DNA of 44,621 nucleotides, from NCBI GenBank assembly GCA_030917925.1, contig JAUPTV010000077.1, positions 1 to 44,621 of the forward strand, read 5' to 3'. The DNA comes from Pseudomonadota bacterium (GTDB taxonomy: Bacteria; Pseudomonadota; Gammaproteobacteria; Competibacterales; Competibacteraceae). The translations under genes and the position numbers were made by a program. The first letter of the stretch is position 1; each line of letters opens with the position of its first letter. The notes under the pieces are model-generated. The model made no database searches. It was not told where the DNA came from and was given only the letters and a program-made list of their open reading frames with translations. Shown piece by piece: positions 1 through 44,621 of this stretch.

Positions 1-384
1 CTTCTCCGCATCCGTATCCGCCACACCCAATGCGATCAATATTTTCTGCAGCAACTGCGGATTAGCATTATTCAGGCTGATCCGGCCTGCTGCATCTTCA
101 ACGCTAATCCGCACCCGGCCGCCGCCGAACTCCCAGTCCTGCGGATCGCCACTGGGCGGCCACTCTTTCTGCGCTTCTGGATTGAGTTGCCAGGCCAGCG
201 CATAAACCACGCCCGCCTCGGCCAGCGCTCGTGCCTGCGCCCGTTCAACAGCGCTGGTTGCCAGGCGCGTCTCCACCCGCATGGAATAGGCAAAACCACC
301 AGCCATCACCGCCAGCAGGGTCACGATCCACAGCACAATCACCAACACCATACCGCGCTGACTACCGTTAGCTATTGCGTTCAT
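1..384 (-). CDS. gspK: Type II secretion minor pseudopilin GspK (3' end outside window)
   Basis: This is the N-terminal 128 residues of GspK, the large tip pseudopilin of the type II secretion pseudopilus; the C-terminal part lies beyond the left edge. The frame opens with ATG at 384, overlapping the gspJ stop as TGATG, so translation is probably coupled. The protein begins MNAIANGSQRG followed by MVLVIVLWIVTLLAVMAG, a class III prepilin leader with cleavage expected after Gly11. The usual Glu at mature position 5 is missing, which is typical of GspK. Downstream the frame contains RISLNNANPQLLQKIL, fitting the SAM-like domain region of GspK. Full-length GspK is about 300-340 residues, so well over half is missing. 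It is last in the visible gspEFGHIJK series. Confidence 0.9.
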   Translation of the reverse strand, partial: MNAIANGSQRGMVLVIVLWIVTLLAVMAGGFAYSMRVETRLATSAVERAQARALAEAGVVYALAWQLNPEAQKEWPPSGDPQDWEFGGGRVRISVEDAAGRISLNNANPQLLQKILIALGVADTDAEK

Positions 385-995
385 CAAGGCTTGCCTTCGG
401 CCAGCGCCGCCACCAGATCCGGCCACGGCTCACCGCCCAAACGGAGATTCAGCCGCACCAGTTGTGGCCGCTGTTGCGTATTTGTCCAATTGGAACTCCA
501 GCGCCGGGGCGAATCGGGTTGCTGGTCCTCAGGGCCAAAATAGGCCCATTCCACATCGGACACCCCATCCAGCAACACCGTCTCCCGCTCAGGCTCCGCG
601 TCTGGATCAGCGGGCAGATATGGACGCCAACGAATCCATAGCCGGCCATCAGTAGCGATGATTCGCACACGATACAATCCGCCCATGCCCAACTGCGCCA
701 GCATCGGCGCGACAAATTCGACGCCATCCGCTTGTCCAACGAAGACGACGACCCGTTCCTGCCGATCATTGACTTGATAAGTCTTAATAGACTGCGTTAA
801 TTGTCGGCGGAGAAATTCCTGGGCCAGCCGCAGCCGATTGGTCGCTTCGGCGCGTTGTTCACCCCCCTCCCAGCTATTTAGTCCCAACCGCAACCCGCTA
901 TAGAGTACGACCAGCACCAACCCCATCAGCGTGATAGAGACCAGCAGTTCCAGGAGGGTGAAACCGGCCAGGCGGGAGTCACGGGTAGCGCTCAC
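384..995 (-). CDS. gspJ: Type II secretion minor pseudopilin GspJ
   Basis: A 203-residue pseudopilin of the type II secretion system. The leader MSATRDSRLAG ends in Gly11 and is followed by FTLLELLVSITLMGLVLVVL, so PilD-type peptidase should cleave after Gly11 and methylate Phe12; Glu16 is the conserved Glu at mature position 5. The hydrophobic helix is followed by a soluble domain with the motif LRLGLNSWEGGEQRAEATNR, typical of GspJ. In known systems GspJ joins GspI and GspK in the pseudopilus tip complex. The start overlaps the gspI stop at 995 and the stop overlaps the gspK start at 384, so the genes are translationally coupled. Confidence 0.93.
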   Translation of the reverse strand: MSATRDSRLAGFTLLELLVSITLMGLVLVVLYSGLRLGLNSWEGGEQRAEATNRLRLAQEFLRRQLTQSIKTYQVNDRQERVVVFVGQADGVEFVAPMLAQLGMGGLYRVRIIATDGRLWIRWRPYLPADPDAEPERETVLLDGVSDVEWAYFGPEDQQPDSPRRWSSNWTNTQQRPQLVRLNLRLGGEPWPDLVAALAEGKP

Positions 996-1414
996 TAGCC
1001 CGGCTCCCCGGCTTCCACTGGCACCAGCCGCAGGGTTTCCAGAACGACGGAGCGGTTGTGCATTATTCCCGGCCAGTACACTTCGACGATCACCCGATAA
1101 ACCCGCACCGTTTCTGACTCGGGCAGCCCTTCGGTATAGCGGCTCACGCTACTGCGCCAGGAAAATTGCTCATTCACCGGCCCACTGCGCTCGCCCTCGG
1201 TCAGTGGCGCTTCCCGACCCACCGCCGCCAGAATCGACTCGGCATACAGCGTTGCCTGGGTATAGTCATCGGCCAGGCCAGCGTTACGCAGCCCGGTGGC
1301 GAAAACCTGGAGCAATACGCCCAGCGAGATGCTCAGAATGGCGAACGCCACCAGGACTTCCAGCAGCGAAAAGCCAAGTTCCCACCTCCCCAGCGCTGCC
1401 CGCTGCCCCTTCAC
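995..1414 (-). CDS. gspI: Type II secretion minor pseudopilin GspI
   Basis: A 139-residue pseudopilin. Its leader ends at Gly14 and is followed by FSLLEVLVAFAILSISLGVL, with Glu19 as the conserved position-5 Glu of the mature protein. Length and the following region (residues 40-60, containing ATLYAESILAAVG) agree with GspI, which nucleates the tip complex with GspJ and GspK. The start overlaps the gspH stop by four bases (ATGA type), and the stop overlaps the gspJ start. PilD, encoded near 38.5 kb in this window, is the expected processing enzyme. Confidence 0.92.
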   Translation of the reverse strand: MKGQRAALGRWELGFSLLEVLVAFAILSISLGVLLQVFATGLRNAGLADDYTQATLYAESILAAVGREAPLTEGERSGPVNEQFSWRSSVSRYTEGLPESETVRVYRVIVEVYWPGIMHNRSVVLETLRLVPVEAGEPG

Positions 1415-1869
1415 GGGCGGGCCTCCTGCTCAATGATGGCAATGCCGCCCGTCAACCAGTCCACGTTCACCCGATAGGCCCGCTTCGGACCACTAACCGT
1501 AATCGCGCCGCCGGTGGAACTGCCGTCCGGGAAAAACCGGATACTGCCTTTCTCACGATCCAGCAGTTCTGACTGAGCGGTATAAAGATGCAGGGCAACG
1601 CTGCCAGGCAAGGCGACTTCCCGCGAATCCCCGCTGACGGCAAACCGGTGTCCCGCCAGATCCAGCAGCAAGATCGCCTCCTGTTGACCGGTGACGGCCT
1701 GGTTACGCGCATTGCGCAAACCGGCAGCCAGTTGTCGCGCCGCGCCGCGCAACTCGGTGGAGCCGCTCATGCCGGACAGCAGGGGCGGCGTCAACGCGAC
1801 CAGCAACACGCCAATCACCAGCACCATTAGCACTTCCAACAGCGTGAAGCCCTCCTGCCCCCGTACCAT
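1411..1869 (-). CDS. gspH: Type II secretion minor pseudopilin GspH
   Basis: A 152-residue pseudopilin with the short leader MVRGQEG and the mature start FTLLEVLMVLVIGVLLVAL; Glu12 is the position-5 Glu. The next segment, SGSTELRGAARQLAAGLRNA, and the C-terminal FFPDGSSTGGAITVSG stretch are characteristic of the GspH/FimT family (the glycine-rich end near residues 112-130). GspH links the tip complex to the major pseudopilin GspG. It begins 7 nt after the gspG stop and its end overlaps gspI by four bases. Confidence 0.92.
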   Translation of the reverse strand: MVRGQEGFTLLEVLMVLVIGVLLVALTPPLLSGMSGSTELRGAARQLAAGLRNARNQAVTGQQEAILLLDLAGHRFAVSGDSREVALPGSVALHLYTAQSELLDREKGSIRFFPDGSSTGGAITVSGPKRAYRVNVDWLTGGIAIIEQEARP

Positions 1870-1876
1870 CGTGCGC

Positions 1877-2326
1877 CTACTGCCAACTCACCACGTCCTG
1901 ATCTTCACCCTCGCCGCCTTCAGCGTTATTGGCACCGAGCGAATACAGGTCAAAAGCCCCGCCGCTGTTCTGGCCAGGGGCACGATATTGGTAATCGTTA
2001 CCCCACGGGTCTTTGGGAATAAGGTTTTTGCGCAGATAAGGGCCGTTCCAGCGGCTCGCGCCGGACGGTTGCATGACCAGCGCCTGCAAGCCCTCATTGG
2101 TATTGGGATAGCGGCCCATATCCAGCCGGAAGGCGTCCAGCGCCGTGCTGAAATCTTCAATCTGCAATTTAGCAGTTTTGGTGTTTGCGCCGCCCAGGTA
2201 CTTCATTACCTGCGGCCCGACCAACCCGGCCAGCAGGCCGAGAATCACCAATACCACCAGTAGTTCAATCAAAGTAAAGCCGCGTGCGCGGCGGAAAGTC
2301 GTTTGTTTCATGCCTTTTTCTCGCAT
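1877..2326 (-). CDS. gspG: Type II secretion major pseudopilin GspG
   Basis: The major pseudopilin. A basic leader ending RRARG precedes FTLIELLVVLVILGLLAGLV, followed by the GspG signature with RYPNTNEGLQALV and DPWGNDYQY. The acidic C-terminus (GEGEDQDVV) matches the calcium-binding end of GspG. Three starts are possible: ATG at 2353 (no ribosome-binding site), ATG at 2326 and ATG at 2311. I chose 2326 because AGG lies 6 nt upstream, which gives a 16-residue leader; 2311 would give an 11-residue leader with a poorer site. The gene follows gspF by 10 nt. The mature protein is the same for all three starts. Confidence 0.92.
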   Translation of the reverse strand: MREKGMKQTTFRRARGFTLIELLVVLVILGLLAGLVGPQVMKYLGGANTKTAKLQIEDFSTALDAFRLDMGRYPNTNEGLQALVMQPSGASRWNGPYLRKNLIPKDPWGNDYQYRAPGQNSGGAFDLYSLGANNAEGGEGEDQDVVSWQ

Positions 2327-2336
2327 CTTGAACCTG

Positions 2337-3557
2337 TTAAAAAGCCAACTCATTTAAACTGAGAATCGCGACCAGAATAGACATGATAATTCCGGCAATG
2401 ATCACACCCAGCCCAAGAATGAGCGCCGGCTCCAGCAGGGTCAGCATTCGCTTAACGGCGGTCTGCACCTCGCCATCGTAGGTCTCGGCGACCTGTAGCA
2501 GCATCTCCTGCAACTGGCCGGTTTCTTCACCGACCCGAATCATTTGCACTGCCAGTTTGGGAAAGTTCCCGGCCTCCTGCAACGGTTCAGCCAGCCCCCG
2601 CCCGGTCTTGACATGTTCAGAGACCTCGCCCAGCGCCGTCGCTAACACCTGATTGGTCAGCGTCTCCCGGACGATGGTCAGCGCATTCAACAGCGACACG
2701 CCGTTGCCAATTAATGTTCCCAACGTCCGCGTCAGTCGCGCCGTCTCCACCTTGGCGATCAAGTCGCCGAACAAGGGCAGACTGAGAAACCAGCGATCCC
2801 AGCGGGCGCGACTGGCAGGCTGACTGAGTTGCTGGCGCAGTATCGCCACGATCAGCAGGAGCAGCATTACTCCCACCCACCAGTAATGCCGAAATCCGTC
2901 CCCCAGGGCAATCACAATCTGCGTCGCCAGCGGCAGCGCTTTACCGGCGTCCGCGAACAGTTGTTGAAATTGCGGCACCACAAAGGTCAGCAAAATAATC
3001 ACCGACAACGCCGATACCGACAGCAGAATGATTGGGTAAATCAGCGCCGAGGTCACCGTTTCCCGCAGGGCCTGCGAGCGCTCCAGAAACTCGGTCAACC
3101 GCTTGAGCACCACTTCCAACGCCCCGCCCGCTTCGCCAGCGCGAATCATGTTCAGGTAGAAGCGCGAAAAGGCCCCTTGTGCTTCCAGCGCATCGGCCAG
3201 CGAAGAACCGCCGCGCACTTTTTCCTGGACCCGCTCTAGCAGCGTTTGCGCCTGTTCATCGTCACTGACCCCGATCAGGATGGTCAAGGCCCGATCCAGT
3301 GGCATCCCAGCATGGAGGAGGTTGGCCAGTTGCTGGGTCATCAGCATCACCGCTTTGCGCGAGAGTGACCGCCTCTTGCTGAACCACGGCTGACCCAGGC
3401 CGACGCCCAGCCATCCGCCTCTGGTTTCATCGACTGACAGCGGCAGCAAACCTTGGTCGCGCAGCCGTTCAATGACCACTTCCGGATTCGGCGCATCCAG
3501 TTCATCACGCACCACGTCGCCGGTGTTATCCACCGCTTCATAGCGATAGCGGGGCAT
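2337..3557 (-). CDS. gspF: Type II secretion inner-membrane platform protein GspF
   Basis: A 406-residue polytopic membrane protein that links the GspE ATPase to the pseudopilus. It begins MPRYRYEAVDNTG, a common GspF start, and has two T2SSF repeats at roughly residues 70-195 and 270-395. Each contains the AGExxG-type motif: RAGEAGGALEVVL near residue 138 and RVGEETGQLQEML near residue 345. Hydrophobic segments lie near 170-190, 220-240 and 370-400. The ATG follows the gspE stop directly (TAGATG), with AGGAGG 5 nt upstream inside gspE, a strong coupled start. It is paralogous to PilC at 37281-38522. Confidence 0.95.
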   Translation of the reverse strand: MPRYRYEAVDNTGDVVRDELDAPNPEVVIERLRDQGLLPLSVDETRGGWLGVGLGQPWFSKRRSLSRKAVMLMTQQLANLLHAGMPLDRALTILIGVSDDEQAQTLLERVQEKVRGGSSLADALEAQGAFSRFYLNMIRAGEAGGALEVVLKRLTEFLERSQALRETVTSALIYPIILLSVSALSVIILLTFVVPQFQQLFADAGKALPLATQIVIALGDGFRHYWWVGVMLLLLIVAILRQQLSQPASRARWDRWFLSLPLFGDLIAKVETARLTRTLGTLIGNGVSLLNALTIVRETLTNQVLATALGEVSEHVKTGRGLAEPLQEAGNFPKLAVQMIRVGEETGQLQEMLLQVAETYDGEVQTAVKRMLTLLEPALILGLGVIIAGIIMSILVAILSLNELAF

Positions 3558-5267
3558 CTACGCCTCCTGTTCCTGCTGAGTCGTCACGCGCAGCACTTCC
3601 TCAAGGGTCGTGACGCCAGCGACCGCCTTGCGCAACCCGTCTTCATACATGGTATCCATCCCCTCCTGCTGGGCTTCGGCCTGCAACACCGTCGCGTCAG
3701 CGTGTTTCAGCACTAGGCGCCGCAGGGTATCGGTCATCGTCAGAAATTCCATGATCGCCGCCCGACCGCGATACCCGGTCCCGCCGCACAGTTCGCAACC
3801 GACCGCCTTATACAAAGTGATCCCATTCCCTTCACTACCGGTTTCAACAAACCGCCGCAACCGCATTTCCTCGACCAGTTCCGGCAGCGCCTCATACGGC
3901 TGGCGGCAATGGGGACAAAGAAGACGCACCAGGCGTTGCGCCAGAATACCGTTGATAGTCGACGTCAGCAGATAATCGTCAACGCCCATATCCATCAAGC
4001 GGGTAATGCCGCCCGCGGCGTCGTTGGTGTGCAGGGTAGACAGCACCATGTGGCCGGTTAATGCCGACTGCACCGCAATGCCCGCCGTTTCCAGATCGCG
4101 CATTTCACCAATCATGATCACGTCCGGGTCCTGGCGGACGATGGAGCGCAGCGCATTGGCGAACGTCAGATTGATCTGCGCTTTGACCTGAATCTGGTTA
4201 ATGCCTTCCAGTTGATATTCCACTGGATCTTCCACCGTCAAAATCTTCCGCTCGGGGGTATTCAGCGTCTGCAAAGCGGTATACAGGGTCGTCGTCTTGC
4301 CGCTGCCGGTTGGCCCGGTGACCACGATAATGCCATGCGGCATCATCAGAATATGGAGGAAGCGTTCGAGGGTGCGCGGGCTGAATCCCAACGTTGGGAA
4401 ATCCAGCACCACACTGGCCTTGTCGAGAATGCGCATGACCACGCTTTCGCCCCACAAGGTCGGCACGGTGGACACGCGCAGATCGATTTCCTTGCCGTGC
4501 GCCCGCAATTGAATCCGCCCATCCTGGGGCAAGCGCCGCTCGGCGATATTCAGCTTGGCCATGATCTTGATGCGGGAGATGACCGCTGCTGAAAGCCGTG
4601 AAGGCGGCGATTCCACTTCACGCAGCACCCCATCGACCCGGTAACGCACCTTCAGCCGGTTTTCAAACGGTTCAATGTGAATATCCGAAGCCCGCGATTC
4701 CACGGCACGGGCGATCATCAGATTGACCAAGCGAATCACCGGCGCTTCGCTGGCCAGGTCTTTCAGATGCTGAATCTGCTCCTCATCGGTCAGATCGTCG
4801 GCCAGACCAATGGAATCCACGATCTGGCCCATCGCCGAGCGGCCACTGCCATACAACCGCTCAAACACCGCTTCCAGTTCCGAGGGAATGCCGACTTGCG
4901 GCAGGATGGTCTTACCCGTCGCCAAGCGCAGCGCGGACAACACATACTCATCGGTAGGATTGGCCATCGCCACGGTCAGACCCTGCTCATCGTCCGCCAG
5001 GGGAATCACGCGAGCGTCTTTCAGAAAGCGCGGCGAAAGTGCGCCATTGGTTGCCGGGGTTTCGGGGTAATCGGCAGGCCGGACCAGCGGCAGATTCAAT
5101 TGCGCTGTCAGCGCCTCGGCCAGATCGCGTTCCGAAATCAGCCCCAGCTTGAGCAGCAGCGTATCGAGCGCTTCGCCAGCGCCTTCCTGCACCCGCTTGG
5201 CGCGCTGTAAATCCGCATCAGTCAGTTTCTGGTGGGCAACCAGCAATTCGCCAAGATCAACAGACAT
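3558..5267 (-). CDS. gspE: Type II secretion ATPase GspE
   Basis: Cytoplasmic hexameric ATPase that powers pseudopilus assembly, 569 residues from the chosen ATG. The N-terminus (residues about 1-75) is an MshEN/T2SSE_N-like domain. The core has Walker A GPTGSGKTTT (about 318-327), an Asp box (EDPVEYQLEG), Walker B region DPDVIMIGEMRD and His box GHMVLSTLHTNDAAGG. A zinc-binding loop has two CxxC pairs (CPHC and CELC) near the C-terminus, as in GspE. A TTG at 5294 would extend the frame by nine codons into rfbD's stop; neither start has a clear ribosome-binding site, and I prefer the ATG. No gspC or gspD precedes it, so the layout resembles Xanthomonas xps clusters that begin with xpsE. Confidence 0.95.
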   Translation of the reverse strand: MSVDLGELLVAHQKLTDADLQRAKRVQEGAGEALDTLLLKLGLISERDLAEALTAQLNLPLVRPADYPETPATNGALSPRFLKDARVIPLADDEQGLTVAMANPTDEYVLSALRLATGKTILPQVGIPSELEAVFERLYGSGRSAMGQIVDSIGLADDLTDEEQIQHLKDLASEAPVIRLVNLMIARAVESRASDIHIEPFENRLKVRYRVDGVLREVESPPSRLSAAVISRIKIMAKLNIAERRLPQDGRIQLRAHGKEIDLRVSTVPTLWGESVVMRILDKASVVLDFPTLGFSPRTLERFLHILMMPHGIIVVTGPTGSGKTTTLYTALQTLNTPERKILTVEDPVEYQLEGINQIQVKAQINLTFANALRSIVRQDPDVIMIGEMRDLETAGIAVQSALTGHMVLSTLHTNDAAGGITRLMDMGVDDYLLTSTINGILAQRLVRLLCPHCRQPYEALPELVEEMRLRRFVETGSEGNGITLYKAVGCELCGGTGYRGRAAIMEFLTMTDTLRRLVLKHADATVLQAEAQQEGMDTMYEDGLRKAVAGVTTLEEVLRVTTQQEQEA

Positions 5268-5290
5268 GGAGTGAGTGGTTAGGTTAGTAG

Positions 5291-6169
5291 TCAATAGTCA
5301 GAGGATAGCAGAGCTTGCAAACCGTCCCGCCACGGGCGCGGGAAGATACCGAATTGAGCCGCCAGTTTCCCACAATCCAGCGTGGAATTGGCGGGCCGGG
5401 CAGCGGGCGTTGGGTAATCCGCAGTGGTAATCGGAATGACCGTTTGCGCCCGCAAGGGTTCACGTTCCCCGGCCTGTTCCACAATGGCGCGGGTAAAGCC
5501 ATACCAGGTCGTTACCGGTTCATTGCAATAGTGGTAAGTCCCCCAAGCGCCTTTTGCATCAATTTCAGGGATGCGCCCAGCCAGTTCCAACAGGGTATCC
5601 GCAATGTCGCCGGCGAAGGTGGGACTGCCGTGCTGATCAGCAACAATTCTTAGTTCTTCCCGCTCCCGCGCCAGCCGTAGGATAGTCTTGACGAAGTTAT
5701 GGCCGTGGACGCCAAACACCCAGCTCACCCGCAAGATCAGATGCCGGGGCAACCCGCGACGCACGGCTTCATCACCCGCCAGCTTGCTGGCCCCATACAC
5801 GCCTAGCGGCGCCGTAGCGTCGTCTTCAACGTAGGGGCTGGATTTGCGTCCGTCATAAACATAGTCGGTGGAAATATGCAGTAATGGGATATTCAAACGA
5901 GCGCAAGCTGTAGCCAGATGCGCGGGACCGTCCCGGTTCACCGCAAACGCCAGATCGGGTTCCTGTTCCGCCTTATCCACTGCGGTATAAGCGGCAGCAT
6001 TGATGACGACATCAGCGCTGCTGGCGTCCAGCGCCCTGTCCACCGCGACGGTATCAGTAATATCCAGTTCCACCTGACTCCAGGCCAGTACGGCATGGCC
6101 CAGCGCCATGGCCCGGCGATTCAATTCCCAACCGACCTGACCCTGTGCGCCCGTGACAATCATGCGCAT
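5291..6169 (-). CDS. rfbD: dTDP-4-dehydrorhamnose reductase RfbD/RmlD
   Basis: The last enzyme of dTDP-L-rhamnose synthesis, reducing dTDP-4-dehydro-L-rhamnose with NAD(P)H in the cytoplasm. The 292-residue protein starts MRMIVTGAQGQVGWELNRR, a Rossmann GxxGxxG motif. Further family marks are the NAAAYTAVDKAE motif, STDYVYDG, and the catalytic YGASK (YxxxK). A longer frame exists upstream, but ATG 6169 has GAGGG 8 nt before it, placed in the end of rfbC, so it is the better start. The C-terminal PRPARPANS-like segment (TPAARPANSTLDCGKL) is typical of RmlD. It lies between rfbC and gspE, 23 nt before the gspE ATG. Confidence 0.95.
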   Translation of the reverse strand: MRMIVTGAQGQVGWELNRRAMALGHAVLAWSQVELDITDTVAVDRALDASSADVVINAAAYTAVDKAEQEPDLAFAVNRDGPAHLATACARLNIPLLHISTDYVYDGRKSSPYVEDDATAPLGVYGASKLAGDEAVRRGLPRHLILRVSWVFGVHGHNFVKTILRLAREREELRIVADQHGSPTFAGDIADTLLELAGRIPEIDAKGAWGTYHYCNEPVTTWYGFTRAIVEQAGEREPLRAQTVIPITTADYPTPAARPANSTLDCGKLAAQFGIFPRPWRDGLQALLSSDY

Positions 6170-6173
6170 GAAT

Positions 6174-6731
6174 TCAACCCTCGTACACCGGCAACTCTTC
6201 AGTCGCATGTTCTTTCAACCGTCGATTTTGCTGATCCTTGCCCGACAACGCCACGTCCCGCAACGGCCAGTCAATGCCAATGTCCGGATCATTCCAGGCA
6301 ATACCGTGTTCAGACTGTGGATGGTAGTAATCGGTACATTTATAGAAGAAATCTGCTTCTTCGGAAATCACGCAGAAGCCGTGAGCGAAACCGGGCGGGA
6401 TATACAATTGCCGATGATCCACATCGTCCAGCACACAACCATACCAGCGCCCGAAGGCCGGCGATCCCCGGCGAATATCCACGGCCACATCGAACACCGC
6501 GCCGCGTGTGACCCACACCAGCTTGCCCTGGGGTTGAACCAATTGATAATGCAGGCCGCGCAAGACGCCCCGGCGCGACCGGGAATGGTTGTCCTGGACA
6601 AAGCGCTCCGGCATTCCTGCCTCGTGATAACGCGCCGCCTGCCAGGTCTCCATGAAAAAACCACGCACATCGCCGAATACCTTGGGTTCCAGCAGCAACA
6701 CGCCGGGCAACCCGGTTTCGATCACCTTCAC
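6174..6731 (-). CDS. rfbC: dTDP-4-dehydrorhamnose 3,5-epimerase RfbC/RmlC
   Basis: A 185-residue cupin epimerase acting on dTDP-4-dehydro-6-deoxy-glucose. Family motifs are clear: [13 protein letters not shown] near the start, [20 protein letters not shown] with the catalytic His (residues about 44-63), and [18 protein letters not shown]. The [10 protein letters not shown] motif follows near residue 110, and the length is the usual one. The start overlaps the rfbA stop by four bases and the stop is 4 nt from the rfbD start, so the three genes form one translationally linked unit for the rhamnose of lipopolysaccharide or exopolysaccharide. Confidence 0.96.
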
Positions 6732-7612
6732 GCCGTCACCCTCCGCTCCAGCAATTCCAGCAGATATTGACCGTAGCCGCTTTTAGCCAGTGGCTGCGCC
6801 AACCGGGTCAGTTGTTCATCGTCGATGTAACCCATCCGCCAGGCGACTTCCTCCGGGCAGGAAATTTTCAGACCCTGGCGCTGTTCGACCACCTGCATGA
6901 AATTAGCCGCCGCCAACAGTGATTCGTGAGTACCCGTATCCAGCCAGGCATACCCGCGCCCGAGCAGTTCCACATTTAACGCGCCGCGTTCCAGATAGAC
7001 TTTATTAACATCGGTGATTTCCAGTTCGCCCCGCGCTGAAGGCCGGATGTTTTTGGCGACGTTGACGACGTCATTATCGTAAAAATACAGGCCGGTCACG
7101 GCGTAATTGGACTTGGGCTGTTTCGGTTTCTCTTCAATTTCCACTGCCCGACCCTGGGCGTCAAAGCTAACCACGCCATATTGCTGGGGATCGCGCACAT
7201 AGTAGCCGAATACGGTCGCGCCTTGCTGGCGAGCGGTCGCTCGGCGCAGTACCGCGGACAGCCCCTGACCATAATAAATGTTGTCGCCGAGCATCAGACA
7301 GGCCGGATCAGCGCCAATAAACGACTCGCCAATCAGGAACGCCTGTGCCAACCCGTCGGGACTGGGCTGGATGGCATACTCAATGTTCATACCCCAGCGC
7401 GCACCGTCGCCCAATAGGGTTTGATACGCTTCCTGATCGCGGGGGGTGGTAATAATCAGAATGTTCCGGATTTCCGCCAGCATCAGCGTGGCGACCGGGT
7501 AATAAATCATCGGCTTATCGTAGACCGGCATCAACTGCTTGCTGACTGAAACCGTCAGTGGGTGCAATCGGGTGCCGGAGCCGCCAGCGAGAATCAGGCC
7601 TTTGTAAGTCAT
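6728..7612 (-). CDS. rfbA: Glucose-1-phosphate thymidylyltransferase RfbA/RmlA
   Basis: The first enzyme of dTDP-rhamnose synthesis, making dTDP-glucose from dTTP and glucose-1-phosphate. It begins [20 protein letters not shown], with the GxGTR nucleotide motif, then [34 protein letters not shown] and [20 protein letters not shown]. All of these are near-identical to E. coli RmlA as I remember it. From ATG 7612 it is 294 residues, the family length. A longer start (ATG 7654) adds 14 residues and has GGGGA 4 nt upstream, but that site lies in a hairpin. rfbB (4,6-dehydratase) is not adjacent and must be elsewhere for the pathway to work. Confidence 0.95.
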
Positions 7613-7657
7613 AGCGTAGGTATTCACCAAATCGGTTGTGTAACGCTGAAGCATTCA

Positions 7658-7688
7658 GTCCCCGGAATCTTAACTGCTTTCCGGGGAC
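7658..7688 (-). promoter_or_regulatory. 10-bp perfect hairpin between leuA and rfbA
   Basis: Arms GTCCCCGGAA (7658-7667) and TTCCGGGGAC (7679-7688) are perfect inverted repeats around an 11-nt loop. On the minus strand it follows leuA and precedes rfbA. There is no T-run after it in either direction, so a classic intrinsic terminator is unlikely. The lower arm contains the GGGGA that would serve the upstream rfbA start at 7654, so it could mask that site or protect the leuA mRNA end. Confidence 0.5.
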
Positions 7689-7711
7689 ACTCATAGCCCG
7701 ATTGACCCGCC

Positions 7712-9587
<1,876 letters not shown>

Positions 9588-9606
<19 letters not shown>

Positions 9607-9692
9607 GGGCGGCAATCCTTGACACCACGAAAGACACGAACAGCACGAAAAAAGAATCGATCAGGGTCAGACATGGGCGGCAATCCTCGACA
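9588..9692. repeat. Two 37-bp direct repeats upstream of leuA
   Basis: The 37-bp units at 9588-9624 and 9656-9692 differ at two positions only and are separated by 31 bp. Each contains ATCAGGGTCAGACA followed by GGGCGGCAATCC. Read on the minus strand, each copy carries a purine-rich AAGGA/GAGGA, then GTG or ATG, then codons for SDPDR. The repeats fill much of the 452-bp gap between leuA and the cytochrome b561 gene. Confidence 0.8.
9623..9651 (-). repeat. TTCGTG-type periodic repeat, copy 1
   Basis: ACGAA occurs three times at exact 9-nt spacing (9627, 9636, 9645), between the two 37-bp repeats. Its complement (TTCGT every 9 nt) matches the element at 14364-14392 in the opposite orientation. 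It is a small dispersed intergenic repeat of unknown function. Confidence 0.6.
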
Positions 9693-9891
9693 GCGGTTTG
9701 AATGATTAACGGCGACAACCAGCCCCGACGCTCCACTCAGGAGGCCGGGCCACTCAGTCGCAGTTCAAACCGTTCGGGGGATTGCATGGTTTTCATAGTT
9801 GGCAAATTAACTCAGACAGCAATTCCGGGTCAAGCCAGGAAAGCGTACTTGGGAGATAATAGGTTTTTTTCACCGCCACGAGGAATCTGGC
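9693..9891 (+). other. Remaining gap upstream of cytochrome b561 gene
   Basis: No credible gene is seen. A 9-bp inverted repeat (CGGTTTGAA 9694-9702, TTCAAACCG 9764-9772) is present. GATAAT at 9855-9860 could be a -10 element for the downstream gene, but I see no convincing -35. GAGGA 7 nt before the ATG at 9892 is a good ribosome-binding site. Confidence 0.4.
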
Positions 9892-10566
9892 ATGTCTGAC
9901 CAACCGCACACTCTCCACAACCTCAAAGTCTGGGATTTGCCGACCCGGCTGTTTCACTGGACGCTGGTGATTCTAATGATCGTCCAGTGGTGGACCGCCG
10001 AGCAAAGCAGCACCATGAATTGGCATCTCTGGGGGGGCTACGCCGTGCTGACATTGGTGCTGTTTCGGCTGATCTGGGGCTTCACGGGTAGCGAAACCGC
10101 CCGCTTCACTGACTTTATTCGGGGTCCCGGCGCGGCGCTGGATTACCTGAAGGCGCTACTTCGCGGCGAAACGCCCCACTATCTCGGCCATAATCCCATG
10201 GGTGCCTGGTCAATTGTAGCGCTGCTGACCCTGCTACTGATTCAGGCCATCACCGGCCTGTTCGCCAACGATGACATTCTGGTTGAAGGGCCGCTGTACG
10301 GTTGGGTATCGAAAGCGGCCAGCGACTGGCTGACGACGATTCACAAGCTCAATTTCAACCTGCTGCTGACGATGATCGTCATTCACCTGGGGGCTGTATT
10401 CTTTTATCTGCTGGTCAAACGGGAAAATTTGATCCACCCAATGCTGAGCGGCAACAAGCCGGTTCCATCGGAACGGGCGGGTCAAGCGCCGCGCATCGTG
10501 AGTCCGTGGCGGGGTCTGGCAGCCCTGGCCATAGCAGGCGTTGGCGTCTGGCTGCTGGTGCGCTGA
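9892..10566 (+). CDS. Cytochrome b561-family membrane protein
   Basis: A 224-residue di-heme membrane cytochrome b of the b561/Ni-Fe-hydrogenase b-type family. Four hydrophobic helices lie near 20-38, 46-64, 105-125 and 152-175, with a possible fifth at 207-223. Candidate heme-ligand histidines within the helices are H22 (LFHW), H45, H151 and H165. The protein opens with KVWDLPTRLFHW, the family signature. Such proteins shuttle electrons between the quinone pool and a c-type cytochrome. The convergent neighbour is cytochrome c', a likely partner, but they are on opposite strands and not an operon. The physiological partner cannot be read from the sequence. Confidence 0.9.
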   Translation: MSDQPHTLHNLKVWDLPTRLFHWTLVILMIVQWWTAEQSSTMNWHLWGGYAVLTLVLFRLIWGFTGSETARFTDFIRGPGAALDYLKALLRGETPHYLGHNPMGAWSIVALLTLLLIQAITGLFANDDILVEGPLYGWVSKAASDWLTTIHKLNFNLLLTMIVIHLGAVFFYLLVKRENLIHPMLSGNKPVPSERAGQAPRIVSPWRGLAALAIAGVGVWLLVR

Positions 10567-10614
10567 GCAGTAAGTAGTACCAGAAAGCGCATCGCCCTTG
10601 ACTGTTGCATCCGC

Positions 10615-10638
10615 CCCTCTCCCGCCGACAGGAGAGGG
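10615..10638. terminator. Hairpin between convergent cytochrome genes
   Basis: CCCTCTCC (10615-10622) and GGAGAGGG (10631-10638) form an 8-bp stem with an 8-nt loop in the 81-bp space between two convergent stops. A short A-rich stretch follows on the right, but neither strand shows a real T-run. It may act as a two-way terminator or be a remnant of the same CCCTCTCC/GGAGAGGG palindrome family seen near 32.1 kb. Confidence 0.4.
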
Positions 10639-10647
10639 AGGCAAAAA

Positions 10648-11121
10648 TCAATCCTTCCTGAATTCCTTATGACAAGCTTTGCAGGTTTCGGCGGTCTTGC
10701 CGAACTGCGCCTTGATCACCGCTTCGTCGCCACCCTTGGCGACTTCGGCCAGCTTCGCGGATTCCTGCTGGAAGTTCTTCATGGCAGTCTCGAACTTGCC
10801 CCAATTCGTCCAGATATCCGCCTTGGCGTCGGTATCCTCAACCGCATCTGGCCCCGATCCCTTCGGAAAACCCTCCAGCGCCGCCTTGCTCATCAAATCG
10901 ACATACTGAGCGTGGCGGGCGACTGCGGCAGCATCAAACGGAACTTCACCCTTCACCATCGCACCCATGGGTTTGAAGTTCCAGCCAATGATGTTAAATA
11001 CCGACTGCCGGTATTCCATGGCGTCTTCCGGTTTGGGACCGGCGGCGTGGGCGGCCATGGTGAGCAAACTTGCGCCCAACAGAGCGCCTGTCAAGCGGAT
11101 TCCCAGGGATTTCCTGTTCAT
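10648..11121 (-). CDS. Cytochrome c' (periplasmic, class II c-type)
   Basis: A 157-residue precursor with a signal peptide (MNRKSLGIRLTGALLGASLLTMAAHA, cleavage near residue 26-27). The mature part is an all-helical cytochrome c' with the heme-binding motif CKACH at residues 147-151 near the C-terminus, the class II position. EYRQSVFNIIGWNF near the mature N-terminus is also typical of the family. These proteins bind NO or CO at a five-coordinate heme and are linked to nitrosative stress or denitrification. AGAGG stands 11 nt before the ATG. An FNR-like site lies about 60 nt upstream. The gene faces the cytochrome b561 gene end to end. Confidence 0.93.
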   Translation of the reverse strand: MNRKSLGIRLTGALLGASLLTMAAHAAGPKPEDAMEYRQSVFNIIGWNFKPMGAMVKGEVPFDAAAVARHAQYVDLMSKAALEGFPKGSGPDAVEDTDAKADIWTNWGKFETAMKNFQQESAKLAEVAKGGDEAVIKAQFGKTAETCKACHKEFRKD

Positions 11122-11182
11122 TGAATGTTTATCCTCTCAATGTAAGTTCAATAACTCCAGCACGGGTCATCATGCCAAAACA

Positions 11183-11196
11183 TTGATATTTTGCAA
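11183..11196 (-). promoter_or_regulatory. Possible FNR/ANR-like box upstream of cytochrome c'
   Basis: On the minus strand TTGCAAAATATCAA has one perfect FNR half-site (ATCAA) and one degenerate half (TTGCA instead of TTGAT) with the correct 4-nt spacing. It overlaps a weak promoter candidate (TTGCAA, 16 nt, CATGAT). The rest of the 289-bp gap (11122-11410) shows nothing else I can support. Confidence 0.3.
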
Positions 11197-11410
11197 GGAC
11201 AAGCTGAACCCGGACTGAAACATACACAGTGTTATTCAATCGGGATATGGCCTGCATATCTTTGGGGTCGTTGTTGGAAAGGCGACATTCCCGGCTATCC
11301 CCCATCGCGTAAAGTCGGCTAAACTGATGAGCACTGTCTGAATCGCCAGTCGACCCGCCACCGTGCGGGCATTTCCCCGGTCGATTTCCCGCATGACGAG
11401 CACCTTCATT

Positions 11411-11773
11411 ATGAATACGCAGGATTCTTTCAGCAAAACCGAAACCCATCAGGCTTTTTCCGTCGGTCAGACCATTTTCCAGGAAGGCGATCCCGGCAAT
11501 GTCCTGTATATCGTCATTGAGGGCGAGGTGACGATTCTGATCGATGGCCAACCCCTGGAAACACTCGGCCCCGGCGATATTCTCGGCGAAATGGCGCTGA
11601 TTGAAGACCGCCCGCGCAGCGCAACGGCGCTTGCCGCCACTGACTGCCTGTTGACGCTGGTAACCCGCCAGCACTTTCTCACCCTGATTCAGCGCACCCC
11701 GATGTTCGCCCTCCAGGTCATGCGGGTGCTCGCCCATCGCCTGCGTGAAACCAACCAGCAGAGACGCGCATGA
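11411..11773 (+). CDS. Stand-alone cyclic-nucleotide-binding (Crp-like) domain protein
   Basis: A 120-residue protein that is almost entirely a cNMP-binding beta-barrel. The chain runs GQTIFQEGDPGNVLYIVIEGEV, then the phosphate-binding cassette GDILGEMALIEDRPRSATA (about residues 56-75), with Glu and Arg in the places used for cAMP/cGMP contact. No helix-turn-helix follows, so it is not a Crp-type repressor; it would be a cytoplasmic sensor or adaptor. The frame is open upstream to GTG 11363, but ATG 11411 begins close to the domain and is preferred. The stop overlaps the next ATG (ATGA), so it is co-translated with the ATP-grasp protein, which suggests a shared role. Confidence 0.85.
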   Translation: MNTQDSFSKTETHQAFSVGQTIFQEGDPGNVLYIVIEGEVTILIDGQPLETLGPGDILGEMALIEDRPRSATALAATDCLLTLVTRQHFLTLIQRTPMFALQVMRVLAHRLRETNQQRRA

Positions 11774-14331
11774 GCGAAGCCGCCCTGGCTTTCTGTCTGG
11801 AAGAATCCGAAACGCTGGAATCGCCCAGCGAAACGTTGCTGGCCTCCTATCCGGTCGCCGAATCCGGCTATGACGAGATGTGTTCAGCGCCCGGCGTCCT
11901 GCGGCCCCACTGGGTCGCTATGGCCCAGGCGCTGGAAGAACTCGGCGGCGATGAACTGGAGCGCCGCCATAACGAAGTTCAGCGACTGTTGCAGACGGAT
12001 GGCGTCACCTACAACACCTATGACGATCCACACGGTCCGCAACGACACTGGCTGGTCGATCCGATTCCGCTGTTGATGACCGGCGAGGAATGGACGACGC
12101 TGGCGGAGGGTCTGGAACAGCGCGCCCGGTTGATGAATGCGCTACTGGTGGATTTATATGACCGGCGACTGGCGATCCGGCAAGGTTGGCTCCCCGCGGA
12201 ACTGGTTTATGCGCACCCTGGCTTTCTGCATCCCTGCTACCGTTCGCTGCCCGATGGCAACCGCTGGCTGATTTTTCATGGCGTTGATCTGGCGCGGGGA
12301 CCGGATGGCGTCTTCCGGGTCTATGGCGACCGCACCCAGTCGCCTTCAGGTGCCGGCTACACGCTGGAAAACCGCATTACCCTGGCGCGGGCATTGCCCA
12401 TGCTCTACCGCGATGCGCCATTGCGCCGACTGGCCAGTTTCCTGGAAACCGAACGGACCACCCTGGCCAACCTGTCCCGGCATCATCCTGAAAATCCGCA
12501 TGTCGTGCTGCTGTCCCCCGGTCCCAACAGCCCGGTCTATTTTGAGCACGCCTATTTGGCCAATTACCTGTCGCTGAGTCTGGTCGAGGGCGAGGATCTG
12601 GTGGTGCGCGATAGCCGGGTCTGGCTGAAAACCCTCGGCGGGTTGCGTCCAGTCGACGTTATTCTGCGGCGAGTGCTGGACGCCTTCTGCGATCCGCTGG
12701 AACTGGATGGCGACTCCCTGCTCGGCATTCCTGGACTGCTACAGGCGGCGCGCGGTGGTCATGTGGTGCTGGCCAACGCCCTCGGCAGCAGCATTGTCGA
12801 AAATCCCGGACTGGGGCCGTTTCTGCCATTGTTGTGTCGGCAACTGCTGGGCGAGGATTTGAAATTGCCGTCGCTGCCGACCTGGTGGTGCGGCCAGCTC
12901 GACGATAGGGGCTATGTGCTGGCGCATCTGGATGAACTGGTGGTGCGCTCCATTCTCCCTGGCGGCCCCTATTGGGAAGGCCGCAAACTGGACGCCGCTG
13001 CTCAGGCCGAACTCATCAAGCGCATTCAGGACCAGCCGCATCTATTCATCGCTCAGGCTCCATCGCCGCTGTCCACAACGCCGGTGCTGGAGGATGGTCG
13101 CCTGACGCCGCGCCCGGTGATGTTGCGTGGATTCGTCGTGGCGGAGGATGACGGTTATCGGGTGATGCCAGGGGGACTGGCGCGGGTTTCCTCGGGGATG
13201 GATACCTTGCAGGCGTCATTGCAAAAGGGCGGCATCAGCAAGGACTGGTGGGTGCTGGCACCGACGCCGCAACGCCACGTCAGTTTGCTGCGTCAGGCCT
13301 ATGGTCCCATCATTGTCACCCGCGATGGCGGCGATTTGCCGAGCCGGGTTGCCGATAATCTGTTTTGGCTGGGCCGCTATGGCGAACGGCTGGACGGGAC
13401 CGCCCGCTTGTTGCGCGAGGCGCTGGGCCGGCTGCTGGAGTGGGAGCAGGACAATACCGATGAGCGTTGTCTGGATGATCTGTTCGAGGCACTGGAAATT
13501 CCGGTGCCGCCGGTAGCGGAATCGCCGCGCGCCCGCTTCTTCGCCCTGCGCCAGATGTTGTTGAATCTCCTGGTCGATGTGGAGCATCCGGGCAGTTTGC
13601 AAACCATCTTCAATGGTCTGTCCCGAACCGGTCGAGCGGTGCGCAATCATCTGGGCGATGACAGTTGGCGGTTGCTGAACCGCTTGCAGCAATGGATTCA
13701 GGAACTCCCCGCCAATCTGAGCGCCCGGCAGGCCCGCGAGTTGCTGGAGGAGGAGCTGGTGCTGGTCGCCTCGTTCTGCGGACTGAATAATGAAACCATG
13801 CCGCATCATCAGGGCTGGCTGTTTTTCGATATAGGCCGTTACCTGGAGCGGGTCTTGCGGACGCTGGATTTATTCAAACTGGCGTTCATTACCGCTCGTC
13901 ATCCCGGCGTCCCGCTGTGGGAAGTAGTGCTGACGATTACCGACAATCTGACCGCCTATCGTCGCCGCTACCGCTCGGCGCTGCATCCGACCGCGATTAT
14001 TGATTTGCTACTGTTTGATGAGGGCAATCCCCGCTCGGTCGGTTACCAGTTGCGGCGGTTGCAACGGCATATTGGCCGACTGCAACAACCGAATGGCTCG
14101 CCCTATCGCAGCGTTGAGGAACGGCTGGTGCTGGAAGCGCTGTCCACCCTGCAACTGGCTGATATTGCAGCACTTGCCACCCTGTCCCACGACAGTACCC
14201 GTTCCAGCGTGGAACTGATCCGACTGCTGGACGCCCTTCACAAACCGCTGTCCGGTTTGTCTGACGCGCTGACCCACAGCCACTTCAGTCATGCTGAAGT
14301 GGCTCAACAGTTGATCATGATGCGGCCATGA
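11770..14331 (+). CDS. Circularly permuted ATP-grasp / alpha-E domain fusion protein
   Basis: An 853-residue predicted amide-bond-forming (amidoligase) enzyme. Residues about 60-500 match the circularly permuted ATP-grasp type 2 family (DUF404/DUF407), with DGVTYNTYDDPHG near the start, DLYDRRLAIRQGWLPAEL and LLGIPGLLQAARGGHVVLANALG. From about residue 520 an alpha-E (DUF403) domain begins at PSRVADNLFWLGRYGERLD. In many bacteria these two are separate adjacent genes; here they are fused. Together with the downstream transglutaminase-like protein this is a known conserved trio, predicted from comparative genomics to make or modify a peptide; substrate and product are not known to me. The ATG overlaps the upstream stop (ATGA). 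Confidence 0.9.
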   Translation: MSEAALAFCLEESETLESPSETLLASYPVAESGYDEMCSAPGVLRPHWVAMAQALEELGGDELERRHNEVQRLLQTDGVTYNTYDDPHGPQRHWLVDPIPLLMTGEEWTTLAEGLEQRARLMNALLVDLYDRRLAIRQGWLPAELVYAHPGFLHPCYRSLPDGNRWLIFHGVDLARGPDGVFRVYGDRTQSPSGAGYTLENRITLARALPMLYRDAPLRRLASFLETERTTLANLSRHHPENPHVVLLSPGPNSPVYFEHAYLANYLSLSLVEGEDLVVRDSRVWLKTLGGLRPVDVILRRVLDAFCDPLELDGDSLLGIPGLLQAARGGHVVLANALGSSIVENPGLGPFLPLLCRQLLGEDLKLPSLPTWWCGQLDDRGYVLAHLDELVVRSILPGGPYWEGRKLDAAAQAELIKRIQDQPHLFIAQAPSPLSTTPVLEDGRLTPRPVMLRGFVVAEDDGYRVMPGGLARVSSGMDTLQASLQKGGISKDWWVLAPTPQRHVSLLRQAYGPIIVTRDGGDLPSRVADNLFWLGRYGERLDGTARLLREALGRLLEWEQDNTDERCLDDLFEALEIPVPPVAESPRARFFALRQMLLNLLVDVEHPGSLQTIFNGLSRTGRAVRNHLGDDSWRLLNRLQQWIQELPANLSARQARELLEEELVLVASFCGLNNETMPHHQGWLFFDIGRYLERVLRTLDLFKLAFITARHPGVPLWEVVLTITDNLTAYRRRYRSALHPTAIIDLLLFDEGNPRSVGYQLRRLQRHIGRLQQPNGSPYRSVEERLVLEALSTLQLADIAALATLSHDSTRSSVELIRLLDALHKPLSGLSDALTHSHFSHAEVAQQLIMMRP

Positions 14332-14405
14332 GGTACACCATTACTCACCGAACGCTTTACACAGTTTTCGTGGCCTTCGTGTCTTTCGTGGTGATCATGC
14401 CATGA
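14328..14405 (+). CDS. 25-codon relay ORF made by the junction duplication
   Basis: This frame starts at the original ATG that overlaps the ATP-grasp stop. It copies the first 11 codons of the transglutaminase gene, runs through the TTCGTG repeat as TVFVAFVSFVVIMP, and stops at TGA overlapping the true ATG at 14402. Its product is probably meaningless. Its position would keep ribosomes coupled from the upstream stop to the downstream start. It is listed for that structural reason and not as a functional protein. Confidence 0.4.
   Translation: MRYTITHRTLYTVFVAFVSFVVIMP
14364..14392 (+). repeat. TTCGTG-type periodic repeat, copy 2
   Basis: TTCGT occurs at 14367, 14376 and 14385, a 9-nt period. 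It shares TTCGTGTCTTTCGTGGTG with the complement of the copy at 9623-9651. Here it sits exactly between the two halves of the duplicated junction. Confidence 0.65.
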
Positions 14406-15304
14406 GGTACACCATTACTCACCGAACGCTTTACGAGTACACCAGTGGCGTGTCTTTGTGTCATAACGAAGCACGCCTGCTGCCTCGTGAGACGCCCTGG
14501 CAATTGCACCGGCCCAGCCAGATCCGGATTAAACCCCGACCGGCGGTGTCGGTGGAACGGGTAGATTTCTTTGGCAATCGGGTGCTGTACTTTGCGATCC
14601 AGGATATTCATCAGCGGTTGGAAGTCACGGTCGCTACCGAAGTGCGGGTGTTGGACGAGCGACCGTTCGACGAGTCCAGCGCCTCACCGCCCTGGGAACA
14701 GGCCCGCCGGATGTTGCAGGAAGATCCAGACCCGGAAATTGTCGAAGCTCGCTTGTTTGGGCTGAATTCGCCTTTTATCGCGATCCAGCCGGTCTTTCGT
14801 GAATATGCCGAGGCCAGCTTCCCGCCGGGCCGCCCCCTACTGGAAGCGATGGCCGATTTGAATACACGAATTTACCAGGAATTCAAATATGACCCGCATT
14901 TTACGACCGTGGCCACGCCGCTGGACGAGGTGCTCAAGGAGCGGCGTGGGGTCTGTCAGGATTTCGCCCATCTGGGGATCGCCTGTTTGAGGTCGCTGGG
15001 GCTGGCCGGGCGCTATATCAGTGGTTATCTGGAGACCTTGCCGCCACCCGGTCAGCCCCGGCTGATCGGTGCTGACGCTTCCCACGCCTGGCTGGCGGTG
15101 TATGTGCCTGGTATGGGGTGGGCGGAATTTGATCCGACCAATGACTGTATGCCCAGGGAAAAGCATGTCACGCTGGCGTGGGGCCGCGATTACGGCGATG
15201 TCGCCCCGTTGCAGGGCGTGGTCACCGGCGGCGGTTCGCATTCCCTGAAAGTGTCGGTGGATGTCGCCCCGAATCCTGAACCGCTGCGAGGAAAGCGGGG
15301 GTAG
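14402..15304 (+). CDS. Transglutaminase-like cysteine protease family protein
   Basis: A 300-residue protein with an N-terminal bacterial transglutaminase-like domain (residues 1-85, beginning MRYTITHRTLYEYTSGVSLC) and a C-terminal papain-like transglutaminase core. The catalytic triad is visible: C185 in RRGVCQDFAHL, H228 in GADASHAWLAVY and D244 in AEFDPTND. The family is cytoplasmic and usually linked to alpha-E and ATP-grasp proteins, where it may cleave or transfer peptide amide bonds. The ATG at 14402 overlaps a short upstream frame's TGA. The same ATG context also occurs 74 nt earlier through a duplication, but that copy is closed by a stop. It converges with the universal stress gene; 15309-15327 between them holds GTTCGGG repeats. 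Confidence 0.92.
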   Translation: MRYTITHRTLYEYTSGVSLCHNEARLLPRETPWQLHRPSQIRIKPRPAVSVERVDFFGNRVLYFAIQDIHQRLEVTVATEVRVLDERPFDESSASPPWEQARRMLQEDPDPEIVEARLFGLNSPFIAIQPVFREYAEASFPPGRPLLEAMADLNTRIYQEFKYDPHFTTVATPLDEVLKERRGVCQDFAHLGIACLRSLGLAGRYISGYLETLPPPGQPRLIGADASHAWLAVYVPGMGWAEFDPTNDCMPREKHVTLAWGRDYGDVAPLQGVVTGGGSHSLKVSVDVAPNPEPLRGKRG

Positions 15305-15308
15305 GGAA

Positions 15309-15327
15309 GTTCGGGGTTCGGGGTTCG
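15309..15327. repeat. Short GTTCGGG tandem repeat between convergent genes
   Basis: Two to three imperfect units of GTTCGGG lie between the stops of the transglutaminase and universal stress genes. No stem or T-run that would make a terminator is seen. Confidence 0.5.
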
Positions 15328-15328
15328 G

Positions 15329-15763
15329 TTAAATACGCACCGCCAGCACATCGCACGGTGCCCCATGCAGAACAGCGTTGGCAGTGGAGCCGAGCAACAG
15401 CGCCAGCCCGTGGCGGCCATGGCTGCCGACGACGATCAGATCAATGTGATGGTCCTTGGCGGCACCAATAATGCCTTCCTTGGTAGAGAGGGCGTTGACG
15501 ACCCACAGGCCGGCGTCGGTGATGTCCAGACGCTGTGCCAGATTCCCCAGTGCGTTGCGCGATTCCTGAAGCAGGGCTTCATCGGGCAGGTCGGGCAGAA
15601 CGGGTAGCAGCTCATAGCCCCCGCCCAGGCTGATATTCACGTCCTCGACCACATGAATCAGACTCAACTTCGCGCCGCATTTCCGGGCGATGTCCCGGGC
15701 GCGTTCGCCTACCCGCAATGCGTCTTCGGAGAAATCAGCAGCAAACAGGATTTGTTGGTACAT
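15329..15763 (-). CDS. Universal stress protein (UspA family)
   Basis: A 144-residue single-domain universal stress protein: MYQQILFAADFSEDA at the start (Asp in the nucleotide pocket), LSLIHVVED, then DLIVVGSHGRHGLALLLGS at the end. The last motif is close to the ATP-binding consensus GxxGx9G(S/T) but one residue shorter between the second and third Gly. The frame is open further upstream; ATG 15763 is chosen because GGGAG lies 8 nt before it and the domain begins there. It is the last gene of a co-directional run and starts 22 nt after the TPR lipoprotein stop. Confidence 0.92.
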   Translation of the reverse strand: MYQQILFAADFSEDALRVGERARDIARKCGAKLSLIHVVEDVNISLGGGYELLPVLPDLPDEALLQESRNALGNLAQRLDITDAGLWVVNALSTKEGIIGAAKDHHIDLIVVGSHGRHGLALLLGSTANAVLHGAPCDVLAVRI

Positions 15764-15785
15764 GATTTTTACTCCCAGGTTGGTT

Positions 15786-16304
15786 TTACGGTGATGCCGT
15801 TTCCAGCAGCGTCTGTAAAAATTCACGGGTCTCCTGCCGCGCCGGATCGTCGGGCGGCAAGCGTTTTTGCGATTCGCGCAAGGCCCCGATACCCAGTTTG
15901 ACCTGCACTAACCCTAAATTATGCAGGGTTTTTGCGTCATCGCGGCGGCGCAGCGATTCCTGATAGGCGCGTTGTGCCGAATCCAGCCGTCCCTGTTCCG
16001 CATACAGATTGCCCAACTGAAACCAGGGTTCAGCATCGCCCGGTTTCAGCCGGGTGAGTTGTAAATAGTAGCCTTCGGCCACGTCCCATCGTCCGGTTTG
16101 ATAAGCCTGCTCGGCGCGTTCGCCGATGAAGGCCGGGTTCGCGGAACCCGGTTTGCCAGCCACGGGCGGCGCGGGCGGGGGAACCGGCGATTCGGCAACC
16201 CGTGGGCGGGGGGCATCAGTCGCCGGGGCGCTGGTGACGCTGGGCATCGCCACGCAGCCGCTCAGGGCAACCAGACAGGCTATTATCAACAAAAACCGGA
16301 ACAT
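15786..16304 (-). CDS. TPR-repeat lipoprotein
   Basis: A 172-residue lipoprotein precursor. The signal peptide ends in LSGC, with Cys17 as the lipidation site. A Pro/Ala-rich linker (residues 18-58) is followed by about two to three TPR units, with AYQTGRWDVAEGYYLQLTRL, then LGNLYAEQGRLDSAQRAYQE and HNLGLVQVKLGIGAL. It probably sits at the inner face of the outer membrane and scaffolds other proteins, in a way like PilF/PilW, though it is shorter and no pilus gene is adjacent. It lies 28 nt after mgtE and 22 nt before the universal stress gene, so it is probably co-transcribed. Its function is unknown. Confidence 0.85.
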   Translation of the reverse strand: MFRFLLIIACLVALSGCVAMPSVTSAPATDAPRPRVAESPVPPPAPPVAGKPGSANPAFIGERAEQAYQTGRWDVAEGYYLQLTRLKPGDAEPWFQLGNLYAEQGRLDSAQRAYQESLRRRDDAKTLHNLGLVQVKLGIGALRESQKRLPPDDPARQETREFLQTLLETASP

Positions 16305-16332
16305 ACGCAGCGATCTCCAGCAAACGTTTTGG

Positions 16333-17784
16333 CTACAGCAAAAACACTGTCGCTAGTCCCAGGAAGATAAAAAAGCCCATGCCATCGGTAATGAAGGTCA
16401 GCAGGACGCTCGATCCCATGGCCGGATCGCGGCCCAGCCGATGCATCGTTAGCGGAATGGCGACGCCCATCAGCGCCGCCAGCAGTAGATTCAACAGCAT
16501 GGCCGCCGCCATCACCCCACCCAATGGCAGGTTCCGGTACAACAGCCAGGCGAACAAGCCCACCGTCGCGCCCCAGACCAGCCCGTTCAGCAGGCCAACG
16601 CCCAGTTCCTTGAAGACCAGATGCCAGGTGTTCTCCGGGGTAATCTCGCCCAGCGCCAGACCACGCACCACCAGGGCGGTCGTCTGATTGCCGGAGTTGC
16701 CGCCAATGCCAGCGATAATCGGCATCAGCGTCGCCAGCGCCACAATCTGGGTAATGGTGTCCTCGAACAGGCCGATAGCCCGCGAGGCGATAAAAGCGGT
16801 GCAAAGGTTAACCGCCAGCCACAGCCAGCGGTTGCGGGCGCTGGCCCAGATTGGCGCGAACAGGTCTTCATCGCCCTGCAAACCCGCCATGTTCAGCACA
16901 TCTTCCTCCGACTCCTCGCGGATGTAGTCCATGACTTCATCCACCGTCAACCGTCCCACCAGTTTGCCCCGCTCATTGACCACCGGTGCCGATACCAGAT
17001 CGTAGCGCTCGAAGGCCCGGGCGGCATCATCGGCATCGTCAGTCGGGCTGAACAGCACCGGATCAGTCATCATCAGCGCACTGATCGGTTGTTGTGGATC
17101 ATTGAGCAACAGCGCCGGCAAGGGTAGAACACCCTTGAATGAATGTCGGGCGTCGACCACGAACAATTGGTCAGTATTCGGCGGCAACGCCTCCCGTCCG
17201 CGCAACAGCCACAAGACCTGTTCCACCCGCTGATTCTCGCGCACCGTCAGAATATCGGGACTCATCAAATGACCCACCTGATCTTCAGGATAGGCCATGG
17301 TGGTTTGCAGCCAGTCGCGGTCACGCGCGTTGCGCGTTTGCAGAACCTCGGCCAGCACGTCTTCGGCAACAGCCTCGGCTAAATCGGCCAGATCGTCGGC
17401 GTCCAGTTGACCCAGCACCTTGACCAGCGCCGGACGTTCCAACACCTCGATCACCCAATCCCGCACCGCATCAGAGACCTCCAGCAGCACCTCGCCGCCT
17501 TGCTCATCCCGCATCTGTCGCCAGACCAGCAAGCGGTCTTCCAGCGGCAACGCTTCCAGGATATAGGCAATATCTGCCGGATGCAGGCTGTGCAGTTTCA
17601 GTTGCAGTTCCACCAGATGCTGACGATGCACCAGCGATTCGATGAGTTGATGGCGGGGACTGGCACGGTCGCGGTCAACCAGCGTTTCCACCAGGCGATG
17701 CTTCTCCAGCAACTTGATAATTTGCCGCAGGTGCTCTTCAACCTGATGGGGTGATGGGCGTAGCGGGGCGGCAGTATCGGTCAT
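16333..17784 (-). CDS. mgtE: Magnesium transporter MgtE
   Basis: A 483-residue Mg2+ channel of the MgtE family. The N-terminal superhelical domain (about residues 30-135, with LHPADIAYILEAL) is followed by a CBS pair (about 170-290, with MTDPVLFSPTDD). The five-helix pore domain (about 310-483) carries MPIIAGIGGNSGNQTTALVVRGLALGEI, the family signature. The cytoplasmic domains sense Mg2+ and close the channel. The acidic residues expected at the domain interfaces appear to be present. It begins 9 nt after the diguanylate cyclase gene's stop. Confidence 0.96.
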   Translation of the reverse strand: MTDTAAPLRPSPHQVEEHLRQIIKLLEKHRLVETLVDRDRASPRHQLIESLVHRQHLVELQLKLHSLHPADIAYILEALPLEDRLLVWRQMRDEQGGEVLLEVSDAVRDWVIEVLERPALVKVLGQLDADDLADLAEAVAEDVLAEVLQTRNARDRDWLQTTMAYPEDQVGHLMSPDILTVRENQRVEQVLWLLRGREALPPNTDQLFVVDARHSFKGVLPLPALLLNDPQQPISALMMTDPVLFSPTDDADDAARAFERYDLVSAPVVNERGKLVGRLTVDEVMDYIREESEEDVLNMAGLQGDEDLFAPIWASARNRWLWLAVNLCTAFIASRAIGLFEDTITQIVALATLMPIIAGIGGNSGNQTTALVVRGLALGEITPENTWHLVFKELGVGLLNGLVWGATVGLFAWLLYRNLPLGGVMAAAMLLNLLLAALMGVAIPLTMHRLGRDPAMGSSVLLTFITDGMGFFIFLGLATVFLL

Positions 17785-17793
17785 GGTCAGGGG

Positions 17794-20370
17794 TCAGAGG
17801 CAGGTGAATTCGGTCAGTTCAAAAAAACGCAGGGTATTGCGGCCCGCCGCCTTGGCCGCATACATCGCCAGATCGGCCTGTTTCAGCAGTTGCTTCACCG
17901 TTTCCTGATGGTGGCTGAACAAGGTGATGCCAATGCTGGGGGTGCTATGGCGCCACTGATCGACCAGCGGGTAAGGCTGATTCAGCACCGTCAGAATTTT
18001 CTCGCCCACCAATCGCGTCTGGGTAACGGCTTCTTGAAGATTCCGGCTCAGGTCTTCAAGCATCACTACGAACTCGTCGCCACCCAGTCGGGCTACCGTA
18101 TCTTTTTTGCGGACACAGGTTACCAACCGTTCAGCGACTTGTTGCAGCAGCAAGTCGCCATAATCATGACCGAGGGTGTCATTGAGGGTCTTGAAATTGT
18201 CCAGATCGATGAATAGCAAGGCGCCATACCGCTGGTTGCGGTCGCTGGCCGCGATGGCTTGATGCAAGCGATCCAGCAGTAACCGCCGGTTGGGCAGTTC
18301 GGTCAGCGAGTCGTAGAAGGCCAGATGCTTGATTTCATCTTCGGCGATTTTGCGTTGAGTAATATCCGTGAGCGTCCCGACATAGTGAGTGATCGCGCTG
18401 CTCTCGTCCTTGACCCCGGTAATCGTTAGCCAAATCAGATACACGCTGCCATTCGGGCGGCGGTTCCAGATTTCACCCTGCCATTGTCCATCCTGTTCAA
18501 TGTGCCCCCACATCGTAGTAAAAAAAGCGGCATCGTGGCGACCGGATTTCAGCAGGCGCGGATTCCGGCCCACGGCCTCTTCAGCGGAATACCCGGTGAT
18601 CAGGGTGAAGGCGCGATTGACGCGCAGGATCGCTTGGGTGGTATCGGTAATCATCATGCCTTCCTGGGACTCAAAAGCCGTAGCAGCGATGCGTAACTCG
18701 GTTTCCGTATGCTTGCGTTCGGTAATATCGTGGCCAATACCCTGAAAGTGAGTGAATTGGCCCTGGTCATCAAAGAAGGCGTGATCTGTCCATTCATGCC
18801 AGCGAATCGCGCCATAGGCTGTCACTGGATGCTGGTAAGTCTTCGATGGCACCTCCGGAGTGAGGGACAGGTAAAAATCCTTGACCGCCAGTGCCGCTTC
18901 CACCGGCAAAAAATCGAGAAACTGTTGCCCCAGCAAAGCCTCGGGCGGTTGCTCAAAGTAATCGCAATACGCCCGATTGACATAAACCAGTGTGCTGTCC
19001 GGCAGGTATTGGCAAATCAGCGCCGGCATATCTTCGGACAGCCCGCGATAGCGTTGTTCGCTCTGCTGTAAGGCTTGTTTGATCTGCTTGCGTTCGGTGA
19101 TGTCCTGCACCGTGCCGACGCTGCGCTGGGCCGTTCCATTGGCGTCGAATTCCAGTTGCGCCCGTTCATGCACCCAGCGGATGGCTCCGTTCACTACAAT
19201 GCGATGTTCAATATCATAAGGCGCGCCACTGAGCGCCGCCTGCCAGACCTGATCGACTCTGGCGCGGTCATCGGGATGCACACGCTCCAGAAAGCGGGCG
19301 TAATCCGGCACAGCGCCCGGCGGCAGACCAAACAGACGACATGTTTCCTCCGACCAGCGGAGTTCGTTGTGGATCAGGTCGAATGTCCAGCTACCGATCC
19401 GGGCGACCGCCTGGGCGTGATTCAAATCTTCCTGACGGGTTTTAACTTCGGCTGTGCGGGTTTCCAGTTGTTGCTGATGTGCTTTCAGTTTGATCAATAT
19501 TTTGGTCGCCGCCGCCAGTAACAGCGCGAAGAACAGGCCCAACGTCGCCATTAACGCCAGCCTGCCTGGATTGCTCCAGCCGGCTACCGGACTCACGCTC
19601 AGCATCCACGTCGCGTTCGGAACCTGAATAACTTGTTCAATCGGCGCAATGAGCATCGCTGACGTGGAGGCGGCGATGATCTGCTTTTGTCCGGTGTCTG
19701 GATGAATGCGCCAAAGCGCATAGTCGAGATTATTTTCGATCAGATGGGCCATTTGTGCGGGTTCCAGCACCTCAGGAAACCGCAGCAAGACGACGACGAA
19801 TCCCCAGAAAAATGACGCGCCTGCTTCATCTTTGAGGAACACGGGGAAACGGCCTGCCGCCCCCAACCCACCTTGCACCAGGTTGAAAGGACCCGCGAGA
19901 GTGAGTTTGCCGGTGTCCCGGGCCAGGAAAGCTTCGCGGGTCCGCGCCGGGTCTTGCAGCAGATTGTGGCCTAGCGCCTTTTCGTTGCCGGCCAGCGGGA
20001 TCATCTGGTTGACAATACCATCAGGGGCCAGGCCCAGTGCCGACACTCCAGTGTAGAACGGCAACATCTCCTCCACCAGCGCTGCAAAGTTCGAGACTGC
20101 ACCATCGCCCTGACGCACCAGCGCCGCCAGGGCGTAGGTAGCCGACAGCGCCTTTTCAATATGGCGTTCGATCATGTGCGCGTGATGACCGGCGTAGGTG
20201 GCGATATGGGCACGTTCTACGTCGAGACGCGCCTGCTCCAAACGCCAGATGATCACACTGGCAGCAGCGGCAGCGATCAGAAACACCAGCATCGCGACCA
20301 TCAGTGGATGGGATGGGCGGCGGCCATGGGAACAGAGTTCGGCAACCGATGAAGCAGTCACGTTGACCAT
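17794..20370 (-). CDS. CHASE-PAS-GGDEF diguanylate cyclase
   Basis: An 858-residue membrane-bound c-di-GMP synthase. A first transmembrane helix (about 23-45) leads to a periplasmic CHASE domain (about 75-240; [11 protein letters not shown] and GPFNLVQGG are typical), then a second helix (about 270-295). Three PAS/PAC modules follow, each ending in DITERK or DITQRK. The C-terminal GGDEF domain has intact GGDEF (763-767) and an inhibitory I-site RKKD (754-757) five residues before it, so it should be active and subject to product inhibition. No EAL or HD-GYP domain is present. The start overlaps the ispG stop by 13 bp, and mgtE follows 9 nt later. The ligand of the CHASE domain is unknown. Confidence 0.92.
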
Positions 20371-21605
20371 TCGCTTTCAGTCGGGTAATGCTGAACGACA
20401 TAATCATCGACGATTTTCTGGAACTCGGCAGCAATGGCGTCGCCCTTGAGGGTCACGGTTTTCTCGCCATCGACGTAGACCGGGGCAACAGGAATCTCGC
20501 CGGTTCCCGGCAGGCTGATGCCGACATTGGCCTGTTTGCTCTCGCCAGGGCCGTTGACCACGCAACCCATCACTGCCACTTTCAGGGCTGCAACGCCCGG
20601 ATGCCGCTCCCGCCAGACCGGCATTTGTTGCCGCAACCAGGTTTGAATGTCCTGCGCCAGATGCTGAAAGTAGTCGCTGCTGGTTCGGCCACAACCGGGA
20701 CAGGCGGTCACTTGCGGAGTGAACGAGCGCAGGCCCATGGCTTGCAGGATTTCCTGAGCCACAATCACTTCCTGGGTGCGGTCGCCGCCCGGTTCCGGGG
20801 TCAGGGAAATGCGAATGGTGTCGCCGATGCCTTCCTGCAACAACACTGCCAGCGCGGCGGTGGAGGCGACGATGCCCTTGCTGCCCATGCCCGCCTCGGT
20901 CAGTCCCAGATGCAGGGGGTAATCGCAGCGGATCGCCAGTTTGCGGTAGACCGCGATCAAATCTTGTACGCCGCTCATTTTCACCGACAGAATGATCCGG
21001 TCATGGCCCAGACCGATCTCCTCAGCCCGTTGCGCACTTTCCAACGCCGACAGAATCACCGCTTCATGCATCACTTCCGTCGCCGGTTTCGGCGTCGGCG
21101 ACCGGGCGTTCTCATCCATCAGTCGCGCCGCCAGCGCCTGATCCAGACTGCCCCAGTTCACGCCGATCCGCACCGGTTTGTCGTAGCGGCAGGCGATTTC
21201 GACAATGGTGGAGAACTGCTCATCCTTCTTTTTGCCGCGCCCGACATTGCCGGGATTGATACGGTATTTATCCAGCGCCTCGGCGCAGGCGGGATATTTA
21301 GCCAGCAGGCGGTGGCCGTTGAAATGGAAATCGCCAATCAGCGGAACTGTGAGACCTTGCGTGGCTAGACGTTCCCGAATCACCGGCACGGCGGCAGCGG
21401 CCTCCTCAGTGTTGACCGTGATGCGGACCAGTTCCGAACCGGCTTCGGCCAATGCCACGACTTGCGCAGTGGTTGCCTGAGCGTCGGCAGTATCGGTATT
21501 GGTCATCGACTGCACGACGATGGGCGCAGCGCTGCCCACCGTGATCGCGCCAATGCGGACAGCGACACAGGGACGGCGGGGGATGGAAAATTCGGTACGG
21601 GTCAT
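20358..21605 (-). CDS. ispG: 4-Hydroxy-3-methylbut-2-enyl diphosphate synthase IspG
   Basis: A 415-residue iron-sulfur enzyme of the MEP isoprenoid pathway, converting MEcPP to HMBPP. The TIM-barrel part shows [36 protein letters not shown] and [10 protein letters not shown]. The cluster-binding part has [12 protein letters not shown] and later CVVNGPGES, which supply the three Cys and the Glu ligands. The start [12 protein letters not shown] is usual. Its own position is unusual: in many gammaproteobacteria it lies near hisS; here a diguanylate cyclase gene overlaps its end by 13 bp. Confidence 0.97.
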
Positions 21606-21630
21606 AATGATTACTCAAGTTTCAAAGTGA

Positions 21631-21660
21631 CTCCCTTCCCTCGGGTGGGAGAGCGCCGGG
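21631..21660. repeat. Possible palindromic repeat remnant before ispG
   Basis: CTCCC (21631-21635) and GGGAG (21647-21651) enclose CCC-TC-GGG, followed by a G-rich tail similar to that of the paired palindromes near 32.1 kb. It lies in the 66-bp gap between the isochorismatase-like gene and ispG. It may be a decayed REP-type element. Confidence 0.35.
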
Positions 21661-21671
21661 GTGGAGAAAAC

Positions 21672-22217
21672 CTATCGCAAAAACTCCCGGCTGATCTCCC
21701 GGAAGCGCTCCGTACCGGCCTGATGCAGCCACTCGAAAACCACCATCTCCCGACTGACCACCCGCACGCCCTCAGCCCGCATCCGCTCCAGCGCCAGTTC
21801 CACATCACGCGGCGACCGGGAAGAGACCGCATCGGCAACCAGATAAACGTCCTTGCCGGTTGCCCGTAGTCCCAAAGCCGTCTGCAAAACGCAGACATGC
21901 GCTTCCGCGCCCATAATTACGATCTGCTCGCGGCCCAGCGCGTCAATATGCCTCATGCAATCCCGGTCAGCGGCGCAGGAGAAGTGCATTTTTTCCATGA
22001 ACGCTTCCGCCGGCAGCAAATCGCGAATGGCCGACACCGTGTGGCCCAGTCCTTTGGGATATTGTTCGGAAGCCAGCACCGACACCTCCAGTCGCTGGGC
22101 GATCTGGATCAACCAGACAGCGTTGGCGATAGTGCGGTCCGCATCGTGAAGGGCCGGCATCAGTCGTTCCTGAAAATCCACGACCAACAGGCAGGAGGTC
22201 TCGGCGTTCATCAACAT
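21672..22217 (-). CDS. Isochorismatase-family cysteine hydrolase
   Basis: A 181-residue cytoplasmic hydrolase resembling YcaC-type members. The catalytic triad is visible: D14 in LLVVDFQERL, K76 in EKMHFSC and C109 in GAEAHVCVLQT. The family splits C-N or vinyl-ether bonds of small molecules; the substrate cannot be told from the sequence. AGAGG lies 9 nt before the ATG at 22217. It follows the DedA/PAP2 gene by 18 nt and may be co-transcribed with it and with ispG. Confidence 0.9.
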   Translation of the reverse strand: MLMNAETSCLLVVDFQERLMPALHDADRTIANAVWLIQIAQRLEVSVLASEQYPKGLGHTVSAIRDLLPAEAFMEKMHFSCAADRDCMRHIDALGREQIVIMGAEAHVCVLQTALGLRATGKDVYLVADAVSSRSPRDVELALERMRAEGVRVVSREMVVFEWLHQAGTERFREISREFLR

Positions 22218-22235
22218 GGGGTTAATCCTCTCAAT

Positions 22236-24227
22236 TCAATCGGCAATCAGGGTTATCAATGGGTGGGAATTGGAACCCATGACCTGCTGAATCTGCAACC
22301 CTTGCCAGGCGGGAGCCAGCAGATCATCCGGGACCGAGGACAGTGGATCATCCAGAGCGAAGGTGAACAGACGCATCCGGGGTTCCCGTTGCTGCCGACT
22401 GATGCCGCCGATCCAGATGGGCGTATCGCCCTCCTGCAATCGCGCTCCGACATCCCAGAATCGCACCAGCCAGCGACTGGCCGGGTCATCGCCATAGCGG
22501 ACCATCCGCAACTCATCTTCACGCCCATTGTGCAACTGTGGCAATACCGGCAGTTCCCGCAACTCCACCTGGGGACTCAAACAGAGCAGCAGGTTTTTCA
22601 GGTTCATGCCAGGATCGGGTTGCCAGCCGGCGTTTTGCAACCGTTGTGCCAGTTGCTCACGGGTTCCCGCCCATTGCAAGGTCAAATCCTGGCGAAGATG
22701 GCCCCGAAAATCGAGCCGTTGTTGCGGCAATTTCCGCCAACCCTGCGTTTGCCATTGTTCCCGTGTCAGGATCTGCAACGGGGTTTGCGGCTGATAGCGG
22801 TGCAAATCGTCCCGATAGTCGAGGCTGACATGCAGCAAATCCATTGCCAGTAGCACGATCACGCTACAAGCCAGCAATCCCCGCCAGTGGAGCGCTGCTT
22901 TGGGATGGTGGTTGTAGGCGATGCCCAGCACCGTGACCCAGATCAGTCCCAGGCAGAGACCCGCCAGCGTGTCGGTGAGCCAGTGAATGCCCAGGTACAG
23001 CCGGGCAAAGGCGATGGGAACGATGATGAACGCCGCCGCCAGATAGACCATCCAGCGTCGGGCCAGCGGGATTTCCTTGGCGATCAGCACCGCCAGAAAC
23101 CCGAAGACCAGCGTACTGAACGTGGCGTGGCTCGATGGAAACGAATAGCCGATGACGCCCGCCAGCGCCTGGTCGGGACTGGCGACCGGCAACAGCCAGC
23201 GAAACAGCAGGTTGGTCGCCATGCCAAAGCCCAGAGCGACCAGCCAGTGCCAGGCGGCAAAGTGATGGCGTTGCCAAATCAACCAGCCGAACACCACCAG
23301 ACTGAGCGGCAAGGTGACCTGATAGTCGCCCAGTTCTGTCGTGAACACCATCAGCGCATCGATCCAGGGGGTGCGCAATTCCTGGAAAAAGTGGTAGAGG
23401 CTTTGATCCAGGCCGCTCGGCAACTGCTGGCCAGCGGCGCTCAGACTTAAACCGAACAACACCACGCTGCCCAGCAGCAACACCCCTAGCGTCGCCAGTC
23501 CGCGCAATTCATTTTCACGCGGGTCCAGCAATGAGGCGCTGATCGGGCCAATGAAGCGCCGGCCCTGGCTCCACGTCGTAAACCGTTGCAGCCAGTCGGT
23601 GGCGTGCGCCTGGAACAGTCGCACGGCGTGTTTAACCAGCCAGGCGGTGAACCACAGCACCACCACCATGATAACGATCAGCAGGGCCAGTCGTCCGGCG
23701 ACCCGCGAAGCGATGTCCAACGACGCGCCGAAGGCCATGCCCGGCAGCAGATAAATCGGCGCCCAGAGAATCCCGGAGACGACGTTGGCGACCATGAAGG
23801 CGCGCCAGTGCATGTCCATCATCCCGGCGACAGTGGGAATGGTGCCGCGCACCGGGCCGAAGAAGCGGCCAAACAGGACACTTTTGCCCCCATGTTTGCG
23901 GAAGAAGTCTTCGCTGCGGGTAATCATTTCCGGATGTTTGGTAAACGGCCACATTCGCCGAATACGCTGATGGAACACCCGGCCGATCCAGAAGCTGATG
24001 GCGTCGCCGAGAATCGCTCCCAGGGTCGCCCAGACGTAGGCGGTCCAGAAATCAACATGGCCCAGGCCGATGAATGCGCCCAGCGTGAACATGACCAGGG
24101 CACCGGGGATGATGACCCCAACGATGGTCAGTGACTCCGCCGTCGCTGAAATGAAGATAAAAGCGCTCATCCAGCCGGGATTGGCAGATACCCAGGCGAA
24201 CAGGGAATTAACGAATTCGGAATGCAT
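22236..24227 (-). CDS. DedA / PAP2 phosphatase / LssY-C fusion membrane protein
   Basis: A 663-residue polytopic protein of three parts. Residues about 1-200 are a DedA/SNARE-associated domain (GALVMFTLGAFIGLGHVDFW, then FGRFFGPVRGTIPTVAGMM), a family that flips lipid carriers. Residues about 260-450 are a PAP2 lipid phosphatase with SFPSSHATFS and ARLYLGIHWLTD, which supply the catalytic His residues; the first PAP2 motif is degenerate. The last 170 residues resemble the LssY C-terminal domain. The whole architecture is known from Legionella LssY-like proteins. It may dephosphorylate and translocate undecaprenyl or phospholipid substrates. GTG 24260 could extend it; ATG 24227 was chosen, though neither start has a good ribosome-binding site. 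Confidence 0.88.
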   Translation of the reverse strand: MHSEFVNSLFAWVSANPGWMSAFIFISATAESLTIVGVIIPGALVMFTLGAFIGLGHVDFWTAYVWATLGAILGDAISFWIGRVFHQRIRRMWPFTKHPEMITRSEDFFRKHGGKSVLFGRFFGPVRGTIPTVAGMMDMHWRAFMVANVVSGILWAPIYLLPGMAFGASLDIASRVAGRLALLIVIMVVVLWFTAWLVKHAVRLFQAHATDWLQRFTTWSQGRRFIGPISASLLDPRENELRGLATLGVLLLGSVVLFGLSLSAAGQQLPSGLDQSLYHFFQELRTPWIDALMVFTTELGDYQVTLPLSLVVFGWLIWQRHHFAAWHWLVALGFGMATNLLFRWLLPVASPDQALAGVIGYSFPSSHATFSTLVFGFLAVLIAKEIPLARRWMVYLAAAFIIVPIAFARLYLGIHWLTDTLAGLCLGLIWVTVLGIAYNHHPKAALHWRGLLACSVIVLLAMDLLHVSLDYRDDLHRYQPQTPLQILTREQWQTQGWRKLPQQRLDFRGHLRQDLTLQWAGTREQLAQRLQNAGWQPDPGMNLKNLLLCLSPQVELRELPVLPQLHNGREDELRMVRYGDDPASRWLVRFWDVGARLQEGDTPIWIGGISRQQREPRMRLFTFALDDPLSSVPDDLLAPAWQGLQIQQVMGSNSHPLITLIAD

Positions 24228-24389
24228 AGCGGGTTCAGGCGGACAGGTAAAGGGTTTCACGGGAGTCGTGCATCGCCGATTATGATAATGAGAAACCCTT
24301 TTTGCTACCGGAACCCGCTAGGCGGCGGAGAGATGGGTTTGTTGTTTGCTGCTGTCAGAAATCCAGGCGAAATAAATATGGACCTACCG

Positions 24390-24441
24390 CTGTGGAACCG
24401 GCATCTTGCCGGTTTAAGCCGACTGGAAGCCCGCTCCACAG
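24390..24441. repeat. 52-bp nested palindrome (REP-like element)
   Basis: Outer arms CTGTGGA (24390-24396) and TCCACAG (24435-24441) enclose a perfect inner hairpin ACCGGCA-TCT-TGCCGGT (24397-24413). It sits in the 220-bp gap between the convergently unpaired XRE gene end and the DedA/PAP2 gene start. The form suggests a dispersed REP-like element; copy number elsewhere cannot be seen here. Confidence 0.6.
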
Positions 24442-24447
24442 TCCAAT

Positions 24448-24795
24448 TTAATGCTGGTTACGCGACTTGCGCACCAAGAGTTTCAGGTTTTCATCGGCAA
24501 CCTGGCTCAGGGAACGGATCAGTTTGGCGAACAGAATCGGCCGGTCAATGATGGTGTTCCGAATATCGCTCGCCACTTTGCCAGCCCGGGCCAGCAACAA
24601 GTCGGCGTCTTCTCCCAGATCCGCCGCCAGGCGCTGAATTGTTTCCTCGGAAGGCGGCGGAGCGGCTCCGCGTTCGACCCGGCGGAGATACGCCGGGTCG
24701 ACGCCAATGCGCCGAGCGGTCTGGCGAACCGAATAACGGTGACTGATTTGATAACGCTGTTCGCGAAGCCGCTGTGCATAGTTTCCAAACACCAT
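24448..24795 (-). CDS. XRE-family helix-turn-helix transcriptional regulator
   Basis: A 115-residue cytoplasmic regulator. Residues about 5-65 form a Cro/C1-type HTH: YAQRLREQR, then YSVRQTARRIGVDPAYLRRVERG, with the recognition helix in the last part. The remainder (AADLGEDADLLLARAGKVASDI, then ILFAKLIRSLSQVADENLK) continues as helices and may mediate oligomerisation. The frame opens at TTG 24867, but ATG 24795 has GGGGGA 7 nt upstream and is clearly better. It lies downstream of the terminator of the two-component operon and so has its own promoter, in the A/T-rich stretch at about 24900-24945. Its target is unknown. Confidence 0.88.
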   Translation of the reverse strand: MVFGNYAQRLREQRYQISHRYSVRQTARRIGVDPAYLRRVERGAAPPPSEETIQRLAADLGEDADLLLARAGKVASDIRNTIIDRPILFAKLIRSLSQVADENLKLLVRKSRNQH

Positions 24796-24943
24796 GAATT
24801 GATCCCCCGGTCGTTCCGATAAGTTGGTCTGTGGCCAACGCAGGTACTGGAACAACCCCTTTCGCAAAATTCAGGCCAAGGGGGATCGGGGGATAACCGG
24901 TCAAGGCTATGCAAAAAATTATTTTATAAAACAATAGAATGAT

Positions 24944-24974
24944 AAAAAAAGGGCCAGATAAACATTATCCGGCC
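24944..24974 (-). terminator. Intrinsic terminator of the CHASE2/response-regulator operon
   Basis: On the minus strand GGCCGGATAA pairs with TTATCTGGCC (one G-U pair) around a TGT loop (24974-24952), followed by C and seven T (24950-24944). This is a textbook rho-independent terminator, 67 nt beyond the response-regulator stop. Confidence 0.9.
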
Positions 24975-24984
24975 TCCACGGTGC

Positions 24985-25032
24985 TGTTTCATTTTGAAAT
25001 GGTGAGCGTTTCACGCATTTCAAAGTGAAACA
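24985..25032. promoter_or_regulatory. 17-bp inverted repeat with two TTTCA-N3-TGAAA palindromes
   Basis: TGTTTCATTTTGAAATG (24985-25001) and CATTTCAAAGTGAAACA (25016-25032) are inverted copies with one mismatch. Each arm is itself a TTTCA-N3-TGAAA palindrome, and the 14-nt spacer contains another TTTCA. It begins 9 nt past the response-regulator stop. It could be a pair of operator sites or an mRNA-end hairpin; no T-run follows directly. Confidence 0.6.
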
Positions 25033-25040
25033 TGGAAAGC

Positions 25041-26426
25041 TTAATCCACGAGTGGAAAATCCTTCATGCGGCGCCAGAGCGTCGTGCGGCTGATGCCCAT
25101 CGCCCTGGCGACCAGATCCAGATTGCCTTTATACAGTTCCTTCAGTCGCTGGATTTTTGCATGTTCCATTTTCTTGACGCGAATGGGGTAATCAATATCA
25201 ATGAAATCGACAAGCTTCCATGCGCCAGGTTGAATTTGATCACCCGTGTTTAAAATCAGGGCGCGCTCAATCAGGTTTTCGAGTTCTCGCACATTACCCG
25301 GATAGCTATAATGGCATAGTTCTTCCAGAGCTTCTTCACTAAAGCCGTTCGGGGGAATTTTCAATTTGTGTTGCTGTCTTTTCAGGCAATGCTCTGCTAA
25401 TAGCGGAATATCCTCAATACGTTCCCGCAGGGGCGGCAGGTGAATGGGAAAGATATTAACGCGGTAATATAAATCCTGGCGAAATCGGCCCTTTTGGATT
25501 TCCGTCGGTAAATCCTTATGGGTTGCAGCGATAATACGGACATCAGCTTTCCGATATTCGCTATCGCCGACCCGTCGAAAGCGTCCATCCTGGAGAACCT
25601 GCAATAATTTAACCTGAAGCATCGGACTCATTTCGCTAATTTCATCGAGAAAAATCGTCCCGCCGTCGGCCACTTCAAACAGGCCCTTGCGGTCCTGGAC
25701 GGCACCGGTGAAGGCTCCGCGCTTGTAACCAAACAGCTCGCTTTCCAGCAATGTTTCGGGCAGCGCCCCGCAATTCTGTTCAATAAATAATCGATCCTTG
25801 CGTGGTCCCTGGTTATGAATGTAACAGGCTAACAAGGTTTTACCGGTCCCTGTTTCACCCGTGAGCAGCACGGTTGCCGAGTTGCCGATCACGCGATGGA
25901 CCAAATCAAGAACGTGTTGCATCGCCGGACTGCATCCGACGATTTCGGTGCATTGCCAATTCTTGTGAATCTCGGTTTTCAGAAAGGCGTTTTCACCCCG
26001 GAGTTGCTCGTTGGCCATTTGTAATTCCTTAGCCAATCGCTGGTTTTCCAGATTCATCTCGTAAGTTTCGAGCGCCCGCCGGATGACCAGTCGTAAATCC
26101 TGGCGCTCCCAGGGTTTGGTAATGTATTGATAAATATGGCCCTGGTTAATCGCCTGCACTAGCGCCGCCGTATCGGTGTAGCCGGTCAGGAGGATGCGCA
26201 TGATCTGCGGGTTGAGGTCGATCACCCGTTTTAACAGTTCCACGCCGGTCATTTCCGGCATGCGCTGGTCGGTTATAATCAGCGCGATGCCCTGTTGTTG
26301 CAGAATTTCGAGTGCTTCAGTGCCGCTGGAGGCCGTGAAAACGTCGTGATCTTCGGTAAAAGTCAGGCGGAGACTGCGCAAAATTTCTTTTTCATCGTCG
26401 ACGATCAACAAATTATGACGCTTCAT
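25041..26426 (-). CDS. Sigma-54-dependent NtrC-type response regulator
   Basis: A 461-residue response regulator that should activate sigma-54 promoters. The receiver domain (1-120) has the acidic pair in LLIVDDEKE, the phospho-acceptor D53 in ITDQRMPEM and a Lys in QYITKPW. The AAA+ domain (about 160-390) has Walker A GETGTGKT (190-197), GAFTGA (237-242) for sigma-54 contact, and Walker B GGTIFLDEI. A Fis-type helix-turn-helix ends the protein (LVARAMGISRTTLWRRMKD). All key residues are intact. The ATG overlaps the kinase stop (TAATG), so the two are coupled and form a cognate pair. No clear sigma-54 promoter was recognised in the window. Confidence 0.95.
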   Translation of the reverse strand: MKRHNLLIVDDEKEILRSLRLTFTEDHDVFTASSGTEALEILQQQGIALIITDQRMPEMTGVELLKRVIDLNPQIMRILLTGYTDTAALVQAINQGHIYQYITKPWERQDLRLVIRRALETYEMNLENQRLAKELQMANEQLRGENAFLKTEIHKNWQCTEIVGCSPAMQHVLDLVHRVIGNSATVLLTGETGTGKTLLACYIHNQGPRKDRLFIEQNCGALPETLLESELFGYKRGAFTGAVQDRKGLFEVADGGTIFLDEISEMSPMLQVKLLQVLQDGRFRRVGDSEYRKADVRIIAATHKDLPTEIQKGRFRQDLYYRVNIFPIHLPPLRERIEDIPLLAEHCLKRQQHKLKIPPNGFSEEALEELCHYSYPGNVRELENLIERALILNTGDQIQPGAWKLVDFIDIDYPIRVKKMEHAKIQRLKELYKGNLDLVARAMGISRTTLWRRMKDFPLVD

Positions 26427-28540
26427 TAGCTTCCTCTCGGTGAATGCACAGGTAGTTCAATAGTAAATTCGGTTCCTTCATGAATTTCGCTCCTGACCCG
26501 GATTTTTCCGCCATGCTTTTCAATAATGCCATAGCTGATACTGAGTCCCAGACCGGTGCCCATGCCGACATCTTTGGTGGTGAAAAACGGATCAAATACC
26601 CGGTCGAGATGTTCGGCAGGAATCCCATTGCCATTGTCACGAATCACCATTCGAACCCATTGATTCAGTACTGCGGTTTGAATCCAGACCTCGCCACGAT
26701 CCGGAATGGACTGTGCCGCGTTTTGCAATAGATTCATAAAGACCTGATTGATTTGGCCGGGATGGCACTCTATCGGAGGCAGGTCGCCATAATCGCGATG
26801 AATCGTAATGCGCTCCCCGTATTGCCGGGTCAGCAGATTTAGCGTGGATTCAATCCCTTCATGGATATCGGCCAGCACCAGATCATGATCGTCGGTTCGG
26901 GAAAAGGTGCGCAAATCCAGAACGATCTTTTTCACCCGCGCCGAACCCTCCCGACAACTGGCGATCAGTTCCCGCAGGGTTTGCAGGGTGGTTTGCGGAG
27001 AAGTGGCACTTTGGCTTGATGTATCGTCGGAACGGCTATGTAGAACCGGCAGCGTGGAAACCAGCCCGGCCAGACGCTCCACAGAGTCCTCGATGAATTC
27101 CAGATTGCTGTGAACGTAGCTGATCGGGTTATTCAGTTCGTGAGCGATGCCGGCGACCAACATGCCCAGGGAGGCCATTTTCTCGGCATGAATGAGTTGT
27201 TGCTGGGCAGTTGCCAGATCCCGATAGGCCGTTTCCAGGAGCAGATGGCGCTCGCTTAGTTCATGGTGGGCGTCGATCAGTTCCCGGGTGCGTTCCAGGA
27301 CTTTGCTTTCCAGTTGACGATTCGCAGCTTCCAGCAGCAGACGGCGCTCGCGCTCGGCATTGATCACCCGAATCAGCAAATGACCGATATAAATCAGCGC
27401 CACCAGCATGACCCCGGCCAGGATGGGTAGCCAGAGGTCCATTTTGGTAAACGTCCAGGACGCCAGCGCTACAAATAAACCAGACCACAGGATGGCAACG
27501 AGGGAGGCAGCGGCCGGATCAATCCAGGCGAAGGAGAGGCTGATTATCAGCGCCAGCGCCAGCAACAGCAGCCAGCGCTGAACGGGATCGAGTTGACGGA
27601 TAAACCGCCCATCCAGCAGGTTGTTAATAATGTTGGCCTGCACTTCGACGCCGGGCATCAACGTCCCGGAGGTCCAGGAAAAAGGGGTGAGAAATAAATC
27701 GCCGGTCAAGCGTTGGGGTTCCGGCATTCCCTCCAGCGACCAACCGACCAGAACGATCTTGTCGGCGAAAAATCCGGGCGGCAGCATCCGCTGATCATCC
27801 AGGGCTTGGTAGTAGGACACCGTTGTAAAGGTTCGCGTGGGTCCCCGGTAGTTAATCAACGCATCCTGCAACCAAGTCCGGGAACTCAATCGCCGTTGCT
27901 CCAGTGCGTCGGGATGGCCTGCCGGATTCCCCATAAAACGCCGGAATGCCTGCAAGGCGAAAGAAGGGATATCCGGGGTCTGCAAGTATGTGCGCCGCAC
28001 CACACCATCAGCGTCAATTTTGATCAGGGGGTTGCCGGCGATGGCGGCGTTTCGGAACAAGGGCGCGGGATCAACCCGAATGGTTTGACGAAACAGCGGA
28101 TCATCGAGAATGGAAAATACACTGACCAGCACCACATTTTTAGCATCCTGCAGGGCGCTGGCGAACGCCTGATCATCTTCGGGGTTGGAGGGTTCAGCAA
28201 AGAGAATATCAAAGCCAATGACTCGGGCGCCGGCTTGATTGAGTTTCTGGATCAGTTGGGCGTGGGTAATGCGGGGCCAGGGCCATTGCCGACCCATTTC
28301 CGCCATGGAGGGTTCATCAATGGCGACGATGACAATATCTTTGGCGGGCGGTAACGGGCCACGCAGCGTGAACAGCAGATCGAGTCCTTTCAGTTCGATG
28401 AACGCGAAAAAGGACAGGTTACTGAGAATGAGCGTGATTCCAAAGGCAGCGATGGCAACCAGCGCTGCCGACAGGATTTGGGGGTTTAACTTTAGCAAGG
28501 TGGCGTGCTGATTAGCAGGGAACCTAAACCCACTGCCCAT
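26426..28540 (-). CDS. CHASE2-domain sensor histidine kinase
   Basis: A 704-residue membrane kinase. An N-terminal helix (about 20-42) precedes a large extracytoplasmic CHASE2 domain (about 45-330; [23 protein letters not shown] and [14 protein letters not shown] are hallmarks). Three helices (about 335-400) and a coiled coil follow. The kinase core has H467 in [13 protein letters not shown], an N-box near [21 protein letters not shown] and [18 protein letters not shown]. It is a complete kinase with the response regulator as partner. The ATG at 28540 overlaps the upstream small ORF by 17 nt and lacks its own Shine-Dalgarno site, so it depends on translation of that ORF. The signal sensed by CHASE2 is unknown. 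Confidence 0.95.
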
Positions 28541-28745
28541 TGATGTATTTTAAACATATCCCGGTTGTGGTATTGCAAAGGATAGTTTCGTTTTCCTGAA
28601 TACCGTCGGTGTTCAACCTGAAAAACTGTTTTGTTCCGACTCCATCCACTACCATCATCACCACGGAGTTAGGGCTGGGCTGAGTCAGATTTTCCAACAA
28701 AGTCTTTTCTTCAAATTTAAGCGTTGTCGCAGTCAAAAGAGCCAT
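28524..28745 (-). CDS. Small protein of unknown function in the CHASE2/FecR operon
   Basis: A 73-residue protein I do not recognise. AAGGAGGT lies 8 nt before the ATG, a near-perfect Shine-Dalgarno site and the strongest in this operon, so it is likely to be made in higher amount than its neighbours. The sequence starts MALLTATTLKFEEKTLL, has no signal peptide or membrane helix, and ends with two cysteines (C57 and C64, spaced CNTTTGIC) before KYINGQWV. It sits 27 nt after the FecR-TPR-barrel gene and overlaps the kinase start by 17 nt. Its place between them suggests an accessory signalling, substrate or ligand role, but nothing in the sequence gives its function. A leaderless export or RiPP-like precursor is possible but unsupported. 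Confidence 0.75.
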   Translation of the reverse strand: MALLTATTLKFEEKTLLENLTQPSPNSVVMMVVDGVGTKQFFRLNTDGIQENETILCNTTTGICLKYINGQWV

Positions 28746-28772
28746 TGTTTCATACCTCCTTGCATAGCGTAG

Positions 28773-31700
28773 TTAAAAGTTGAGTGTGATCCGGGCCAGC
28801 CAGGTCCGCTCAGGGAGAAAACGCGGATCAGGATTATTCACGGTCTGAAACCAGTAATCCTGAAACTGAAAGTATTGATTGGTCAGATTTCTGGCTTCAA
28901 GCGCAACAATTCCCCAGCGTTTTGGAAGGCGATAACCCACCGTTGCATCCAGTAAAAAGAAATCATCACTGCCGGATGTTGCTGAAGGATTAGCCACCGA
29001 ATCATAATTGACCGACTGATCGACGTAAGTCGTACCCACTCCGGCGAAAAATCCTGACGGATCGAAATAGCGGATATTAAGCGGTACGGTAGTCGTTTCA
29101 AGCTGGGTTGGAAGGCTCGTCCGCCGATATTGACCATTCAGCATTTTGAATTCTTCATACAGATACTCGGCGGTCACTGACCAGTGGCGATCCAGCAACC
29201 AGTAAAGATAAGCGCGGTATATATTGTCCTGATCCTCTTCAATCTCAAAAGGTCCACCGATCCCGAAAGGCATTTCCAGGTCGCGCTGCAAGAACTCCAA
29301 ACCGCTGAATAGCGTGGGGGTCAACTGTACGTCAAGACCAATCCCATAGTTTTTTGAAGACGTGCCATCCGCATTGTCGAAAAACTGATTGAAGCCGGCA
29401 ATTTGGGTGGGTTCAATCGTTTGATTCACAACTAATGCCCGTTTAACTACCTGAAACACGGCAGCGCGTAACGCTAGTTGATCGGTAAGGCTCCATCGCA
29501 ATCCTAGCTTCGGATTCAGTTGATGCAAACTAAAATTTAGCTGATCATAACTATCATAACTCAAACCCAGCGTTCCCGTGATATCAGGAGAAAACCGGAT
29601 ATTGGCATAACTATAAACCGTCGTCTGGTTAACTGGAAAGTTAAAATCTGGATAGGGTGTGCCAGGGTTAGAATAATTGTACTGATTTCTATAGAAGCTA
29701 AAACCAGCAATGGTATTGAACAGATTATCTTTATAAAGCCATTGTATTTCTGATTGAGTACCATTAGTTTCATTAATCAGTTGAAACCCATTTTCCCCAT
29801 AAAAATAATCAAGATCAATATTCCGGTCAGTGTAGATCAATGAAGCAATCACACTGTTCTGTGGCGATAGCGAATAATGAAGACCGCCTCGGGCGATTTC
29901 CTGAGTCGTATTATTTCGATCTTTTGGCGCAAAGCGGCCATCGAAATTCAAATTCAAGTCGCCTTCGTTACTCTCATATCGACGGTACTCGGCTTGGAGA
30001 TTCAGTTCCGGCGTCACTTCAGCCTGAACAAATACATCGTAGAGATCATGCTGCAAATCGCTATTGGGACGGAAGCCATCGGTCTGGTAGTGGAATTGCC
30101 CCAGACTGTAGGAAAAAGGCCCATTTAGTCCGGAGGCCACCACTTCATCTCCCCAGGTACTATTATTACCCGCCACTCCAGAGGCATAAAACTGCGTCTG
30201 GTCGCGCTCAAAGAGCGACATGTATTCGTTAAAAGCCATTTTAGAGACGCCGGTGCGCGCCAGAATATTCAGATTAGTCGCGACCAGACTGGGCTGAATG
30301 GGGTTGATATTGATCGGTTGCAACAACTGGGCTTGGAGCAATTCGCTAACCTGAGCGATTTCGTAACGGGGACGCCCCGCATAACTGTTCGAGAGAAAAC
30401 GGTGCGCTGAATAGTTGGTCGGATCGAGGCTCAGTGATTGCGTCGCCTTCTCTTGCGCTAATTGCTCGAAGCCCAAATTTTCATAAATGCCGGCCTGACT
30501 GGCTTCGCGGGTCGCCAAATCCTCATCCAGCAAGAGTTTGGAGCGGTAAACCGTGCGGTTATCATTTAACTCAATGGATCGCTGCACATTGTCCAGCGCC
30601 TCTACCGGACGGTTGACGCTTTGCAGGCGAATGGCGTTATACAAATACGGGGTGGGATCGCGGGGATCGAGTTGCTTGGCCAATTCCAGATATTTCTGCG
30701 CCCGCTGGTCATCCTTGGCCTCATAGAACGCCTTGCCCAGATAGCTGTTGTAGAGCGCGACCTGCGGCTCCAGCAACGTCGCTTTCCGCATTTCTGCCAC
30801 CGCCGCGTCGGTCTGATTCTCCCGAAATAGCACCAGGCCCAGGCCCAGATGCGGCAGACCCAGCGTAGAATTCTGGGCGATGGCGGTTTGAAACGCCTCG
30901 CGGGCCTCATTCACTCGGTAGTGCGTCAGTTGCAGGAAGCCCCACACCGTGTTGACCATCGCGTCATTCGGGGCTACCTGCCGCGCCCGCTCTGCGACCT
31001 TCATGGCCTCTTTCAGCCGCCCCATACCAAACAGCAGGCTGCTTTCCTGAACCAGTGTTTGCGGATTGTCCGGGTCGAGCGCCACCGCTTGTTGGGCAGA
31101 ATGCAGCGCCCCATCCAGATCAAATTCGGCCTGCTGGACCCAACTCAGACTCAGGTATGCGGATGAGGCGCTCGGATTCGCCGCTATCGCCCGTTCCGCG
31201 TCCGCCCGCGCCTCAGCCTTCCGGTTCTGCGTCAACTCCAGCGTCGCCCGGAGACTATAGGCTTCAACGTCCTGGGGGTTACGCGCCAAAGCCCGATCCA
31301 GCGCCTGCCGGGCGGCGGGAACTTGACCGGCGAAGAGATAGCGTTGCGCCGCTTGAACCTCCGTACCCTGACCCTTGGCGAGCGGTGGGTAGTACAGCGA
31401 CCATTGCACGGCATCGAGCGGGTTGAGCAGAAGCGTCTTGCGCGGCGCTTCACCCACCCGCACATCAGCCTGTTCATTGGCCGCCACCATAACGCTGCCT
31501 TGTGGGTTGCTGAATTCCACCAGCCCGTTGACGACCGCCAACCGCGCCGAATCCTGCGGCCCCACGGCCAGATTGAACTCGGTGCCGCGAATGGTGGCGG
31601 TCGCCGGGACAGTTTGAATTTCCAGGGGTTCACCGCTGTTGCGCACCCACACTTCGCCGCTCAGCATCCGCAGGATGTTTTGCACGGTTTGCCCGGCTGT

Positions 31701-32015
31701 AGCCAAAAAACCTTCAGGCGGGGGAACGCTTTGCTTGAGTTCCAACTGGCTCAGGGCATTCAGCTTGAGTTGCGTCCCGCTGGCCAGCAGGATCGCCGCC
31801 CGGCTGCCCGCGCCGGTGCGCACCGTGTCTCCGGCCGCCAGCGTCATTCCCGCATTTACCGCTTGCCAACGGCCTTCCCGCAGGACTTCAACCGTACCCA
31901 ATGCGCTGATGACCTCGCCGGCGTTTTCGGCCAGCACCGGGTAGAGCGGTAGGAGACTGAGAATGAAAACAAGCATCAATCTGACGGAATACCGCTGGTT
32001 GTGGAACGCAAGCAT
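28773..32015 (-). CDS. FecR domain / TPR / outer-membrane beta-barrel protein
   Basis: A 1080-residue secreted protein of three parts. A signal peptide ends near LYPVLA-EN (about residue 29). Residues about 32-185 form a FecR domain (GTVEVLREGRWQAVNAGMTL, GDTVRTGAGSRAAILLASGT, ATIRGTEFNLAV). Residues about 215-550 are many TPR units (SLRATLELTQNRKAEARADA is one). The last 500 residues are beta-strand-rich, dense in aromatic-ending strands, and finish in TLNF, the C-terminal Phe of outer-membrane barrels. It is probably an outer-membrane pore with a periplasmic scaffold. ATG 32015 has AAGGA 9 nt upstream; an upstream GTG (32045) lies inside a repeat. It heads the operon with the small protein, CHASE2 kinase and regulator. 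The substrate is unknown. Confidence 0.9.
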   Translation of the reverse strand: MLAFHNQRYSVRLMLVFILSLLPLYPVLAENAGEVISALGTVEVLREGRWQAVNAGMTLAAGDTVRTGAGSRAAILLASGTQLKLNALSQLELKQSVPPPEGFLATAGQTVQNILRMLSGEVWVRNSGEPLEIQTVPATATIRGTEFNLAVGPQDSARLAVVNGLVEFSNPQGSVMVAANEQADVRVGEAPRKTLLLNPLDAVQWSLYYPPLAKGQGTEVQAAQRYLFAGQVPAARQALDRALARNPQDVEAYSLRATLELTQNRKAEARADAERAIAANPSASSAYLSLSWVQQAEFDLDGALHSAQQAVALDPDNPQTLVQESSLLFGMGRLKEAMKVAERARQVAPNDAMVNTVWGFLQLTHYRVNEAREAFQTAIAQNSTLGLPHLGLGLVLFRENQTDAAVAEMRKATLLEPQVALYNSYLGKAFYEAKDDQRAQKYLELAKQLDPRDPTPYLYNAIRLQSVNRPVEALDNVQRSIELNDNRTVYRSKLLLDEDLATREASQAGIYENLGFEQLAQEKATQSLSLDPTNYSAHRFLSNSYAGRPRYEIAQVSELLQAQLLQPININPIQPSLVATNLNILARTGVSKMAFNEYMSLFERDQTQFYASGVAGNNSTWGDEVVASGLNGPFSYSLGQFHYQTDGFRPNSDLQHDLYDVFVQAEVTPELNLQAEYRRYESNEGDLNLNFDGRFAPKDRNNTTQEIARGGLHYSLSPQNSVIASLIYTDRNIDLDYFYGENGFQLINETNGTQSEIQWLYKDNLFNTIAGFSFYRNQYNYSNPGTPYPDFNFPVNQTTVYSYANIRFSPDITGTLGLSYDSYDQLNFSLHQLNPKLGLRWSLTDQLALRAAVFQVVKRALVVNQTIEPTQIAGFNQFFDNADGTSSKNYGIGLDVQLTPTLFSGLEFLQRDLEMPFGIGGPFEIEEDQDNIYRAYLYWLLDRHWSVTAEYLYEEFKMLNGQYRRTSLPTQLETTTVPLNIRYFDPSGFFAGVGTTYVDQSVNYDSVANPSATSGSDDFFLLDATVGYRLPKRWGIVALEARNLTNQYFQFQDYWFQTVNNPDPRFLPERTWLARITLNF

Positions 32016-32046
32016 CTGTTTTTTTCCTTGTGCGTAACCGTTCACT

Positions 32047-32146
32047 CCCCTCGCCCGCAGGCGGGAGAGGGGCTGGGGGTGAGGGCTGTGGATTCAACGG
32101 CTTACCCCCTCACCCTAGCCCTCTCCCCCTTGGCAGGGGGAGAGGG
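32047..32146. repeat. Paired palindromic repeats (BIME-like) between thrH and the FecR gene
   Basis: Two hairpins face each other: CCCCTCGCCCGC/GCGGGAGAGGGG (32047-32072, one mismatch) and CCCTCTCCCCCT/AGGGGGAGAGGG (32119-32146, perfect 12 bp, loop TGGC). Each has a GGGGGTGAGGG tail pointing towards the other. This is the layout of paired REP units. The element fills the 153-bp gap and could stabilise or end the thrH transcript. Confidence 0.85.
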
Positions 32147-32168
32147 GACAGAACGCTTACCCTTGTGA

Positions 32169-32777
32169 TTACAACGAACGGGCGCTGGCCTGGCGGAACG
32201 CCTCACGCATCTCGTCAAACGTTCGGGCGACGGGGAATTGCGGGAATTCATCGATCACATTCTGTGGCGGCCGGAACAGAATTCCGGCATCCGCTTCTGC
32301 CAGCATGGCCGTATCATTATAGGAATCGCCAGCGGCAATCACCCGGAAGTGGAGACCATGGAACGCCCGCACCGCCTGCCGCTTGGAATCCGGCTGGCGC
32401 AGGGTATAACCGACCACCCGGTCATTCTCCACCTCCAGCCGATGGCAGAACAGCGCTGGCCAGCCGAGTTGCCGCATCAACGGCATGGCGAACTCATAAT
32501 AAGTATCCGAAAGAATCACCACCTGGAACCGCTCACGCAGCCAGTCCAGACAGTCCCGCGCCCCTTCCAGCGGTCCCATCCCGGCGATGACCTGTTGAAT
32601 ATCCGACAATTTCAAACCATGCTGATCCAGCAGCGCCAACCGCCCACGCATCAACTGATCGTAATCGGGAATATCGCGGGTCGTCAGCCGCAACGCATCG
32701 ATGCCGGTACGTTCGGCGACATTAATCCAGATTTCCGGAATCAAGACCCCTTCCAGGTCCAGACAAGCAAGTTCCAT
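32169..32777 (-). CDS. thrH: ThrH: phosphoserine phosphatase / homoserine phosphotransferase
   Basis: A 202-residue HAD-superfamily protein, very close to Pseudomonas ThrH as I recall it. Motifs are DLEGVL (nucleophile D7 and acid/base E9), ILSDTYYEF (motif II Ser), a Lys in [10 protein letters not shown] and the metal site [12 protein letters not shown]. ThrH dephosphorylates phosphoserine and can pass the phosphate to homoserine, so it links serine and threonine synthesis in the cytoplasm. AAAGGGG lies 6 nt before the ATG. It is separated from the next gene (the FecR-TPR protein) by palindromic repeats and probably is an independent unit. Confidence 0.95.
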
Positions 32778-32862
32778 GAGAAGCCCCTTTAAAAAACAAC
32801 AAGATCAAATAATAGCGGTGTCGTGCGGCGTCAAAGCATCAATTATAGCGCGGGCTTCTTTT

Positions 32863-33639
32863 TCAGGACTCCTCCAGCAAACTGGCCAGTTGCTGCGTAT
32901 TGAGCCGTAGCCGCAACGCCAGCACCATGATCAGGTCAATCGCCGCCTTGGGATTCTGTTCCAGAAACGGCATGAAATCGTTGCGGTGGATGACCATCAG
33001 TTCACTCGGTTCCAGCGTCACAGCCGTGGCAGAACGGCCCCGACCGTCGAGCATGGCGATTTCACCGACGATTTCGCCCTGGCCCACCGTACCCAGTACA
33101 ACATCCCGTCCCTCCCCATCCGCCACGCTGACCTGAAGCCGCCCGTTGAGGATGACCATCATCGCCTCACCCGGCGAATCCTTTTCAAAAACGACGCTCT
33201 TGCTCTGCAACGTCACGATGCGCGAGATGGCCATGATTTTCTCAAGATTAGCCGCTGAGAAATTGCGGAACAGGAAGCACTTGCGCAGAATATCCACCCG
33301 GTTGCTCCGAGGCGTTGCAGGTCTTTGACCAAGAGTCAACGCCCCATGCAACTGGCTGGCGATCAGCGGGCGCCGGATGCAGGCATAGTCGGATTCGAGC
33401 ATCGGCGACACCGAAGCCAGAATATGCGCCACATTGGGCTGATTCTGCCGATACTCATTCCAGAACATCATCGCCCCCGGATCATCGGCGTTGACGATGA
33501 AAATATCCGCGGCTTCCGCACTATCGGCTAACCATTTATAGATGACATCCTGGTTACTGGCGACAGACAGAATATTGCGAATCATCCGGCGATCTTTCTC
33601 CGGAAATCCCAACACATTAACCGCCATTGTTTTTGACAT
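32863..33639 (-). CDS. Pseudo-receiver plus cyclic-nucleotide-binding protein
   Basis: A 258-residue cytoplasmic protein with two parts. Residues about 5-105 look like a degenerate response-regulator receiver: VNVLGFPEKDRRMIRNIL, then ADIFIVNADDPGAMMFW, where a receiver carries its phospho-Asp, and later RRPL in place of the usual Lys strand. Residues about 115-245 are a cNMP-binding domain with ESDSPGEAMMVILNGRL-like strands (EKDSPGEAMMVILNGRL) and the cassette GQGEIVGEIAMLDGRGRSATA. No HTH is present. It could sense cAMP or c-di-GMP and act by protein contact. It is divergent from the DUF3011 gene. Confidence 0.8.
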   Translation of the reverse strand: MSKTMAVNVLGFPEKDRRMIRNILSVASNQDVIYKWLADSAEAADIFIVNADDPGAMMFWNEYRQNQPNVAHILASVSPMLESDYACIRRPLIASQLHGALTLGQRPATPRSNRVDILRKCFLFRNFSAANLEKIMAISRIVTLQSKSVVFEKDSPGEAMMVILNGRLQVSVADGEGRDVVLGTVGQGEIVGEIAMLDGRGRSATAVTLEPSELMVIHRNDFMPFLEQNPKAAIDLIMVLALRLRLNTQQLASLLEES

Positions 33640-33717
33640 CGTATTGAATCCCCTTTTGTTGATCGATGATGACGTGGTTTATAGTAAATCCATGCCTCAT
33701 CATAGGTATTACCGCGC

Positions 33718-33723
33718 TATAAT
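33718..33723 (+). promoter_or_regulatory. Perfect -10 hexamer before the DUF3011 gene
   Basis: TATAAT at 33718-33723 lies 54 nt before the ATG in the 137-bp divergent gap (33640-33776). No good -35 is seen at 16-18 nt. It is a candidate promoter only. Confidence 0.4.
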
Positions 33724-33776
33724 TCATCGCTACGTTCGGATCAGGCGATTCACGCTAACCCTACAGGACCACGCCA

Positions 33777-34415
33777 ATGCATAACTCGACTCCTGCTTCG
33801 GTGCTCCGGCAGCGACCGCTGACGGCGCTTACCCTGGCGATCCCGTTGTTACTGGCCGGATTATCGCCGGGCTATGCACAACCCTATGGAGGGCCACCCC
33901 CTGACTATTCTGGCCATCGCGATATGATCCGCTGCGCTTCCGATGGCGATTATCGGCATTGTCGGGCTGACACGCGTGATGGCGTTCGATTGTACCGGCA
34001 ACTGAGCAACCATGCTTGTCGCTACAATGATAGCTGGGGCTATGATCAACGCGGCGTGTGGGTCGATAACGGTTGCCGGGGCGAATTTCAACTTTATGCC
34101 GGCAACAGTAGCGAGAGCAAGGATAAAAAAGACCAGGATCATACCGCCGCCATTATCGGCGGGGTGGTCGCACTGGGCATCCTGGGCGCAGTGCTGTCCG
34201 AACACGATAAAAAATCGGACCCGGGTCCTCCGGCTAACGTGGTCCGCTGCGAATCCGATGGCAATTATCGGCATTGCCGGGCCGATATTCGGGGCCGGGT
34301 CAATGTATATCGGCAATTGAGCCGGGCCAGTTGCCGCTATAACGACACCTGGGGTTACGACCGGCGCGGCGTCTGGGTGGATAATGGCTGTCGCGCTGAA
34401 TTTACCCTGAACTAA
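33777..34415 (+). CDS. Secreted protein with two DUF3011 domains
   Basis: A 212-residue exported protein. The signal peptide ends about SPGYA-QP (residue 34). Two copies of a DUF3011 domain (about 50-107 and 156-212) share near-identical sequence. Each has four Cys with exactly the same spacing (53/62/81/100 and 158/167/186/205) and ends in a GVWVDNGC stretch, as this family does. Between them lies a hydrophobic segment AAIIGGVVALGILGAVL (about 124-140), which could be a membrane anchor or a buried helix. AGGA stands 8 nt before the ATG. The Cys pairs suggest disulfides in the periplasm; function is unknown to me, possibly glycan binding. It precedes the TAXI receptor by 35 nt. Confidence 0.85.
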   Translation: MHNSTPASVLRQRPLTALTLAIPLLLAGLSPGYAQPYGGPPPDYSGHRDMIRCASDGDYRHCRADTRDGVRLYRQLSNHACRYNDSWGYDQRGVWVDNGCRGEFQLYAGNSSESKDKKDQDHTAAIIGGVVALGILGAVLSEHDKKSDPGPPANVVRCESDGNYRHCRADIRGRVNVYRQLSRASCRYNDTWGYDRRGVWVDNGCRAEFTLN

Positions 34416-34450
34416 CTTCAATTTTCCAATGCCACGAGGCAATTCATTCC

Positions 34451-35428
34451 ATGAACATTCGCTTACTGATTAGCGCCTGCCTGAGCCTGAGTCTGTCCGG
34501 ACTGGCGATTCCGCTGCAAGCCGCAACGCCGGCGATGACCGAACTGAATTTGATGACGGGCCGTGAAGCCGGCACCTACTATCAAATGGGGCGCGACCTG
34601 AAAAAACTGGCCAGTCAACATCAGATCGATTTGGCGGTTATTCCTTCGGCGGGTTCGCTGGAGAATATTTTCAAGGTCTATGAATACCCCAGCCTCCAAC
34701 TGGGCTTCAGCCAGTTTGACAGTCTGAGCCTGGTCGCCATGGAGGCGGCGGTCGGCGAAGACGAGGACAGCGTGGAGCTGGGCAAGGTCGCTAACTCGCT
34801 GCAACTGGTGCTGCCGCTGTTCTATGAAGAAGTCCATGTGATCGTCAAGTCGCCGGAGATTAAACAGATGGCCGATCTGAATGGCAAGCGGGTGGCACTG
34901 GGCGATGTGGTCAGCGGCGCTTATGGCACGGCGGCGACCCTGCTGGAGTTGTTAGAGATTAAACCTGCCGAAGAGCGGGATCTGGACGCCGTGACCGCCC
35001 TCGCAGCGCTGCACCAGGGAGAAATCGACGCCCTGATCCATGTGGTCGGCGCGCCCGCCCGGTTGTTCGCCGGTCCAGCCGATGGTGCCAACGCGCTGCA
35101 TCTGATTCCCATCCCCGTCTCCGAAAAATTGGCCAAAAATGAACTCCTCCAGACCTTCTATCGGACGGCGACCATTCCAGCGGCGACTTATAGCTGGCAG
35201 GAGCCGGCGATTTCCACGGTAGCGGTTGGCGCGGTGCTGTTCACCAGCGACAAGGGGCCGGATGAGGAGCGTTGTCGCGCCATTGGCCGGTTCGCCAGAA
35301 TGGTGTACGACAACCTGAATGAACTGGGCCGCACTGGCCACCCGAAATGGAAGAATATCGCCATCGACCGCGAAGCCCTGTTGAAAGCGCCCCATCTTTC
35401 ACCTTGCGTCGCACAGGCGTTTAAATAA
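34451..35428 (+). CDS. TAXI-family TRAP transporter solute-binding protein
   Basis: A 325-residue periplasmic binding protein. The signal peptide (cleavage about LQA-AT, residue 24) is followed by LNLMTGREAGTYYQMGRDL, the TAXI start with the Gly-Tyr-Tyr pocket. It then shows AVIPSAGSLENIF, LGFSQFDSL and a later KRVALGDVVSGAYGTA stretch. TAXI receptors normally deliver small carboxylates such as glutamate or 2-oxo acids to a fused TRAP membrane subunit. No TRAP membrane gene lies beside it, so it is either paired with a distant one or works as a sensor. The start follows GAGG at 11 nt. pilB begins 119 nt downstream. Confidence 0.9.
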   Translation: MNIRLLISACLSLSLSGLAIPLQAATPAMTELNLMTGREAGTYYQMGRDLKKLASQHQIDLAVIPSAGSLENIFKVYEYPSLQLGFSQFDSLSLVAMEAAVGEDEDSVELGKVANSLQLVLPLFYEEVHVIVKSPEIKQMADLNGKRVALGDVVSGAYGTAATLLELLEIKPAEERDLDAVTALAALHQGEIDALIHVVGAPARLFAGPADGANALHLIPIPVSEKLAKNELLQTFYRTATIPAATYSWQEPAISTVAVGAVLFTSDKGPDEERCRAIGRFARMVYDNLNELGRTGHPKWKNIAIDREALLKAPHLSPCVAQAFK

Positions 35429-35547
35429 GTGTTACTGGCCGCGACAGTCATGGCTCCCCCTTTCCAAGCTTCCCGGCATGGTCTAAAGTTGAATCGTCAA
35501 GCGGGCGATAACTCCAGGCGTCCGGTCATTCACTGAATCAATAAGTC

Positions 35548-37275
35548 ATGGCGACTCTTCCCAATAACGTTATTACTCAGCCGGGCGGTCAACTGAGCGG
35601 GCTGGCCCGACAGCTTGTCCTGAACCACTTACTCGATGAAGCCACCGCGCTCAAGGCGATTGACCAGGCGCGCCGCGATAATCTTCCCTTTGTCGCCTAC
35701 CTGGTGGAAAACAAACTCGCCCGCGACAAGGATATCGCCCGGTTGGCGTCGCGCAGCTTCAATTTGCCGTTGTTTGACATCGACGCCCTGGACATCGACA
35801 AGACCACGGTCCAGATGGTCGATGAAAAGCTGCTGCGCCAGCATCACGCCCTGCCGCTGTATAAACGGGGCCGACGGCTGTTTGTCGGGGTGAGCGATCC
35901 TACCAATCAGCGCATCCTGGAAGATATCAAGTTCCAAACCCGGCTCGACATTGAACCGGTCATTATCAGCGAGACCCAGTGGGTCAAGGCGATTGAAAGC
36001 GCTATTGACAGCCAAGGGTCAGCGATGATCGATAGTGACATCGGCGATCTGGATTTCAGCGCCGAGGGCGAGGGTCCCAAGGTCGAAACCACCCTGACCC
36101 AGGGTGATGCGGACGATGCACCGGTGGTCCGGTTTATTAACCAGGTCATCCTGCAAGCGATCAACCGGGGCGCGTCGGATATTCACTTCGAACCCTACGA
36201 AAAGATCTACCGAGTGCGCTTCCGTCAGGACGGCATGCTCGACGAAATCTTTAAGCCGCCGGTGAACATGGCACCGCGCCTGGCCGCCCGCCTCAAGATC
36301 ATGGCCCAGCTCGACATCGCCGAACGACGGGTGCCGCAGGACGGACGCCTCAAGCTCTATCTGACCAAGCAGCGCGCCATCGACTTTCGCGTCAACACCA
36401 TGCCGACCCTGTGGGGCGAAAAAGTCGTATTGCGTCTGCTCGACCCGACCAGTGCGCAAATGGGCATTGACGCCCTCGGTTATGAGCCGCATCAGAAGGA
36501 TCAGTTTATGAAGGCGATTCACAAGCCCCAGGGTATGGTGCTGGTCACCGGTCCTACCGGTAGCGGCAAGACGGTCTCGCTGTACACCGCACTCAATATT
36601 CTGAACACCCCGGAAGTCAACATCTCGACGGCCGAGGATCCGGTAGAAATCAATCTGGCGGGTATCAATCAGGTCAACGTTAACCCCAAGGTCGGCATGA
36701 CCTTCGCCACGGCCCTACGCGCCTTTCTGCGTCAGGACCCGGATATTGTCATGGTCGGCGAGATCCGTGATCTGGAAACCGCGGAAATCGCCATCAAGGC
36801 GGCCCAGACCGGCCACATGGTGCTGTCCACCTTGCATACCAACAGCGCTCCCCAGACGCTTAACCGGTTGATGAACATGGGGGTGGCACCCTACAACATC
36901 GCCTCCAGCGTCACGCTGATCATTGCCCAGCGGCTGGGGCGGCGGTTGTGTCAACACTGCAAGGAAGAGGTGCATATCCCGCCGGAAGAACTGATTAACC
37001 AGGGTTTTCGGGAAGAAGAATTGAAAGGTCTGACGGTTTACAAGGCGGTGGGGTGCGAACAATGCAACAAAGGCTACAAAGGCCGCGTGGGCATCTATGA
37101 GGTCATGCCGCTGTCTGATGAAATGGGTCGAATCATTATGGAGGGCGGTAACTCGATTCAGATTGCTGATCAGGCACAGCGTGAAGGAATCAATAACCTG
37201 CGCCAGTCCGGGTTGAACAAAATCCGTATGGGTTTGACCAGCCTCGAAGAAATCAACCGGGTGACGACGGAATAA
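35548..37275 (+). CDS. pilB: Type IV pilus assembly ATPase PilB
   Basis: A 575-residue extension ATPase. The N-terminal MshEN-like domain (about 10-150; LSGLARQLVLNHLLDEATALK) may bind c-di-GMP. The core has Walker A GPTGSGKT (335-342), an Asp box with EDPVEINLAGINQVNV, DPDIVMVGEIRDLE (Walker B) and the His box GHMVLSTLHTNSAPQTL. A CxxC pair set (CQHC, CEQC) forms the zinc site. It is close to Pseudomonas PilB in plan. It heads pilB-pilC-pilD, the usual gammaproteobacterial order (pilA is not seen). Compare GspE at 3558-5267, its type II paralogue. Confidence 0.96.
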   Translation: MATLPNNVITQPGGQLSGLARQLVLNHLLDEATALKAIDQARRDNLPFVAYLVENKLARDKDIARLASRSFNLPLFDIDALDIDKTTVQMVDEKLLRQHHALPLYKRGRRLFVGVSDPTNQRILEDIKFQTRLDIEPVIISETQWVKAIESAIDSQGSAMIDSDIGDLDFSAEGEGPKVETTLTQGDADDAPVVRFINQVILQAINRGASDIHFEPYEKIYRVRFRQDGMLDEIFKPPVNMAPRLAARLKIMAQLDIAERRVPQDGRLKLYLTKQRAIDFRVNTMPTLWGEKVVLRLLDPTSAQMGIDALGYEPHQKDQFMKAIHKPQGMVLVTGPTGSGKTVSLYTALNILNTPEVNISTAEDPVEINLAGINQVNVNPKVGMTFATALRAFLRQDPDIVMVGEIRDLETAEIAIKAAQTGHMVLSTLHTNSAPQTLNRLMNMGVAPYNIASSVTLIIAQRLGRRLCQHCKEEVHIPPEELINQGFREEELKGLTVYKAVGCEQCNKGYKGRVGIYEVMPLSDEMGRIIMEGGNSIQIADQAQREGINNLRQSGLNKIRMGLTSLEEINRVTTE

Positions 37276-37280
37276 CGGCT

Positions 37281-38522
37281 ATGGCTAAAAAACCGACGCT
37301 GGCGAAAGCCAAAAAGAAGGAAGAAGAACCGACGTTTAAATGGGAAGGCACCGACAAGCGTGGCGTCCGGGTCAAGGGCGAGCTGCGGGGTCCTAACCAG
37401 AATACAATTAAGGCCGAACTGCGCCGCCAGGGCATCAACCCGCTCAGCGTCAGGAAAAAAGCCAAACCGCTGTTAAATTTCGGCGATAAGATTGTGCCGA
37501 AAGACATCATGCTGTTTACCCGTCAGCTTTGCACTATGCTGTCGTCGGGCATCGCAGTGGTACAGGCGCTGGATATGGTCGGGCACAGCAACCGCAAACC
37601 CAAGGTCAAGGAAATGATCCTCGATATCAAGAACGAGGTGGAAAGCGGCACTGCCCTGTCGAAAGCCTTTGCCAAGCATCATCTCTATTTTAACGATCTG
37701 TATTGCAGCCTGGTTCATGCCGGCGAGGAAGCCGGGGTGCTGGAAGTGTTACTGGACAAAATTGCGACCTATCTGGAGAAATCCGAGGCGCTGAAAGCCA
37801 AGGTCAAGAAGGCGCTGACTTATCCGGTCATCGTATTGATCTTCGCCTTTGTGGTGACGGCCATTCTGCTGATTTTCGTGATTCCGACCTTCCAGGAACT
37901 GTTCGAGGGCTTTGGCGCGGAACTGCCGGCGCTGACCAAATTCGTGATCGAGCTGTCCAAGGTGTTTCAGGAATACTGGTACCTGATCCTCGGTACGCCA
38001 GTGGCTGCTGTAGTCGGCTTTATCGAGGCGCGCAAGCGTTCCCGCACCTTTTATCAATGGCTGGATCGCATGGTGTTGCAAATGCCGTTGATCGGCGATC
38101 TGGTGGCGACTTCTGCGAACGCCCGCTTTGCCCGCACCCTGTCCACGCTGTTCGCCGGCGGTGTGCCGCTGGTGGACGCCATGCAGAGCGTAGCCGGCGC
38201 GACCGGCAATTACGTTTACGAAAGAGCGGTGCTCGAGATGCGCGAGTCGGTGTCGATTGGTCAACAGCTCAATTTTGCCATGCGCCAGAGTAGCTTGTTC
38301 CCGGATATGGTGGTGCAGATGATCGCGATCGGTGAGGAAGCCGGTTCGCTGGGGGATATGCTGGCCAAAGTAGCGGATTTCTATGAGGCGGAAGTTGATC
38401 AGAAAGTTGATCAACTGACTACGATGATCGAGCCGTTGCTGATGGCGTTTCTGGCCGGCGTGGTGGGCACGCTGGTCATCGCCATGTATCTGCCGATCTT
38501 CAAACTGGCGTCGGCCGTTTAA
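37281..38522 (+). CDS. pilC: Type IV pilus inner-membrane platform protein PilC
   Basis: A 413-residue PilC, five nt after pilB. It starts with a lysine-rich N-terminus, then FKWEGTDKRGVRVKGEL and two T2SSF domains (about residues 85-205 and 290-405). VHAGEEAGVLEVLLDK near residue 143 and IAIGEEAGSLGDML near residue 350 mark them. Hydrophobic segments lie near 185-208, 235-255 and 385-408. It anchors PilB and the pilin at the inner membrane. The end of the gene is 13 nt before pilD. Confidence 0.96.
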   Translation: MAKKPTLAKAKKKEEEPTFKWEGTDKRGVRVKGELRGPNQNTIKAELRRQGINPLSVRKKAKPLLNFGDKIVPKDIMLFTRQLCTMLSSGIAVVQALDMVGHSNRKPKVKEMILDIKNEVESGTALSKAFAKHHLYFNDLYCSLVHAGEEAGVLEVLLDKIATYLEKSEALKAKVKKALTYPVIVLIFAFVVTAILLIFVIPTFQELFEGFGAELPALTKFVIELSKVFQEYWYLILGTPVAAVVGFIEARKRSRTFYQWLDRMVLQMPLIGDLVATSANARFARTLSTLFAGGVPLVDAMQSVAGATGNYVYERAVLEMRESVSIGQQLNFAMRQSSLFPDMVVQMIAIGEEAGSLGDMLAKVADFYEAEVDQKVDQLTTMIEPLLMAFLAGVVGTLVIAMYLPIFKLASAV

Positions 38523-38535
38523 GTGTGACCCGTCC

Positions 38536-39408
38536 ATGAGCCTGATCGAACTGTTGGCCGGCTCCCCAGCGCTGTTCACGATTCTGGCGGTGCTGGTGGG
38601 CCTGATCGTCGGTAGCTTCCTGAATGTGGTCATTCATCGCCTGCCGCTGATGATGGAGCGGGAATGGCGGGCGCAATGCGCAGAGCTGCTTGGACAACCC
38701 GCGCCAGATGCGGATCAACCGGTGTTGAATCTGTCGAAGCCGCGCTCACGTTGCCCGCACTGTGCGCATTTGATCAGCGCGATGGAGAATATTCCGCTGC
38801 TCAGTTATGCGTTGCAGCGGGGTCGCTGCGCGCATTGCCAGGCTCCCATCAGCGTCCAGTATCCGCTGGTGGAGGCGATGAGCGGATTGCTGGCGGGTAT
38901 CGTCGCCTGGCAATTCGGCTTTGGCTGGCCGGCGGCGGCGGCGCTGATTTTTACCTGGACCCTGCTGGCCGCCAGCGTGATCGACTTGCGCCATCAATTA
39001 TTGCCGGATGATTTGACTCTGCTGCTGCTCTGGCTGGGCCTGAGCGTTGCGCTGTTCGGACTGTTCGCCGACTTGCCCAGCGCGGTCATTGGTGCCATGG
39101 CCGGTTATCTGGCGCTCTGGCTGGTTTATCAGGGCTTTCGGCTGTTGACTGGCAAGGAAGGCATGGGCTTTGGCGACTTTAAGTTACTCGCAGCGCTCGG
39201 TGCCTGGACCGGTTGGCAATATTTAGTCACCATCGTCATCTTGTCCTCACTGGTCGGCGCGCTGGCGGGGGTGGCGCTGATCGTATTCCGCCAGCGTGAT
39301 CGTCAGGTTCCCATGCCGTTTGGTCCCTTCCTGGCAGCGGCCGGCTGGATCGCGCTGTTGTGGGGCGAACCGATTCAGCACGCCTATTTGCGCTGGCTGG
39401 GCGGGTAA
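38536..39408 (+). CDS. pilD: Prepilin peptidase / N-methyltransferase PilD
   Basis: A 290-residue aspartic prepilin peptidase and methyltransferase of the inner membrane. The start has GSFLNVVIHRLP. Two CxxC pairs (C73/C76 and C98/C101) are the zinc motif of the methylase part. The catalytic Asp residues are D150 in SVIDLRHQLLPDD and D214 in the GxGD motif (GMGFGDFKLLAALG). It should process both type IV pilins and the type II pseudopilins GspG-K encoded at the other end of the window. The stop is two bases before the coaE GTG. Confidence 0.96.
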   Translation: MSLIELLAGSPALFTILAVLVGLIVGSFLNVVIHRLPLMMEREWRAQCAELLGQPAPDADQPVLNLSKPRSRCPHCAHLISAMENIPLLSYALQRGRCAHCQAPISVQYPLVEAMSGLLAGIVAWQFGFGWPAAAALIFTWTLLAASVIDLRHQLLPDDLTLLLLWLGLSVALFGLFADLPSAVIGAMAGYLALWLVYQGFRLLTGKEGMGFGDFKLLAALGAWTGWQYLVTIVILSSLVGALAGVALIVFRQRDRQVPMPFGPFLAAAGWIALLWGEPIQHAYLRWLGG

Positions 39409-39410
39409 TC

Positions 39411-40016
39411 GTGCTGACCGTAGGTCTGACGGGCGGCATCGGCAGCGGCAAGACCGTGGTGAGTGACCGGTTCGCAAGTTATGGCGTTCCGGTCATCGAC
39501 ACGGATGTGCTGGCCCGGGAACTGGTCGAGCCGGGGCAACCGGCGCTGGCCGAGATCGTGGCCGAATTCGGGCCGGACTGTCTGGATGATGGGGGCCGTC
39601 TCAACCGCGCTGTTTTGCGTGAACGGGTGTTTATTGACGATGCCGGACGGCGGCGACTGGAGGCTATTCTGCATCCCCGGATTCGCGCCTTGGCGCGGGT
39701 GCGCATTGCGGCGCTAAATGCGCCATATAGCCTGCTGGTCATTCCGCTACTGGCGGAAACCGGGATGACGGATCTGGTTGACCGGGTATTGGTGGTCGAT
39801 GTGGCCGAAGCAGAGCAAGTGCGTCGGGTGATGGCGCGTGATGGGATCGATGAAGCACAGGCTCGACGGATTCTGGCGGCTCAGGCCAATCGTAGCCGGC
39901 GATTAGCGCTGGCTGATGACGTTTTGGAAAATTTCGGGGACTTAGCTGAACTTGATCAGCGGATCGCTGATCTGCATCAGTATTATTTGCGCCTGGCTAC
40001 CGTTAGCCTGTCCTGA
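39411..40016 (+). CDS. coaE: Dephospho-CoA kinase CoaE
   Basis: A 201-residue kinase that makes CoA from dephospho-CoA and ATP, the last step of the pathway. It begins MLTVGLTGGIGSGKT with P-loop residues 8-15, then VIDTDVLARELVEPG, LEAILHPRIRA and VIPLLAETG. The frame is open upstream inside pilD, but the family start is clearly the GTG at 39411, two bases after the pilD stop, with GGG 5 nt before it. pilD-coaE-zapD is a conserved order in this class. Confidence 0.95.
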   Translation: MLTVGLTGGIGSGKTVVSDRFASYGVPVIDTDVLARELVEPGQPALAEIVAEFGPDCLDDGGRLNRAVLRERVFIDDAGRRRLEAILHPRIRALARVRIAALNAPYSLLVIPLLAETGMTDLVDRVLVVDVAEAEQVRRVMARDGIDEAQARRILAAQANRSRRLALADDVLENFGDLAELDQRIADLHQYYLRLATVSLS

Positions 40017-40045
40017 TTTCCACCTCGAGATTTGAGGCTCTTTTT

Positions 40046-40816
40046 GTGTCCCAGCTCATTTGCTACGAACAGCCGCTGAACGAACGTATGCGCGCCCTGC
40101 TGCGACTGGAATTCCTGTTTCAGCAGGTTGAGCACGCCATCACCGGTTCATCGACCTGGGATAGTCGCGCCGCTTTGCAGGGTCTGTTCGACATTCTCGC
40201 GGTGACCGGACGGCATGAATTCAAAAAGGAACTGCTCAAGGAACTGGAGCGGCATACGGTGACGCTGAATCGCCTGCGGCAAAATCCCGGGATCGACACC
40301 ATGATGCTTTCGTCGGTGCTGGAAGAAATCAGCGATGTGATCAGCCAGATTCACCGGCCCAATACCCTGGCGCTGGATGCGGTGCGGCAGAATGATTTTC
40401 TCAGTGCGATTCAGAATCGGATTCAGATTCCTGGTGGAACCTGCCGATTCGATTTGCCGGCGCTCCATCATTGGTTGCGGCAAGATATTGAAGTGCGTCG
40501 CCGGTGTTTACAGGAATGGCTGGCACCCTTTATGCCCATGCAAGAGGCAGTTTTTCTAATTTTGCGACTGATTCGCGGTAGTGCTACCCCTAAACCGGAA
40601 ATCGCGATTGGCGGTTTCTTCCAACGGGCGCTGGATGCCAACGCCCCTAATCAGTTGATTCAAGTCTGGCTGCCTGATGACGGTATACCATTCCCGGAAA
40701 TCAGCGGGGGGCGGCATCGCTTTACCATCCGTTTCTGGGAGCAACCGGACCTCAATCGCCGGGCGGTGACCGGTTCATCCGATGTGGCTTTTGAACTGGC
40801 TTGTTGCGTGATTTAG
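40046..40816 (+). CDS. zapD: Cell division protein ZapD
   Basis: A 256-residue FtsZ-crosslinking protein of the Z ring. Family marks are ICYEQPLNERMRALLRLEFLF at the start, later RQNPGIDT, QIPGGTCRFDLPALHHWL and the C-terminal strands FEIAIGGFFQRAL-like (PEIAIGGFFQRALD). GTG at 40046 is the start, with GAGG 8 nt before. It lies 29 nt after coaE. In many relatives yacG follows; here none does, and the end overlaps the convergent mutT gene by 65 bp. Confidence 0.95.
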   Translation: MSQLICYEQPLNERMRALLRLEFLFQQVEHAITGSSTWDSRAALQGLFDILAVTGRHEFKKELLKELERHTVTLNRLRQNPGIDTMMLSSVLEEISDVISQIHRPNTLALDAVRQNDFLSAIQNRIQIPGGTCRFDLPALHHWLRQDIEVRRRCLQEWLAPFMPMQEAVFLILRLIRGSATPKPEIAIGGFFQRALDANAPNQLIQVWLPDDGIPFPEISGGRHRFTIRFWEQPDLNRRAVTGSSDVAFELACCVI

Positions 40817-41216
40817 TAGCCATAGGTTCAGCGCTTGTTAAAGCCTGAATGATGGGTTCATCGGCCACCGGGAAGGCGAACGTTCGCAAGGTAGTCGGTA
40901 ATGTCCAAGTCAGGGGCTGGCCTTCTCGTCCATGAGGTTCACCCTGCCAGGCCGTGACCTGCCAGACATCGAGCAACACAGTTTTATCAGGATAGGCGTG
41001 ACGAATTTGCAGCCAGGGTTCGGCATTCAACACAGTGACGCCCAGTTCTTCGTGCAGTTCCCGCTGAAGTGCAGTGATCACGGACTCCCCTTCTTCCACC
41101 TTGCCGCCCGGAAATTCCCACAAACCGCCTTGATGCACATGGTCGGGTCGGCGGGTGATCAGCACTGCGCCGTCGGCGTTGATGAGGACGCCCACCGCGA
41201 CATGAACGACGTTCAC
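40752..41216 (-). CDS. mutT: MutT-type Nudix hydrolase (8-oxo-dGTP diphosphatase)
   Basis: A 154-residue Nudix protein: [20 protein letters not shown] and a complete Nudix box with G38, E44, R52, E53, E56, E57 and G59. [13 protein letters not shown] is typical of MutT, which clears oxidised dGTP. Its core is about 128 residues; the last 25 form a basic tail ([16 protein letters not shown]) that arises from the part overlapping zapD on the opposite strand. The ATG overlaps the argJ stop by four bases. secA-argJ-mutT is a common gammaproteobacterial order. Confidence 0.93.
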
Positions 41217-42406
41217 GTCCGATACTCGGCGTTGATGCGCACATAGTCGAAGGAAAAATCGGTCGTCCAGATCCGGGCGGCAGCAGCGCCCCGGCCCAGT
41301 TCAACCCGGATGGTGATGTCGGGACGGGCCATCACAGCTTGCCCCTGCGCTTCGGTATAGTCCGGGGCGCGACAGCCGGCGCGGACGATGCAGACGTCAT
41401 CCAGATGAATGGCCACACGCTCCAGATCGAGATCGGTCAGTCCGGCCCGACCCACCGCCGCCAGAATCCGCCCCCAGTTGGGATCGGAGGCAAAGAATGC
41501 CGTTTTGACCAGCGGTGAATGGGCAATGGTGTACGCGACCTGGCGACATTCGGCGATATCCTGTCCACCGTTGACCTGGACGGTGATGAATTTGGTCGCG
41601 CCCTCGCCATCGCGGATGATGGCCTGGGCGAGGTCAATGCAGACTTCGCGCACCGTCTCGGCAAAGCGCGCATAGTCTTCGCCCTGCGTTGGAACCGTCG
41701 CACCGGATTGACCGGTCGCTAACAGCGTCAGCGCATCGTTTGTTGAGGTATCGCCGTCCACGGTGATGGCGTTGAACGACTCGGCCACCGCTTCGTGCAG
41801 AACGTGCTGTAGTGTCGCTGGGTCAACAAGCGCGTCGGTAGCAACGAACGCCAGCATCGTGGCCATGTTCGGGCAAATCATTCCAGCGCCCTTGGCGATG
41901 CCGGTCACGGTAACGTCCCGACCCTTCAGCGTGAATCGCCGCGACGCCCACTTGGGCCGGGTATCCGTCGTCATGATGCCGTGCGCGGCTTCGGTCCAGC
42001 CGTCCGGCTGCAAGGCCGCCAGCGCTGCCGGCAAACCGACGACTAACCGTTCCACTGGCAAAGGTTCCCCAATGACACCGGTTGAGTAGGGGAGGACTTC
42101 TTCAGGACGGCAACCGGCCAATCCCGCCAGCGCCCGGCAGGTCGCTTCTGCGTCAGTCAGTCCCTGAGCGCCAGTACCGGCATTGGCATTGCCCGTGTTA
42201 ATCACCAGATAGCGGGGCGCCACCACCGCCAGATGCCTCTTCGCCACCGTGACCGGCGCGGCGCAAAAGGCGTTTTGGGTGAAAACCGCTGCTACCTGAC
42301 TTCCCGCGACAGCTTCAATGACGACCAGATCACGGCGGTCAGGATATTTGATGCCGGCGCGAGCGACGCCGATACGGATGCCCGCGACATTGAGAGGGGG
42401 TTGCAT
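41213..42406 (-). CDS. argJ: Glutamate N-acetyltransferase / amino-acid acetyltransferase ArgJ
   Basis: A 397-residue ArgJ, which recycles the acetyl group between N-acetylornithine and glutamate in arginine synthesis. The protein self-cleaves before Thr183 in [17 protein letters not shown], separating alpha and beta chains; the motif is intact. Other marks are [10 protein letters not shown]-like ([10 protein letters not shown]), [19 protein letters not shown] and [18 protein letters not shown] 42442 could extend the frame into secA; ATG 42406 ([13 protein letters not shown]) is preferred. It begins 14 nt after the secA stop. Confidence 0.95.
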
Positions 42407-42420
42407 GGGGGCGTTTTTTC

Positions 42421-44621
42421 CTAATCCAGTTGCCCGTGGCAATGCTTGTACTTCTTGCCCGAGCCACAGGGACAGGGTTCATTGCGCCCCACTTTGCGGC
42501 CATCCCGCACAAAGGGCGTATGCGATTCTTCCTGCTGATGGCGAATGTCGATGCCGGAGCCATCGCCTTCACTTTCGGCCAGCGCTGAAGCCGCTTCAGC
42601 ATGTTCAAAATGCATGGCAGCGGGGCGGCGCGGCTCGGGAATCGGTTCCGGTTCGGTCTGGAATTCCGCCCGCACCAGGAAGCTGATGGCTTCGTGATGG
42701 ATGCGCTGCACCAGCGCCTGGAACATCTCGAACGCTTCCCGCTTGTACTCCTGCTTGGGATTCTTCTGGGCATAACCGCGCAGGTGAATCCCCTGGCGCA
42801 GGTAATCCATCGCCGCCAGATGCTCGCGCCAATGGCTGTCCAGCACTTGCAGCAGCACCGCTTTCTCGAACTGTCGCATCCACGGCCCGCCAACCAGGGC
42901 TTCCTTGGCGGCGTAAGCCTGTTCAAGTTCCGCGTGAATCCGTTCCCGCAACGGTTCCTCATGCAGGTTGGTATCCGCATCCAGCCAGGCGCGAATCGGT
43001 AATTGCAGGCCAAACTCCTTGAGCAGCGCTTCCTCCAGACCGGACACGTTCCATTGCTCTTCCAGGCTGCGCGGCGGGATGCTGAGGTCCATGGTCTGCG
43101 TGAGGGCATCGGCGCGCATCTCCGCCAGCGTTGTGGAAATGTCTTCCGCTTCCATCAGTTGATTGCGCCAGGAATACATCACCTTGCGCTGGTCATTGGC
43201 GACGTCATCAAATTCCAGCAGATTCTTGCGGATATCGAAGTTATGTGCTTCGACCTTACGCTGGGCGTTCTCAATCGCTTTGGTGACCCAGGGATGCTCA
43301 ATCGCTTCATTCTTCTGCATCCCCAGCCGCTGCATGAGTCCCGCCACCTTGTCAGAGGCGAAGATGCGCAGCAGGTTATCTTCCAGCGCCAGATAGAAGC
43401 GGCTGGAGCCGGGATCGCCCTGCCGACCGGAACGCCCGCGCAACTGATTGTCGATGCGCCGCGATTCATGGCGTTCGGTGCCAATCACATGCAGACCGCC
43501 GGCGGCGACCACCTGTTCATGGCGTTGCTGCCAGTTTTGGCGCACGGTGTCGTGAGCGGCGGCATCAGCTTCCGGCCCCAGTGCTTTCAATTCGGCTTGC
43601 AGATTGCCGCCCAGCACAATATCGGTACCACGCCCGGCCATGTTGGTCGCAATCGTCACGCCGCCCGGTCGCCCGGCCTGCACGATAATCTCGGCTTCGC
43701 GCTCGTGCTGTTTGGCGTTGAGGACGGCGTGCGGGATCTTTGCCCGCTCCAGCATTTTGGCGAGCAGTTCCGACACTTCGATAGACGTCGTGCCGACCAG
43801 CGTCGGTTGACCGCGCTGTTGACAATCGCGGATGTCCTCCAGCACCGCATCGTATTTTTCGGTCTGGGTCAGAAACACCAGATCACCATGATCCTTGCGA
43901 ACCATCGGCAAATGCGTGGGGACAACCAGAACTTCCAGTCCGTAGATTTGCTGAAACTCGAAGGCTTCTGTGTCGGCGGTGCCAGTCATGCCGGCCAGTT
44001 TGCCGTACAGGCGGAAGTAGTTCTGGAAGGTGATCGAGGCCAGGGTCTGATTCTCGGCTTGGATCGAGACCTGTTCCTTGGCTTCGATGGCCTGATGCAG
44101 ACCATCCGACCAGCGCCGCCCCGGCATGGTGCGCCCGGTGAATTCATCGACAATAATCACTTCGTCGCCGCGCACGATGTACTCCACATCGCGGTGAAAC
44201 AGGGCGTGGGCGCGCAGACAGGCGTTCAGATGATGGAAAACTCCCAAATGGGCCGCGTCGTACAGGCTATCACCCTCGCGCAACAATCCGTTTTCCAGCA
44301 GCAGTTCTTCAACCCGCTCATGGCCCTCCTCGGTCAGATAGACCTGCTTGACCTTTTCGTCCACCGAGTAATCGCCGGGTCCCTCTTCTTCCTTTTGCCG
44401 CGTCAGCATCGGGACAATCGTATTGATTCGGCGATACATTTCCGAACTTTCTTCCGCGGGACCGGAGATAATCAGCGGAGTGCGGGCCTCGTCGATCAGG
44501 ATCGAGTCCACCTCGTCGACCAGCGCATAATGCAGTTCCCGCTGGACCTTCTGCTCCAGGTTGAACGCCATATTGTCGCGCAGGTAGTCGAAACCGTATT
44601 CGTTGTTGGTGCCGTAAGTGA
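42421..44621 (-). CDS. secA: Preprotein translocase ATPase SecA (5' end outside window)
   Basis: The C-terminal part of SecA, the motor of the Sec pathway, running off the right edge. The first bases at the edge read [16 protein letters not shown] before MAFN, about residue 170 in E. coli numbering, so 732 codons of about 900 are here. Seen are [19 protein letters not shown] (DEAD-box Walker B region), [29 protein letters not shown], the scaffold and wing regions, and a C-terminal zinc-binding SEC-C motif ([14 protein letters not shown]). The start codon and first Walker motif lie beyond the window. Confidence 0.97.

Follow-up and report, generated by a model that had tools for sequence, protein, structure and literature searches.

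The window analyzed here (the whole stretch of 44,621 nucleotides, located on contig C35 of genome G000) contains an ATP-grasp gene that is followed by a transglutaminase gene on the same strand (Table 1). Self-comparison of the window revealed that a 36-bp segment covering the stop of the ATP-grasp gene and the start of the transglutaminase gene is present twice, at 14325-14360 and 14399-14434, and that 36 out of 36 positions are identical, both copies reading GCCATGAGGTACACCATTACTCACCGAACGCTTTAC. Taken at 43 nt (14318-14360 and 14392-14434) the identity is 93%, and a 49-nt version is obtained if 6 bp were lost from copy 2 (TGATCATG[ATGCGG]CCATGAGG). The 31 bp between the copies (ACAGTTTTCGTGGCCTTCGTGTCTTTCGTGG) include three TTCGTG hexamers with a 9-nt period. 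Spaced duplications of at least 18 bp within 250 bp occur only twice in the 44.6-kb window, and since both flank a TTCGTG element, the duplication at this junction is not a matter of chance.

Table 1. Positions of the genes, duplications and repeat elements considered in this study.
Feature	Position	Strand	Remarks
Second TTCGTG insertion of the window, first copy of the 37-bp target duplication	9588..9624	+	35/37 identical; single copy in G005
Second TTCGTG element of the window, 31-bp insert	9625..9655	-	reverse orientation
Second copy of the 37-bp target duplication	9656..9692	+	
Upstream gene, CP-ATP-grasp_2 (circularly permuted ATP-grasp type 2) + Alpha-E	11770..14331	+	stop TGA 14329-14331 inside copy 1
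Target duplication copy 1	14312..14360	+	exact over 36 bp (starting at 14325); 43 nt when taken from 14318, or 49 nt from 14312 with a loss of 6 bp in copy 2; single copy in relatives
31-bp insert, three TTCGTG units, 9-nt period	14361..14391 (core 14367-14391)	+	one of 15 such elements in genome G000
Target duplication copy 2, including the intact transglutaminase start	14392..14434	+	
Relay ORF, 25 codons	14328..14405	+	no family match; by-product of insertion
Downstream gene, transglutaminase (Bact_transglu_N + Transglut_core)	14402..15304	+	

The gene junction in relatives and the relay frame

A repeat-free junction with an overlap of -4 was observed in G024, G028, G017, G009, G032, G013, G029, G033, G035 and G025, and an overlap of -1 in several other genomes. 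The fact that most relatives have a short overlap free of repeats indicates that the insertion and the duplication were gained in the lineage of the window. An empty site with a single ATGA overlap, which had been set beforehand as a check on the original prediction, was seen in G024, G028, G017, G009, G032, G013 and others, and the relatives thus agree with the proposed insertion with duplication. The spacing of the junction is not rigid among relatives, as gaps of +2 to +100 nt separate the two genes in G001, G002, G003, G004, G010, G018, G008 and G020, and the genes are 2.5 kb apart, with other ORFs between them, in G005, which is the closest relative by transglutaminase identity. By eye, this 2.5-kb stretch (L294, G005:C66, 3412-5948) encodes a cold-shock-type protein and a DNA-methylase-like ORF. 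In G020, the same seam was struck independently by a different insert, a REP-like palindromic sequence (GAGCCGGC...GCCGGCTC; L009 / L295, G020:C257) located about 100 bp upstream of the transglutaminase gene.

The 25-codon relay frame (MRYTITHRTLYTVFVAFVSFVVIMP, followed by the TGA at 14403-14405) shares the ATGA at the ATP-grasp stop at its beginning and the ATGA at the true transglutaminase start at its end. Selection for translational coupling could have shaped the insert if ribosomes that terminate at the ATP-grasp stop are passed on by the relay to the start of the transglutaminase gene, with survival only of those insertions that preserved coupling. The exact fit of the relay and the -4 or -1 overlap at this junction in most relatives are in favor of such selection, which we nonetheless consider very unlikely. 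When the seven inserts of G000 were placed at this junction by simulation, in both orientations and with duplications of 27-55 bp, 27% of the insertions produced a relay ending exactly in the second ATGA. Moreover, the sister insertion on contig C121 likewise hit a junction with overlapping stop and start codons, and there the element now supplies the stop of the upstream frame and the genes no longer overlap. The 2.5-kb distance in G005 and the gaps in other relatives also argue against a need for coupling. Selection is in fact unnecessary because any duplication that covers the gene boundary leaves a complete gene end on either side, and as the duplicated stretch covers the junction here, both neighboring genes are intact. 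The relay ORF is a by-product of the insertion, and the window illustrates that selection is not required for an exact translational relay to form. In addition, copy 2 contains the sequence GGTGATC, complementary to the 3' end of 16S rRNA, at 5 nt before the ATG, so that independent initiation of the transglutaminase from copy 2 may be possible, judging from this sequence. Altogether, the original prediction of a 36-bp segment with the stop-start junction present twice around a TTCGTG repeat, and of an inserted frame overlapping both the upstream TGA and the downstream ATG, was confirmed at the exact positions, and the identity of the 36-bp copies agrees with its suggestion of a very recent event. 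Its further proposal of selection for coupling was not upheld.

TTCGTG repeats in G000 and in other genomes

The inserted sequence belongs to a dispersed repeat of about 30 bp with the sequence TTTTCGTGNNNTTCGTGTNTTTCGTGGT, of which G000 contains 15 elements at no more than one mismatch, and which the same pattern scan did not detect in five other genomes of the genus. To define duplications around these elements, the left flank of every element was compared with its right flank, with mispaired and random controls. Direct flanking duplications were present at seven sites in G000 (C35:9625 and C35:14376, both in the window, C45, C86, C121, C284 and C69), with Smith-Waterman (SW) scores of 20-37 compared to a control maximum of 20 among 1188; C69 is a borderline case, its left copy being 100 bp away from the element. 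The architecture common to seven sites rules out a single isolated duplication. The duplications at these solo sites are variable in length (about 26-49 bp overall, and about 26-45 bp at the six sites other than the junction at 14361-14391), and the identity between copies ranges from 100% down to roughly 70%, which implies insertion events of different age. Orthologous single-copy sites were found for the insertion at 9588-9692 (in G005), for C121 (in G017) and for C284 (in G005, G024, G001 and G017); empty sites for C86 and C69 were looked for in relatives and not found. The first spacer is different at all seven duplicated sites, so that none of the elements could be identified as the donor. 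Flank comparison revealed no duplication at the inverted pairs C19, C229 and C262, nor at the solo element C195. In 276 kb beyond the window, the spaced duplications away from TTCGTG elements were short or resembled coding repeats, apart from a CA-repeat copy at C45. At the latter site (L228, G000:C45, 15178-15345), the duplicated 37-bp segment is present a third time, after a (CA)n run, possibly due to a second event of like kind with another insert. The second insertion of the window (9588-9692) lies between a gene that reads as leuA-like and a cytochrome-like gene, perhaps in a leader region. A longer dispersed family, its left part ending in TTTTCGTGTTTTTTCGTGTTTTTCGTGGTTAATCTCTGG, was also noticed in G000 (C20:2242, C102:18068, C134:16301, C150:6517, C222:1 and C252:34296) and has no flanking duplications.

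The exact TTCGTG pattern is present in at least 120 contig stretches, and the taxa among the matches listed include Planctomycetes, Verrucomicrobia, Acidobacteria, Lentisphaerae, Gallionellaceae, Methylococcales, Cloacimonadota, Spirochaetia and others. In viral contigs it was found in 53 stretches, and a protein search of these contigs identified one GxxExxY locus only (see below). Some viral contigs of about 40 kb, namely IMGVR_UViG_3300047586_000299, _3300044712_001278 and _3300027904_000728, carry several elements each (L344, L347, L357, L370, L359, L361, L376, L384). Clear solo duplications are rare outside G000, the examples being L356 (56 bp, score 49 versus a control maximum of 18) and L127 (67 bp). 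A universal rule of one long duplication per TTCGTG insertion had been considered and was rejected, as it fails outside G000, for inverted pairs and for whole units. At L356 (1170-1324), the 56-bp duplication around the element spans the start of a degraded GxxExxY gene, and the repeat thus seems to have entered its own partner gene. At L070 (G013:C248, about 1500-1600), an open coding frame reads straight through an inverted pair of TTCGTG elements (..NELTTKDTKSTKEK..FRDLRDFRGSNN..).

GxxExxY genes bracketed by the repeats

The two elements of the inverted pair C19 in G000 bracket an ORF for a 'GxxExxY protein' (TIGR04256/PF13366; 146 bits versus a cut-off of 35), and G006 has just two TTCGTG elements, one on either side of its PF13366 gene. 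Five out of six GxxExxY ORFs were located within 75 bp of a TTCGTG element, in loci fetched only because they hold such an element. We next scored PF13366 loci from family and class samples as bracketed if matching inverted repeats were present on both flanks with a local alignment score of at least 13. This applied to 33 of 39 loci, as compared to 0.4% of 1780 random intervals and 2.4% of 207 gene-bounded small ORFs. Local alignment with these two controls replaced a strict detector of 9-nt triples, which recovered only 9 of the 39 brackets because the true spacings are 8-10 nt; mispaired flanks make a poor control because repeat classes are common to several loci. A second set, taken from genomes of other phyla that were chosen for holding TTCGTG elements, was bracketed in 23 out of 29 cases (control 1.4%). 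PF13366 was also present in 28 of 37 element-bearing genomes versus 37 of 229 genomes of the class sample, a comparison that is supportive only, as the taxa differ between the two sets.

The repeat units vary by locus (CACGAAA, CACGAAG, CACGGAA, CACGGAT, CACAGAG, CGCAGAT, CGCAGAG, CGCAAAG, CGCCAAG and CAGGAT, at a spacing of 8-10 nt). When the unit classes, assigned by hand from the flanks, were placed on a tree of 42 GxxExxY proteins, 18 changes were required versus a mean of 29.9 and a minimum of 26 in 500 shuffles; for the distinction between units that end in G and those that do not, 2 changes were required on the same tree versus 14.2 (minimum 8). This shows joint inheritance or co-evolution of the repeat class and the protein, two processes that the tree does not tell apart. 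The 35 whole GxxExxY units that were measured span 406-628 bp, and no long duplications were found at their outer ends. The same TTCGTG ends are common to inverted pairs that bear a GxxExxY gene (C19, G006) and to gene-less ones (C229, C262). By association, the link between repeats and GxxExxY genes is strong, and strongly supported is also the view that the TTCGTG repeat is one class of three-unit repeats with a 9-nt period, inverted copies of which flank GxxExxY genes in compact units of 0.4-0.6 kb. A literature search with repeat sequence strings and family names found no description of the repeat or of GxxExxY proteins being tied to repeats or mobility.

The family TIGR04256/PF13366 (PDDEXK_3) is named without a function, and a sequence search of the PDB found no GxxExxY relative. 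We modeled the GxxExxY protein of the TTCGTG class at L104 from a four-sequence alignment (pLDDT 91.9). The best structural match was 4ic1 SSO0001 (a modest match, with Foldseek E 1.7e-4 and VIA Z 8.9), which we take to be Cas4 of Sulfolobus, followed by folds of the restriction and lambda-exonuclease types. Residues D70, E80 and K82, which are invariant in the four sequences, fit the D...ExK motif of PD-(D/E)XK proteins. According to this model, GxxExxY is a predicted PD-(D/E)XK-fold protein with putative nuclease activity.

Origin of the insertions and relation to known systems

The present data show that the repeat in the window was inserted and that its target was duplicated, with single-copy empty sites in relatives and about seven insertions of this kind in G000. 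The window feature is probably a non-autonomous solo copy of an undescribed, REP/RAYT-like GxxExxY-repeat element. The cognate GxxExxY protein with its predicted PD-(D/E)XK fold would cut or trim DNA at such repeats, and solo copies could enter breaks, where the fill-in of long overhangs would give rise to the long duplications of variable length. Solo insertion is perhaps a side route that involves break repair or template switching. The lack of long duplications on whole units and inverted pairs, the rarity of solo duplications outside G000, the missing donor and the element C195 without a duplication count against this explanation. These same whole units, inverted pairs and spacers, as well as the variable duplication lengths (about 26-49 bp) and insert ends, would fit a copying error in which, in the course of replication or break repair, the growing strand moved to another TTCGTG copy and then returned to its own template some 40 nt upstream, with no part for GxxExxY in solo insertions. 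Such an error is a serious but rather unlikely alternative, because the inserted sequence is this repeat in every case, spaced duplications of other kinds hardly occur and, within the genus, the repeats occur only in the genome that has a GxxExxY gene of the TTCGTG class.

An assembly artefact, in which two strain variants or gap closing duplicated the junction, might be suspected in an assembly of 299 contigs, but is highly improbable given seven sites of one architecture, with copies diverged to differing degrees and a different spacer in each, and given that 9588-9692, C121 and C284 fit orthologous single-copy sequences. We attach even less credence to the off-target integration of a DNA fragment by a CRISPR-type Cas1-Cas2 system. 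Such integration would likewise yield an insert of about 30 bp flanked by a duplication of about 30-40 bp, and the sizes at the window site are comparable, but the duplications vary between about 26 and 49 bp instead of having the constant length set by an integrase, and the insert is a recurring sequence rather than randomly captured DNA.

Returning to the favored GxxExxY-repeat element, a wider reading, which we offer tentatively and hold to be somewhat less than an even chance, is that GxxExxY proteins are the predicted partner nucleases of unrecognized, very small mobile elements found across phyla, consisting of the gene and two three-unit repeat ends (0.4-0.6 kb), whose solo ends may spread through an integration chemistry with target duplications of variable length (about 26-67 bp), by which they would enter gene edges without breaking either gene. 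GxxExxY proteins are widespread and have no known role, and repeats of the TTCGTG, CACAGAG and CGCAGAT types are intergenic in many phyla. Joining the two gives each a testable function, namely repeat recognition, cutting or mobility by a small protein with a PD-(D/E)XK fold, and the G000 insertions of differing age, with empty sites in relatives, form a substrate set for how repeats spread.

Of the known systems, REP/REPIN-RAYT (TnpA-REP) involves small dispersed extragenic repeats that occur as singlets and inverted pairs, REPs flank RAYT genes, and the repeat class follows the phylogeny of the partner gene (PMC3116915), all of which is also seen here with GxxExxY as the partner. Unlike in that system, the TTCGTG repeats flank PF13366 genes for a protein with a predicted PD-(D/E)XK fold rather than an HUH transposase, and their solo copies carry long duplications. 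Moreover, no hairpin or inverted repeat was found at 14250-14500 of the window, where the solo element consists of three direct TTCGTG units, unlike the palindromic REP. Given that the search revealed no hairpin and that the partner gene differs in kind, the GxxExxY-repeat family is, by analogy, a candidate system that would work like REP-RAYT and not a member of it. The gene-less inverted TTCGTG pairs resemble MITEs in that they look like deletion derivatives of a gene-bearing unit with which they share their ends, whereas the copy at the window site is a single end only. Target duplications of classic MITEs are short and fixed, in contrast to those of TTCGTG elements, where none were detected for pairs and variable ones of about 26-49 bp for solos. 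The TAACTGA direct repeats of Beggiatoaceae (PMC4679880, the abstract of which mentions neither a target duplication nor a partner nuclease) and other short tandem repeats between genes are likewise short intergenic direct-repeat arrays in distant lineages, but the TAACTGA repeats differ from TTCGTG in unit and period.
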